Below, piece by piece: positions 1 through 48,200 of a stretch of DNA of 48,200 bases (its first letter is position 1; each line of letters opens with the position of its first letter). The stretch is taken from the NCBI GenBank assembly GCA_034659915.1, contig JAYEID010000018.1, positions 1 through 48,200 of the forward strand, written 5' to 3'. The position numbers were made by a program, and so were the translations under genes. The stretch comes from Patescibacteria group bacterium. Its GTDB lineage: Bacteria; Patescibacteriota; WWE3; JAUXAW01; JAYEID01. Below the pieces are notes generated by a model. It saw nothing but the letters and a program-made list of their open reading frames with translations, was not told where the DNA came from and did no database searches.

Positions 1-109
1 AGCTAAATTTTAAAAAAAAATAATTATGATGCTTATATACAAGTACGTGTATGTATATGAATGCATATACAGATTATTTTCAATATATTGTGTATAACGT
101 GCAACGTGT

Positions 110-137
110 TGCACATTGCACATTGCACATTGCATGT
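110..137. repeat. 7-bp tandem repeat (TGCACAT)
   Basis: Three exact tandem copies of TGCACAT followed by one degenerate copy (TGCATGT). It lies in an AT-rich stretch (1-283) in which I see no gene. Confidence 0.8.
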
Positions 138-214
138 TGTACGTTGGACGCTGGTGCAATATTTATATTTATATGCGGTAAAGATCAAATTTTTATAGGT
201 GGGGGTTTAAGAAT

Positions 215-232
215 ATCCCGATAAATCGGGAT
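215..232. repeat. TCCCGA/TCGGGA palindrome, copy 1
   Basis: Perfect 8-bp inverted repeat ATCCCGAT-aa-ATCGGGAT. The same hairpin, with variable loop, recurs at 10766-10784, 15452-15467, 28144-28159 and 46456-46473, with a related CCCGAA..TTCGGG form at 12449-12463. This makes it a dispersed repeat. Confidence 0.75.
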
Positions 233-283
233 GCCTGCCTAGCTGAGTTTAGAAAGATAGGAATAGTTGATTTTAAGAGGAAA

Positions 284-360
284 TGGTGGGTCCGCTGGGA
301 ATCGAACCCAGGACCCTCGGCTTAAAAGGCCGATGCTCTGCCTAACTGAGCTACGGACCC
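284..360 (-). tRNA. tRNA-Lys (TTT)
   Basis: The reverse complement folds as a full cloverleaf: acceptor GGGTCCG/CGGACCC, D-arm GCTC..GAGC, anticodon loop CTTTTAA giving anticodon TTT, and T-arm CTGGG-TTCGATT-CCCAG. The 3' CCA is encoded (284-286). Confidence 0.97.
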
Positions 361-608
361 ACAATTTCCCCTCAATATTACTCCCATGGAAGCTTACCGT
401 GTTCTACCAGATATTTCAAAGCGCTTCTACTCCTCAAACTTTTCAAATACTTTTTTTCCTTTGAAGACTACTTGCCTTATTTTAACACAAATCCCCTATA
501 GCTACCAACAATATATTTATTCTTTTGCAAATTTAATCTTTTTTGTTAAGCTATAAAAGCTGTTTGGAATGCTTGATTCAAGGTATAGGTTAGTGATGAG
601 GAGGCGCT

Positions 609-893
609 ATGTCTAAAGCAAGAATTCGGCGCAACACATCTTCCTTTATACCAGCTCCATGGAAGGAAGAAGAGCAAAAAGTTTATGGGACTAAGAATTA
701 CACCGGTTGCGGCAACTATTGGACGTATATTCCGAACTCCAAGTATAACCCAGTTAAAGAGAAGGAAAATACACAGCGTAAGAATGCCGTTGTGCTGGTT
801 AGGATTAAGTTACCAAATCTCAATACAAGCTTACGTGCAGCAAGGAACTTAATTCAAAACACATTTCGGCAGCCCAATCTAAGCTTCTTTTGA
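609..893 (+). CDS. Hypothetical basic protein, 94 aa
   Basis: I do not recognise this protein. It is basic, begins MSKARIRRN, and has many Asn, Lys and Tyr residues, a single Cys, and no clear membrane segment or motif. The start is supported by a strong Shine-Dalgarno run GAGGAGG (598-604) about 4 nt before the ATG. The stop is TGA, which shows that UGA acts as a stop here. It stands alone between tRNA-Lys and the tRNA-Ala/Glu pair. Like several other orphan genes in this window it has a much better ribosome site than the housekeeping genes. Confidence 0.5.
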   Translation: MSKARIRRNTSSFIPAPWKEEEQKVYGTKNYTGCGNYWTYIPNSKYNPVKEKENTQRKNAVVLVRIKLPNLNTSLRAARNLIQNTFRQPNLSFF

Positions 894-1002
894 TTTTGCA
901 AAAATGGTGAACATGTGCCAGCAACAATCGGGAGAAGCTTTTTCTCTTGGCTACTGTGCTTCTAGTATGTTAGAATAGGGGTGTGTTGGAGCCATTATTT
1001 AT

Positions 1003-1079
1003 GGGGGTATAGCTCAGTTGGCTAGAGCGTTTGCGTGGCACGCAAAAGGCCGCCGGTTCGAGTCCGGCTACCTCCACCA
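1003..1079 (+). tRNA. tRNA-Ala (GGC)
   Basis: Cloverleaf with acceptor GGGGGTA/TACCTCC, anticodon stem TTTGC/GCAAA, loop GTGGCAC giving anticodon GGC, and T-arm GCCGG-TTCGAGT-CCGGC. CCA is encoded. It lies 11 nt upstream of tRNA-Glu and is probably co-transcribed with it. Confidence 0.96.
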
Positions 1080-1090
1080 CCTATAATTAT

Positions 1091-1168
1091 GGCCCCATCG
1101 TCTAGCCCGGTCCAGGACGCCAGGTTTTCATCCTGGTAACACCGGTTCAAATCCGGTTGGGGTCACCA
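1091..1168 (+). tRNA. tRNA-Glu (TTC)
   Basis: Cloverleaf with acceptor GGCCCCA/TGGGGTC, anticodon stem CCAGG/CCTGG, loop TTTTCAT giving anticodon TTC, and T-arm ACCGG-TTCAAAT-CCGGT. CCA is encoded. It follows tRNA-Ala closely. Confidence 0.96.
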
Positions 1169-1264
1169 AGTGAGAAAAAATTACAGTGTTTGAATTTCAA
1201 AGAATAATATTGTATATTGAGTCTGTATTATTAATAATTGCTTGTAATTAAGGGATATTTCTAA

Positions 1265-2314
1265 GTGAACAAATTTTTAAGAATTCTTCGTTGGTTTTTC
1301 TCTAGTATTCTAGGTATTTTCCTAACACTTCTAATTTTTGTTGGGCTTTTTGCTTCTTCTGTTTCCACCACACTAAAAAATCCAGATAATTTAAAGAATT
1401 GGCTTAGTAAGGGCGAGGTTTACCAAAACCTTCCTGCTACTGTAGGTAAATTAATCCAATCTCAGGATGACATGGGAGGAAATGAAATACCTCTGGGAGA
1501 AGAGATGGTAGATACTACAACTACTGAGGTCTTAGAACCGCACTGGCTTGAATAAAATGTTGAGAATATTCTTGATGCTTCTTATCTGTTTTTAGAGGGT
1601 GAGACCCAAGTTCCAGATTTTGAAATAGATATAGCTGATAGAAAAGATATAATTGTGGAAGCGTTTAGCCAAAATATAAAAAACAACATTCGAAACCTTC
1701 CTCAGTGCACTCCTTTACAAGAGGCAGCAATTCAACCACAAACTTTTAATCCAATGGAAGCTGAATGCCGCCCAAGTTTTTTTACCGAGCAGGTATTAGC
1801 TCAGATGGATACAGAAATTGAAAGAGGGTTAGAAGCTGAGCTAATGCAAAATGATGTGATGCAAGAAGGCAAACTTAAGTCTAGGAATTTAATAAATATA
1901 GATGAAAAAGAAGTTGAGTTAATCCAAAAAAGTTACAAGCATTTTGCAAACGCACCCCTTTATTTTGTTATTGCACTCTTAGTAATCTCCCTAATTATAT
2001 TTTTACTTGTTCCACAGCTTAAAAATAAACTTCTAACATTGGGTGCTTTTTGGTCGTTTTCTGGTTTAATTGCGTTGATCAGCGTACCAATTGCTAGGAC
2101 TTTAACTCCAACTTTTTTGCAAAAAATTCTTGAATCTTCAGACTTTGAGAGCCCACAGTTGTTGTTGGAAGTAATAAATAAACCTCTAACATTAGCCATC
2201 AATGCTATTACTACTCACCTACTATTGTTTGGCGGTATTATATTAATTCTCGGAATAGCGTTGCTTGTTGGAGGCTTTGTTGTTAAATCTTCGGAGAAAC
2301 AAACTACCACGTAA
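1265..2314 (+). pseudogene. Membrane protein gene split by an in-frame TAA
   Basis: One continuous frame of about 349 codons runs from a GTG at 1265 to 2314, broken only by TAA at 1553-1555. There is no frame change on either side. The upstream part has an N-terminal membrane segment (about residues 10-32). The downstream part continues with NVENILDASYLFLEGE, a NIRNLPQC segment and three more hydrophobic segments near the C-terminus. Both halves read as ordinary protein. A CAA (Gln) to TAA change would explain the interruption. I do not recognise the family. It could be a nonsense pseudogene, a gene read through at UAA, or a sequencing error. Re-initiation at the GTG at 1655 would give a 219-aa C-terminal product. 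Confidence 0.7.
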
Positions 2315-2372
2315 TTGGTTCAAGTTTAAACTGCTATCCCTCATTAGATTAGAATTTTATATATAATTATAG

Positions 2373-2400
2373 TTGAATAGCGCCTAAAATACTGTAGAAT
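2373..2400 (+). promoter_or_regulatory. Candidate promoter for the 2472 gene
   Basis: TTGAAT, a 16-nt spacer, then TAGAAT. This is close to the vegetative sigma consensus and lies about 70 nt upstream of the start codon. Confidence 0.5.
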
Positions 2401-2471
2401 AAACTGACAGCAATTAAAACCATTCTTATTTTTAGGACAAATAAGCTTGAATAAAAAAGGAAGAAAGGGAA

Positions 2472-2720
2472 ATGAGAAAGATTAAACGGTCAAAAAGGAA
2501 AAGCATTGGTCTTGATGCTTTAGAAAAGGAGCAGGCCCAACTCGTACAAATAGTTGGTTACCTGGGTGCTACTTGGATTATAAGCGTTGACGGCGGCCCT
2601 CCTGTAAATGATCGTACTGGAAAAGAAGTTAGCAATTTCGAACCAGTTACAGGTGATTATTACTTTATGCTTAATGGTGTTCTCTGGTGTAGTGCACGTC
2701 CTTACGATAAACCAACTTAA
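2472..2720 (+). CDS. Hypothetical small protein, 82 aa
   Basis: An orphan small protein. It has a basic N-terminus (MRKIKRSKRKS) and a central segment of predicted beta character around GATWIISVDGGPPVNDRTG, ending GDYYFMLNGVLWCSARPYDKPT. I recognise no family. A purine-rich ribosome site (AAGGAAGAAAGGGAA) precedes the ATG. It has its own candidate promoter (2373-2400) and a strong intrinsic terminator (2777-2836), so it is a self-contained single-gene unit. Overlapping frames on both strands in this stretch lack these signals. Confidence 0.6.
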   Translation: MRKIKRSKRKSIGLDALEKEQAQLVQIVGYLGATWIISVDGGPPVNDRTGKEVSNFEPVTGDYYFMLNGVLWCSARPYDKPT

Positions 2721-2776
2721 ACTGGTAAGGCTGCCAACTTCGGGTTTGCCTGTGAAAATAAACATTACGTTAAAAA

Positions 2777-2836
2777 GGGCATTGATTTGCATTATTTCTT
2801 AGTTGTTAGGAGGCAAATCATGCCCTCTTTCTTTTC
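2777..2836 (+). terminator. Intrinsic terminator after the 2472 gene
   Basis: Long stem GGGCA-tt-GATTTGC / GCAAATC-a-TGCCC followed by the T-rich run TCTTTCTTTT. Confidence 0.8.
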
Positions 2837-2916
2837 TATAAACCTAGGAAAAGACAACTAGATATGCAGTGGTAAAGTGTTTAAACTTAAACTTACTTGT
2901 AGTGTATTATTGAACT

Positions 2917-3543
2917 ATGTACAAGACTGTAATTTTTGATTTTGATGGAACAATTGCAGATACCTTTTCAATTTTTTGCAACACGCTGAGAAAACTTAGT
3001 GAAGATTTTGGACAAAAAGAATTAACTGAAGAAGATATAAAAGCGTACCGAGCGAAAGGTGCAAAGGCGCTAATTAAGGATTTTAAAATTTTGCCGTGGC
3101 GAATACCCTTTTTGATAAAGAAGGGTCAAGTTTTGTTTCAAGAGAAAATCCAAGAAGCAGAACCGTTTCCCCAAATTCCAGAGATTCTTTACAAACTGGC
3201 TGAAAGCAATAATAAGCTTGGGGTTTTAACTACAAATTCAAGGAAGAATGTCCAAATTTTTCTCAAAAAGCATAATTTGGAAGTATTTGCTTTTATTGTA
3301 TCTGTTCCCAGCCTCTTTAGTAAAAGCAGAACAATAAGAAGTACTTTTAAAAAGTATAATCTTAAGTGCAAGGAAGTTATTTATGTTGGAGATGAATTAC
3401 GAGATATTGAAAATGCAAAAAAAGCAGGTGTTGATGTAGTAGCTGTAACTTGGGGGTACAATAATAAAGAGCTTCTTGTTCGAGGCAATCCCGATTTTAT
3501 TATTGAAAAACCAAAAGAGCTGTTAAATATACTTCAAGATTAA
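2917..3543 (+). CDS. HAD-superfamily phosphatase (phosphoglycolate phosphatase-like)
   Basis: A 208-aa haloacid-dehalogenase-fold hydrolase. Motif I is DFDGTIADT, with nucleophile D8 and acid/base D10. Motif II is the Thr of LTTNSRKN near residue 105, and motif IV is YVGDELRDIENAKKAG, which holds the Mg2+-binding acidic residues. An all-helical cap (about residues 16-85) places it near the Gph/PpaX-like C1-cap group. The family dephosphorylates small phosphoesters in the cytoplasm; the substrate cannot be read from sequence. There is no clear Shine-Dalgarno site. It converges with the DUF389 gene, with only 12 bp between the stops. Confidence 0.9.
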   Translation: MYKTVIFDFDGTIADTFSIFCNTLRKLSEDFGQKELTEEDIKAYRAKGAKALIKDFKILPWRIPFLIKKGQVLFQEKIQEAEPFPQIPEILYKLAESNNKLGVLTTNSRKNVQIFLKKHNLEVFAFIVSVPSLFSKSRTIRSTFKKYNLKCKEVIYVGDELRDIENAKKAGVDVVAVTWGYNNKELLVRGNPDFIIEKPKELLNILQD

Positions 3544-3555
3544 ATTTAGTTTAAA

Positions 3556-4167
3556 CTAGACCCGACTTTTAATAAACTGTAAAATTACATAAGCCCCAAA
3601 AATAATTCCCACTAAGTTTAGAGATAAATTTACAGTTGCATTTAGTAGCACTTCCCTACTTTGATCAGCAACAGCAATTCCCATAATTGCCATTGGCGGG
3701 ACCAAAGCAACAGAAACAGCAACCCCCGTTAGTTTCTCGGAAACACCAGGCCAAAAAAGACTCAGTGCCGCAGCAGAACCTGCAATTGTTGCCACAAGGA
3801 AATAAGAAAGGGGGTTTTGTCCCAAATTTGTTATAAAGTCAATTCCTTGTGTATCAACCCCTAAAACGTACGACAACGCCACACAAAAAACAAAACCAAT
3901 TATTAGTTCCAAAAATAAGCTCCAGAGGCTGCTAAAGAAGCCTTCTTTATCTTTCCAAACAACAGCTGCCGGTAAAACCAAAATAGAATAAATTAAGGGG
4001 GCAATAATCATTGCACTAGAGTTTATAGAAAGGCCTAAAATACAAATGGATAAGCCCGCGAGGGACAGAAAGGCAAAATCAAAATCAAGTTTAGATTTTT
4101 CAAACAATTCTTGGTAAGAATTTTCTATTTTTATCTTTCTAACTATTTCAAAATTATCCCAAAACAT
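3556..4167 (-). CDS. DUF389-family membrane protein
   Basis: A 203-aa protein with about six hydrophobic segments. It matches the DUF389 pattern as I know it: an early INSSAMIIAPLIYSI segment, where the family has a conserved SAMIIAPLM-type motif, and a later GVAVSVALVPPMAIMGIAV segment. The function of the family is not established. The usual N-terminal soluble domain of longer DUF389 proteins is absent, so this is a short form. There is no obvious Shine-Dalgarno site. It is monocistronic and convergent with the HAD gene. Confidence 0.8.
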   Translation of the reverse strand: MFWDNFEIVRKIKIENSYQELFEKSKLDFDFAFLSLAGLSICILGLSINSSAMIIAPLIYSILVLPAAVVWKDKEGFFSSLWSLFLELIIGFVFCVALSYVLGVDTQGIDFITNLGQNPLSYFLVATIAGSAAALSLFWPGVSEKLTGVAVSVALVPPMAIMGIAVADQSREVLLNATVNLSLNLVGIIFGAYVILQFIKSRV

Positions 4168-4353
4168 TTTGTTAAGAATTAAATTAAATGCTTAATACTA
4201 AGACCAAAACTAGACAAAGCTATTTATCTGAAATTTATATTAGCAAGAAAAATATACAAAAATCCAGACCCTTAATTGGTGAGTATTGATAAGAAATTTT
4301 AACAAATTTTGATTTGTTTAGTAATTTATTTTGGTATAAAATATTGGGTGCCC

Positions 4354-5449
4354 GTGAAATTTTCTAAATCAGCTCTCTTCAAAAACAAAAAAAATTTTCC
4401 TAGTAATTCCTGTTTTTTTATTCTTTTCGGGGTTGGCGTTTTTTAAATTTAAATCTAACAAAAACAGTGAGAACCGATCGGAAAATTCTACAACCGTTGA
4501 TATTAATTTGACAGATAATAAAGAAGATTCGGACTCTTTCTCACCAATACCCTTTGCAGAATTAACAATTCCCTATTTACGCCAACGCAAGTATGAAAGT
4601 GAACTTACAAGTTTGGAAGAAGTTTCACAAGATAGTAGTTACATTACGTATATAACTAGCTATGATTCTGATCAATTGAGGATAAACGCTTTATTAACCA
4701 AACCCACAGGCAGAGAGCCGGAAGAGGGGTGGCCGGCTATTGTTTTCATTCACGGTTATATTCCGCCTAGCCAATACCAAACTGGGGAGAGATACAGTGA
4801 CTATGTGGATTACTTAGCAAGAAATAATTTCGTAGTGTTTAAAATTGATTTGCGGGGTCACGGAGCTTCCGAAGGTGAACCCAGTAGTGCTTATTACTCT
4901 TCTGACTATGTCATAGATACATTAAATGCTTATGCAGCATTGCAAAACTTGGATTTTGTAAATCCAAATCAAATTGGATTATGGGGTCACAGTATGGGTG
5001 GAAACATTATCTTACGCAGTTTAGTAGTAAAACCAGATATTCCAGTAGCAGTTATTTGGGCTGGATCTGTTTTTACATACCAAGATTTTATTGATTATGG
5101 TATTGATGATGATTCTTACCAACCCCCAAGTCCAACTGCTCCCCGACGTCAATATCGCCAAGATTTATTTGATACCTATGGTAGTTTTAGTTTAGATAGT
5201 AATTTTTGGAGTTAGGTATCACCGGTTAATTATTTAACAGATATCAAAGCTTCAATCCAACTTCATCACGCTACTAACGATACCGTAGTTGGAGCTGAGT
5301 ATAGCAAAAACATTAGAAACTATTTGGAGCACGCAGGGGTCCCCGTTGAGCTTTACGAATACCCGCAAGGTGGGCACAATATAAGTAGTACAGATTTTCC
5401 GATTGCTATGCAAAGAACAGTAGAGTTTTTCAAACAACAATTCAATTAG
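4354..5449 (+). pseudogene. Alpha/beta hydrolase gene with frameshift and in-frame TAG
   Basis: The main frame encodes an alpha/beta hydrolase of the dienelactone/prolyl-oligopeptidase type. It has an oxyanion region WPAIVFIHGYIPP, a DLRGHGASEG segment and a nucleophile elbow GHSMGG. It stops at TAG 5213-5215 after FWS but continues in the same frame with SPVNYLTD, the acid-bearing HHATNDTVV and the catalytic His in GGHNISS, ending at TAG 5447-5449. At the 5' end a GTG at 4354 opens the right basic N-terminus (KFSKSALFKNKK) in another frame. A one-base shift in the A8 run (about 4387-4394) would join it to the signal-anchor IFLVIPVFLFFSGLAF. The gene therefore appears to carry two lesions. 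A fragment starting at TTG 4433 could still be made but would lack catalytic acid and His. Confidence 0.75.
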
Positions 5450-5517
5450 GAATCTTTTCCCAGCAAGTTCTTAGTCTAAATTTCAAACAAATGCCTGATA
5501 TTGATCATCTCATAAAA

Positions 5518-5546
5518 TTGAGGTTTTGGTTAATTTAGTTTATAAT
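5518..5546 (+). promoter_or_regulatory. Promoter for the 5606 gene
   Basis: TTGAGG, a 17-nt spacer, then a perfect TATAAT. The predicted start is near 5553, about 50 nt before the start codon. Confidence 0.7.
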
Positions 5547-5605
5547 CAAGGCGTCCATAGGTTTGTTATGCGAGTGCAGGTAAATTGGTAAGGAGGTAAG
5601 GGAAA

Positions 5606-5914
5606 ATGAGAAAGCTAGATTTTTCCGGTGGACATCTGCATGTGAAAAGGGGAAGCTTGACACTTCCTTCTATTATTGGGAGCCTGCTCATCGGAACGCC
5701 TATATCCGTGTGGATAGGCAATAAGATGTTTGAATCGCTAGTGAGATTGCAAATTTCCGGAGTCTTTACTAAAGACGAGAGGAAAGCCATGTTTTTCACT
5801 GGTGTTATTCAAACAAACGGTAATGAACAAGAAATTTACGGTAAGCTGGATACACTAAGGAGAAAGGGGTGGCTCAAAGAAGGTACGGTTCAGATTGAAC
5901 AACTCAACATATAA
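5606..5914 (+). CDS. Hypothetical small protein, 102 aa
   Basis: Unrecognised orphan protein. It has a glycine/hydrophobic stretch SIIGSLLIGTPISVWIGN (about residues 22-39), which may be a membrane or amphipathic segment. A mixed C-terminal half includes KDERKAMFFTGVIQTNGNEQEIYGKLDTLRRKGWL. An excellent ribosome site AAGGAGG (start ATG 5606) and its own strong promoter at 5518-5546 support it. It is a monocistronic unit of the same style as the other orphan genes in the window. Confidence 0.6.
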   Translation: MRKLDFSGGHLHVKRGSLTLPSIIGSLLIGTPISVWIGNKMFESLVRLQISGVFTKDERKAMFFTGVIQTNGNEQEIYGKLDTLRRKGWLKEGTVQIEQLNI

Positions 5915-5986
5915 GGCCATTAAAAAGCGGGGCAGGAACTCCACTAAGCAAATCTTTGGGGTTTCACCTCGCTTTACCATTTTATG

Positions 5987-6023
5987 AAAAAGCCCTGAGG
6001 CTTTTGAACAGCGCTCAGGGCTT
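5987..6023 (-). terminator. Intrinsic terminator after the Cys-rich gene
   Basis: Stem AAGCCCTGAG/CTCAGGGCTT. On the minus strand it is followed by TTTTTC, just past the stop codon of the gene at 6045-6602. Confidence 0.8.
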
Positions 6024-6044
6024 AGAGGTCAATTTATCAGGTGC

Positions 6045-6602
6045 CTACTGAAGTTGGATCTCGTATTCATGTCGATGTATAGGGCAATGCGCTCCAAGCA
6101 AAAAGCCGTGCGAGCTAAGACGAGGAACTAGCAAACTGCTACACCCTCTTATTTGACAGCGTGGGGCCTGCCCTTTTCGAGTAAAGATAATGGAAAAGTT
6201 GCAATCGCTTGCGGTACACCGATAACCAAGAATTTCTCCCTGTTTAATATGCGTACCATCAAGCAATGTCTCATTCCTTTTGGCAAAGGTATAGAAGACG
6301 GGCTTATTGCATTTAGGACAGGTTGGCCGCTCCCCGTCAACTCTGCAAGCAATGACTTTCCCACAGTCTGAGCATCTATACCCAATTATTTCTCCCTTTC
6401 CAACTCCCAATTTGTACCTAGCACTAAAGGTCCCATTAGGAAAAACAGAAATCGAAAATTTTGCAATATAAGGCTCTAACCCAACTTCACAACAGGGAGA
6501 GGTAGGCTGCTCACCATTTCTATTGCAAATTCCCCTTAAATCGCAGGTACTGCAAATGTTCCCACCTTCTTCGTAGTACTCAAGACAAACTAAACAAGAC
6601 AC
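6045..6602 (-). CDS. Cysteine-rich multi-zinc-ribbon protein, 185 aa
   Basis: An orphan soluble protein built from treble-clef or zinc-ribbon-like units. The N-terminal part has CLVC, CSTC and a CNRNGEQPTSPCC segment. Two related repeats follow, GKGEIIGYRCSDCGKVIA..CPKC and KQGEILGYRCTASDCNFSI..CQIRGC, which suggests internal duplication. A C-terminal Cys/His group HCPIHRHEYE closes it. Zinc binding is inferred from the spaced Cys pairs; the role is unknown. The start is GTG with ribosome site AAAGGAG. It has its own terminator at 5987-6023. No family was recognised. Confidence 0.65.
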   Translation of the reverse strand: MSCLVCLEYYEEGGNICSTCDLRGICNRNGEQPTSPCCEVGLEPYIAKFSISVFPNGTFSARYKLGVGKGEIIGYRCSDCGKVIACRVDGERPTCPKCNKPVFYTFAKRNETLLDGTHIKQGEILGYRCTASDCNFSIIFTRKGQAPRCQIRGCSSLLVPRLSSHGFLLGAHCPIHRHEYEIQLQ

Positions 6603-6797
6603 AATCCTTACTCCTTTTCTCTGTTGTTAGCTTTTTGATATCTGGTTGTTGGAACAGCAAACAGTAAAAGGCTAAGAACGTGTCTACCAAATCAATTTGA
6701 GGTGCATTTTTGTGTCTCCTTTCTTTACCTAGCTTTATAGTCTTTCTACTTTCAGTGGAGATTAAGAATAGCTTGTGGGTACAATATCTGTCAAGAG

Positions 6798-8264
6798 CTA
6801 GAAGTCAAAATCACTTTCGGAAAAAGTTTCTGTACTGTAGGTATAAATTTCCGTTTCCGGGTCTTTCCAGGCGTCTTTATAAAGTCCTGCCTTACTAGCA
6901 CAAAGTTGGCATAAGAAGGTTTCTAAGTCCCAGCTTGTTTCCTTTGCAACCTGAGGAAGAAACGTTCCACTTTTTTGCCCTCTTCTTATCATCACACCGT
7001 CTTCACCAAGCTTAATCTGGTTGGGATCTTCTATTTGTTTTGGAGGGGCAATAATAGAAATTTCAATTTCAATATCCGCAAGCTCTTCCGGCTGAACAGG
7101 TGGAAAGCGCGGATCTTTTAAAGCTGAGACTTCAGTTTGGTCTTGCACAACATTCCAAAGCGGTTTATTAGGTTCAAATATACCCATACACCCGCGTAGT
7201 TGATTATTCTTTTTTAAAGTGACAAAGACTCCTAACTCCTGTTCAAGTAGCGAATCTTCTACTTCAAACAAAGGTTTGTTTCCGGTATTGACTACACTTT
7301 CTAAAGTTTCTCTGGCAATAGATAAGAGCTGCTTCTTTTGCACCGTGTTTAGACAAAGGGGATCATTGGTTGTTTCTTTTCTTGAGGTGTTTTCCCCTTT
7401 TTCCTCAAAAAAACCGATAGCAGCATAACCAACAACTTTTCTTCTTTCTCCGCTTACATCTCCAGAATTGGCGTATTTTAGGAGGCGAATATCATTGGCA
7501 CCAACACCTTTTGCTATGTGCATTCCAACAAGAATAGCGTCTTTTCCACAAGCACAGGTAGCAAGATTGGAAATACCCTTGGACATTGACTGGTCTATTG
7601 CTCGAGTAACGTCTCGGGGATTACCGGTCAAAATTGCGTCGGTTGTTTTTCTGTCCACTTCCTGAGCAGCTTCGTATGGAGGATAATGAGAAAGGTCGCT
7701 ACTAACAATTATTAAAGTTTGGGAATCTATTAGTTCAACTAACGACTGGGAAACCTCTGTTACTATCTTGTCTTCTTCAGAACCAATGAGGATTGGCACA
7801 ATTTTAAAGCTAGGCTTGCCTTTTTTATCTGATATTCCTAATGTTTTTTGGAGAAATGGAAGTTGGACCTCCAGAGAGTGTTCATTTTTGTGAGGCCTGT
7901 GGTTTTTTTCAATGAAAGAACTAGTACGGCTTAAGTTCTCAGTAAAACCTTTGTCCAGAGGCACCTCCCCTAGAGGTGTTTTCCAGGCGTCCGAGTCGTC
8001 AATGGTAGCTTTTGACAGGGGAACTTGGTGACTAGAACCTAACAATACAACGCGTTTATAATTTTCTGTTTCGAGCTGTTTATAACCTTCCGCAGCGACG
8101 GAACCGGAAAATCTGTATCCGGCGTGGGGCACAACAAGCATCCGTAGCTTACCGTCAAGAACTACGGGCTGAGCATTGCTTAAAAAAACATCTATAGTGT
8201 GGGACAAATCTTCCGGATTTTGGGGATAAAATGAACCTGCTACAGCAGGAGAACGTGATTTCAT
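6798..8264 (-). CDS. Memo-AMMECR1 fusion protein (AmmeMemoRadiSam proteins B and A)
   Basis: A 488-aa two-domain fusion. Residues 1 to about 270 are a MEMO-like domain (MKSRSPAVAGSFYP, VVPHAGYRFSG with a metal-ligand-type His, GSSHQVPL, and NLATCACGKDAI with the third-ligand-type Cys). About residues 310-480 are an AMMECR1 domain with the hallmark LRGCMGIFEP. In other bacteria these two proteins occur with a radical SAM partner in the AmmeMemoRadiSam system, whose chemistry is not settled; no such partner lies in this window. I chose the Met at 8264 because MEMO proteins start with this RxPAVAGxFYP stretch. The longer frame from 8336 adds 24 unlikely residues overlapping a terminator-proximal region. 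Confidence 0.9.
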   Translation of the reverse strand: MKSRSPAVAGSFYPQNPEDLSHTIDVFLSNAQPVVLDGKLRMLVVPHAGYRFSGSVAAEGYKQLETENYKRVVLLGSSHQVPLSKATIDDSDAWKTPLGEVPLDKGFTENLSRTSSFIEKNHRPHKNEHSLEVQLPFLQKTLGISDKKGKPSFKIVPILIGSEEDKIVTEVSQSLVELIDSQTLIIVSSDLSHYPPYEAAQEVDRKTTDAILTGNPRDVTRAIDQSMSKGISNLATCACGKDAILVGMHIAKGVGANDIRLLKYANSGDVSGERRKVVGYAAIGFFEEKGENTSRKETTNDPLCLNTVQKKQLLSIARETLESVVNTGNKPLFEVEDSLLEQELGVFVTLKKNNQLRGCMGIFEPNKPLWNVVQDQTEVSALKDPRFPPVQPEELADIEIEISIIAPPKQIEDPNQIKLGEDGVMIRRGQKSGTFLPQVAKETSWDLETFLCQLCASKAGLYKDAWKDPETEIYTYSTETFSESDFDF

Positions 8265-8337
8265 TGGGTAATCGGTACCTTTTTGCTTCTTAAAATAAAT
8301 TTTAACACATTGATAAAAGCAATCTTTAAAAAGCAAA

Positions 8338-8378
8338 AGTCCTGAGCAGGGGCAAGATACTAAAAACTGCTCAGGACT
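8338..8378 (-). terminator. Intrinsic terminator after the 8387 gene
   Basis: Perfect 12-bp stem AGTCCTGAGCAG/CTGCTCAGGACT. On the minus strand it is followed by TTTTGCTTTTT. Confidence 0.85.
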
Positions 8379-8386
8379 ATGAGAAA

Positions 8387-8674
8387 CTATGCATGGTTAT
8401 CCTCCTCTTTTTTGGGGAGCAGTATAGATACAGCAGACACAAAAAGGTCTGGTGATACCTTTAGGTCCTTCGCACAGATTCCCAGATAGGAAGATGTAAT
8501 AGCCAGAGCGAACAAAGCTACGGCTTGTCTAACATCCTCTTCAGGTGTACCCAGTTTTCCAGCTACCCTTTTAAAAGATGGTCGGCAGCTGAACGTTATA
8601 GATTCCTGGTCCAGCCAGTGCAATTGAAGCTTCAACATCTCCTTACCGTTGATTAACACTTCTCCTTGGCACAT
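8387..8674 (-). CDS. Hypothetical small protein, 95 aa
   Basis: An unrecognised soluble protein. The N-terminal half looks like beta strands (VLINGKEMLKLQLHWLDQESITFSC) and the C-terminal half is helical (EDVRQAVALFALAITSSYLGI). A strong ribosome site AAGGAGGAG precedes the ATG by 5 nt. It lies 40 bp downstream of yraN on the same strand and ends in a perfect 12-bp-stem terminator, so it is probably the last gene of the rplS-yraN unit. Its function cannot be inferred from the sequence. Confidence 0.6.
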   Translation of the reverse strand: MCQGEVLINGKEMLKLQLHWLDQESITFSCRPSFKRVAGKLGTPEEDVRQAVALFALAITSSYLGICAKDLKVSPDLFVSAVSILLPKKEEDNHA

Positions 8675-8713
8675 TTGACTCCTCCTTATTTTGTCTTAAT
8701 CGTTTTTCTAGAC

Positions 8714-9088
8714 TTATCTTCCTTGTGTAATGTTTTTAAACAGCTTAATGTTAGGGCTAGTTATAGAATTAGGGTAAGTTACGGCAACAAGATCAATTCG
8801 TAGCGGTTCTTTTTCTTTACTTTGAACTTTCTGGTAAATTTGGGCAGTTCTTTTTAAAACATGGAGCTTTTCGCTAGTAACAGATTCTTGAGGAGTTTGG
8901 TAACTGTTAGGTCCCCGTACGCGAACCTCTACAAAAACCAAGGTATCTTTATCTCGCGCAATTATATCTATTTCTCCTCTTCCTTTGTATTGCCAATTCC
9001 GTTCTATAATTTGGTACCCGCGTTTTTTTAGGTATTTTTCAGCAAGGTTTTCACCCCTTGCCCCTATCTGAGACTTTTCAAAAGGCAT
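8714..9088 (-). CDS. yraN: YraN/UPF0102 family nuclease-fold protein
   Basis: A 124-aa protein matching UPF0102/YraN. It has the N-terminal GARGENLAEKYLKKRGYQIIERNW block, then GRGEIDIIARDKDTLVFVEVRVR, which carries the acidic and ExR/K residues of a restriction-endonuclease-like (PD-(D/E)xK) fold, and a C-terminal PLRIDLVAV strand. The family is nuclease-like by fold and its cellular role is unsettled. It starts 4 bp after rplS ends, so the two are co-transcribed; yraN is commonly found near rplS/rnhB in bacteria. Confidence 0.92.
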   Translation of the reverse strand: MPFEKSQIGARGENLAEKYLKKRGYQIIERNWQYKGRGEIDIIARDKDTLVFVEVRVRGPNSYQTPQESVTSEKLHVLKRTAQIYQKVQSKEKEPLRIDLVAVTYPNSITSPNIKLFKNITQGR

Positions 9089-9091
9089 AAG

Positions 9092-9457
9092 CTACTTTTG
9101 TTCTTTAACTTTTAGTGCTCTCTTGCCCACACGTCCACGAAGATAGTAAAGCTTTGAACGACGTGCTTTACCTTTCTTTAATACCTCTAAATCCTTTAAT
9201 TTAGGTGAAAACAAGGGGAAAATCCTCTCCACACCAATATTGCCAGTACTAATCTTGCGCACCGTAAAGGTTTTGTAATCCTCTTTGCCCTTTATAGCGA
9301 TAACTACTCCCGTAAAGTCTTGAACCCGAGTTTTGTCATCTTCAGTAATTTCCCAACTTACTTTGACCAGATCCCCGGGACCAAAGGAAGGAATCTCTTT
9401 TTTTTCGGGCTTGTTCTCAGACACAGATTTTTTATCTTTCTTCTCTTCGTTTTCCAT
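9092..9457 (-). CDS. rplS: 50S ribosomal protein L19
   Basis: A 121-aa L19. A charged N-terminal extension (about residues 1-25, rich in Lys and Glu) precedes the conserved core [50 protein letters not shown] and [19 protein letters not shown]. It sits at the 30S-50S interface of the ribosome. It heads a minus-strand unit with yraN and the 8387 gene. There is no Shine-Dalgarno sequence. The promoter at 9468-9497 places the predicted start only about 4 nt upstream of the ATG, so the mRNA may be leaderless. Confidence 0.95.
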
Positions 9458-9467
9458 TGTGGGCGTT

Positions 9468-9497
9468 ATTCTAGCATTAAAAGGGGAATTATGGCAA
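9468..9497 (-). promoter_or_regulatory. Promoter of rplS (near-leaderless)
   Basis: Reading the minus strand: TTGCCA, an 18-nt spacer, then TAGAAT. The -10 box ends about 10 nt before the L19 start codon, which leaves almost no leader. Confidence 0.6.
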
Positions 9498-9660
9498 ATG
9501 GGATGGCGAATAAGGAATACTGAATAATAAATAAGGAAGAGAAATTAACTAGAGAATTCTTTAAGGTTTCAGAACCGAATCCCTAAAGGTTTCGGTAGAA
9601 GGACTAAAGGATAAGAGATGAGAACTTGCTTATTCTATAAAACTTCTTTAAACCAGGAGT

Positions 9661-9681
9661 ATCTAGAGGCAGCCTCTAGAT
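9661..9681. repeat. 21-nt palindrome
   Basis: ATCTAGAGGC-a-GCCTCTAGAT, perfect 10-bp arms. It lies in the otherwise featureless 9498-9839 stretch upstream of the 9840 gene and could be an operator or a leader hairpin. Confidence 0.6.
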
Positions 9682-9839
9682 AAACCTGTGATAAAAGCAA
9701 ATAAGAGTACTGTTTGTGCTACAAATTGGCTACGAATAAATAAACTTTCTTTGCTGTTGCAAAATAGTTGTAAACAGAGTACCCTTTGGGTAGGTTCTAA
9801 AATTTTTCCCTAAAGGAAACTAACAAAAAAAGGAGAGCA

Positions 9840-10163
9840 GTGACCACGGAACCAATCTTTAAGCGTATGCACCCTGCCGAGGACGAAGACACTTTTCAAA
9901 TTAATTTTGGAAGTGTACAAGAATGTGTCCGTATAATAAAGAAAAGATCAAATCAATGGGAGTTAAAAGATACAGAACTAGCAATACGGAGGACGCTCAT
10001 CCACTTGGAAGAATATAGCAACTTGACCCTGTGGCGGGAAGTTTACATTCTTGTTTGTTTGTATCCCGAATACCTGGGCCGGGAACTGGATCTCCCAACT
10101 CCTGCAACTTTACGTAATGCAATTCGTATAACCTTAGCCCGAGCAATCGCTGCGCAGATGTAA
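9840..10163 (+). CDS. Hypothetical small protein, 107 aa
   Basis: An orphan, mostly helical soluble protein without a recognised family; DAEDEDTFQINFGSVQECVRIIKK-like acidic N-terminus, then Trp/Glu-rich helices ending in a basic RNAIRITLARAIAAQM tail. The GTG start is set by the ribosome site AAAAAAGGAG six nt upstream. It ends at a strong terminator (10171-10212). It marks the left edge of the hairpin-dense island, but its own base composition is closer to the AT-rich backbone than to the island genes. Confidence 0.6.
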   Translation: MTTEPIFKRMHPAEDEDTFQINFGSVQECVRIIKKRSNQWELKDTELAIRRTLIHLEEYSNLTLWREVYILVCLYPEYLGRELDLPTPATLRNAIRITLARAIAAQM

Positions 10164-10170
10164 ATTACAC

Positions 10171-10212
10171 AGCCGCTAGATCTAAGCGCAACTTAGCCTA
10201 GCGGCTATTTTT
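10171..10212 (+). terminator. Intrinsic terminator after the 9840 gene
   Basis: AGCCGCTAG-at-CTAAG-cgcaa-CTTAG-c-CTAGCGGCT followed by ATTTTT. Confidence 0.9.
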
Positions 10213-10231
10213 GTAGAAACCACCAACCCGT

Positions 10232-10260
10232 TTGACATATATAGGACAGTATTATATAAT
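10232..10260 (+). promoter_or_regulatory. Perfect-consensus promoter of candidate ncRNA 1
   Basis: TTGACA, exactly 17 nt, then TATAAT: a full match to the vegetative sigma consensus. No open reading frame follows at a suitable distance, so the product is probably a non-coding RNA. Confidence 0.85.
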
Positions 10261-10266
10261 TAAATT

Positions 10267-10378
10267 GTAGCTTAGAGAACGCAATTTAGCGGCCGAAAGC
10301 CTGTGGGGGAGAGATGACAAGTAGAGGTAGGATACTTGTCTTACAGAGCTTTTTTGCTCAATTCCCCACAGACTTTTG
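10267..10378 (+). ncRNA. Candidate structured ncRNA 1 (~110 nt)
   Basis: The predicted transcript begins about 7 nt after the perfect promoter. The first hairpin is AAATTG..CAATTT. Then comes a Y-shaped fold: outer stem CTGTGGGGGA (10301-10310) with TTCCCCACAG (10362-10371), enclosing GACAAGTA/TACTTGTC and GAGC-tttttt-GCTC. ACTTTTGTT follows the outer stem and could terminate transcription. I could not match it to 6S, SRP, tmRNA or RNase P. A second promoter begins 30 nt further on. Confidence 0.6.
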
Positions 10379-10400
10379 TTCACTAGAAAGTATCTTTAAA

Positions 10401-10429
10401 TTGACTAATATAAGATACTGTGATATACT
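10401..10429 (+). promoter_or_regulatory. Promoter of candidate ncRNA 2
   Basis: TTGACT, 17-nt spacer, TATACT. It lies directly downstream of candidate ncRNA 1. Confidence 0.7.
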
Positions 10430-10435
10430 ATAAGT

Positions 10436-10715
10436 GTGTTGAAGAGAAAAGCACAGAAGAAGGATGATCGCGGGAAAAGAGAAGGTCACAGAACAAAAGG
10501 AAGATGATCACGGAAAAGTGTGCACAATTTAAAAACTTAGCTTAATTCTAACCCCTCACCATACAGCGCAGGGTGTACCCTAACTAGGAGAGAGGCGGTT
10601 CGCGGACTTCACCGTGAACTTTAGAGCTTAAAGAGGCTCTGCTTTAGAGAAGATGCGACCCCTACCCGTCACGCTTAGCGTGAAGCGTTATCTCCTTTGG
10701 AGTGGAGCCTTTTTT
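10436..10715 (+). ncRNA. Candidate structured ncRNA 2 (~280 nt)
   Basis: It begins at the predicted start of the 10401-10429 promoter. A purine-rich 5' part contains two copies of GATGATC followed by GCGG or ACGG (about 10462 and 10504). A structured 3' part has TCACGC-tta-GCGTGA and a closing stem GGCTC (10635-10639)/GAGCC (10705-10709) that runs straight into T6 (10710-10715), an intrinsic terminator. No convincing reading frame is present. I could not match it to a known RNA family. Alternatively it is a long attenuated leader of the gene at 11097. Confidence 0.5.
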
Positions 10716-10765
10716 GATTGTTTCTTAGGGAGTTTCTGAACGAGCTTAGAAACAATCAATTTCGA

Positions 10766-10784
10766 TCCCGACTATTGGTCGGGA
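10766..10784. repeat. TCCCGA/TCGGGA palindrome, copy 2
   Basis: TCCCGAC-tattg-GTCGGGA. Same family as at 215-232. It lies between ncRNA 2 and the 11097 gene. The rest of 10716-11096 holds further hairpins (GATTGTTTCT/AGAAACAATC; TAGGTA/TACCTA) but no gene I can support. Confidence 0.7.
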
Positions 10785-11096
10785 GAGAAATCAGAAAGCT
10801 TGAGGTTTCTCGGAAGACCTCGAAACGGGCCTTAACTTAACGGAAAGGATTTGTGCTGATTTGGAAAGGATTTACGCGAAAAAGACATGCACATTTACAT
10901 TAATTCTTGCCGCAAGCAGATTGGGAACAACAACTTGTTCTCAGCCCGCTTGCGGTGAGGTAGGTAAGCTAAGAAGCATACCTACTTTGGGGAAGACCAC
11001 AAGGCGGAAACATGCATTGAAAAAAGGGGATGGAAAATTCTGCTCACCACAGGCCATCGTAAGGGCAATAGGGTGAGTGGAGAAGGAGTAAGAAAA

Positions 11097-11513
11097 ATGT
11101 TTATGCGGTTCGTGAAAGTCACACTGATAGTTGCGTGGCTTTGCGCCACGTTCCACAGCATTTTGTACCTGGCGGACCCAGTGGAATTGGGTCCGCTAAC
11201 CGTCGCCCTTATGAGCCTCGGCTCGCCGCTTCTGGCGGCAGCAGCCGCTGCACTGATCGTCCACGACAAGTGGGCGAAAAGGGCTCACAGAGCAGAAGAT
11301 GCGGTAGCCGCCCTGTTTTGGGATGCGCGCCAGAACGCACTCCTGCGCAATATCTTTTCGCGCAAGAAGCGCGGCATTGATGCGGCGGAGAGGGATTGGT
11401 CCCTCCTCCGCCGGATTATTCTGGCGATAAGTGCTCTTCGCGGAGAAGACAGCCCGCTCCGTGAGGAGTTTCAGCGTTGGAAGGAACTCGAACGCGAGTT
11501 CCCTCTAGGATAG
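11097..11513 (+). CDS. Island membrane protein, 138 aa, unknown
   Basis: The first of four GC-rich orphan genes in the island. Two membrane segments (about residues 5-22, FVKVTLIVAWLCATFHSI, and residues 33-56, rich in Leu and Ala) are followed by a basic, amphipathic cytosolic tail ending in RWKELEREFPLG. I recognise no family. I chose the ATG at 11097 because AGAAGGAG lies about 9 nt upstream; the in-frame start at 11073 has no such site. Codon use (GCG, GTC, CTC, CGC) is unlike the AT-rich backbone and suggests transfer. A hairpin GTTCCGAGG/CCTCGGAAC follows the stop. Confidence 0.7.
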   Translation: MFMRFVKVTLIVAWLCATFHSILYLADPVELGPLTVALMSLGSPLLAAAAAALIVHDKWAKRAHRAEDAVAALFWDARQNALLRNIFSRKKRGIDAAERDWSLLRRIILAISALRGEDSPLREEFQRWKELEREFPLG

Positions 11514-11633
11514 GACAGCGTTCCGAGGTCCTTCCCCCCTCGGAACCACAAGGTTTAGAAGCTATTTGGGTATATCCCAAATATGTTGTACCTTGCCCAA
11601 TGGCAAAAACAACAATTCCGATTCACCGGAATG

Positions 11634-11716
11634 CTTCCTCTCTCCGAGCAACTTTCGGTGTATCAATAATTTAGTTTATTGGTATACCAGAAGAAGGTGG
11701 TTCGGATCGGAGGAAG
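11634..11716 (+). other. Y-shaped hairpin element Y2
   Basis: Outer stem CTTCCTC/GAGGAAG encloses two hairpins: CCGA..TCGG, and a CAATAA/TTATTG arm at about 11664-11686. It lies downstream of the 11097 gene, where the rest of 11514-11740 also carries hairpins (ATTTGGGTATATCCCAAAT; ATTCCG/CGGAAT). Confidence 0.5.
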
Positions 11717-11740
11717 ACACAAGCAATAACCAATCTTAAA

Positions 11741-11880
11741 TTATTCGCGTAAATTCGTGTTTATAAAAGACAAAATACCGTATTAATTCGCGTTAATGAG
11801 CAATATAAATTTTCGCGTTTTTTCGCGTTATCAAAAGAAGAATACATTATTTTTTCGCGTATTTTAGCGTTTTGCTCTTT
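11741..11880. repeat. AT-rich cluster of TTCGCG(T) motifs
   Basis: At least five TTCGCG motifs plus TTCGTG and TAGCG variants at short, irregular spacing in AT-rich DNA between two hairpin-dense stretches. It looks iteron-like or like a degenerate repeat array. Related CGCTAATTTACGC-type sequence occurs at 16150-16430 near the other edge of the island. Confidence 0.5.
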
Positions 11881-11905
11881 AACAACTTAATATCTTTAAG
11901 CTCAT

Positions 11906-11928
11906 CATCCTTCGACAAGCTCAGGATG
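11906..11928. repeat. CATCCTTCGACAAGCTCAGG repeat, copy 1
   Basis: Hairpin CATCCT/AGGATG with a TCGACAAGCTC loop. A related inverted copy (CCCTGAGCCTGTCGAAAGG) lies at 28414-28432. Confidence 0.6.
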
Positions 11929-11943
11929 GTGGGTTTGAAGATA

Positions 11944-12506
11944 CTGCTAGTCTTACATTAGCAGTAAATATCTTCGAAGGAGGCAAAATCGGCTATCAGC
12001 GTTCGGCACTCCGCTTTCCGCAGGAAAGAAGGAGTAGCGAGCTTCAGCTCGCGCCCCCTAACTGCTGGTAACTGTTTTGCCTTCTTCGAGGGCGAGGTTT
12101 CTTCCGCCGAATGGCGGATAATCTCCACCTCTGCGCTTTCCGAGGCCACACCGCCCCCACCATAGGGTTGTGATGTGGATAGGAGGCGCGCAGAGCAAAT
12201 GGAGAGCTCCTTCTCAGAGCGAAGCTTGCTTTAGCAGATGACAGTTGGGGTGTAAGCAATCCCCATCTGCCCGTTCATCTGTGCTTGAAAGCATAATTCA
12301 TATGAGAAAAGAAAGCTGACCTCTTAGAAGGTCGAGTTCCGTGCGCGTTAACCACGGATAGGGTGATCAACCTGAATATAATATGAAGCTTGAAGTTGAA
12401 GCGGGCAATGTCCAAAAACTTCCGGTGTAAGCTACCGTGATAGCTAGTCCCGAACAGTTCGGGTCGAAAGTCCTTGGCGAAATGCGCCAAGGCCGGGATT
12501 GTCATC
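11944..12506 (+). ncRNA. Structured leader A (upstream of the 12537 gene)
   Basis: A dense series of stems. CGAAGGAGGCAAAA pairs with TTTTGCC..CTTCG; others are GCGAGC/GCTCGC, TCCGCC/GGCGGA, CTCTGCGC/GCGCAGAG, and CCTTGGCG/CGCCAAGG near the end. It shares collinear blocks with leader B (13660-14100): GCCTTCTTCGAGGGCG (12079-12094), GACCTCTT-GAAGGTCG (12318-12334), TTCCGTGC/CACGGATA, GGTGATCAACC (12362-12372) and AGCTTGAAGTTGAAGCGGGC (12387-12406), the last closed by AACTTCC. The last block lies 131 nt before the start codon, almost the same as in leader B. It is probably a structured 5' RNA; regulatory function is inferred only. Confidence 0.65.
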
Positions 12507-12536
12507 CTGCTATAACCCTAAGGGAGGTTTTAATAA

Positions 12537-13232
12537 ATGGCAAAAGTGTATCAGTACTTCTATGTTCGCGAACTAGGGTCCGGTGACGCGCACACAGTTA
12601 CCGGTACGATCGAGGCGGAAGCGGAAGAAGAAGCGCGGGAGCAGATGATGTCGCTCCCGACGCAAAACCGCGCGGGAGACTACGCGCGAGTGTGCTACCG
12701 CCCAGAGGGCGGTAGCTGGAAGCAACTCAAGTCAGTGGCTCGGGCGATTGACTTGCCCGAGACAACCCCCGGCCCTTTGGGCCGGTTCTCCCAGATGTGG
12801 TGCAACGCAATCTGGGCCAAAGAGATGGGGTACATCCGCACGGTCGTTTGTCCTGAATGCGGTAGCCCCATCGTTCGCGCCAATAAGTACTACTTGAAAT
12901 GCACAAACTGCGGCAAACGCGGACTGGCGGGGAGATTCGATTTCTCGCCGGCCTTCAAGGATGAAGTCCGGGCCCTCGCACCGGAAGCGCCCGAGTGCGT
13001 GATTCCGGGATCGGTGCCTTTGGTCGGGATGCACACCCAAGGTGGGATCATTGGTGTGCAAGTTCTTTGGCCAACGGGGGAGACGTACCGCGGTGGTGAG
13101 TACCACAATAAGTGGTACCGCATTCACCTCGGGTTGGAGGCCGAGTTCGATTCCTGCGTCCGTCCGGAGGATCTAGACGCGGAGGATCTCGAATTTGGCG
13201 AGAAGGTGACGCGACACGGCATACGCGAGTAA
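12537..13232 (+). CDS. Island zinc-ribbon protein, 231 aa, unknown
   Basis: GC-rich orphan gene. The N-terminal region (MAKVYQYFYVRELGSGDAHTVTGT) could be a small alpha-beta domain. A zinc ribbon CPECGSPIVRANKYYLKCTNCG lies near residues 105-126 (CxxC-x14-CxxC). The C-terminal half has Trp and Gly motifs and an acidic stretch SCVRPEDLDAEDLEFGE. Nucleic-acid or protein binding through the ribbon is plausible but not shown. The ribosome site AAGGGAGG is 8 nt before the ATG. It is preceded by leader A and followed by the Y3 hairpin element. Codon use is strongly GC-biased compared with flanking housekeeping genes. Confidence 0.75.
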   Translation: MAKVYQYFYVRELGSGDAHTVTGTIEAEAEEEAREQMMSLPTQNRAGDYARVCYRPEGGSWKQLKSVARAIDLPETTPGPLGRFSQMWCNAIWAKEMGYIRTVVCPECGSPIVRANKYYLKCTNCGKRGLAGRFDFSPAFKDEVRALAPEAPECVIPGSVPLVGMHTQGGIIGVQVLWPTGETYRGGEYHNKWYRIHLGLEAEFDSCVRPEDLDAEDLEFGEKVTRHGIRE

Positions 13233-13253
13233 AATTTCCCTGGATTTCCCTGG

Positions 13254-13337
13254 GTTGCTGACGCCCTGTTCACAAGTTCAGTCAGGTTGATGCTTGCCTG
13301 GTCTGCCAGCCGGCGGACGAAGAAGCTCCTCAGCAAC
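13254..13337 (+). other. Y-shaped hairpin element Y3
   Basis: Outer stem GTTGCTGA (13254-13261)/TCAGCAAC (13330-13337) encloses CAGG..CCTG and GTCTGCC-agcc-GGCGGAC. It starts 21 nt after the stop of the 12537 gene. Confidence 0.6.
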
Positions 13338-13409
13338 GGGTTTTAACCCTTTGAGGGATGGAGGGGCGGCAGAACAGAATATGCCCCGCCCGTTGCGCTA
13401 GAAAAGTTC

Positions 13410-13463
13410 TTCAGAGGAAAGCCAAGATCTTTGGCTTTTGGGGATACTTTCCCCTCCTCTGAA
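13410..13463 (+). other. Y-shaped hairpin element Y4
   Basis: Outer stem TTCAGAGGA/TCCTCTGAA (9 bp) encloses AAGCCAA..TTGGCTT and GGGGA-tactt-TCCCC. Confidence 0.65.
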
Positions 13464-13482
13464 TGAACATTGTTTCTCAGCT

Positions 13483-13544
13483 TCCGGAAAGAGTTAACCC
13501 TGATCTAGGGATCACATTTTAATAATGTGATAACTCTTTCCGGA
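13483..13544 (+). other. Y-shaped hairpin element Y5
   Basis: Outer stem TCCGGAAAGAGTTA/TAACTCTTTCCGGA (14 bp, perfect) encloses CCCT-gatct-AGGG and CACATT..AATGTG. It is followed by CGGAGCTTCTTTGAG, similar to the tail of Y7. Confidence 0.7.
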
Positions 13545-13589
13545 GCTTCTTTGAGTTTTGAACCAAATTGTTCAAGACTGGAAGAAGCT

Positions 13590-13658
13590 TGCGCCAATTC
13601 CCTAAAGCTAAGCTTTGGGACTTGGATTTTTAAAGCTTAGCTTTTTTTCCTTGGCGCA
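13590..13658 (+). other. Y-shaped hairpin element Y6
   Basis: Outer stem TGCGCCAA/TTGGCGCA encloses TCCC-t-AAAGC-taa-GCTTT-GGGA and AAAGC-tta-GCTTT. It lies immediately upstream of leader B. Confidence 0.6.
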
Positions 13659-13659
13659 G

Positions 13660-14100
13660 ATACTTCGAAGGGTGGCTTTTTGTTAATTAGTGAGCTAGTT
13701 AGCAGAGAGCCTTCTTCGAGGGCGCGGTTTCCAAGAATCCTCTGATTCCGAGACAAAAATCGGAACGCAAAAACAGAGGAGCCCTTTCCAAGGGTGAACG
13801 GTGGCGAGCGCCTTGACGAGGATATAAACCCGTCAAGCAACCACGCTCAGCGTGGGGTACGCGAAGACCCACCACCGAGAGGAATGGAAACCCGACCTCT
13901 TTGAAGGTCGTTTTCCGTGCACGGTAGTCACGGATAAGGTGATCAACCCGAAAAAATATGGAGCTTGAAGTTGAAGCGGGCTTAGGCCCAATAACTTCCA
14001 CCGAGCGGGTGTAAAACGTCAGGCCCAGTAGTGGCTGAAAGACCCCGACCAAATGTGTCGAGGGCCCGTCCGCATCGCCACGCGGGACGGTCCGAGAAAA
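13660..14100 (+). ncRNA. Structured leader B (upstream of the 14113 gene)
   Basis: Second copy of the leader module. Shared blocks with leader A, in the same order: GCCTTCTTCGAGGGCG (13709-13724), GACCTCTT-GAAGGTCG (13894-13910), TTCCGTGC (13913-13920)/CACGGATA (13929-13936), GGTGATCAACC (13938-13948) and AGCTTGAAGTTGAAGCGGGC (13962-13981). The last block lies 132 nt before the start codon. Between blocks the arms differ in sequence but still pair (CCTCTG/CAGAGG, TTGACG/CGTCAA, CCACGC/GCGTGG). This suggests conserved structure with variable arms. Confidence 0.65.
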
Positions 14101-14112
14101 AGGAGAATAAGA

Positions 14113-14556
14113 ATGGCGAAGATGGTAGGAGTTGAACTAATGACCATGAGCAGTGACCCGGGATACGTACCGTCCAGCGGTTGGACGGAGGCCATTTTGG
14201 TCTCCGCCGACGCCGTAGCGGACTGCGCCGGAGAAGAGGAAGCCCTTTGGCTGATCGAGGGTGAGAAAATTACACCAGAGGACTTGGAAGATGTAAAGGT
14301 CAGCACGCGTCGGCGCGGCGTGTGCAACTACGAGTACTCCAAGGGGATCATGAAAGTCCCTGAGGGGATGGCCGTCGTGCAGAAGGAAATGATTGATATC
14401 TGCACGCGTGACCAGGTTTACCGGCGTGCTTGGATTGTCAACGAGGAATCCCTCGTTGAACTTTACCGCCAGCGCGCTAAGAGGTACAAGGAACTCATCA
14501 ATGAGTTCCTTGAAAAGAAACAAGGGTTCGCTGACCTCCGCAAGGAGGTCCGCTAG
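14113..14556 (+). CDS. Island protein, 147 aa, unknown
   Basis: GC-rich orphan gene without a recognised domain. It looks globular: an N-terminal part with MTMSSDPGYVPSSGWTEAILVSADAVADCAGEEE, a Cys (RRGVCNYEYSKG) in the middle, and a helical basic C-terminus (YRQRAKRYKELINEFLEKKQG) that could form a coiled coil. The start at 14113 has the ribosome site AAAAAGGAG 7 nt upstream; an in-frame ATG at 14053 lies inside leader B and lacks one. It is preceded by leader B and followed by a hairpin (14565-14603) and the Y7 element. Confidence 0.7.
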   Translation: MAKMVGVELMTMSSDPGYVPSSGWTEAILVSADAVADCAGEEEALWLIEGEKITPEDLEDVKVSTRRRGVCNYEYSKGIMKVPEGMAVVQKEMIDICTRDQVYRRAWIVNEESLVELYRQRAKRYKELINEFLEKKQGFADLRKEVR

Positions 14557-14564
14557 AATTAAAA

Positions 14565-14603
14565 AACCGCAAGGGGGATCTCCGATCCAATCGGAGTGCG
14601 GTT
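14565..14603 (-). terminator. Hairpin with T-run on the minus strand
   Basis: AACCGC..GCGGTT with inner CTCCGA/TCGGAG. On the minus strand it is followed by T6. There is A-rich sequence on both sides, so it may act as a boundary hairpin in both directions. Confidence 0.5.
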
Positions 14604-14632
14604 GAAAAAAATACCCCCAGATCTCTCAGCAT

Positions 14633-14705
14633 CCGAGAGAAGTCTAAGTCCCGTTCGGGGACAGTTCACTTACCTACCCAGGTATTTGAGCCAGACTTCT
14701 CTCGG
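14633..14705 (+). other. Y-shaped hairpin element Y7
   Basis: Outer stem CCGAGAGAAGTCT/AGACTTCTCTCGG (13 bp, perfect) encloses GTCCCG-ttc-GGGGAC and ACCT-accc-AGGT. It is followed by AGCTTTCTCGGGTTTTTG, a terminator-like tail similar to that of Y5. Confidence 0.7.
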
Positions 14706-14794
14706 AGCTTTCTCGGGTTTTTGATTTGATTGCATAGAAATCAAGAATCAGAAAAAGTTCGGACAGCCATGCCCCAAGAATTAAGGAGGTTAAA

Positions 14795-15409
14795 ATGGCA
14801 CAAGAAAAGGGGCGCTTGGACCGTGCCCAGGAACTGTATGATCATGTACAGGAACTGGGAAAAGAGATTCGGGAGGAGTACGGCTCCTTCCGGCGCCGGG
14901 TAAGGGCTACGGTCCTGGCGAAGCAGGAACCCGTAAGGGTCCCGCGCCGCGAAGAATGCCCCGAATGCGGGACCGTGGTGCGATCCCACCCCGCGGGCAT
15001 GGGCCGCAGGTACGAGTGCCCGTGCGGATGGGAATATTTCAAGCGGGAGACCACTCGACTGAAGCAAACCCACCACACTGCCAGCCCCGACGGCCGGCGA
15101 CCTGCCGGTTATTCGGAGCGCTTGGTCAGGGAGGACATCTCAACGGGTATGCCCCCTGTAGAAATCCCGGCCCAGCAAAACGCCGCGTCTAAACTGGGCG
15201 GCAATCGCTGGGAGTCGGCTTTCCCAGCCCTTAGCTGGGGTTATTTAAAGTCCCCACCAAGAGGTGACTGGGGACTGGACCGCTGGGTTGAAAGAGCTCA
15301 GCAGATGGTTGAGGAACTGGAAGCAATTCCAGTGCCTCCGGATGAAATCCCGGAAGGCCTATCTCCGGACGAGCTGCTCGAGTGGGCAGCCAAGTTTCCG
15401 GAGAAATAG
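14795..15409 (+). CDS. Island zinc-ribbon protein, 204 aa, unknown
   Basis: GC-rich orphan gene. An N-terminal helical region (about residues 1-45, possible coiled coil, AQELYDHVQELGKEIREEY) is followed by a zinc ribbon CPECGTVVRS..YECPCGWEYF (about residues 55-80, CxxC-x15-CxC). A Pro-rich linker leads to an acidic helical tail (MVEELEAIPVPPDEIPEG). Nucleic-acid binding is possible from the ribbon; function is unknown. The AAGGAGG site lies 5 nt before the ATG. It is unrelated in sequence to the 12537 protein apart from the ribbon. It is flanked by Y7 upstream and hairpins downstream. Confidence 0.75.
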   Translation: MAQEKGRLDRAQELYDHVQELGKEIREEYGSFRRRVRATVLAKQEPVRVPRREECPECGTVVRSHPAGMGRRYECPCGWEYFKRETTRLKQTHHTASPDGRRPAGYSERLVREDISTGMPPVEIPAQQNAASKLGGNRWESAFPALSWGYLKSPPRGDWGLDRWVERAQQMVEELEAIPVPPDEIPEGLSPDELLEWAAKFPEK

Positions 15410-15451
15410 GGGTCTAACCGGTCAAACGAGGGGACATTGCCCCTAACCCTG

Positions 15452-15467
15452 TCCCGATTTATCGGGA
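15452..15467. repeat. TCCCGA/TCGGGA palindrome, copy 3
   Basis: TCCCGAT-tt-ATCGGGA nested inside AACCCT..AGGGTT. It follows the stop of the 14795 gene and may serve as its 3' hairpin. Confidence 0.65.
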
Positions 15468-15610
15468 AGTAAAGGGTTGAAAATAAACGGATTGTGGAAC
15501 AAATAGCTGACAGCGCCGCAGGGACTAGCGCACAAAAGCTACCGCAATCTAAGGAGCGACTACCGGCTCGGACAAGAAGGTAGAGGGGTAAATTAAATGT
15601 TCCAGATGCA

Positions 15611-15684
15611 CAGTTGAGGGGTTTTCTTCCGCAAAGTCCAGGAAGAGTTTAACCCTAAAGGAACTACCCGACGGAGTTCAACTG
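15611..15684 (+). other. Y-shaped hairpin element Y8 (weaker)
   Basis: Outer stem CAGTTGA/TCAACTG encloses CTTCC-n10-GGAAG; the second arm is less clear. It is followed by the tight hairpin CCCCC-tt-CGGGGG. The rest of 15410-16061 shows no supportable gene. Confidence 0.4.
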
Positions 15685-16061
15685 CCCCCTTCGGGGGTTA
15701 AAGCAGGTCTTGAGAGCTTTGCGTTCATGCGAGCTTTCTTGGTGTATTTTGATGAGCCGTCATCAATTTACCTAACACATACCGATGTGTTGCCTTCTCT
15801 CTTAGTTCATCAAGAGATTGGTGGATTAAGACAGAAGGTTTTAAGTTCGGCTCCGCCAGCTGGCGAGTCAAAACCAAAAGACTTTTTCGCAGAACATTGC
15901 GAACTGGTCACCTCAACCCTACTTCTCTACTCTTAAATTCTTAAATATAAATTCTTAAACACCTTGAGAGCAGAAATGTGGGAACTCTGAAAATGCACAA
16001 GTAAGAAATTATACAATGCACTGTGCACTGTATATAGTACATTGAAATGTACTAAATAGGG

Positions 16062-16151
16062 GTCCGCCTCTTAGCCTTTCGTTAGGGTCCCGATTTTCGC
16101 CTCCTCCAGTTGGAGGATGGCGGATTCGGGAGAGAGGTTCAAGGGGCGGAC
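16062..16151 (+). other. Y-shaped hairpin element Y9
   Basis: Outer stem GTCCGCC (16062-16068)/GGCGGAC (16145-16151) encloses a CCTttcgttAGG hairpin and a long arm CCCGA..CGCC..CCTCC-agtt-GGAGG..GGCG..TCGGG. Confidence 0.6.
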
Positions 16152-16181
16152 TTCTGAATACGCGAATAAACGCCAATAATA

Positions 16182-16515
16182 AATGGTCGGAACCTTACGC
16201 TAATTTACACAAATAAGAAAGAGAGTATAAATGCAATTGTAGTATTTGTGCAGATGTTTTACGTAGACTCTATCGTCGTTTCGACAAGTCGGCACTACTT
16301 CAGAGTGACCTCTATTTTGATTTCTCAAAAGACTTCGAAAAGGGAAAAAAATACATGGTCGGAACTCTACGCTAATTTACGCAGATAAGAAGGATGGTAT
16401 AAATTCTATTGGTAGGATTTACGCGGACGTTAGAAATAAAATTCCTAAATCGGAAAAGGAAAAAGGAAGATTCTATCGTCACGATATGAATCGTTCCTCC
16501 AGAATGACTCCTCTA
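16182..16515. repeat. Two diverged tandem units, each ending in an AGACTCTATCG element
   Basis: Unit 1 (16182-16316) and unit 2 (16354-16515) both start ATGGTCGGAAC, continue TACGCTAATTTAC and a GTATAAAT segment, and end with the AGA(C/T)TCTATCG..CAGA(G/A)TGAC element (16265-16316 and 16468-16515). Unit 2 has about 30 nt extra. A third copy of the terminal element lies far away at 29581-29628. Confidence 0.7.
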
Positions 16516-16631
16516 TATGCGGAAAACGGAGTGCAGGTACGGAAAGCGGATAACCTATTTTGATTTTTCTCCTGACCAAGTCGAGATCGAAAAGGTTCCG
16601 GCTGAACACTGTCCGCCGGCCGGCAGAGCTG

Positions 16632-18698
16632 TTAGGTGATATGGAGGGAATTGCCTCTTTTGCCTACTTTAACTGTATCCCCTTCCTCAACTTCTTTGCG
16701 AATAATTTTCTCCGAAATAGGATTCTCTATTTCCTTTTGAATAAGGCGCCGTAAGGGGCGCGCACCAAATTCAGGATCAAACCCTTTTTCGGCAAGATAA
16801 TCTTTAGCTGTGTCAGTAATTTCTAGCTCTACTTCTTGTTCTCGTAAGCGCTCCTCAACTTTACTTACTTCCAGCTCAACAATTTTTCGTAAATCTTCCT
16901 TACTAAGAGGATTAAAAATAATAGTTTCATCAATTCGGTTCAAAAACTCGGGTCGAAATGTCTGACGAAGCCGGTTGCTAATTTCTTCCTCAATTTCCTT
17001 CCTTTCCATCCCATCTTCAGCATCCTCCACAAAAGAAATACCCTCTTTCATATCTTGGTAAAACAATTCACTACCCACGTTAGAAGTCATAATAATAATC
17101 GTATTCTTAAAATCAACAGTCTTCCCTTGCCCGCTGGTCAAACGCCCATCCTCAAATATTTGGAGCAGAATATTAAACACACTTGAGTGTGCTTTTTCTA
17201 CCTCGTCCAAGAGAATAACTGAAAAAGGCTTACGGCGAACAACTTCTGTCAATTGACCACCTTCCTCATACCCTACATAACCGGGCGGTGCTCCTACCAT
17301 CCGAGAAACATTGTGCCTTTCTTGATACTCGCTCATGTCTAACCGAACCATTAGATCCTCATTGCCGTAAAGAACATCTGCTAATGCTTTGGTCAGCTCT
17401 GTTTTTCCAACCCCGGTTGGTCCTAGGAAAAGAAAGGTTCCAATAGGTCGGCTCGGGTTCTTTAGACCTGCTCTAGAGCGCCTGATTGCCTCGCTAACCG
17501 ACTTTACCGCATCTTCTTGATCTACAACCCGTTCGTGGATTCTTTCTTCCAAATTAGCCAACTTCTCTTGCTCCTCTTCTGAAAGATCTTCAAGAGGAAT
17601 TCCTGTCATATTAGAAACAATTTCCGCTACATCTTCCTCATCTACTGTTGGGTGTTCTTCCATTTTGGTTTGCCGCCAAATTTCCACCAATTCTTCGCGC
17701 ACACCTTTCAACTCATTTAATTTTTTCTCCAGTTTTTCCTTTTCCTCACCTTTGGCATCAACTAACTGTTCCCTTATTTCCTGAATCTCACTTTCAACCT
17801 GCTTAAGATTTTCTGGTTCTTCAATTGCTTCCAATCGAACCTTCGCACATGCTTCATCCAAAAGATCAACAGCTTTGTCTGGTAAGAAACGGTCCGAAAT
17901 ATAGCGATCCGATAATTTTGCACAAGCAGCTAATGCCTCAGGTGTAATCTCAACTTGGTGATGCTCTGAGTAATGATCTTTCAATCCTCTTAGTATTTTT
18001 ATAGTTTCTTCAGTAGTAGATTCACGAACGAAAACAGGTTGGAACCTTCTTTCTAGTGCACCGTCTTTTTCAATATGCTCTCTGTATTCATCCAAGGTGG
18101 TAGCACCAATAGCACGCAATTCTCCCCGAGCCAAAGGAGGCTTTAATATATTGGCAGCATCAATTGCACCTCGGGCAGCACCTGCTCCCACAATTGTATG
18201 CAACTCATCAATAAACAGTATTATTTGCCCCTCAGCTTTTTGTACCTCTTCAATAGCTTGCTTAAGCCGCTGCTCAAACTGTCCCCGCACACTAGCACCA
18301 GCCAACATCAGGGATATATCTAGGGCAACTATTCTTTTACCTTCTAGTGTTTCCGGCACCTTTCCGTTAGCAATTCGTTGAGCCAATCCTTCAACAATAG
18401 CAGTTTTCCCCACCCCAGGATCACCAATAAGAACAGGATTGTTCTTTGTCCGTCGGGACAAAATATGAATTACTCGTTCAATTTCTTTATCACGACCAAT
18501 TACAGGATCTAGCCTTCCTTCCTCAGCTTCTTTAGTAAGGTCGCGGCCAAACTTGTCTAAAGCAGAGGTCTCCTGAGCTCCAGATTGGAGCTTTGCAAAA
18601 CATTGCTCACAAACATTGACAAACACCGGTCGTCCGTCAACCATTTTTTGAGTTTGAATTTTAGCTGGCCTTTTACCACAGATTTGGCACTGTACCAT
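16632..18698 (-). CDS. ClpE/ClpC-type AAA+ unfoldase with N-terminal zinc finger
   Basis: A 688-aa Hsp100 unfoldase. Residues 1-35 form a CxxC..CxxC zinc finger (C4, C7, C30, C33) in place of the double Clp_N repeat, as in ClpE. AAA1 follows, with Walker A GDPGVGKTA (92-100) and an LDEYREHIEKD segment. A middle coiled-coil (about 310-350) is of the short ClpC/E type, and AAA2 has Walker A GPTGVGKTE (about 420) and Walker B VILLDEVEKAH. The C-terminal ClpB_D2-small domain follows. It is expected to unfold substrates for ClpP, but no clpP is in the window. There is no Shine-Dalgarno site. It borders the island on its right side. Confidence 0.92.
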   Translation of the reverse strand: MVQCQICGKRPAKIQTQKMVDGRPVFVNVCEQCFAKLQSGAQETSALDKFGRDLTKEAEEGRLDPVIGRDKEIERVIHILSRRTKNNPVLIGDPGVGKTAIVEGLAQRIANGKVPETLEGKRIVALDISLMLAGASVRGQFEQRLKQAIEEVQKAEGQIILFIDELHTIVGAGAARGAIDAANILKPPLARGELRAIGATTLDEYREHIEKDGALERRFQPVFVRESTTEETIKILRGLKDHYSEHHQVEITPEALAACAKLSDRYISDRFLPDKAVDLLDEACAKVRLEAIEEPENLKQVESEIQEIREQLVDAKGEEKEKLEKKLNELKGVREELVEIWRQTKMEEHPTVDEEDVAEIVSNMTGIPLEDLSEEEQEKLANLEERIHERVVDQEDAVKSVSEAIRRSRAGLKNPSRPIGTFLFLGPTGVGKTELTKALADVLYGNEDLMVRLDMSEYQERHNVSRMVGAPPGYVGYEEGGQLTEVVRRKPFSVILLDEVEKAHSSVFNILLQIFEDGRLTSGQGKTVDFKNTIIIMTSNVGSELFYQDMKEGISFVEDAEDGMERKEIEEEISNRLRQTFRPEFLNRIDETIIFNPLSKEDLRKIVELEVSKVEERLREQEVELEITDTAKDYLAEKGFDPEFGARPLRRLIQKEIENPISEKIIRKEVEEGDTVKVGKRGNSLHIT

Positions 18699-18805
18699 AG
18701 ATTTACTAGTTTTCAGTTAATAAATATATTTAGTCGTTTTTAAAGTTAAAGGCCCTTCGGCTTACCGCGCACCGCTTTCCGCACACCGCTTAAGAAAGAA
18801 AGATA

Positions 18806-19159
18806 TTATTCGTCAAGATTTCGCATAAATGACCACAAAAGCGCACTTATTCGATCAGCCTTTTCATAAACACTGTTAAAATTTTCTTCGCTGCAGTAGT
18901 TAACCCTTTTTGAAAATCGCAACATAAATTTAACTTCGGACAAGGAGGCATACGCAATATTTAAAAAACGCCTCATCTCTTTTTCACTTTTTCGTGCAAC
19001 ACCTTCGACAATATTTGCACCTACTGAAACGACACCTCGTTGGAGCTGGCTTACTAAACCATATCTCTCAAATTTTGGGTATGTAGCAACTAATTTATAG
19101 ACATCAACAGCTAAATCTTCTGAAAGCCTTATTAACTTGTCCTTTAAAGTTTCCTTCAT
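18806..19159 (-). CDS. Four-helix-bundle protein (23S intervening-sequence-protein family)
   Basis: A 117-aa all-helical protein matching the 'four helix bundle' (S23/IVP-like) family: LSEDLAVDVYKLVATYPKFERYGLVSQLQRGVVSVGANIVEGVARKSEKEMRRFLNIAYASLSEVKF. The QLQRGVVSVGANIVEG block is diagnostic. In some bacteria the family is encoded in intervening sequences of 23S rRNA genes, but it is common in CPR genomes outside rRNA, with unknown role. It sits between polA and the clp gene, flanked on both sides by GC-rich palindromic repeats (18750-18790 and 19170-19225), so it may have moved as a cassette. Confidence 0.88.
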   Translation of the reverse strand: MKETLKDKLIRLSEDLAVDVYKLVATYPKFERYGLVSQLQRGVVSVGANIVEGVARKSEKEMRRFLNIAYASLSEVKFMLRFSKRVNYCSEENFNSVYEKADRISALLWSFMRNLDE

Positions 19160-19208
19160 CTTTTCATTTCCGAAGCGGAGGGCCGTACGCGGGTTGCGGT
19201 ACGCGGAA

Positions 19209-19225
19209 AAGCGCCTTCGGCGCTT
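19209..19225 (-). terminator. Hairpin overlapping the polA stop codon
   Basis: AAGCGCC-ttc-GGCGCTT, followed on the minus strand by TTTTCC. A short but GC-rich intrinsic-terminator candidate that reaches into the TAA of polA. Confidence 0.55.
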
Positions 19226-21020
19226 AATGCTCCCATATATCCGAAACCATTGCGTCTGCCTTCATGGGAACTTCTTTTATCATTAATTCCCCTGCTCTTT
19301 CCATTTCTTCCTTCACCACTGCTTTTACCCTTTCTGCATCTTCTTCAGTAGTTTCTACTACAACTTCGTCGTGCACTGTATGTACCAAAAAGGCGTTCAA
19401 ACCTTCTTCTTGCAACCTTCGGTACACAAACACTATTGCATATTTTATCATATCTGCACTCGTTCCTTGAATTGGGGTGTTCTTTCCCTTGCGCTTAATT
19501 GCTGAAATAGCTCGTTCATAGTTAGGATCGTCGGGATCCGGTTTCTTGTGATATCTCTTCCTTCCAATTACAGTTTCTGAATAACCTTTTTCAATAGCTT
19601 GCTTTGCTACTTTTTCCAACCACTTTTCAACTTTCTTGTATTGCTTAAAATACTTCTGCAAAAGTTCCTCACCCTCTTCGACTGAAACTTCCAACTGAGT
19701 AGCTAGTGAACGAACACCACGCCCATACATGAGACCAAAATTAATAGACTTTGCCTGAAATCTCTCTATATCGTGGCAAACCTTATCCTCGGGAATGCCA
19801 AACATTAAACTAGCAGTGTAAGTGTGGAGATCCTTACCCTCCTTATAAGCAGAAACTAGAGCAGGGTCTTTGCTAAGTTCTGCTAAAATACGAAGCTCTG
19901 CCTGCGAGTAGTCAGCAGTAACTAACTTTCTACCCTCACCAACCCGAAAGCAACTACGAAACTCTGAATCGGTTGGGATTTGCTGAAGATTAGGATTAGA
20001 ACATGCAAACCTTCCTGTATCTGCTCCTATTTGCATGTAATCTGGGTGCAATCTACCTGTCTTTGGGTTTACATGATCTAATAAATTTTCTCCAAAAGCA
20101 GTTATCAACTTCTCATATCCTCTATACTCCAAAAGCATTCGAGCTAAGGCATGATCGATTTTCTTTAGCACTTGCTCGCCAGTAGATGGAATATCAATTC
20201 CTACTTTTGCGAAAGCTTCTATGAGCTGGGAAGGGCTGTTCAAATTAACCACATCCACATGATTCCCAAACAAATCTCTCTGAGTTGTTTTGTAAAGCGG
20301 ACGGAGCTCAGCTTGAATTTTATCGTGAATTTCATCTCGCTTCTCTTTTATTTCTCGAATATTCTTTTTCCATCTCTTCTGATCAATTGGTGTTCCTTTT
20401 ACTTCCATTTCTGCAACCGGAGCCACGCAAGCAAACTCTAGTTTAGCTACCTCCATTAAATCTTGCTTTTTAAGCTGTTGAAACTGTTTCCTAAAAATAG
20501 GAAAAAGGGTAAGAACATCTAAAGCTGCGTACTCAAAATGCTTTTTCTTCAAATTCCCTGTCCTTACTGTTCTGTCCCAGTTATAGTGATCATATTCTTT
20601 GTCTAATTCTAGGTCTAAATATTTTTTTGCCAAAGCACCTAAATTACTTTGCCCGCGCTGTAATCCACAAGTTATAAGTCTTTCTGCAAGAAAAGTGTCA
20701 TATATATTTTCCAACTCCAAGCCAGCCTGAACTTTTAGTAATTTATAATCAAACTTTGCATTCTGGAGGATTTTTAATGGTTTTTTTCTTTCCAAAACCT
20801 TTTTTAAAGGCGAAAAATCATCTAATTCAAATGCGTTAAATATATATGCTTTTTCCGGAGTTCCAATTTGAATAAAAATGAGGTTGGCAAAATATGGATC
20901 CAGTTTATCTGCTTCTGTATCAACTGCAACCGTATCTTGTTTTGCAAGCTTGTTGGCAACCTCTCTCAACCGCTCTTCGCTTTCTATTTGTTCATATTTG
21001 GGGTTTTTGTAATTGGGCAT
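19224..21020 (-). CDS. polA: DNA polymerase I without the 5'-nuclease domain
   Basis: A 598-aa family A DNA polymerase. It begins directly with a 3'-5' exonuclease domain: VAVDTEADKLDPY gives the catalytic D34 and E36, and a YAALDVLTLFPIF motif supplies the later Asp. The palm/fingers follow: motif A DYSQAELRILAELS, motif B RFQAKSINFGLMYGRG, motif C VHTVHDEVV. The FEN-type 5'-nuclease domain of full-length PolA (about 300 aa) is absent, so flap removal needs another enzyme. It has no Shine-Dalgarno. A terminator upstream (21097-21134) separates it from the gatB unit. Confidence 0.95.
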   Translation of the reverse strand: MPNYKNPKYEQIESEERLREVANKLAKQDTVAVDTEADKLDPYFANLIFIQIGTPEKAYIFNAFELDDFSPLKKVLERKKPLKILQNAKFDYKLLKVQAGLELENIYDTFLAERLITCGLQRGQSNLGALAKKYLDLELDKEYDHYNWDRTVRTGNLKKKHFEYAALDVLTLFPIFRKQFQQLKKQDLMEVAKLEFACVAPVAEMEVKGTPIDQKRWKKNIREIKEKRDEIHDKIQAELRPLYKTTQRDLFGNHVDVVNLNSPSQLIEAFAKVGIDIPSTGEQVLKKIDHALARMLLEYRGYEKLITAFGENLLDHVNPKTGRLHPDYMQIGADTGRFACSNPNLQQIPTDSEFRSCFRVGEGRKLVTADYSQAELRILAELSKDPALVSAYKEGKDLHTYTASLMFGIPEDKVCHDIERFQAKSINFGLMYGRGVRSLATQLEVSVEEGEELLQKYFKQYKKVEKWLEKVAKQAIEKGYSETVIGRKRYHKKPDPDDPNYERAISAIKRKGKNTPIQGTSADMIKYAIVFVYRRLQEEGLNAFLVHTVHDEVVVETTEEDAERVKAVVKEEMERAGELMIKEVPMKADAMVSDIWEH

Positions 21021-21096
21021 AGTTATTATTAGTTACCAGCTGTGTGCACACGCCTTTCAGCATTTGAACCAAGTTAAAAAAGTAAAAAGCAATGAA

Positions 21097-21134
21097 AAAA
21101 TCCCAAAACAATTACCATAAGGTAAGATTTGGGG
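21097..21134 (-). terminator. Intrinsic terminator after gatB
   Basis: On the minus strand: CCCAAA-n-TTACC-ttat-GGTAA-n-TTTGGG followed by ATTTTTTC. Confidence 0.75.
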
Positions 21135-21239
21135 CAGTGGTTTGGTTTGCAATCTCTATCCTATTCTAGCAGAAAGAAAAATTGTGGTGAAGCATCTCTT
21201 CCACAGCTTACACCAATTTAGAGATATCCTTTTCTATAG

Positions 21240-22670
21240 CTAAGAGCCTAACAATTTATCTAAAATCCTAGCAGCAGCTTTTGGATCAGCTTTCCCTTGC
21301 GTTTTCTGCATAACTTTACCAATCAAAAATTGAAGTGCGTTCTTATTTTCCTCTTGATAATCCTGCACAGGCTGGGGGTTTCCCTCAATGACCTCTTTTG
21401 CTATCTTTTCCAGTTTTTCTTTGCTAGAGATAGTCTCTTCTTCCTTTTTCTCCAAATTTCTTGCAACTTTCTCAGGATCTTCTTCCATAACCTCTGGTTC
21501 GTTTATTACCAATTTTGCTGCATCCTTCACGTCTATGTACTCTTTTAATTCAAGAAAATACTCTTCCCGTTTTTCATCTCTTGCCAATAATTCTGCTTGG
21601 GAGGGTTTGAGTCCCATTTCTCTGTATCTCTTCCTTTTTGCTGCCGGAAGCTTTTTTAAGTCTACTTCCAGCTTTATTGCTTCTGTTTGAATAACAACAT
21701 CCTTTCCGATTGGCGGCAGGTCAGGCTCTGGAAAATACCGGTAATCGTGTGCTTCCTCCTTAGTTCTTTGCACAAATGTTTTTCCTCTTGTTGAATCCCA
21801 ACCACGTGTTTCTTGTTCTGGTTCTTTGCTATTTTCAATAAGTTTGGTTTGCCTTTCAATTTCGTAAGCTACAGCATCGCGTAAATATTTGAAAGAATTT
21901 AAATTTTTAATTTCCACTCGGTAGGGAGAAATCAGCACACCGCGTTCCGCCGTCCGCTCTCTGTCTTCGGAAATAATCTGCTTCCCCGCGAAGCTCGGCA
22001 ATTCCCCAGAACCAGGTTCTAAGACCGATCCCGGAACCTGGTTCTTTTCCTTGCCGAGCTCTTTTAATTCCTGCGGATCACGGATCGACACATTTGCTTC
22101 AAAGCGCATCTCCCCTTTTTCCATGTCACAATTTGAAATTCCCAAAGCTATGGCAATCTCCCGAATTTCTTTAGCAAATTGATTAAGAGTCTCCACAGAA
22201 TCTATCTCTGGTGCTGAAACTATTTCTAAAAGCGGTAACCCAGATTTATTAAAATCCAAAAGAGTCGTACCCTCTTCATGTATAGATTTAGCTGTATCCT
22301 CCTCCAAATGAATCTCCCAAATATGAATTCTCTTACCTGATGGTATTTCTACCCACCCCCTTTCTCCCAAAGGCGCGCGCTTTTGTGAAATCTGGTACCC
22401 CTTGGGCAGGTCGGGGTAAAAATAATTTTTCCTTTCAAAGTAAGTCCTCTTATTTATGGTGCAGTTTAGAGCCTGTGCCATTTTTACTGCCGATAAAAGT
22501 GCACTCCTATTTAAAACAGGTAATGCTCCGGGAAGACCAAGACACACAGGACATGTATGTGTATTTGGTTTAGCTTCCCAGATATCAGCACTACAATCAC
22601 AAAAAACTTTGGATTTGGTGTTAAGTTGTAGATGGATTTCGAGTCCAATAATAGGTTTAAGCTCACTCAT
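21240..22670 (-). CDS. gatB: Asp/Glu-tRNA amidotransferase subunit B
   Basis: A 476-aa GatB, the tRNA-binding kinase/transamidation subunit of GatCAB, which converts Glu-tRNA(Gln) and/or Asp-tRNA(Asn). N-terminal signatures are IGLEIHLQLNTKSKVFCDCS, CPVCLGLPGALPVLN and EEDTAKSIHEEG; a YRYFPEPDLPP motif follows and a C-terminal YqeY-like tail closes it. Between FEANVSIRDP and VEIKNLNSFKYLRDAV there is an unusual insertion of about 45 residues (about 200-245). It is encoded by a nested palindrome (21992-22060) plus further GC-rich repeat sequence. The insertion keeps the frame. No Shine-Dalgarno site. Confidence 0.96.
   Translation of the reverse strand: MSELKPIIGLEIHLQLNTKSKVFCDCSADIWEAKPNTHTCPVCLGLPGALPVLNRSALLSAVKMAQALNCTINKRTYFERKNYFYPDLPKGYQISQKRAPLGERGWVEIPSGKRIHIWEIHLEEDTAKSIHEEGTTLLDFNKSGLPLLEIVSAPEIDSVETLNQFAKEIREIAIALGISNCDMEKGEMRFEANVSIRDPQELKELGKEKNQVPGSVLEPGSGELPSFAGKQIISEDRERTAERGVLISPYRVEIKNLNSFKYLRDAVAYEIERQTKLIENSKEPEQETRGWDSTRGKTFVQRTKEEAHDYRYFPEPDLPPIGKDVVIQTEAIKLEVDLKKLPAAKRKRYREMGLKPSQAELLARDEKREEYFLELKEYIDVKDAAKLVINEPEVMEEDPEKVARNLEKKEEETISSKEKLEKIAKEVIEGNPQPVQDYQEENKNALQFLIGKVMQKTQGKADPKAAARILDKLLGS
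21992..22060. repeat. Nested palindrome inside gatB
   Basis: Outer arms AGCTCGGCAA/TTGCCGAGCT, then TTCCCC, inner arms AGAACCAGGTTC/GAACCTGGTTCT, then TTTCC. This is the same architecture as the elements at 25705-25768 (GT2) and 43565-43617 (ileS). It is translated in frame (about residues 203-226). Confidence 0.75.
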
Positions 22671-22689
22671 AATATTTTAAAAAGTAGTA

Positions 22690-22787
22690 AAGCACCAAAT
22701 AACAAGCACCAAGTTCCAAAAAATTACAAATACAAAACTACAAATTACAAACGTCTGGAACTTGGAATTTTGAATTTGTGATTTGCA
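22690..22787. repeat. Dispersed AT-rich repeat (CCAAGTTCCA..TGGAACTTGG), copy 1
   Basis: Inverted arms CCAAGTTCCA (22708-22717) and TGGAACTTGG (22756-22765), with AGCACCAAAT at one end and GAATTTGTGATTT at the other. Related copies lie at 30597-30672 and inside coding genes at 25663-25695 and 34741-34806. Confidence 0.7.
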
Positions 22788-22788
22788 G

Positions 22789-23250
22789 CTATTCTATAGC
22801 TACCCCCAAATCTTCCAACGCCCTTCTTATCTTTTCCAATGCGTCTTTGACCATATAGTGCGGGGGTTCAAACCCTGCCTCGTGAACCATTTTGTTGCGA
22901 ATTTTGTGGGCTTTCCACAAACCGTCATATATTTCCCAATCTGAAAATGAATCTTGTGCATTCTTCAAGCGCTCTCCAAGAGTATTTCCGCTTGTTATTC
23001 TTTTTAAAGCCAAATCAAGAATTTTATCCGCGCGAATTAGTGCCTGGTTTCGAGCGCTGGGTTTGTCTAGATCCACTAACTGTTCAACTTCCGCCCACTG
23101 AGCTTTTATAAATTCCCGATCAGCACCCGTAATACGCCTCCTATCTTTACACACATCTTTAATTTTAAATATATCTAAAATCCCCATAGGAACAGGGCTA
23201 TCAAAGGTAATACCTTTGATAGCGTTTATTTTATGGCAAAAGCGATTCAA
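22789..23250 (-). CDS. Hypothetical protein with HEPN-like Rx4H motif
   Basis: A protein of about 132-153 aa, all helical apart from the N-terminus. The C-terminal region has ARNQALIRADKILDLALKRI and HKIRNKMVHEAGFEP. The RNxxxH pattern with a following acidic residue resembles the HEPN/DUF4145 type. HEPN proteins are often RNases or nucleotidyltransferase partners, but nothing else here proves that role. It lies between gatA and gatB on the same strand and overlaps the gatA end by 20 bp if started at 23250. The internal Met at 23187 (MGILDIFKIKD) is an equally good start. It interrupts the gatCAB operon. Confidence 0.6.
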   Translation of the reverse strand: MNRFCHKINAIKGITFDSPVPMGILDIFKIKDVCKDRRRITGADREFIKAQWAEVEQLVDLDKPSARNQALIRADKILDLALKRITSGNTLGERLKNAQDSFSDWEIYDGLWKAHKIRNKMVHEAGFEPPHYMVKDALEKIRRALEDLGVAIE

Positions 23251-24649
23251 TCTTGTTAGTAACAGCTAACAAGCCAAAATCGGATCCCGTTGGTCCCAGC
23301 AGCTGTAGCCCTGTTGGTAATCCGTTAGCTTCTCCACACGGCAAACTAATTCCACAGATCCCAGCTAAGTTAGTTGGAATTGTAAAAGTATCTGCAGCAT
23401 ACATAGCCAAGGGATCCTGTTTTTCACCTAGTTTAAAAGCGACCGTTGGTGTGGTTGGGCAAGCAATAAAATCTACTTGTTCAAAAGCCTGGTCAAAATC
23501 CTGCTTTATTAGAGCTCTGACTTTAGCTGCTTTAAGATAATAGGCATCGTAGTAACCAGCAGAGAGTGCGTAGGTCCCAAGCATTATTCTCCTCTTAACC
23601 TCATCTCCAAAACCAGCACTACGAGTCTTTCTATATTCTTCAAGCATTGTTTTTCCTTGTTCACGTATACCATAACGAACCCCATCATAACGTGCCAGGT
23701 TGGAAGATGCTTCTGCAGGGTTAATTAGATAATAAGTGGCAAGAGCGTATTCTGTGTGAGGTAAGCTTATTTGTTCAACAGTCAATCCACTTTTTTCCAA
23801 CATACTTATAGCCTTCCGAACAACAGCTGCTACCTGTTCATCTATACCTTTCCCAAAATACTCCTGCGGAACCCCAATCACAACCCTATCAAGATTCTTC
23901 TGCTCATAATTCTCATTAGTTACCTCAATAGTAGTAGCATCACATGCATCCTTCCCAGCAATAGCTTCAAATACTATCCGCGCATCTTCTACTGTTTTAG
24001 CCAAGGGACCAATTTGATCCAAACTAGAAGTAAGTGCAATTAATCCATAGCGGGAAACCCCACCATAAGTAGGTTTATAGCCCACAACCCCACAAAAAGA
24101 AGCGGGTTGGCGAATAGAACCACCTGTATCAGATCCCAGAGCAGCTAAACACATTCCAGAAGCAACTGCCGCAGCTGATCCTCCAGAAGAACCACCAGGA
24201 ACACGCTGCATATCCCTTGGATTTTTTGTTGGTCCAAAAGCAGAATGCTCAGTGGAGCTGCCCATTGCAAATTCATCTAAATTAGTTTTTCCTAAAATCA
24301 CAGCACTATTCTTTTGCAATTTGCTAACAACAGTGGCATTGTAAGGAGAAATAAAATTTTTCAGTATATTGGAGCCTGCTGTGGTTTTGCCCTTCTTAAC
24401 GCAAATATTATCTTTTAGAGCAATCGGAATACCAGCAAGAGATGGAAGATCTTTTCCAGCAGCAATTTCCTTATCCACCTTGTCAGCTTGGTTTAAGGCA
24501 TTTTCTGCTGTCACAGTTATAAATGCGTTTATCTCTGAATCTAAATCTTCAATTCTTTTTAAGCAAGATTCTGTTAACTCTCGAGCAGAAAAGTCTTTCT
24601 TTCTTAATCCTTCTTGAGCTTGAGGAATTGTTAGTTCTTTTAAATCCAT
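23231..24649 (-). CDS. gatA: Asp/Glu-tRNA amidotransferase subunit A
   Basis: A 472-aa amidase-signature enzyme, the glutaminase subunit of GatCAB. The catalytic Ser-cisSer-Lys triad is visible: Lys in IALKDNICVKKGKTTAGS, the Gly/Ser-rich signature PGGSSGGSAAAVASGMCLAALGSDTGGSIRQPASF with the cis-Ser and nucleophile Ser. The sequence VVGYKPTYGGVSRYGLIA and a C-terminal GICGISLPCG block are normal for GatA. Full length. It follows gatC by 8 bp. There is no Shine-Dalgarno, so translation is probably coupled or leaderless. Confidence 0.97.
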   Translation of the reverse strand: MDLKELTIPQAQEGLRKKDFSARELTESCLKRIEDLDSEINAFITVTAENALNQADKVDKEIAAGKDLPSLAGIPIALKDNICVKKGKTTAGSNILKNFISPYNATVVSKLQKNSAVILGKTNLDEFAMGSSTEHSAFGPTKNPRDMQRVPGGSSGGSAAAVASGMCLAALGSDTGGSIRQPASFCGVVGYKPTYGGVSRYGLIALTSSLDQIGPLAKTVEDARIVFEAIAGKDACDATTIEVTNENYEQKNLDRVVIGVPQEYFGKGIDEQVAAVVRKAISMLEKSGLTVEQISLPHTEYALATYYLINPAEASSNLARYDGVRYGIREQGKTMLEEYRKTRSAGFGDEVKRRIMLGTYALSAGYYDAYYLKAAKVRALIKQDFDQAFEQVDFIACPTTPTVAFKLGEKQDPLAMYAADTFTIPTNLAGICGISLPCGEANGLPTGLQLLGPTGSDFGLLAVTNKIESLLP

Positions 24650-24657
24650 ATTTTTAT

Positions 24658-24948
24658 CTACAAAACGGGTTTAACTTCAATGTAATCGTCATCTTTCTTG
24701 GGAGCATTTTTTAAAACATCTTCTTGAGCAAGCTCCCGGTCTTGATCAACAACATCTTCACGACCTGTACTTGTAATACCGCTGGGATGACTTAGTGGTT
24801 CAATATCACCAGTATCAACACTATCCAATTTACCAATATAATCCAAAATTGCTGAAAGCTCCTCCTTAAACTTCTCAACTTCCTCCTTACTCAACTGTAA
24901 TTTAGATAACTCAGCAATATGTTTCACCTTTTGTTTGGAAATAGGCAT
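24658..24948 (-). CDS. gatC: Asp/Glu-tRNA amidotransferase subunit C
   Basis: A 96-aa GatC, the small belt subunit that holds GatA and GatB together. KVKHIAELSKLQLSKEEVEKFKEELSAILDYIGKLDSVDTGDIEPLSHPS is typical, as is the C-terminal DYIEVKPVL tail that contacts the GatA site. I chose the Met at 24948 (MPISKQKVKHIA); the longer frame from 24996 adds 16 hydrophobic residues not seen in the family. It is the first gene of the gatC-gatA-(HEPN-like)-gatB unit. Confidence 0.93.
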   Translation of the reverse strand: MPISKQKVKHIAELSKLQLSKEEVEKFKEELSAILDYIGKLDSVDTGDIEPLSHPSGITSTGREDVVDQDRELAQEDVLKNAPKKDDDYIEVKPVL

Positions 24949-24974
24949 AGTTAGGAAAAGTATAAAATACTTAC

Positions 24975-25276
24975 TGTAACTTTTCGAGCAGTTCAAAAAA
25001 ATATTGCTACCAGCATGGGGCAGTTGACACTAAAAAATTGCACCTTAACACTTTTTCGCACGCACACAAAAGAGAAGCGCCTTTACTTATTGAGCAACTT
25101 CGGAGAGGTATAGACTACAACATCTCTACCAAAACGTTATTCTTTGGAAAAAACGCGGCTCTCTTAGAAGGACTAGCTTAAAGAGAGTATTTACTAAGAT
25201 ATTCTGTTTGCCACTAGAATGGGAAGAGATCAGCAGCAAACTGCAAAAAGAAGATTTAGCAAAAATAACGCCATAA
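24975..25276 (+). pseudogene. Possible degraded coding remnant
   Basis: Two overlapping frames of protein-like composition. One ends GKNAALLEGLA at 25181 and the second continues KRVFTKIFCLPLEWEEISSKLQKEDLAKITP to TAA at 25276. A single-base shift near 25177 would join them. There is no start codon or ribosome site in the expected place. It fills the 24997-25325 gap, where I see no other feature. It could equally be chance. Confidence 0.25.
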
Positions 25277-25325
25277 CCACTTAACGGAGCCCTAATAATT
25301 TACAACCTAGCTAGTAGGGTTCCAA

Positions 25326-26354
25326 CTACCTTTTTGTTCGAATTTTTTCAAGAATACCCACACCTAAGTAAACAAGCTTGGAAACTACCCATGGGTATTT
25401 ATCCTTATAGTGTTTTTTGTAAAAAAGCCGCATTGCTCGAGTAGTTTCTGGCAGCAAGCGCTTTCTAGTTTCTTCAGAAGCTGTTGTTACATTTTTTGAC
25501 TCCTCACGAAGACCGCTAGAAGCCCCTTTGTAATGGATAATTTTCACATGAGGATAAAATACAACCTTATAACCAGCCTCTTTTATTCTCCAACAAAGAT
25601 CCAGATCTTCTCCGTAAAAGAAAAAATCCTCATTCCACCAGACTGGTCGTGCCCCACGACTAGAAGCACCAAATTCAAAATTCGAAGTTCCAAACGCAGC
25701 GGGGTCGCCGCATTCCCCAACCTCTGGGGTTTCTGCGGATCTAACCCCAGAGGTTTCTCCTGCGGCGATTTTTCTCAAATCAATCTCCTCGCCTACTGCG
25801 CGGGGCATGAGGAGGAAGGCTCCAGCACAGGCATCTATTTCATGAGTTTTAGTTAGATCTTTGTAAAACTGATGATATTGACCAAACAACTTTGATTGCG
25901 GAAAAAGTTTCTCCAATCCCAAAAAATAAGTTAATGAAGCCCAAGGAGTAGGAAATCCGCGGTGGCAATCAGGATCCATACCCCCTGTTAAAAGCTCAAC
26001 ATAACAAGTTGCAGCACCTACATCTTGATTTGTCTCCATAAAATTAAGCATTTCGGGGAGTGTTCCTTCCGGAACTGTAGTGTCAGAGTTGAGAAAAAGA
26101 ACATAACGACCGGATGCTTCTTTTAAACCGATATTATTATTACCGGAAAATCCAAGGTTACGGGTATCAATAATTTGATTGACCCGGGAATAATTTTCTT
26201 CCACCATTTCTTTTGACCCGTCATCCGGCGTTACATTAACCAAAATAACTTCAAAATCTAGCTCTTCTTGATTGCGCACATTTTCAAGGGAATTAAGAAG
26301 ATCACCGAGGAGTTTCGGAGTCTCATAATTAATAACAATTATTGAAAGTTCCAT
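25326..26354 (-). CDS. Family 2 glycosyltransferase (rhamnosyltransferase-like)
   Basis: A 342-aa GT2 enzyme. The N-terminal GT-A fold is typical: LSIIVINYETPKLLGDLLNSL, NLGFSGNNNIGLKEASGRYVLFLNSDT (the DxD-type NSDT site), ACAGAFLLMPR, and the acceptor-side EDFFFYGEDLDLCWRIKEAGYKVVFYP. It transfers a sugar to a growing polysaccharide or lipid-linked glycan. Within the normal gap between PRAVGEEIDLR and WWNEDFFF it carries about 45 extra residues made from two repeats, a nested palindrome (25705-25768) and a GTTTGGAACTT-type repeat (25663-25695). The frame is kept and the catalytic blocks are intact. Confidence 0.92.
   Translation of the reverse strand: MELSIIVINYETPKLLGDLLNSLENVRNQEELDFEVILVNVTPDDGSKEMVEENYSRVNQIIDTRNLGFSGNNNIGLKEASGRYVLFLNSDTTVPEGTLPEMLNFMETNQDVGAATCYVELLTGGMDPDCHRGFPTPWASLTYFLGLEKLFPQSKLFGQYHQFYKDLTKTHEIDACAGAFLLMPRAVGEEIDLRKIAAGETSGVRSAETPEVGECGDPAAFGTSNFEFGASSRGARPVWWNEDFFFYGEDLDLCWRIKEAGYKVVFYPHVKIIHYKGASSGLREESKNVTTASEETRKRLLPETTRAMRLFYKKHYKDKYPWVVSKLVYLGVGILEKIRTKR
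25663..25695. repeat. Dispersed AT-rich repeat copy inside the GT2 gene
   Basis: On the coding strand GTTTGGAACTTCGAATTTTG then AATTTGGTGCTTC. It matches the copies at 22690-22787, 30597-30672 and 34741-34806 and is translated as FGTSNFEFGAS. Confidence 0.65.
25705..25768. repeat. Nested palindrome inside the GT2 gene
   Basis: Outer arms TCGCCGCA/TGCGGCGA, then TTCCCC, inner arms AACCTCTGGGGTT/AACCCCAGAGGTT (perfect 13 bp), then TCTCC. It is read in frame as about 21 residues. Confidence 0.8.
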
Positions 26355-26408
26355 AATTCTATCAAAATAGTAAACAAGCTTAAAAATTAAACAAAGACAA
26401 AAAGATTA

Positions 26409-27290
26409 CTACAAATTTCTTAATTTTTTTATCCGTTCCTCTACTGGAGGGTGAGTTGAAAACAATTTTGCAAGGCTTGTACCACGAAAAGGGTTAGCAA
26501 TAAAAAGATGTGCAGTTGCTTCAGAAGCAGTACCTAAACGGTTTGAATCTTTTGAAATTTCTTCTAACGCGCTAGCAAGTCCTTCTGGATATCTTGTTAA
26601 ATAAGCACTAGAAGCATCTGCTAAAAATTCTCGCCTCCTAGAAATTGCTAATTTTATAAGTGTGCCCACAATAGGAGCAACAACAAGCAAAATTAAACCA
26701 ATCAAAGTTAAAAGACTGTGGCTACCCTGCTTATCTCGTCTTCTCTTAGAACCCCAAAATAAGGTGCGGCGAAACCAACTAGAGAGAATGCTTACAGCGC
26801 CAACTAAAACCACTACAATAGTCATTAGCCTAATATCATAATTTTTGATATGGGAAAGCTCGTGTGCAATTACCCCCTCTAGTTCCTGATCACTCAGCCG
26901 CCGCAAAAGACCTGAAGTTACAGCAACAGCAGCATGTTTAGGATCACGTCCAGTAGCAAATGCATTTAAGGCTGGGCTATTAATCACATACAAATCTGGC
27001 ATTGGCAACCCCGCACCAATGCACAAATTTTCTGTAATGCGAAAATAGCGCGGTGCCTGATTTTTTTCTATTTTTTTAGCGCCAGAGGTAGCTAAAGCAA
27101 TCTTGTCTGAAGCAAAATATGAGAATGCTGCTGACGCGATAGAAAAACCCAAAGCACCAAACAACCCAAAATAGCCTGATCCGCTTTGTTGTCCCCAAAA
27201 CCAACCAATAACAGTAACTACAGCAATAAAAATTGCCATTAAGAGCCATGTTCGGCGCTTATTTTGTACAATCTCCGTGTAAATAGACAT
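26409..27290 (-). CDS. htpX: HtpX-family M48 membrane metalloprotease
   Basis: A 293-aa membrane-bound zinc protease of the M48B/HtpX type, a quality-control protease for membrane proteins. Two N-terminal membrane segments (about residues 15-35 and 40-60) precede the zinc site HELSH (143-147, HExxH). Then come two more hydrophobic segments and the third-ligand region RREFLADASSAYLTRYP. The C-terminal THPPVEERIKKLRNL tail is normal. It follows lemA by 43 bp; lemA-htpX pairs are common. Confidence 0.95.
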   Translation of the reverse strand: MSIYTEIVQNKRRTWLLMAIFIAVVTVIGWFWGQQSGSGYFGLFGALGFSIASAAFSYFASDKIALATSGAKKIEKNQAPRYFRITENLCIGAGLPMPDLYVINSPALNAFATGRDPKHAAVAVTSGLLRRLSDQELEGVIAHELSHIKNYDIRLMTIVVVLVGAVSILSSWFRRTLFWGSKRRRDKQGSHSLLTLIGLILLVVAPIVGTLIKLAISRRREFLADASSAYLTRYPEGLASALEEISKDSNRLGTASEATAHLFIANPFRGTSLAKLFSTHPPVEERIKKLRNL

Positions 27291-27333
27291 AACCGCCTAA
27301 TTGCAGGATAAGGAAACAAAACCGTTAACAGTG

Positions 27334-27897
27334 TTATTCCTTAGAACTAAAATCAACTTCCGGAGTCTTTCGTTCCTCTTCTTCTGTCTCAAAAAAGTCT
27401 CCCTTTGTAAAGCCCAAAGCAGGAGCTAAGAGCACATTAGGAAAAGTCTGAATCTTAATATTGTATTCCATTACATTGGTATTGTAGAACTGCCGAGCAT
27501 AGGCAATTTTATCCTCAGTATCTGACAGTTCCTCCTGTAGCTTTTGAAAGTTTTCTGATGCTCTGAGTTCAGGATTATCCTCAGCAATTGCAAAAAGGCG
27601 ATCCAGTACCGAACGCAGTTGTCGATCTGCCTGTTCTGCTTCTGAAGCATTTCCTGCTTCTTGCAACCCCCTCCTCGCTTCTGCTAACTTGTCAAAAATT
27701 TCCTGCTCGTGCTTAGCATAACCTTTAACAGTTTCAATTAAATTGGGAATTAAATCTGCTCTACGTTTTAGCTGCACTTCAATTTGCGACCAAGATTCAT
27801 CTACCCTTTGTTTGGCAGTAACTAGAGAATTATAAAGACCCCAAACAAAGACCCCTATCAACCCAACCAAAGCTAGCAAAATTAGCACTGCTGTCAT
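27334..27897 (-). CDS. lemA: LemA family protein
   Basis: A 187-aa LemA protein with an N-terminal membrane anchor (about residues 3-23, VLILLALVGLIGVFVWGLYNSLV). The helical LemA domain follows with the signatures KQRVDESWSQIEVQLKRRADLIPNLIETVKGYAKHEQEIF, NPELRASENFQKLQEELSDTEDKIAYARQFYN and IQTFPNVLLAPALGF. Its role is not firmly known. It is the first gene of a lemA-htpX unit. Unusually for a conserved gene here it has a strong ribosome site (GGAGGTGAT, about 7 nt before the ATG). Confidence 0.95.
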   Translation of the reverse strand: MTAVLILLALVGLIGVFVWGLYNSLVTAKQRVDESWSQIEVQLKRRADLIPNLIETVKGYAKHEQEIFDKLAEARRGLQEAGNASEAEQADRQLRSVLDRLFAIAEDNPELRASENFQKLQEELSDTEDKIAYARQFYNTNVMEYNIKIQTFPNVLLAPALGFTKGDFFETEEEERKTPEVDFSSKE

Positions 27898-28065
27898 TTT
27901 TAATCACCTCCGTTCAGTAAAAGTACAATTTGCAAAGTATATCTATTTTATCATCTCCTGGCTAGGTGCAACAACAGCTAAATCCCTACCAAAATAAGAG
28001 TCCATATGTTGACTATTAGGTCAAGTTTTGATAGTCTTGAGGTGCTAAGAGTACTGTTAACATTT

Positions 28066-28256
28066 AATTGTTGAGCCCCGTACCACATAGGGACATACCA
28101 TGTCGGGTACACCCTTTCAGGTGCAGGGCCTAATTCCGACCAATCCCGACGTGTCGGGAGGTCTCATTAAGCCCCGAACCAGATTTCCTGCAGACAGGAA
28201 CACGGTTCAGGGCACAGTTCAATTGGCCAAAAACTAGAAGTTTTTGGATTTACACT
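28066..28256 (+). other. Hairpin-rich non-coding stretch upstream of tRNA-Asp
   Basis: This holds several stems: a GTACC..GGGTAC stem near 28080-28120, TCCCGAC-gtg-TCGGGA (28144-28159), GAACC-n-TTCCTG-caga-CAGGAA-n-GGTTC (28177-28208) and CCAAAAACT/AGTTTTTGG (about 28225-28245). There is no reading frame. It could be a leader or an unrecognised RNA. Confidence 0.4.
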
Positions 28257-28258
28257 GT

Positions 28259-28334
28259 GGGGCTGTGGCGCAGCGGTTAGCGCGCTTCTCTGTCAAGGAA
28301 GAGGTCGCGGGTTCGAATCCCGTCAGCCCCGCCA
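28259..28334 (+). tRNA. tRNA-Asp (GTC)
   Basis: Cloverleaf with acceptor GGGGCTG/CAGCCCC, anticodon stem CTTCT/GGAAG, loop CTGTCAA giving anticodon GTC, and T-arm CGGG-TTCGAAT-CCCG. G discriminator; CCA encoded. Confidence 0.96.
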
Positions 28335-28374
28335 CCATGAGATCTTAACGAGTTCGTCTCGCAATCTGCCAACC

Positions 28375-28432
28375 GGCAGGTGCGGATGTAGAAGAGTTTA
28401 GAACTCATGAGTGCCCTGAGCCTGTCGAAAGG
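28375..28432. repeat. Two dispersed repeat motifs: GGCAGGTGCGGA and CCCTGAGCCTGTCGAAAGG
   Basis: GGCAGGTGCGGA (28375-28386) recurs exactly in ileS at 45730-45741, in both cases as the right half of a small hairpin. CCCTGAGCCTGTCGAAAGG (28414-28432) is the inverse of the 11906-11928 repeat. No gene is supported in 28335-28774; a 68-codon frame at 28451 has no ribosome site. Confidence 0.55.
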
Positions 28433-28774
28433 CCATCCTTCAAAAGTTAAATGCAACGTTTAGAATTTCATATTCTTAACTTGCTGCAAAGACGAAGAAA
28501 CACCAAAACTGCCTGTCTAGAAATAGATACTACACATACATTTTGCTTTGTACGGACGGGAGCTATTATACTGGTTACAGCAGCGAACCTTTTGATCGTT
28601 TTGTTAGCCATCTCAAAGGTCACGGCGCAACCCATACAAAAAAGCACAAACCGCTAAAGCTCGTCTGGAAAACAGCCTTTTGAAACGAAGAAGGAGGGCA
28701 AGAAAAGAGAAAAACAAATAAAAGGATGGTCAAGAGAAAAGAAGAAAAGACTAATTGAAGGAGAGTGGGATTAA

Positions 28775-29056
28775 TTGTCCCCGAACACTGGTACCAACAT
28801 TCGAGTGGCTATCGGATCTGACTGCTGGCAAAACAGATTCCAAGCACTCACACAATGTGAAAACAATATATTTAAAGGATCCTTCGATGCGGTGTTGAGG
28901 ACAACACCTTACTCAGGACTCAATTCCGACCATCCAAGTTCTCAGAAGAATTTGAGGTCTTATTGGGGACAGACGCGCAAAAGAGTTGTGAGAGAGATTA
29001 TCCGAATTTATAAGTTGTGTACTGCCCAGAAAGGGACTCATTACTATGGAAGTTGA
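28775..29056 (+). CDS. Doubtful small protein, 93 aa
   Basis: A TTG-started frame with a GGAGAG site about 10 nt upstream, overlapping the LysM gene start by 11 bp. The product is soluble and basic, with WQNRFQALTQC and a helical KRVVREIIRIYKLC. I recognise no family. TGTCCCC (about 28773) and GGGGACA (about 28966) flank most of it as an inverted pair, so this stretch could instead be a structured leader of the LysM gene. Confidence 0.3.
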   Translation: MSPNTGTNIRVAIGSDCWQNRFQALTQCENNIFKGSFDAVLRTTPYSGLNSDHPSSQKNLRSYWGQTRKRVVREIIRIYKLCTAQKGTHYYGS

Positions 29057-29531
29057 CGATGTACTCGCTAACGAAGAGCTTAAAAGCAGGTTAGCAGCGG
29101 TTGGCGCGGGAATCCTTGTTATTATTGCCGGTTTCCTAGTCTATAACTATTTTTCCAGAATTGGTGAAGAACAAGTTCTTGACGAAGGTGCACAGGTTAA
29201 CCAGACAAAAGAGCAAGAGGAACAATTAGGAGAAGAAGAAATAGTAGAGGAGGAAGAAGAAACCGTGAGTGAAGTGAGCGAGGGTGAAGTTGAGGGAACT
29301 GCGGAAACTGGCGCAGAAACCTGGGTAGCTAACGACTACAAAGAGGGTGATATTACGGGGGATGAATACACTGTACAAGCTGGCGATACGCTGTGGGAAA
29401 TTGCCGAGGCTCGCTATGGCTCCGGTTTTGAATGGACTAAGATTCGTGACGCTAACAGTGATCAAATCGGAACCCTACCTGATGGTACACAAGCATTAAT
29501 TGAGGTGGGACAAACACTTACACTACCTTAA
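29046..29531 (+). CDS. Membrane-anchored LysM protein
   Basis: A 161-aa protein. Residues about 17-36 are a membrane anchor (AAVGAGILVIIAGFLVYNYF), 40-95 an acidic Glu-rich linker, and 108-161 a single LysM domain (YTVQAGDTLWEIAEARYGSGFEWTKIRDANSDQI..IEVGQTLTLP). LysM binds N-acetylglucosamine-containing peptidoglycan, so the protein probably tethers membrane to wall. No Shine-Dalgarno site is evident. It is followed by a repeat (29571-29628) and a terminator hairpin before tRNA-Gly. Confidence 0.9.
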   Translation: MEVDDVLANEELKSRLAAVGAGILVIIAGFLVYNYFSRIGEEQVLDEGAQVNQTKEQEEQLGEEEIVEEEEETVSEVSEGEVEGTAETGAETWVANDYKEGDITGDEYTVQAGDTLWEIAEARYGSGFEWTKIRDANSDQIGTLPDGTQALIEVGQTLTLP

Positions 29532-29570
29532 TTCGCTTTCGGCTTACCGCAACCCGCGTTCCGCCAGAGC

Positions 29571-29628
29571 GGAAAAAGGAAGACTCTATCGACCTTGGCA
29601 GACCAAGGTCTTCAGAGTGACTCTTTAT
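29571..29628. repeat. AGACTCTATCG..CAGAGTGACTC element, copy 3
   Basis: AGACTCTATCG, hairpin GACCTTGG-caga-CCAAGGTC, then TTCAGAGTGACTC. It matches the terminal elements of the 16182-16515 tandem units (16265-16316, 16468-16515), with the same flanking GGAAAAAGGA. The inner hairpin differs in sequence between copies. Confidence 0.75.
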
Positions 29629-29633
29629 ACATA

Positions 29634-29679
29634 AAACCCCCGGATAAGCACTAATTCCAATTTATCGGAACGGGGGTTT
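29634..29679 (+). terminator. Hairpin after the LysM gene
   Basis: AAACCCCCG-GATAA..TTATC-CGGGGGTTT, followed directly by tRNA-Gly; a likely transcription terminator or processing boundary. Confidence 0.55.
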
Positions 29680-29681
29680 GT

Positions 29682-29755
29682 GCGGGATTAGTATAGTGGT
29701 AATACATCACCTTCCCAAGGTGAAGCGACGGGTTCAATTCCCGTATCCCGCTCCA
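29682..29755 (+). tRNA. tRNA-Gly (CCC)
   Basis: Cloverleaf with acceptor GCGGGAT/ATCCCGC, anticodon stem TCACC/GGTGA, loop TTCCCAA giving anticodon CCC, T-arm CGGG-TTCAATT-CCCG, T discriminator, CCA encoded. Confidence 0.95.
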
Positions 29756-29947
29756 AAAAGCAGTAGTAAGTAGTAAGTAGTAAGTAGCTAGTAGTAAGTA
29801 AAAAGCATTTAGCATTTAATAATAAGTAAATAGAAACTTGAAACTGGTAACACGTAATTTGTTACGCGTTCTTTGTATTCCGTATCCCACTATCAACAAT
29901 TAACTATAAACAATCAACAATAAGCAATCATTTTCTATCTTTCTCCA

Positions 29948-29976
29948 TTGACAAAGCCAACATTATAAGTTAAAAT
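29948..29976 (+). promoter_or_regulatory. Promoter of candidate ncRNA 3
   Basis: TTGACA, 17-nt spacer, TAAAAT. No coding frame follows. The 29756-29947 stretch upstream is low-complexity (GTAAGTA repeats) without a gene. Confidence 0.75.
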
Positions 29977-29982
29977 TCAGCC

Positions 29983-30394
29983 AGAGTCGTGAGGCTCTAG
30001 AAGCTTTGCTTTAGGTGTGAAATATGCTAACTAGTGGGCTGGGTCCGGCCAGTTGGTGGTCATTCGACATAGACCATCCTTGTGCTCTTCACTAGTTGCA
30101 AAGCTATGATTCCTAGAAAAGGTTCTCCCCAATAAGGGAATCAGAAAAAGACGGGGCGTAGGGGAGGGTGTCTCCAGATATAATGGGTTGGAGATTCACA
30201 CTAAAAAAAAGACCGGCACCGGAACAGCAGGCTTGGCTGCTCGGCTGGGAAAAATAAAAAAATGCTAAAAAGTTAGAAAAAGAGGTCAATTTGCTTGGCC
30301 AAGCACTTGCAGACTTGACTCGCCCCCTTTTGTGATCATTCGTTGCGCAAGCACATGAAAGCTGCGTAGATCACAGGAGGGGGATCTTTTTTTT
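29983..30394 (+). ncRNA. Candidate structured ncRNA 3 (~410 nt)
   Basis: It is bounded by a consensus-like promoter and a strong terminator, with no open reading frame. Stems from 5' to 3': AGAGTC/GGCTCT; AGCTTTGC (30002-30009)/GCAAAGCT (30098-30105) enclosing ACTAGTG/CACTAGT, itself enclosing a GGCC-type hairpin and GGTGGTC/GACCATCC; TGATTCC/GGGAATCA; GTG-CTCCA/TGGAG-CACAC; CAGCAG/CTGCT; GCTTGGCCAAGC. The size suits RNase P RNA or tmRNA, but I see neither the GAGGAAAGTCC core nor a tRNA-like CCA end. Identity unknown. Confidence 0.65.
30323..30394 (+). terminator. Terminator of candidate ncRNA 3
   Basis: CCCCCTTTTGTGATC (30323-30337) pairs with GATCACAGGAGGGGG (30369-30383), with two G-U pairs, followed by ATC and T8 (30387-30394). 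Confidence 0.85.
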
Positions 30395-30590
30395 AAAGCT
30401 CGTGGTCTTCGGCAAATTTAGTAAAGGAGCGGTCATAGGTTTTCTCTGCTTGCTTAGAAAAAGCACAAGCAGGAAGTTCATTGCGAGATAGGTGGTACTC
30501 AAGACACTCACAACACTTGCCTTTGCGGGGGCAAGAGTGATATGTGCAAGGACAACGGTTTAAATTTTGTTGAATATTTGGACACCCCAT
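30393..30590 (-). CDS. Small Cys-rich DUF6485-type protein
   Basis: A 65-aa protein with the pattern MGCPN..NRCPCTYHSCPRKGKCCECLEYHLSRNELPACAF. The CxCTYxSCxRKGKCCECxxYH and LPACxF motifs match small Cys-rich proteins annotated as DUF6485, as far as I recall. Seven or more Cys residues suggest a metal or Fe-S site. Function unknown. Its stop touches the terminator of candidate ncRNA 3, which converges on it. Confidence 0.8.
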   Translation of the reverse strand: MGCPNIQQNLNRCPCTYHSCPRKGKCCECLEYHLSRNELPACAFSKQAEKTYDRSFTKFAEDHEL

Positions 30591-30596
30591 CTTAAT

Positions 30597-30672
30597 AAAT
30601 TACAAATTTCAAATTACAAAACCCAAACATCCCTTTGTTTGGAACTTGGTGCTTTGAATTTGTGATTTTTGC
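30597..30672. repeat. Dispersed AT-rich repeat, copy 2
   Basis: ACAAATTTCAAATTACAAA, hairpin CCAAACA/TGTTTGG, then GGAACTTGGTGCTTTGAATT, with TGTGATTT at the end. It sits between two genes and is clearly related to 22690-22787. Confidence 0.7.
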
Positions 30673-30674
30673 AA

Positions 30675-30953
30675 TTAGGTTAGTTCTTCTACCTCTCTTT
30701 TCCCCTCTTCCATCTTCTCTCCCAATTCCTTATCACGGGCTAGAAGTAGCGTTTGGAATTCTCCAATATGCTCCTTTTCCTCATCTGCAATATCCAACAA
30801 GATAGCCCGAATTTCCTCATCATTGGTCATTTCGGCCATCTGTTCATAAAGGCTTACCGCATCATACTCAGCAATAATTCCCAAGCGTAAAATTTCTTTG
30901 TCAATATTTTCTTGTTTAACTTTGGAAAGATCAATTGGTGTTTTAGATAACAT
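30675..30953 (-). CDS. Ferritin-like (rubrerythrin/EncFtn-like) small protein
   Basis: A 92-aa two-helix protein. Metal-ligand type residues are visible: AEYDAVSLYEQM with a helix-1 Glu, and DIADEEKEHIGEFQTLL carrying the ExxH pair. Its short length and the EYDAVxLYEQ...DEEKEH spacing resemble encapsulated-ferritin (EncFtn)-type subunits, which dimerise to build a ferroxidase site and are loaded into encapsulin shells. No shell gene is in the window. A glutamate-rich tail (GEKMEEGKREVEELT) follows. A simple rubrerythrin-like fragment is the alternative. Confidence 0.8.
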   Translation of the reverse strand: MLSKTPIDLSKVKQENIDKEILRLGIIAEYDAVSLYEQMAEMTNDEEIRAILLDIADEEKEHIGEFQTLLLARDKELGEKMEEGKREVEELT

Positions 30954-31054
30954 TTTGTATCACCACCTTTGGAAGAATTTTAAATTTAAAATTTTAGATT
31001 TTCAATCCAACAAAAGTAGGGTAGCACTTTTTGGAAAGGATTTAAATACACTAC

Positions 31055-31825
31055 TTACAGAAGCTTCAAAGGTTGATCAGAAAGAGCTTTGCCAGCTTGC
31101 TCACGGTATTGGCAATATTCACATTCAGAATTAGGTTCTGGAATCTCATCTACTTCTAGGCATTTCTTAATTTCAAAAATTGTATCTTCTACCCAAGAAT
31201 CATCACCTTTATGAGGAATTATTGACATTTCAAATTCAAGCCGCCCATCAAACTTAGGTCGGTTCCGCCCCGCATTTGCATAAACAAAGTATGCAGTATC
31301 TGAAACAGCAAAGCCCTTTTGCCTAAATATCCATTGGTAAATTTCTGCCTGTTTCTTAAACGTCTTTTTGTATTTATCATCAAGATCAATTTCTTTATTT
31401 GTACTAGTAGATTTATAGTCAACAATCACCAATTGCTCTTCTGGTGTAATCCAAAGGTCATCAATAGCTCCGTATATTTCTAGATTTGTAGACTGATGTA
31501 CCACCCGAGCCCCAGTAAAATTATCTCGCCATTCATCAAGTTGCGAATGTTGATAAGGAAGTGCTTCAATTTGGTACTTTTTCATTAATTCGTGCTGTTC
31601 CCCATTTTTACGCAAAAGATCAAATTCATTTTTAAGAAGAGCATCAACAGCAGAATTGAGAGTAAACGCAGGCCAACCTGGGCGTTTGACCCACAAGCGG
31701 CGATCAAGATAAAAACAACGAGGACATTCTAAAAACAAATCAATTTTGGAGCGACTCAAAGCATAGGTTTCTTTTCGTTGGGGATCATAGGGGCGCCACC
31801 CTTTTTGGTATTTACTCTTATTCAT
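31055..31825 (-). CDS. Cas4/RecB-like PD-(D/E)xK nuclease with Cys cluster
   Basis: A 256-aa single-domain nuclease of the PD-(D/E)XK superfamily. SRSKIDLFLECPRCFYLDRR carries C34 and C37, IYGAIDDLWI the first Asp (122/123), and LVIVDYKSTS the D136-x-K138 core. QAEIYQWIFRQ is the QxxxY motif, and a C-terminal ECEYCQYREQ pair completes a possible Fe-S cluster, as in Cas4/AddB-type nucleases. No cas genes or CRISPR array are in the window, so it is a stand-alone form, perhaps for DNA repair. Start by the long N-terminal conserved segment. Confidence 0.85.
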   Translation of the reverse strand: MNKSKYQKGWRPYDPQRKETYALSRSKIDLFLECPRCFYLDRRLWVKRPGWPAFTLNSAVDALLKNEFDLLRKNGEQHELMKKYQIEALPYQHSQLDEWRDNFTGARVVHQSTNLEIYGAIDDLWITPEEQLVIVDYKSTSTNKEIDLDDKYKKTFKKQAEIYQWIFRQKGFAVSDTAYFVYANAGRNRPKFDGRLEFEMSIIPHKGDDSWVEDTIFEIKKCLEVDEIPEPNSECEYCQYREQAGKALSDQPLKLL

Positions 31826-31867
31826 AACAACAACCTAATTGTAACATTTCCCTTACCCCAAACCAAC

Positions 31868-32875
31868 TTAAGAAGAGACTGCCAATTGTCCACATGCTGC
31901 TTGGATATCCTGACCGTAAGATTTTCTTAGTGCTACAGTTATTCCATTTTTCTCTAAGACTTGCTTAAAAGTTTCAATCTGGCGTGCTGACGGCACACTG
32001 AAGTTGTTGCTAGTGGGATTATAAGCAATAAGGTTAACCATACACAACCGGCGGCTTAGAAGCTGGCTCAGCTTCTCTGCCTGCTCCTCAGAATCATTTA
32101 TACCAGCCAAAAGCAAATACTCAAACATAACTTTACGATTGGTCTTTTCAATATAATAATCCACAGCATTCATAATTACCTGAATTGGGTATTTTTTATT
32201 AGCAGAAACTAGTCTGCTTCGAATCTTATTTGTAGGCGCATGTAAAGAAACAGCTAAATTAACCTGGAGAGGCTCCTTTGCTAATGACCTTATACCTTCT
32301 GGTATCCCGATAGTAGAAATAGATATCTTCCGTGCACCAATGTTAAAGCCTTCCCTATCATTAAAAATTAGAACAGCTCTAATAACATTGTCAAAATTTA
32401 AAAATGGCTCTCCCATTCCCATAAAAACAAGATTAGTAACCAATGATTTAGAATCACGTTGCTTTAGATACCGTCCCCACAATAAAACTTGGTTCAAAAT
32501 TTCCGAAATTGTAAGGTTACGAACAAATTCCATTTGCCCAGTTTGACAAAAAGTACACCCAATTGGACACCCAATTTGAGCTGAAACACACACCGTATTC
32601 CGTGTTGGAGCATGTTGCATAAGAACAGTTTCTATTTTTTCTCTGTCATCCAAAGTCAACAACCCTTTTGCAGTTCTTTTATCCTTAGATTCTAAAATAT
32701 CCGCTTTTATACCTAAAGGAAATTTCCTCCTTAACTCTGTTCTTAATTCTTGGGGTAGAGTAGTAACCTCATCCCAACCTGACACATAGTTTTGAAATAA
32801 CGCCTTTTTAACTTGCTCCCAGCGATAATCAGGTTCACTTTTCAAAAATTCTTTTACTGCAAAGTAATCAAACAT
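31868..32875 (-). CDS. rlmN: Dual-specificity 23S rRNA/tRNA methyltransferase RlmN
   Basis: A 335-aa radical SAM methyltransferase that makes m2A at 23S A2503 and tRNA A37. The 4Fe-4S motif CxxxCxxC is C103, C107, C110 (CPIGCTFCQTGQ). Other family blocks are LVFMGMGEPFLNFDNV, KISISTIGIPEGIRSLA, VNLAVSLHAPTNKIRSRL, and the C-terminal ALRKSYGQDIQAACGQL with the catalytic Cys. Full length. No Shine-Dalgarno site. Confidence 0.96.
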   Translation of the reverse strand: MFDYFAVKEFLKSEPDYRWEQVKKALFQNYVSGWDEVTTLPQELRTELRRKFPLGIKADILESKDKRTAKGLLTLDDREKIETVLMQHAPTRNTVCVSAQIGCPIGCTFCQTGQMEFVRNLTISEILNQVLLWGRYLKQRDSKSLVTNLVFMGMGEPFLNFDNVIRAVLIFNDREGFNIGARKISISTIGIPEGIRSLAKEPLQVNLAVSLHAPTNKIRSRLVSANKKYPIQVIMNAVDYYIEKTNRKVMFEYLLLAGINDSEEQAEKLSQLLSRRLCMVNLIAYNPTSNNFSVPSARQIETFKQVLEKNGITVALRKSYGQDIQAACGQLAVSS

Positions 32876-33020
32876 TTCTGCATTTATCTTAACAAACGAA
32901 CTTAAAACTGTCTTGGTAGTTAAATAACTACTTTCTTCCCCACTAATAAGAACATCGCAGCTTCTAAATTTGCGCTATTTAGCTTTTCCAAAATTTTTTG
33001 CTACAATAACCTTAAATCAT

Positions 33021-33782
33021 ATGGCAAGGAAATCCTACAAAAAAGGTTCTAGTTACAAATCAAGTTACCTATCTAAACAAGACTGGAGAAATCTCCGTAT
33101 TCTCCTTTTTTCCTTAATTGGAACCGGCGCTGTCCTGACTTTATTTTATCTGTTCCTTACCCGTATAGCACCAAACATTGATGTGTTTTGGAGTGCAATC
33201 CGGCCGGGCAGTCCAGCACCTGCAGAAACCCAAGACCGCATCCCACCAGCCCCACCACAACTTTTAACCCTACCAGAAGCTACAGACCAAGACACTTTAA
33301 ACATTTCTGGTTATGCTGAACCAGGTGCCAAAGTTGTACTCCACCTTAACGAGTCAAAAACCAGTGAGGTGGTAGTGGATAAGGAAGGAAGTTTTACTTT
33401 TGAAAGCATTACCCTCTTTGACGGGGAAAATAGGATTGAAGTAGAAACAATTGATGAAGCTGGAAATGTTTGTCGACAACCTGCTACCCACACTATTATT
33501 TTTGACGAGGAAGAACCTGAACTTACAGTTGACCAACCAAAAGAAGGAGAAGAGTTCGAAGGAAAAGACAAGGAAACAATCACAATCAAGGGCATGACTG
33601 AACCAGATACCAAAATAACAATAAATGGTCAGTGGGTAAGAGTAGGGGAGGAGGGTAATTTTGAACACTCGCTTAAGTTAGAAGAGGGGGACAACCAGAT
33701 TGAAATAATTGCTGAAAATAAAGCAGGAAATGAAACTAAACAAGAAATTACTGTAAAATACGAGGCTCCAGAAGAAGACTAA
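33021..33782 (+). CDS. Signal-anchored protein with two Ig-like repeats
   Basis: About 253 aa from the Met at 33021 (MARKSYKKGSSYK); the longer in-frame start at 32970 adds a doubtful stretch. A basic cytosolic tail is followed by a membrane anchor (about residues 26-48), a Pro-rich linker (APAETQDRIPPAPPQLLTL), and two bacterial Ig-like repeats of roughly 85 residues. These share the pattern ISGYAEPGAKVVLHLN..GSFTFES..DGENRIEVETIDEAGN and IKGMTEPDTKITING..GNFEHSLKL..GDNQIEIIAENKAGN. It is probably displayed outside the membrane as a structural or adhesion protein. No catalytic motif. Confidence 0.85.
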   Translation: MARKSYKKGSSYKSSYLSKQDWRNLRILLFSLIGTGAVLTLFYLFLTRIAPNIDVFWSAIRPGSPAPAETQDRIPPAPPQLLTLPEATDQDTLNISGYAEPGAKVVLHLNESKTSEVVVDKEGSFTFESITLFDGENRIEVETIDEAGNVCRQPATHTIIFDEEEPELTVDQPKEGEEFEGKDKETITIKGMTEPDTKITINGQWVRVGEEGNFEHSLKLEEGDNQIEIIAENKAGNETKQEITVKYEAPEED

Positions 33783-34090
33783 ATCGTCAATTCTAAATTT
33801 TAAATTTAAAATTTTAAACTAAAAATTACTTTCGTAGGGAAGGAGTAAAATTTTTTTAGCCCCCCTACTCTTGTTAGAAAAAACGCGTGAAAAAACAAAC
33901 ACTTCCTTGAAACATGCTAATTTAAATTTTAATTTTGGCTGGGATGGTAATAATTAGATTGAATTGGAGAAAAAAACCAATATCTACCTGTTATTTGAAA
34001 CAATTTTTAGTACTAATTTTCCAAGAATTACGTAACTACAAAAAGACCACAGTCCCCTACCCTATTTCCCAACTTAAAAGTCGCCAAAGC
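33783..34090. other. AT-rich gene-free gap
   Basis: The only clear feature is the palindrome TAAATTTTAAATTTAAAATT (from about 33791), which recurs at 30978-31002. A GTAGGG/CCCTAC pair near 33835-33868 could be a weak terminator. No gene seen. Confidence 0.5.
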
Positions 34091-35401
34091 CTAATCTGTT
34101 AGTGCTACAGCTATTGATAACCATAGGCAAATAACAACTGGTGAGTAGAATAAAGAATTAATAAAGTTAGATTCCATAAATAAACCTCCTAAACTTGCTA
34201 GTAAGCTAAGAGAGAAATAGCTATTTCTCCTTTTGCTACCCGTTACCTCTTCAAGTGACTGCCAAGCAACGCTCCCATACAACCAAAGATACGAAATTAA
34301 CCCCAAAAGCCCGGTTGTTACCCAAACAAGAAGAATACTGGAATCAGACCCGGCACCGGCATGGCCACTATCTACTGGAACACCCCGTTCGGTACGAAAA
34401 TAGCCTGCTCGCTCTTGTGCGTAACGAAAGGCATTGAATCCTACCCCCAAGACCGGATACTTCCTTATAATTTCGAAAGTCCTCTGCCACGAAATGAGCC
34501 GAAAATGCGCCGAATCCGCCGGGTCCGTAATCCCCGAAATTCGGGTTTGAACGCGGGGAATAAAAAAATAAGCCGAGAAGAACATCAACACCATAAGAAA
34601 TAGGAGTTTGCGCGACTTTAGAATCCCAAAAACTCCCAAAACTACGGCAAACATACCCCAAGCACTACGCGAGAACGTAAGTAACAAAGCAATTACAAGT
34701 ATTATGGAAAGTACAGTTAAACCAGCAAGGGAAGTGGTAAAAAAATCCCAAATTCCAAAAACCAAGTTCCAAACATTTGAAATTTGAAATTTGTTATTTG
34801 GTGCTTCTTTTGGGGAATGGTCAAAAAGGAAAAATAATCTAGACAGCAATAAACATAGGCAGAGTACAAAATACGCCCCCAAAAAGTTCGGGTCGAGCCA
34901 GGTCGATACCATTCTATTTTTGTGCGGGTCCCACCCCAACTCTGGATCAAGTTGAGACAAATCAGGGAAAATTGCAAGCTGCACAAATCCCAGCATAGCT
35001 AACACCACGCCTGCAGCAATTAAAGTGTTTATTACTTGGTACCTAATACTTGAATCTTTTCCAAACAAATCAGAAGCAACAAAGTAAACACCGGAATAAA
35101 CAACCCAACGTACCCAATAACCGGCGGCAACAATACCTTCACGCGCATCAACCCAACGGAAGCCGTTAACAAGCGATATAAAAGCAATAAAGGAAAAAAC
35201 AAAAATAGGGAGCCACAGCGGCGGAAGTTTCATTTTTTTCTCAATCCCCAATTTATAAACCATCCAACCCCCAACTAAACCAACCGCTAAAAAATCCCAA
35301 ATATAGATATTGACATTTCCACCAAAAAAAGACAACCTCCCAAACTGCCCCAAACAAAACGAAAATATCAAACTATAAATCAACAATTTATCAAGTCTCA
35401 T
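34091..35401 (-). CDS. O-antigen ligase/polymerase-type membrane protein
   Basis: A 436-aa polytopic protein with about 10-12 membrane segments and a large loop. Family features are the VVYSGVYFVASDLFG segment, WLDPNFLGAYFVL, FSRSAWGMFAVVLG, and the loop RTFEIIRKYPVLGVGFNAFRYAQERAG..DSGHAGAGSDSSILLVWVTTGLLGL, typical of Wzy_C/WaaL-type ligases. It joins or polymerises surface glycans. Between two membrane segments the loop SPKEAPNNKFQISNVWNLVF and GIWDFFTT is encoded by a dispersed AT-rich repeat (34741-34806), an in-frame insertion. It lies in a cluster with GT2 and flippase genes. Confidence 0.88.
   Translation of the reverse strand: MRLDKLLIYSLIFSFCLGQFGRLSFFGGNVNIYIWDFLAVGLVGGWMVYKLGIEKKMKLPPLWLPIFVFSFIAFISLVNGFRWVDAREGIVAAGYWVRWVVYSGVYFVASDLFGKDSSIRYQVINTLIAAGVVLAMLGFVQLAIFPDLSQLDPELGWDPHKNRMVSTWLDPNFLGAYFVLCLCLLLSRLFFLFDHSPKEAPNNKFQISNVWNLVFGIWDFFTTSLAGLTVLSIILVIALLLTFSRSAWGMFAVVLGVFGILKSRKLLFLMVLMFFSAYFFIPRVQTRISGITDPADSAHFRLISWQRTFEIIRKYPVLGVGFNAFRYAQERAGYFRTERGVPVDSGHAGAGSDSSILLVWVTTGLLGLISYLWLYGSVAWQSLEEVTGSKRRNSYFSLSLLASLGGLFMESNFINSLFYSPVVICLWLSIAVALTD
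34741..34806. repeat. Dispersed AT-rich repeat inside the O-antigen ligase gene
   Basis: Contains CCAAGTTCCAAACATTTG and TATTTGGTGCTTC on the plus strand; the same family as 22690-22787, 25663-25695 and 30597-30672. It is translated in frame as NKFQISNVWNLVFGIWDF. Confidence 0.7.
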
Positions 35402-35422
35402 AAAATTTTAAGCCCCCGGGGC

Positions 35423-36340
35423 TTAGAAATTGGTCATGCCTTGGTTATAATAATAACGGCAGACAAGCCAGAATATTGGGGGGCAATATAGTCGTGTTTC
35501 CAGATATTTTGCCAGAGGGTCCAGCAATTTCATAGTTAATCTATTAACAAGAGGCTTTGTCAATTTATATTTCAAATCGTCACGGAAATAATTTTCTATT
35601 TCGGGATGTTTTTCTCTAAATTTGGCAATTGCCTTTCCGTACACATGCCGGCGCGCACAGACGTTTTCTAACATCTTAAAGTCTTTGTGGTATCCAAGTG
35701 CTTCTTCACTATAAAATAGGCGCATGCCAGCTTTCTGGAGCCTTAAGCCCAGTTTTGTATCTTCATATGCAAGTGATCCGCCCGCCGAAAAGGTTTCGTC
35801 GAAGCCACCGTTTTCAAGAAAGAACGCCTTTTTCAGCGAAACATTACCTGTATAAAAATTTAGAAAGTTAGTTTCCATATCATGTTCCAAACCGGTAAAA
35901 TCAACCATGGGCCCACCGCGTTCCAACCAACGCATAAAGGGCGTCACCTCCAAGTCCGCGTGCCATGAAGTTTTACCCACCAGAGCAATTTCTTTCCCAG
36001 GGTGCTTTTGATGCCAATCATAGTGCTTTTCTAACAGCTTTGGCACAGCAATGATATCCACATCTAAAAACAAAATTACACTGCCCTGGGCCTGCTTGAC
36101 CCCAAAATTACGGGCAGCGGCGGGGCCTTTGTTACGATTGTTTCGAAAAAGCCTAATTGGATACTTACTCTCAAGCTCTTTGAAAATTTTATATGTATTG
36201 TCCGTAGAAGCATCATCAATAACAATTATCTCGTAGCGCTCTTTGTCTAAGCTTTGACTGAAAAGAGAATCTATAACTTCCTCCACAACACCTTCGCGAT
36301 TATAGGCAGGAATTACTATACTAAGGCTTAGTTTTTTCAT
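35423..36340 (-). CDS. Family 2 glycosyltransferase
   Basis: A 305-aa GT-A enzyme: LSIVIPAYNREGVVEEVIDSLFSQ, IIVIDDASTDNTYKIF, NKGPAAARNFGVKQAQGSVILFLDVDIIA (DVD as the DxD site), and an acceptor region ETFSAGGSLAYEDTKLGLRLQKAG. The C-terminal part is basic and amphipathic, possibly for membrane contact. It sits between the O-antigen ligase and the flippase, so it probably adds a sugar to the lipid-linked repeat unit that these export and ligate. Donor and acceptor cannot be read from sequence. Confidence 0.92.
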   Translation of the reverse strand: MKKLSLSIVIPAYNREGVVEEVIDSLFSQSLDKERYEIIVIDDASTDNTYKIFKELESKYPIRLFRNNRNKGPAAARNFGVKQAQGSVILFLDVDIIAVPKLLEKHYDWHQKHPGKEIALVGKTSWHADLEVTPFMRWLERGGPMVDFTGLEHDMETNFLNFYTGNVSLKKAFFLENGGFDETFSAGGSLAYEDTKLGLRLQKAGMRLFYSEEALGYHKDFKMLENVCARRHVYGKAIAKFREKHPEIENYFRDDLKYKLTKPLVNRLTMKLLDPLAKYLETRLYCPPIFWLVCRYYYNQGMTNF

Positions 36341-36469
36341 TACTTCTCTACAAATTACCTGCGATCTCCTTGGCGCAGGTTAAAACAGGCTACTTTATCC
36401 AGTGTAGCGGATTCGGCGCCGCGTACACTACATAGTACTGCATTTAGTCTACGCCTCGCAAAGTGCGAA

Positions 36470-37738
36470 CTAAAGTTCGCTACTACAAGACACTAAAAGC
36501 GATTTCCTCAAAGCAACTACCAGCAATACCAAAACAAAGACTTCCGTTACGCCAGTAATCACTGCTGCTGCCGTATAAGTATAGCGGGGGATATAAATCA
36601 TATTTAAAACAATATTTAGAACCGTAGCCGCGCCGTAGATCCAAGGCAGTACTTTTTGCTTTTCCAACACCAAAACAGTACGGCTAAGAAGTGAAGTGAG
36701 AAAAAACACAGGAAGTGAATAAAGAAGTGTTCTTAAAACTTTAACCGAAGCTCCAAAACCCGACCCCGCAACAAAATAAATTAGATGTGGCGCTAAAGGA
36801 ATTCCCACAACCACTCCTAAAATAGAAACTGCCAACAAAAAACTAACTGACTTCCCAAGTACAGGGAAAAGCTTTTCCCCCTCGTTTACCTTTTCCACCA
36901 TAAAAGGATAAACAGAATTCATAAAAAAGAAAGGCAAAGTCAAAATAACTTCAAATATTTTGAAAGCAGAGCTGTAAAAACCAACCGCAGAATTATTAGA
37001 AACAGTTGTTTTCAAAGGTAAGGCCGAAAGCATTAAACTATCAATCTTAAAGTCAAAAATATTAAAAATCAGGGCTAAACCAACGGGGAGAGCCATTTTA
37101 AACAGCTTCTTAGCTCTAGCGGGGCACCACTCTAGCTTCTTGAAGCTAACAAACCGGGAAACCAAAAGGGAAGCAGAAAAAGCCATTGTACTGTAACCAA
37201 TCAAGGAACCAAGGGCGACCCAAAGAACCGGCTTGCCCAAAAAAATCATTGCAATTGAAAATGCCAAGCCCCCCAAAGAGCCTATGACTTGCGATATCAG
37301 CTGTAAATTATAAGCAAGTTTAGCTTGGAAGAGAACTTGAGCCGTAGAATAAAAGCTCATCACAAACAGTGTGACCAAGTTTAAGGTAGCACCAAGTTTT
37401 ACGTCCGCATCATAAGGAAGAACTGCAAAAAGAGTAAAAAGCGCAACTGCTGTGAAAAAAACCGCAAGAATCAACCGAAGGACGAGTAAATTGGAAAAAA
37501 GAACTTGAGTCTTTTCTTCTCTCTTCTTAATCTCTCGCACAACAATTTCATTAAACCCAAACTGAACCATAATCCAAAACAACGCGGGGAAGGTAGTCAT
37601 AATCATGAATTGGCCAAAACCTTCAGGGCCAAACCTACGCGTCACTAACATAGTAACCGCAAGCGTTGAAAATGCAGTAATAATTTTGCCAACCACCTGC
37701 ATTGCGGTGTTTTTAGCAACAACTCGGCGAGTAGACAT
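36470..37738 (-). CDS. Polysaccharide flippase (Wzx/MATE-like)
   Basis: About 422 aa with roughly 12-14 hydrophobic segments. The N-terminal NTAMQVVGKIITAFSTLAVTMLVTRRFGPEGFGQFMIM is typical of the polysaccharide-transporter family (MVF clan), and KMALPVGLALIFNIFDFKIDSLMLSAL marks the second half. It would flip lipid-linked oligosaccharide across the membrane for the ligase at 34091. I chose the Met at 37738 (MSTRRVVAKN); the longer start at 37768 adds ten odd residues. No Shine-Dalgarno site. Confidence 0.92.
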   Translation of the reverse strand: MSTRRVVAKNTAMQVVGKIITAFSTLAVTMLVTRRFGPEGFGQFMIMTTFPALFWIMVQFGFNEIVVREIKKREEKTQVLFSNLLVLRLILAVFFTAVALFTLFAVLPYDADVKLGATLNLVTLFVMSFYSTAQVLFQAKLAYNLQLISQVIGSLGGLAFSIAMIFLGKPVLWVALGSLIGYSTMAFSASLLVSRFVSFKKLEWCPARAKKLFKMALPVGLALIFNIFDFKIDSLMLSALPLKTTVSNNSAVGFYSSAFKIFEVILTLPFFFMNSVYPFMVEKVNEGEKLFPVLGKSVSFLLAVSILGVVVGIPLAPHLIYFVAGSGFGASVKVLRTLLYSLPVFFLTSLLSRTVLVLEKQKVLPWIYGAATVLNIVLNMIYIPRYTYTAAAVITGVTEVFVLVLLVVALRKSLLVSCSSEL

Positions 37739-37929
37739 GAAGGTATAATAGCACACGAGGGTAACCAAAATATGTTAAATTTTAGACCTTAGAGGTGAAG
37801 AGCAAAATAAGGAAAAACAAAAACAGGGAGGCGTTGACTGCTGCTTATTGATTGCTAATTGTTAATTGTTAGTTAGTAGCTGAAACTGAAAAATGAAGTT
37901 TGTAAGATACAAGCTGATCGCTGATTGAC

Positions 37930-38006
37930 TGGTGGTTGCGCCTGGATTCGAACCAGGGACCTCCACAATGTGAGTGTGGCGCTCTAACCAACTGAGCTAC
38001 GCAACC
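37930..38006 (-). tRNA. tRNA-Val (CAC)
   Basis: The reverse complement has acceptor GGTTGCG/CGCAACC, anticodon stem CCACA/TGTGG, loop CTCACAT giving anticodon CAC, T-arm CCTGG-TTCGAAT-CCAGG, and an encoded CCA (37930-37932). Confidence 0.96.
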
Positions 38007-38106
38007 TTATTCTCATCCGCAAAGAATCTTTTCTACAAATCTACGATAATCATATCATACCAGGAAGGTGCTTGCAGCCCAAATTTAAGAGAGTTAACAT
38101 AATCAC

Positions 38107-38685
38107 ATGCTAAAAAACTTTCTTAAATCACTGGGAAATCTAATTCTAGATACGATAGAGGTCCTTGTTATGGCACTTGCTCTATTTGCAGTCGCCTATT
38201 TATTCCTTTTCCAACCTCACCAAATTAATGGAAATTCAATGTTTCCAAATTTCCGGGACAAAGAAATGTTAATTACAGAAAAAGTTTCTTTTTACCTTCG
38301 TAAACCACAACGGGGAGAGATAATTGTGTTTAAGTACCCCAAAGCTCATGAATATGACTATATTAAAAGAGTAGTTGGATTACCGGGAGAAACAATTCAA
38401 ATAAAGAACAGGAAGGTGTTTATTTACAATGACGAGCATCCGCAAGGAGTTGCTTTGGAAGAACCTTATCTTTACAACCCAGAAACTGAAGGAGGTACTT
38501 TTCTCAAAGAAGGAGAAAAATTTCAAATCCCAGAAGGAGAGTACTTTTTAATGGGTGACAATAGAGCACGAAGTTCGGATTCTCGCGATTGGGGTACTGT
38601 ACAAGAAGGAGAAATTGTTGGCAAAGCTTGGTTTAGGTATTGGCCACCGCAAACTTTTGCAGTTATTGATCAGCCACAATACTAA
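38107..38685 (+). CDS. lepB: Signal peptidase I
   Basis: A 192-aa type I signal peptidase with a Ser-Lys dyad: S44 in NGNSMFPNF and K88 in [13 protein letters not shown]. It has one N-terminal membrane segment (about residues 15-36) and box D/E residues [18 protein letters not shown]. It removes signal peptides outside the membrane. No Shine-Dalgarno. Its 3' end overlaps the convergent L27 gene by 23 bp. Confidence 0.96.
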
Positions 38686-38923
38686 CCTTTTTCTTTCCCT
38701 TCCGAACATTGCTAAATTCTACCTGACCTGGCTTTTCAGCATACAAGGTGTAATCCTTACCCATACCTACATTAATACCAGGATGATACGTAGAACCACG
38801 TTGACGTACCAAGATCTGACCAGCTTTGACAGCTTGCCCGTGATTTACTTTTAACCCCAATCTTTTTCCTCTTGGAGTTGTTTTTTGTCTTGCGCCTGCA
38901 CCAGCAGCTTTTCTTTTAGCCAT
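38663..38923 (-). CDS. rpmA: 50S ribosomal protein L27
   Basis: An 86-aa L27. [62 protein letters not shown] is canonical apart from the N-terminus, where the usual GGG..NGRDS tract is replaced by [15 protein letters not shown]. The tail reaches the peptidyl-transferase centre. It follows rplU in the usual L21-L27 order. It overlaps lepB at the 3' end. Confidence 0.95.
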
Positions 38924-39005
38924 AGGAATACAGATCTTTGCGGATTAATAGCTGATTTTTGCTAATCTCAACCCACTAAAACCATCAATAAACAGTATCT
39001 CAATG

Positions 39006-39545
39006 TTATTTTAATTTCGTAATTATCTCATCTGCGCCTTTTTCACCAATTCCTTTTATTTCCATTAGTTCCTTTTTATTCATCTCACTCAGCTTCGAAA
39101 GATCTGTTTTACCCGCATCCTTGAGCGCATTTTCTGTCCTTGTTGACAGACCCAAAGAATCTATATCTACTTTCTCTTCTCTAATAGGTTCCTTTTCTTC
39201 AGCCTTAAGCTCCTTCGTTTTTTTCCCTTTTCCTGTTATTTCCAAAACTTCCAAAACAGAAATTGGCTGTCGATGACCTTTTTTGCGGCGGTAACGTGAT
39301 TTTGATCGAAACCTGCGAACATAAATTTTTTCATCTTTCCCATGTTCTACTACTTTCAAAGCTACATTAAAATTCTTTACTTCCGGAAGCCCAATTTCTA
39401 GATTTTTACCCTTCGAAATAAGAAAGGGTGTAACTTCAAAGGTATCACCTTCTTTATAAGGCACACGATTAACTTTTAATTTATCCCCTGGCGAAACAAG
39501 AAACTGACTCCCTGCCAAAGGAATTACCGCATAATCCATCGCCAT
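39006..39545 (-). CDS. rplU: 50S ribosomal protein L21 with C-terminal alpha-CTD-like domain
   Basis: A 179-aa protein. Residues 1 to about 105 are L21 (YAVIPLAGSQFLVSPGDKLKVNRVP, FRSKSRYRRKKGHRQ). A charged linker (KKTKELKAEEKEPIREEK) leads to residues 126-179, a helix-hairpin-helix domain IDSLGLSTRTENALKDAGKTDLSKLSEMNKKELMEIKGIGEKGADEI. The last part resembles the RNA-polymerase alpha C-terminal domain (LSxRxxNxLKxAG..L..L..KIxGxGxK). L21 normally ends near 103 aa, so this is a domain fusion. The tail may touch RNA, DNA or polymerase. Operon with rpmA. Confidence 0.93.
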   Translation of the reverse strand: MAMDYAVIPLAGSQFLVSPGDKLKVNRVPYKEGDTFEVTPFLISKGKNLEIGLPEVKNFNVALKVVEHGKDEKIYVRRFRSKSRYRRKKGHRQPISVLEVLEITGKGKKTKELKAEEKEPIREEKVDIDSLGLSTRTENALKDAGKTDLSKLSEMNKKELMEIKGIGEKGADEIITKLK

Positions 39546-39739
39546 GTGATTTTACACCAAAAAGCCTGTAAACTCAAGTATTAGAAATATTAACAGTGGA
39601 AAGCGAAATCGAACCTCCGGAAGTCTCGATAACTAAATAACAGATTTCAAATTACAAGTTACGCGTTACCAGTTACTAATCTCTAATTACTAAATACTAA
39701 TTGCAAAGTATTGTCTGCAGCAGGGTCGGAAGGCGGGGT

Positions 39740-40828
39740 TCAATTTTCGGTATGAATAAAAACACTGTGTGCCAATCCCAAAGAAGCTAAAGTTGTAATA
39801 AGAGAACTACCCCCAGCTGAAATAAGTGGTAAGGGCAAACCAGTTACAGGCATAATACCCACATTCATTCCCACATTAATAATTATCTGGGTAAAAATAA
39901 CTGCAAAAACCCCAGTAGTAACTAGTGCACCAAACCCAGTCTCGGAACTGCTTGCAATCTTCCACAGCCTAGCCAGAAGCAAGAAAAACAAACCCAAAAG
40001 TACACAAGCACCTAAAAGACCCCATTCCTCAGCCAAGGAGGCAAAGGCAAAATCAGTTGTTCTTTCCGGAAGAAACCGAAGCTGAGATTGGGGACCTCTA
40101 CCCAAACCTCTCCCAAAAAACATGCCAGAACCAACCGCAATTACAGCTTGAAGCACATTGTAGCCTGAACCAAGCGGGTCAGAACGAGGACTTATAAAAG
40201 CATAGATTCGCTCTTGCTGATAAGGCGCCAAAATAGACCAAGCAATAGGAAGCATTAAAACAGTCACAAGAACAGAATAAATAAAGTAAATAAGTGGTAT
40301 CTTAGCTACAAAAGAAACAAATACCCATAGAGCAATAAGAACAACTGCGGTGCCTAAATCAGGCTGAATAGCAACAAGCCCTGCTGTAAAAATTGCAATT
40401 AGTAAACTTACTAGAAACTTATGTAACGAGTCTAAAGAACTTACACAGTAGAACCATGAAAGTACAAGGATCAAGGCTAATTTTGCAAGTTCTGATGGCT
40501 GAAAGGTAAGCGGACCTAGACTAAGCCAACGACCAGTTCCTCTTACACGCGCTCCAACTATCGGAGTTAGAACCAAAAAAATTACAACCAAGAAAAACAA
40601 ATATGGCGATATACGTGCCAAATTACGATAATCAAAAACGGATAAGGTAAAAAACAAAACTAAACCAAAAAGAACAAAATAGAACTGCTTTTGAGCAAGC
40701 ACCGGATTAGTACTCCAGATCACCACCATTCCAAAACCTAGTAAGAGTAGAATTGCAAGAATTAGATAGACATCAACTTTTATATTTATATCTATATTTT
40801 TGAGAAAAGAAATAACTTTACTTAACAT
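39740..40828 (-). CDS. rodA: SEDS-family peptidoglycan polymerase (RodA/FtsW)
   Basis: A 362-aa protein with about ten membrane segments. SEDS signatures are RGTGRWLSLGPLTFQPSELAKLALIL, GLVAIQPDLGTAVVLIALWVF, ERTTDFAFASLAEEWGLLG and the C-terminal NVGMNVGIMPVTGLPLPLISAGGSSLI. The single open frame and lack of a division-gene neighbourhood favour RodA. It polymerises glycan strands from lipid II. It lies 42 bp downstream of the PBP1A gene, its likely working partner. TGA stop, which supports code 11. Confidence 0.93.
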   Translation of the reverse strand: MLSKVISFLKNIDINIKVDVYLILAILLLLGFGMVVIWSTNPVLAQKQFYFVLFGLVLFFTLSVFDYRNLARISPYLFFLVVIFLVLTPIVGARVRGTGRWLSLGPLTFQPSELAKLALILVLSWFYCVSSLDSLHKFLVSLLIAIFTAGLVAIQPDLGTAVVLIALWVFVSFVAKIPLIYFIYSVLVTVLMLPIAWSILAPYQQERIYAFISPRSDPLGSGYNVLQAVIAVGSGMFFGRGLGRGPQSQLRFLPERTTDFAFASLAEEWGLLGACVLLGLFFLLLARLWKIASSSETGFGALVTTGVFAVIFTQIIINVGMNVGIMPVTGLPLPLISAGGSSLITTLASLGLAHSVFIHTEN

Positions 40829-40870
40829 AATTCACTAAATTATACTCACACCTAAAACAAAAAAAAAAGA

Positions 40871-43078
40871 TCAAAATCTCTGGTACAACTCGACTTCCCT
40901 ACTCTCCAAAATCAACTCTTGCGGACGTTGTTCCAAAAGAGGATCTGCTTCTACTGCAGGAGCAAATTCAATTTGATAATTTACAACTTCATGTTTTTTA
41001 AAGTCCCGCTGGAACAAGTGCTCCAAAAATTCTTCTGCATTTTCTTCAAAGTGCTGTTCCTCTTCTTCAGAAAGCTCTTTAATAACCCGTTTCTCTTCAT
41101 CTTCAAAGTAAACCAAAACCTTTGTTGTTTCCCCACACTCTACTGGTTCTGTACCCATAATAAAATATTCAATTCTACTACTACCCTCTCCGCAAGCTTT
41201 TTTTCCTGTCACTGTACTTACTTCCATAGGAATAACATTTTCGGGTTTTTCATACCACTGGCTACCTCTTGTCTCTAGCAACTTATCTGTTACCTTTCTC
41301 CAAATAGAAGAAGCACCAGTAATTCCAGAAGCTAAAAAAGGATGCATAGGTGAATTATCATTGTTTCCAACCCAAGCTACCACAACAAAATTTGGATTAT
41401 AACCAACTGCCCAATTATCCCGTTTTCTATTAGATGTACCAGTTTTTACTGCAACTTTTGTTCCACCAAAATACAACAAACTATCAGAACCAAAAGCCGG
41501 GGCTCTCGCTTGATTGTCAGCTAAAATGTCAGAAATTAAAAAAGTTACTTCCGGGCTCAAAACCCTTGTTCTTTCCGGAGTAGCTCTGTACAAGGTATTG
41601 CCTTTGCTATCTTTTACTTCAAGCAACGGATGGGGAGTTACCCGTTCACCACTATTTGCAAAAACACCGTATACTTCTGCCAGATCAAGAGGGCGAACAG
41701 CCTCTCCTCCCAATGCCAAGGATAAATCAGCCCCTCTGTCACCATAATAGGGAATACCTACTTTATCTGCTTGCTCTTTTATCTTCTCCACACCCATTGC
41801 TGCCAGCATTCTCGTTGCCGGAACATTATAAGAGCTAGCCAACGCTCTCCTTATAGTAACTGGTCCGTGAAACCGACCGTCATAATTTACAGGTGTGTAA
41901 TTTCCCCAAGATCGCTGATATGTTGTTGGAATATCAAACAAAATTGTAGCTGGAGAATAACCTTCTTCAAAAGCTTTTGAATACAAAACAGGCTTAATAG
42001 CTGAACCAGGCTGCCGGTAAGCCAAAATAACATTATAAGCACCACCAATTTCGTCATTAAAATAATTTTTTGAGCCAACCATTGCTAAAATATCGCCACC
42101 ACCTGGATCAGTTACTACTATGGCACCGTTAGAAACCTTTAAACGCTCTAACTTTTCTACCTCCTCCCTTACCTGCTCAAAAGCAAAATCTTGTAATTCC
42201 AGGTCTAAGGTAGTATAAACCTGCAACCCTTCCTTAAAAACTGCGTCCTCGCCAAAAGTCTCTACCAGTACTTGACGAACATACATTGAAAAGTGAGGAG
42301 CACGAAAAGCAGAGGACTGGTAAACAAAGTCAATATCTTCTTCAATAGCATTTTCTTGCTCTTCCGCAGTAATATATCCAAACTCCACCATCTTCTGCAA
42401 AACCTTACTCTGCCGTTTTTTTATTGTCTCCTTCCCATGTAAATAAGGTGAAAGCGCTGTCGGAGCTCTTGTAAGTGCAACCAGAGCAGCAGACTCTCCC
42501 AATGTAAGCTCTTCTACACTTTTACCAAAATAAAACTGAGAAGCAGTTCCAACTCCATGGTAAACACCACCATAAGAAACCTCATTTAAATACGCTTCTA
42601 GTATTTCATCTTTCGAGTAGCGTAATTCCAAAAGGGTAGCAATAATAACTTCTTTAACCTTTCGGCTAACAGTTTGCTCTGAGGTAAGAAAAGCATTTTT
42701 CGCAAACTGCTGGGTTAAAGTGGAGGCGCCTTGTAAGTTTTTTTTAAAAATAATAGAATGTAAGGCGCGCCCGATTGCCACAGGATCAAACCCCACGTGG
42801 TTGTAAAAGCGGGCATCTTCCATAGCAATAACAGCATTTCGCAAATTCTCCGGAATTTTTTCAAGCGGAACCCACACCCGATTTTCCTCACGGAAAATTT
42901 CATATATTAGTTCCCCATTCCGATCATAAACTAGCGTCGTTAAATCAGGCTCATACTTCAGAGAAATATCTTTAAAAAGAAGAACCAAACCTCCCAAACT
43001 AATTACAAAAATGAAAATACCAACAAATATAAACTTTTGTAAACACTTCAAAAATTCTTTCTTTTCAATCATCCTCAT
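40871..43078 (-). CDS. Bifunctional class A penicillin-binding protein (PBP1A)
   Basis: A 735-aa protein. Membrane anchor about residues 15-35; GT51 domain with catalytic E87 in AMEDARFYNHVGFD and GASTLTQQFAKNAF; transpeptidase domain with SxxK S359-K362 (GSAIKP), SxN S416-Y-N418 and KTGTSN at 545-550. A long C-terminal acidic tail follows. It makes and crosslinks peptidoglycan on the outer face of the membrane. The start could be MRM or the Met three residues in. It ends in TGA, so UGA is a stop in this genome. It is co-directional with rodA downstream and near ileS upstream. Confidence 0.95.
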   Translation of the reverse strand: MRMIEKKEFLKCLQKFIFVGIFIFVISLGGLVLLFKDISLKYEPDLTTLVYDRNGELIYEIFREENRVWVPLEKIPENLRNAVIAMEDARFYNHVGFDPVAIGRALHSIIFKKNLQGASTLTQQFAKNAFLTSEQTVSRKVKEVIIATLLELRYSKDEILEAYLNEVSYGGVYHGVGTASQFYFGKSVEELTLGESAALVALTRAPTALSPYLHGKETIKKRQSKVLQKMVEFGYITAEEQENAIEEDIDFVYQSSAFRAPHFSMYVRQVLVETFGEDAVFKEGLQVYTTLDLELQDFAFEQVREEVEKLERLKVSNGAIVVTDPGGGDILAMVGSKNYFNDEIGGAYNVILAYRQPGSAIKPVLYSKAFEEGYSPATILFDIPTTYQRSWGNYTPVNYDGRFHGPVTIRRALASSYNVPATRMLAAMGVEKIKEQADKVGIPYYGDRGADLSLALGGEAVRPLDLAEVYGVFANSGERVTPHPLLEVKDSKGNTLYRATPERTRVLSPEVTFLISDILADNQARAPAFGSDSLLYFGGTKVAVKTGTSNRKRDNWAVGYNPNFVVVAWVGNNDNSPMHPFLASGITGASSIWRKVTDKLLETRGSQWYEKPENVIPMEVSTVTGKKACGEGSSRIEYFIMGTEPVECGETTKVLVYFEDEEKRVIKELSEEEEQHFEENAEEFLEHLFQRDFKKHEVVNYQIEFAPAVEADPLLEQRPQELILESREVELYQRF

Positions 43079-43139
43079 CTGTAACTATATCTTACCGCAT
43101 AAACAACATCATCTACCACCAGCAAAGAGAACACAGGCA

Positions 43140-43171
43140 AAAAATAGTCCTGACCCGCAGGGTTCAGGACT
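43140..43171 (-). terminator. Intrinsic terminator after ileS
   Basis: On the minus strand: AGTCCTGAACC..GGTCAGGACT followed by ATTTTTTG. Confidence 0.75.
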
Positions 43172-43236
43172 CAAAAAGGCACCATGATACTTGCTAGCTC
43201 CAACTGCCATGTGTAACAGTTACGACTTGTGGGGTG

Positions 43237-46200
43237 TCAGCCTTCTACAACCTCAACCTTAAAATCTTCACCCGGTTGAAGTTGGTCAGAAAGTGTCTGT
43301 TGTTTAATATAATCTCCAAAGGATTCAACAGCAGCGTTATTTTCCTTATTGGCAGGATAGGTAGCAATGATCTGATCATCCCATTCACAGCCTGCTTTCT
43401 TACGTGCTTTTTGTATATTTCTAACCAATTCTCTAGCCACACCTTCTAAACGCAGCTCTTCCGTAATTTCTGTATCCAGCTTTACTTCCAATTCTCCCTT
43501 GCCTTCCTTAAATTCTATATCTTTGATGTTCAATTCATCTTTGATGATTTGGGTATACTGGTCCGCTGCCGCATTCCCCAGCAGAAAAGAAGCCCCAGGG
43601 GCTTCTCCTGCGGCAGCCTTCATCTCTACAGTCATCTTGTCTAACGGCTGGCGGACCTTGATCCCCGCATCGCGGCGAGCGGCGTGGCCCTTCTCCACAA
43701 TTTCGCGGACAATCTTCATATTTTTAAGAACATCGTTGTCCGTCAAATACTCATGGTACTTGGGCCAACTGGTTAAATGAACTGAATCCAACTTACCTAA
43801 AACATCGGTTTCCTCTCCTTCTATATTTTGTGGTTCCGTCAAAACCTGATACATTATCTCAGTTGTAAAGGGGATAAATGGAGCAAGAACTTTAGTCAAG
43901 CGCAACAATACCCCATACAATGTTTGGTAAGCGCAAAACTTATCATTATTATTATTGGGAGCAGTCGGACCAACCCGATTACGAATTCTTCGAATATACC
44001 AAGTAGAGAGATCTTTAACCACAAAACCCTCCAAAATCTGTGCTGCTTTATGGTGTTCATATTTTTCCAAATACTCTTTGGCCTCCTTAAACGTTTCATT
44101 TGATTTAGAAATAATCCACTTATCCATTACATTTAATTGGTAAGTATCCAAAGTAAACTTTTCCTCCCCCTCCGGCAACTTCATTGCCTCTGCCGGATCA
44201 AAATTGTCCAAACGAGCATAAGTTACAAAATATTTAAAAGAATTCCAAAGAATAAAAAGAAACCGTCTTTTTACTTCCCTAGCCGGGCCGTAACCAAATT
44301 TTAAATTGTGGGAAGGATCTTGTGTTACATACAACCAACGCATAGGATCTACTCCCATTTTTTCGGCAGCGTCATCAAACCAAATTGCATTACCCTTAGA
44401 TTTGTGCATCTCTTCTCCGTGCTCATCCTTAACTAAACCGTGCCCCAACAAAGTCTTAAAAGGCGCTCTTTTTTCCAACACAGTACTCATCGCCAAGAGA
44501 GAATAAAACCAATTTTTAAACTGCCCGGGAAAACACTCCAAAACCAAGTCAGCTGGAAACCATTTCTCCCAATAATCACGATCTTCGAAATAATTGAGGG
44601 TAGAATAAGCAACAATTCCCGCATCCAACCACGGATTACCAACACCTTCAACCCTACTTGCTACGCCCCCACATTTTGAACATTCAATCTTTACAGCGTC
44701 CACATAAGGGCGGTGGGGAGTATGCGCCTCAAACTCTTCCCAACCGCTTATCGCCCGCTCCCCAAGTTCTTCCCTAGAACCAATCACTTCAAAATGACCA
44801 CAATCACTACATTCCCAAATGGGCAAGCAAAGCCCCCAATAACGCTTTTTGGAAATTAACCAATCTTCCATATTATTAAGCCAATCCAACTCCCGCTTGT
44901 ACCCAAACTCCGGTATCCACTCTACATCCTTTATATTTTCCTTTAGCTCAGCGCGATAATTACGGGCACCTTCCATTTTTTCATCATCCATGGCAATGTA
45001 CCACTCGTCTACCACTCGCCACACCAACTCGGTTTTACAACGCCAACAAGTAGGGTAGCGGTGAGTGTAAGGCACAATCTCAAAGAAAAATCTACCATCT
45101 TCCCTACTCTTAAGATCATCCAAAATAATATCAGGATAGTTCTTGGCATTTTGATCCGAAAAATCACCAAATCCCTCCAAGTAATTACCTGACTCATCAA
45201 TAACAGGTAAAACTGGTATATCTTCTTGTTTACCCAACCGAAAATCTTCTGTCCCACAACCGGGAGCAATGTGAACAATCCCCGTACCTTGAAAAGGGTC
45301 GACAGAGAGAATAAGAGGGTCAGCAGCAACTACTTTGTATTTATTCTCCCCCACAACACTCTTTGTAGCTTCAAAATCAGCATACGGCGCTGTGTAAGAT
45401 AAACCAATCAGATCAGAACCTTTAAATTCCCGAACCTTTTCTCCCGACTTCACAACATCCAAAGCATTTAGGGTTTCTATCTCTTCCTCGCTCTCCTTTT
45501 TGGAGGTAGATTTACCCGTCTCCTGATCCGGGTCGGCAAAAATGAGATATTCCCCCGAAGCTGTTTTCCACAACCAATAGGTTAATTCTGGATCTACAGC
45601 TAAAGCCATATTTCCAGGAATAGTCCAAGGCGTAGTTGTCCAAACTAACAACTTGACAGTTGCCGCAGGATAAGCCCCTGGGGCTTCTTGTCCGCAGCCC
45701 CAAAGGCTGGAGAACCTGCCTTGCCGGCAGGCAGGTGCGGAAGCATCTTCAACCAAAGGAAGTTTAAAGAAAATAGAATCGTGAGTTAATTCCTGATATT
45801 CTTCGGTGAGAATTTCGTGTTGAGATATAGCTGTACCACAACGGGGACACCACGGAACACTATCCCGACCTTGGTAAAGATTACCGTCTTGCCAAACTTT
45901 CTTAAGAAAGTGCCAAATCGCATAATTATTTTCCGCACTCATTGTGTAATAATCATTACCCCAATCCATAAAATAACCCAAGCGTTTTGATTGCTCGGTT
46001 TGGACTTGGGCAAAATGCTTAGTATGTTCCTTACATTTTTCTACAAACTTTCCAACTCCATACTCTTCAATATCTTTCTTATTTTCAAACCCCAGTTTCT
46101 TTTCCACCTCTACCTCCACCCACAAACCCTGATTATCAAAACCGTTTTGAAACCGCTCCTTAAAGCCGCACATATTGTTAAACCGCTGATACATATCCTT

Positions 46201-46395
46201 AAGAGTTCTCCCCCAGGCATGGTGGACACCCATTGGGTTATTAGCAGTAATGGGACCATCTAAAAAGGAAAAGCGCTTCTCTGCCTTCTTATTTTTTTGC
46301 AAATACTTCTGCAATATTCTATTATCCTCCCAAAAACTGAGGATCTCATGTTCCAATTTAGCAAAATCTATTTTTGACGAAACTTTTCTAAACAT
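43237..46395 (-). CDS. ileS: Isoleucyl-tRNA synthetase
   Basis: A 1052-aa class I synthetase that charges tRNA-Ile. The HIGH motif is the variant GVHHAWGR (residues 56-63), within ITANNPMGVHHAW; the KMSKS equivalent is HKSKGN near residue 665. Editing-domain blocks (LLVWTTTPWTIPGNMALAV, FQGTGIVHIAPGCGTEDF) and several CxxC zinc pairs (CPRCG, CWRCK, CSDCG, CSKCG) are present. It holds two in-frame palindromic insertions, one near residues 218-245 (45661-45741) and one near residues 926-943 (43565-43617). Both fall in variable linkers and catalytic blocks are intact. No Shine-Dalgarno. Confidence 0.96.
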   Translation of the reverse strand: MFRKVSSKIDFAKLEHEILSFWEDNRILQKYLQKNKKAEKRFSFLDGPITANNPMGVHHAWGRTLKDMYQRFNNMCGFKERFQNGFDNQGLWVEVEVEKKLGFENKKDIEEYGVGKFVEKCKEHTKHFAQVQTEQSKRLGYFMDWGNDYYTMSAENNYAIWHFLKKVWQDGNLYQGRDSVPWCPRCGTAISQHEILTEEYQELTHDSIFFKLPLVEDASAPACRQGRFSSLWGCGQEAPGAYPAATVKLLVWTTTPWTIPGNMALAVDPELTYWLWKTASGEYLIFADPDQETGKSTSKKESEEEIETLNALDVVKSGEKVREFKGSDLIGLSYTAPYADFEATKSVVGENKYKVVAADPLILSVDPFQGTGIVHIAPGCGTEDFRLGKQEDIPVLPVIDESGNYLEGFGDFSDQNAKNYPDIILDDLKSREDGRFFFEIVPYTHRYPTCWRCKTELVWRVVDEWYIAMDDEKMEGARNYRAELKENIKDVEWIPEFGYKRELDWLNNMEDWLISKKRYWGLCLPIWECSDCGHFEVIGSREELGERAISGWEEFEAHTPHRPYVDAVKIECSKCGGVASRVEGVGNPWLDAGIVAYSTLNYFEDRDYWEKWFPADLVLECFPGQFKNWFYSLLAMSTVLEKRAPFKTLLGHGLVKDEHGEEMHKSKGNAIWFDDAAEKMGVDPMRWLYVTQDPSHNLKFGYGPAREVKRRFLFILWNSFKYFVTYARLDNFDPAEAMKLPEGEEKFTLDTYQLNVMDKWIISKSNETFKEAKEYLEKYEHHKAAQILEGFVVKDLSTWYIRRIRNRVGPTAPNNNNDKFCAYQTLYGVLLRLTKVLAPFIPFTTEIMYQVLTEPQNIEGEETDVLGKLDSVHLTSWPKYHEYLTDNDVLKNMKIVREIVEKGHAARRDAGIKVRQPLDKMTVEMKAAAGEAPGASFLLGNAAADQYTQIIKDELNIKDIEFKEGKGELEVKLDTEITEELRLEGVARELVRNIQKARKKAGCEWDDQIIATYPANKENNAAVESFGDYIKQQTLSDQLQPGEDFKVEVVEG
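43565..43617. repeat. Nested palindrome inside ileS (C-terminal)
   Basis: Outer arms GCTGCCGCA/TGCGGCAGC, then TTCCCC, inner hairpin AGAAGCCCC-a-GGGGCTTCT, then CC. It is read in frame as AAAGEAPGASFLLGNAAA between VEMK and DQYTQIIKDELN. Confidence 0.8.
45661..45741. repeat. Palindromic insert inside ileS (N-terminal)
   Basis: It starts TGCCGCAGGATAAGCCCCTG, nearly identical to the reverse complement of the 43565-43617 element for about 28 nt. It then forms a second nested structure TCCGCA (45691-45696)/TGCGGA (45736-45741) around GCC..GGC and CCTGCC..GGCAGG. The 3' part GGCAGGTGCGGA also occurs at 28375-28386. Confidence 0.75.
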
Positions 46396-46455
46396 AATTT
46401 GTAAAGACTAAAGATTATTAAACCAATCCTATCATACACATCTAAAACAAAAAAA

Positions 46456-46473
46456 TCCCGACTGTCGTCGGGA
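46456..46473 (-). terminator. TCCCGA-palindrome acting as terminator (copy 5)
   Basis: TCCCGAC-n4-GTCGGGA followed on the minus strand by ATTTTTTTG. It lies beyond the stop of the 46672 gene and so ends the unit 47304-46672. A dispersed repeat apparently doubles as a terminator. Confidence 0.7.
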
Positions 46474-46671
46474 CAACCGTAAACTAAAGCTGCTCTAAAC
46501 AGCCCTAGCTACGCAATTGCATAATAATTTTCTTTAACTGAGAACACTGCATCCTCTTCATTTTATTAGGATAACGCGTTTTCGTCAAGCCTAGCAGCTT
46601 CTTCAAAAACATACAGCCACCTAAGCAACGTCTTAATAAATTCTAAGTAAGGGGTAAATACTTCCTCTTAT

Positions 46672-47304
46672 TTACTCCTCTGGTTCTACCACCGGTTCGC
46701 TGTTTTCAGTAGGCCCCCGTGGTTCACTTGGGAGTTCGCCCTCTTTAGGCGAAGGCTCTTCCTGAGCTTGCTGTTGGGGTTTTTGTTCTGAAGTCTCTGA
46801 TTCAGGTTCCTGCTCGGCTTCTGGTTCTATCTCTTTTTCTTCTTCTTCCTGTTCTTCTTCCTTAACTTCGTGGGAACTTTCTTCCTGAGCAGCATTTTCT
46901 GAAGCATCTGGAACCGTACTCCAGCTTTCCATACCAGCAGCTGTCTCATCCTCACTCTCTTTTTCTTTAACTTCTTCAAGCCCACCCGCATCCTCGCTTA
47001 CCCTAACCTGTTCCGCTTCCTCCAGATCCCCTTCTTTCATATCTTTCCCTTTACGCTCTTCCACTACTTTAGAAATCTCTTCCAACTTTTCTTCTGCTTC
47101 CACCTCTATATCAGAGCCATCCCCTGCTTTTACACGTGACTCTTCTCCTTCTTCTTCAAAATTACTTTCCCCTGCAGCCTTATCTAACTGTGCTTTAAGC
47201 GTAGAAATATCTCCAGAGCCGCTTTTTTTCTGAATCAATACCAAAACTAGCCAAGCAAATAAGAAAACACCACCAAGAATTAAAAAAATTAAGTAAACTG
47301 GCAC
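46672..47304 (-). CDS. Membrane-anchored acidic protein, 210 aa
   Basis: An N-terminal anchor (about residues 3-24, VYLIFLILGGVFLFAWLVLVLI) followed by a very long, low-complexity region rich in Glu, Lys and Ser. It ends in Gln/Pro/Glu-rich sequence (EQKPQQQAQEEPSPKEGE). No recognisable domain; probably disordered. The strong ribosome site AAGGAGGTGAT precedes the GTG start. It lies 19 bp after the 47324 gene on the same strand and ends at the terminator at 46456-46473. It may be an envelope scaffold or spacer. Confidence 0.7.
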   Translation of the reverse strand: MPVYLIFLILGGVFLFAWLVLVLIQKKSGSGDISTLKAQLDKAAGESNFEEEGEESRVKAGDGSDIEVEAEEKLEEISKVVEERKGKDMKEGDLEEAEQVRVSEDAGGLEEVKEKESEDETAAGMESWSTVPDASENAAQEESSHEVKEEEQEEEEKEIEPEAEQEPESETSEQKPQQQAQEEPSPKEGELPSEPRGPTENSEPVVEPEE

Positions 47305-47323
47305 TAACTATCACCTCCTTAGG

Positions 47324-47506
47324 CTAAACATAACAATAAGTAATTTGTGTGTCATAAACAGAATCATATTTCCTCACCCGTTCTTCAAAATTGCGCGCCC
47401 GTCCAATAAGAATAATAGTAAGTATTATTCCCAAAAGAGTTAAAATTGTTAAAGATAAATAAGCAAAATTCTTCCCCATCTCAGAAAATAATAACACACT
47501 TGCCAT
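47324..47506 (-). CDS. Small single-pass membrane protein, 60 aa
   Basis: MASVLLFSEMGKNFAYLSLT followed by a membrane segment around residues 18-38 (TILTLLGIILTIILIGRA) and a charged tail RNFEERVRKYDSVYD. Same strand as both neighbours, with short gaps (19 and 30 bp), which suggests an operon with the 46672 and 47537 genes. No family recognised. Confidence 0.6.
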   Translation of the reverse strand: MASVLLFSEMGKNFAYLSLTILTLLGIILTIILIGRARNFEERVRKYDSVYDTQITYCYV

Positions 47507-47536
47507 CTAAATCCAGCAAATTTATTATCTACACTC

Positions 47537-48196
47537 CTAATCAAAAGTTAGCGGATTATCTTGTTTGTAATTTAAGTTATTTTTTACTGCTATCTCTGCT
47601 TTAACCAGCTCACGTCCTAAATCCGCTGCGTGGTTTAAATCAGAAATTGCTAACTCCCCAACAATTTCTCCACACAACTTAACTGCAGCTTTTGGTCCAT
47701 TCCCATCAATTGAAAACTCTTGCAGTTTCTTTCCTTCCGGAGAAAGATGAATAGCTATAATCTGGCTGTCATTGACCTCAATTACAAAATTACCGCGAGG
47801 ATCCCAAACACACTGCTGCTTATAATACTTATCAACAACTTTCTGAGCCTGTGAAAGATCGTTCTTAGATACCCAAGCAAACTGAGAAAAAACAGTAAGT
47901 GTTCCCAGCTCATAACCTATGTCCTTTGCTAACCGGGTTTGAAGCTCTCTTAATGCAAATAGATTGCGGGGCCAGGCATTAAAAATATCGTGAGCGCGGA
48001 AATATGCGGTAAGAAAAAGTTTCTCATTATATATTTGCCCCTGAACCAGATTCAGGCAGGGAACGTTCCATTTTTCAGTTTTTCCTAACTGCTCAGAGTC
48101 GCTTCTGTTTGGAGGAAAATTATCTTTCACAGGATCCCAAAGCACAGCTAAAGCACCCTCCTCTCCTTCAAACCGGTTTAATTTTTCTTTCATCAC
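47537..48196 (-). CDS. Thymidylate-synthase-like/DUF4346 protein, probably partial
   Basis: The first half resembles the central part of thymidylate synthase-fold proteins (WDPVKDNFPPN, VPCLNLVQGQIYNEKLFLTAYFRAHDIFNAWPRNLFALRELQ). The second half matches the DUF4346 pattern (WDPRGNFVIEV.., a IAIHLSPEGKKLQEFSIDGNG strand, SDLNHAADLGRELVKAEIAV). In the fused family the catalytic part lies upstream, so the visible Met at 48196 is probably internal and the gene continues past the window edge. It may act on pyrimidine nucleotides; the substrate and activity are uncertain. First visible gene of a minus-strand unit with the 47324 and 46672 genes. Confidence 0.7.
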   Translation of the reverse strand: MMKEKLNRFEGEEGALAVLWDPVKDNFPPNRSDSEQLGKTEKWNVPCLNLVQGQIYNEKLFLTAYFRAHDIFNAWPRNLFALRELQTRLAKDIGYELGTLTVFSQFAWVSKNDLSQAQKVVDKYYKQQCVWDPRGNFVIEVNDSQIIAIHLSPEGKKLQEFSIDGNGPKAAVKLCGEIVGELAISDLNHAADLGRELVKAEIAVKNNLNYKQDNPLTFD

Positions 48197-48200
48197 TTTA

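Follow-up and report, generated by a model that had tools for sequence, protein, structure and literature searches.

Candidate structured RNA leaders with matching 3' elements frame unrelated orphan genes in a lineage-specific insertion of a Patescibacteria genome

Two candidate structured RNAs, leaders A and B, lie directly upstream of two unrelated orphan genes, ORFs A and B, in the window, i.e., the whole 48,200-nt stretch of Patescibacteria group bacterium DNA analyzed here (Table 1). The pair is new, in that it matches no described RNA family, and the island that carries it is very unusual. We consider it roughly an even bet (probability about 0.5) that A and B are large 5' leaders acting in cis, present as two diverged copies, which together with paired 3' elements control how the adjacent gene is translated or how stable its message is. 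The initial annotation had pictured two homologous leaders and nothing beyond them. The homologous pair stands, but the homology continues past the genes into the 3' elements T1-T2, and each leader forms just one end of a unit that was duplicated. Its leader coordinates were likewise close but needed adjustment, since both leaders begin slightly further downstream than proposed and extend to the start codon.

Table 1. Positions in the window of the insertion, its reading frames, predicted promoters and RNA elements.
Feature	Position	Strand	Details
Lineage-specific insertion	9458..16631		7.17 kb, between clpB (16632-18698, - strand) and rplS (9092-9457, - strand)
Predicted sigma-70-type promoter	10232..10260	+	TTGACA-17-TATAAT, perfect (12/12 consensus positions); head of the structured island
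Predicted second promoter-like site	10401..10429	+	TTGACT-17-TATACT, TG ahead of the -10
ORF 0	11097..11513	+	orphan protein, 138 aa; no family or relative
Leader A	11972..12536	+	structured RNA of ~565 nt, up to the ATG of ORF A
Leader A, helix P1	11973..12090	+	5' strand 11973-11989, 3' strand 12074-12090; branched tip
Leader A, 23-nt block	12079..12101	+	GCCTTCTTCGAGGGCGMGGTTTC; 3' strand of P1
Leader A, conserved core	12317..12422	+	H1 12317-12334; H2 12338-12358; GGTGATCAACC 12362-12372; 20-nt block 12387-12406
Leader A, core helix	12392-12397 / 12417-12422	+	GAAGTT / AACTTC
Leader A, hairpin H8	12472..12492	+	loop AAATG
ORF A	12537..13232	+	orphan, 231 aa; CPECG-CTNCG zinc ribbon; SD GGGAGG upstream
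3' element of ORF A	13475..13588	+	T1 (TCTCAGC; stem 13483-13496/13531-13544), then T2 hairpin 13545-13588
Leader B	13663..14112	+	structured RNA of ~450 nt, up to the ATG of ORF B
Leader B, helix P1	13663..13721	+	27 bp, TGAG loop
Leader B, 23-nt block	13709..13731	+	GCCTTCTTCGAGGGCGMGGTTTC
Leader B, conserved core	13893..13998	+	H1 13893-13910; H2 13914-13934; GGTGATCAACC 13938-13948; 20-nt block 13962-13981
Leader B, core helix	13967-13972 / 13993-13998	+	GAAGTT / AACTTC
Leader B, hairpin H8	14043..14063	+	loop AAATG
ORF B	14113..14556	+	orphan, 147 aa
3' element of ORF B	14624..14758	+	T1 (TCTCAGC; stem 14632-14645/14693-14706), then T2 hairpin 14707-14758
ORF C	14795..15409	+	orphan, 204 aa; CPECG-CPCG motif; leader copy absent

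The two leaders share direct repeats on the + strand that follow one another in the same order, as had been claimed: 23 nt at 96% identity (12079-12101 and 13709-13731), 71 nt at 82% (12306-12376 and 13882-13952), and 27 nt at 96% (12380-12406 and 13955-13981). When the two leader intergenic regions were aligned locally, the score was 179, against a maximum of 61 for shuffled sequences, and blastn matched leader A to leader B with E=5e-25 (114 nt at 83%). Of the 20-nt block, the window contains two copies and no others, and 100 shuffles yielded 0 matches to it even with up to 3 mismatches; it ends at 12406 in A and at 13981 in B, placing it 131 and 132 nt before the respective ATGs at 12537 and 14113, exactly as first described. 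Ahead of ORF 0 and ORF C, no alignment rose above shuffles that would indicate a third leader copy. A long hairpin, TGCGCCAA...TTGGCGCA, stands immediately 5' of leader B (13590-13658), and other hairpins precede leader A.

We compared base pairing between the two copies helix by helix. Among the 17 pairs of P1, 11 are the same in A and B, 2 differ by one-sided and 4 by double changes, and 0 are broken; two G-U pairs are common to both copies and others have been gained, which points to pairing at the level of RNA rather than DNA. H2 shows 1 double change with 0 pairs broken, while H8 keeps its loop on changed arms, with 2 double changes and 2 broken pairs in an ungapped alignment. The annotated view that the arms change yet still pair therefore holds for P1 and H2, but only in part for H8, and the 5' halves of the leaders (~12100-12300 and 13732-13875) are too diverged for base-by-base alignment. 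The compensatory changes anticipated at the outset are present, and the retention of pairs through two-sided changes, seen in P1 and in T1, is generally expected of structured RNAs. With two sequences from one genome this covariation is a single comparison, which supports rather than proves the structure. In folding, leader A (11940-12560) reached a z-score of -7.1 against 20 dinucleotide shuffles, and leader B -5.2 against 100. The conserved core folds about as well as shuffled sequence or little better (z-scores between about -0.5 and -2), and a simple hairpin switch may therefore not be its function. That conserved core sequence is located in predicted single-stranded parts hints at tertiary contacts or at an interacting partner.

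Behind each of the two ORFs lies a matching 3' element. T1 opens with TCTCAGC; in both copies its perfect 14-bp stem encloses two hairpins in a three-way junction, and the long hairpin T2 follows immediately. Between A and B, 14/14 pairs of the T1 stem are kept, 6 of them by double changes and 0 broken, and the stem contains no wobble pairs. The sequence similarity of T1-T2 by itself is barely above shuffles (49 vs. 47), and with so marginal a score the claim of homology is based on the common architecture and the compensated stem. As T1-T2 are homologous behind both ORFs, the unit covers both ends of the message, and what was duplicated is, as judged from sequence comparison, leader-ORF-T1-T2.

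The proteins enclosed by these units are unrelated, as the initial annotation had it: the Smith-Waterman score of protein A against protein B was no better than for shuffled sequences (p=0.75). A plain tandem duplication, in which the coding part diverged fast and the ends merely reflect ordinary constraint on UTR hairpins with no specific regulation, would account for the order leader-ORF-T1-T2 being kept in both units and for the MAK with which ORFs A and B both start. However, the proteins retain no residual similarity, whereas the single-stranded leader blocks are 96-100% identical, which indicates a stronger constraint on the leader, and we regard this explanation as quite improbable. No domain, nucleases included, was found in ORFs A, B, and C with Pfam, PHROGs, NCBIfam, or PADLOC, and no convincing relatives of the three were found in 380 genomes of the phylum; matches of ORF C in those genomes (E 0.001-0.01) were rejected, as they covered the zinc ribbon alone. 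AlphaFold models of ORFs A and B, predicted without an alignment, were unusable (mean pLDDT 43 and 38).

Both leaders are placed at a constant distance 5' of a Shine-Dalgarno sequence (SD) and coding start, as would be expected of cis-leaders, the SD being GGGAGG for ORF A and AAGGAG for ORF B. This fixed spacing, together with the same orientation and the matching 3' element on the message, makes a cis-acting leader the most economical reading. The strong predicted promoters near 10232-10429 are the probable origin of transcription, which would then read through both units. At its 5' end each leader would form the long helix P1, followed by a branched middle that varies and by the conserved 3' core, whose spacing to the ribosome-binding site is fixed. 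So folded, it would modulate the translation or the mRNA lifetime of its attached gene. T1-T2 would act at the opposite end of the message by terminating or shielding it, perhaps as sites for RNase III or as a barrier to decay. The leader may also contain a switch. The 23-nt block can alternatively close its own hairpin, GCCTTC-TTC-GAGGGC, and might thus either pair upstream in P1 or form this hairpin; the conservation of GGGC beyond P1 is explained only by the block's use of its own hairpin, which is followed by just three U. Pairing of the SD differs between the copies, being local or with an arm of H1 in leader A and confined to a 3-bp hairpin in leader B, and no conserved sequestration of the SD is obvious across A and B. 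Anti-SD pairing through the CCTCTT of H1, which is present in A only, was dropped as the main mechanism.

The leading alternative is that the leaders are trans-acting structural RNAs cut from a common transcript in the manner of OLE, ROOL, and GOLLD, with ORFs that merely follow the RNA or encode its partners, and with T1 and the long P1-type stems as processing sites. Leaders of 450-565 nt with a conserved 3' core and a variable 5' part recall GOLLD, in which a conserved core is combined with a variable part (PMC12286853). Long double-stranded RNA stems lie between the units, and the local structure resembles that of rRNA and tRNA loci; moreover, GGTGATCAACC presents a GATC palindrome in a loop, comparable to the self-complementary loop tetramers (GGCC/GAUC/AGCU) that mediate the kissing contacts of OLE (PMC12286853). 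Yet the fixed 131/132-nt spacing to an SD-bearing start argues for a link to translation, the 3' ends of A and B carry no terminator-like U-run before the SD, and OLE, ROOL, and GOLLD went unmatched in Rfam. A trans-acting role is in our judgment conceivable but doubtful.

The duplicated units lie in an insertion between clpB and rplS, genes that are adjacent in 8 of the 8 class relatives examined and 7.17 kb apart here. The source genome comprises 806 kb in 26 contigs, with an estimated completeness of 95%, and the window is its contig 18; genome size and relatives suggest a member of the candidate phyla radiation. The GC content at third codon positions (GC3) is ~0.65-0.70 in island genes vs. 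0.33-0.41 in the other genes checked, and the composition of the island ORFs by codon position is coding-like. rplS retains a promoter-like site just 5' of its start (9497-9468). Also within the island are low-GC repeats with many ATTCGCG-like words, at 11742-11871 and, at the right edge, at 16160-16431, where 16175-16258 and 16347-16431 share 80% identity. The palindromic repeat TATCTAGAGGCNGCCTCTAGATAA is found at the left edge of the insertion (9661-9684), in L035 (240-262 and 1101-1123), and in L019 (12569-12593); the two copies in L035 flank an ORF for a transposase of the REP-associated type (272-1048).

An insertion that relatives do not have, in which unrelated ORFs are flanked by homologous ends, could also be composed of mobile cassettes, with the leader and T1-T2 as recombination or retrotransposition signals (attC-like palindromes or intron domains) around exchangeable ORFs. 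Such cassettes would explain why unrelated genes sit between related ends, and the perfect palindromic stem of T1, free of wobble pairs, is compatible with a DNA cruciform; P1, in contrast, contains G-U pairs. No integrase, transposase, or reverse transcriptase was found among the island ORFs tested, terminal repeats of more than 10 nt were not detected on the insertion, the genome holds no third copy, and no intron family was matched at E<=5, nor is there a maturase or homing ORF as in group I/II introns. Only two T1 elements were seen, unlike in an integron cassette array. We therefore hold mobile cassettes to be improbable.

In support of a new RNA, a scan against the 4227 families of Rfam 15, including riboswitches, group I/II introns, OLE, ROOL, GOLLD, HEARO, and others, returned only tRNAs at the gathering cut-off over the whole window. 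At E<=5, the region 11900-14150 gave only chance-level matches to microRNAs and sRNAs, far under the gathering scores; the match to a described family that would have spoken against the original proposal thus did not appear. A covariance model of the leader core, R1, recovered only A and B in the window and no further copy in 380 phylum and 45 class genomes, and the relatives that had been hoped for in related genomes were not forthcoming, an outcome that the initial annotation had listed among those that would count against it. The nearest relative compared belongs to another family of the same order, and this absence may therefore reflect thin sampling. Viral contigs, phages, and plasmids yielded no relatives of the island proteins or, with DNA searches, of the leaders, and two further core patterns had no match in viral contigs. 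Among candidates set aside, matches to a 19-nt block (8 in GTDB genomes and 2 in viral contigs) were isolated, with the other leader blocks absent, and were put down to chance; a match to the 23-nt block in viral contigs (L093:13399) was an unrelated GC-rich hairpin without an R1 match; and a low-score R1 match (L061:12422-12557) lay inside a coding gene.

The leaders resemble GOLLD, ROOL, and OLE in extending over several hundred nucleotides, in having many helices with a core and a variable part, and in being of poorly understood function. They differ in that they have no covariance-model match and in that each is directly 5' of an ORF, at a fixed distance, and paired with a 3' element. GOLLD and ROOL are found on phages and prophages (PMC12286853), whereas the island is neither near a tRNA cluster nor in a recognizable phage. 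With riboswitches, ribosomal-protein leaders, and attenuators, leaders A and B share their position on the same strand just before the SD and ATG and the retention of unpaired blocks beside changing arms, and the 23-nt block, whose two pairings may exclude each other, is reminiscent of long mRNA leaders; at 450-565 nt, however, they are long for this class, they precede orphan genes, and they belong to no Rfam family. HEARO/OMEGA RNA sits upstream of IscB-type genes, and the leaders are similar to it as structured RNAs of hundreds of nucleotides just 5' of an ORF, but there is no Rfam match and no adjacent ORF for an RNA-guided nuclease of the IscB or TnpB kind. Large structured RNAs have been little studied in candidate-phyla bacteria. 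As the genomes of these bacteria are small and compact, a 7-kb stretch that devotes much of its length to folded RNA must either bring a benefit that covers its cost or be a selfish element. It is unusual for unrelated orphan proteins to be bracketed by a conserved RNA on the 5' side and another on the 3' side, and this arrangement has exact, testable boundaries; and if relatives are found, the leaders would define a new RNA family for which a covariance model is ready.

We also scanned the entire 806-kb genome for structure in 150-nt windows with correction for GC. Few sustained structure-dense stretches emerged: the rRNA operon, a tRNA cluster, a GC-rich orphan-gene region (L067, 17-19.6 kb), and the island. 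In the window, z-scores of -4 to -9 cluster at 10.6-16.2 kb, in parts of coding sequences as well. Since structure is high throughout the island, coding parts included, the leaders are not special by stability alone. The excess is present on both strands, and with composition controlled, + is not significantly more structured than - across the island (Wilcoxon p=0.37, 29 windows); a strand bias seen in raw energies was not significant after shuffling and was discarded as proof of selection at the RNA level. Conceivably, though we think it unlikely, the whole insertion is an undescribed RNA-centered element with a ~6-kb transcript structured throughout, built of leader-ORF-tail modules in which the RNA is conserved and the proteins are replaced, the leaders being ornate RNAs.

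Elsewhere in the genome, the GC-rich orphan genes of L067 (G000:C22, 16978-19662) resemble cold-shock-type domains, and one long reading frame there is split by an in-frame TAG at ~18316, which falls centrally within such a domain. These bacteria are known to have insertions in rRNA genes (PMC11270868). The 16S rRNA gene in L031 (G000:C10) contains an intron-like insert at ~14850-15680, whose ORF (14881-15537) looks similar to a LAGLIDADG homing endonuclease, and the 23S rRNA gene carries short, repeat-like, hairpin-flanked inserts at L031 17530-17670, 17730-17900, 18190-18320, and 19760-19870.
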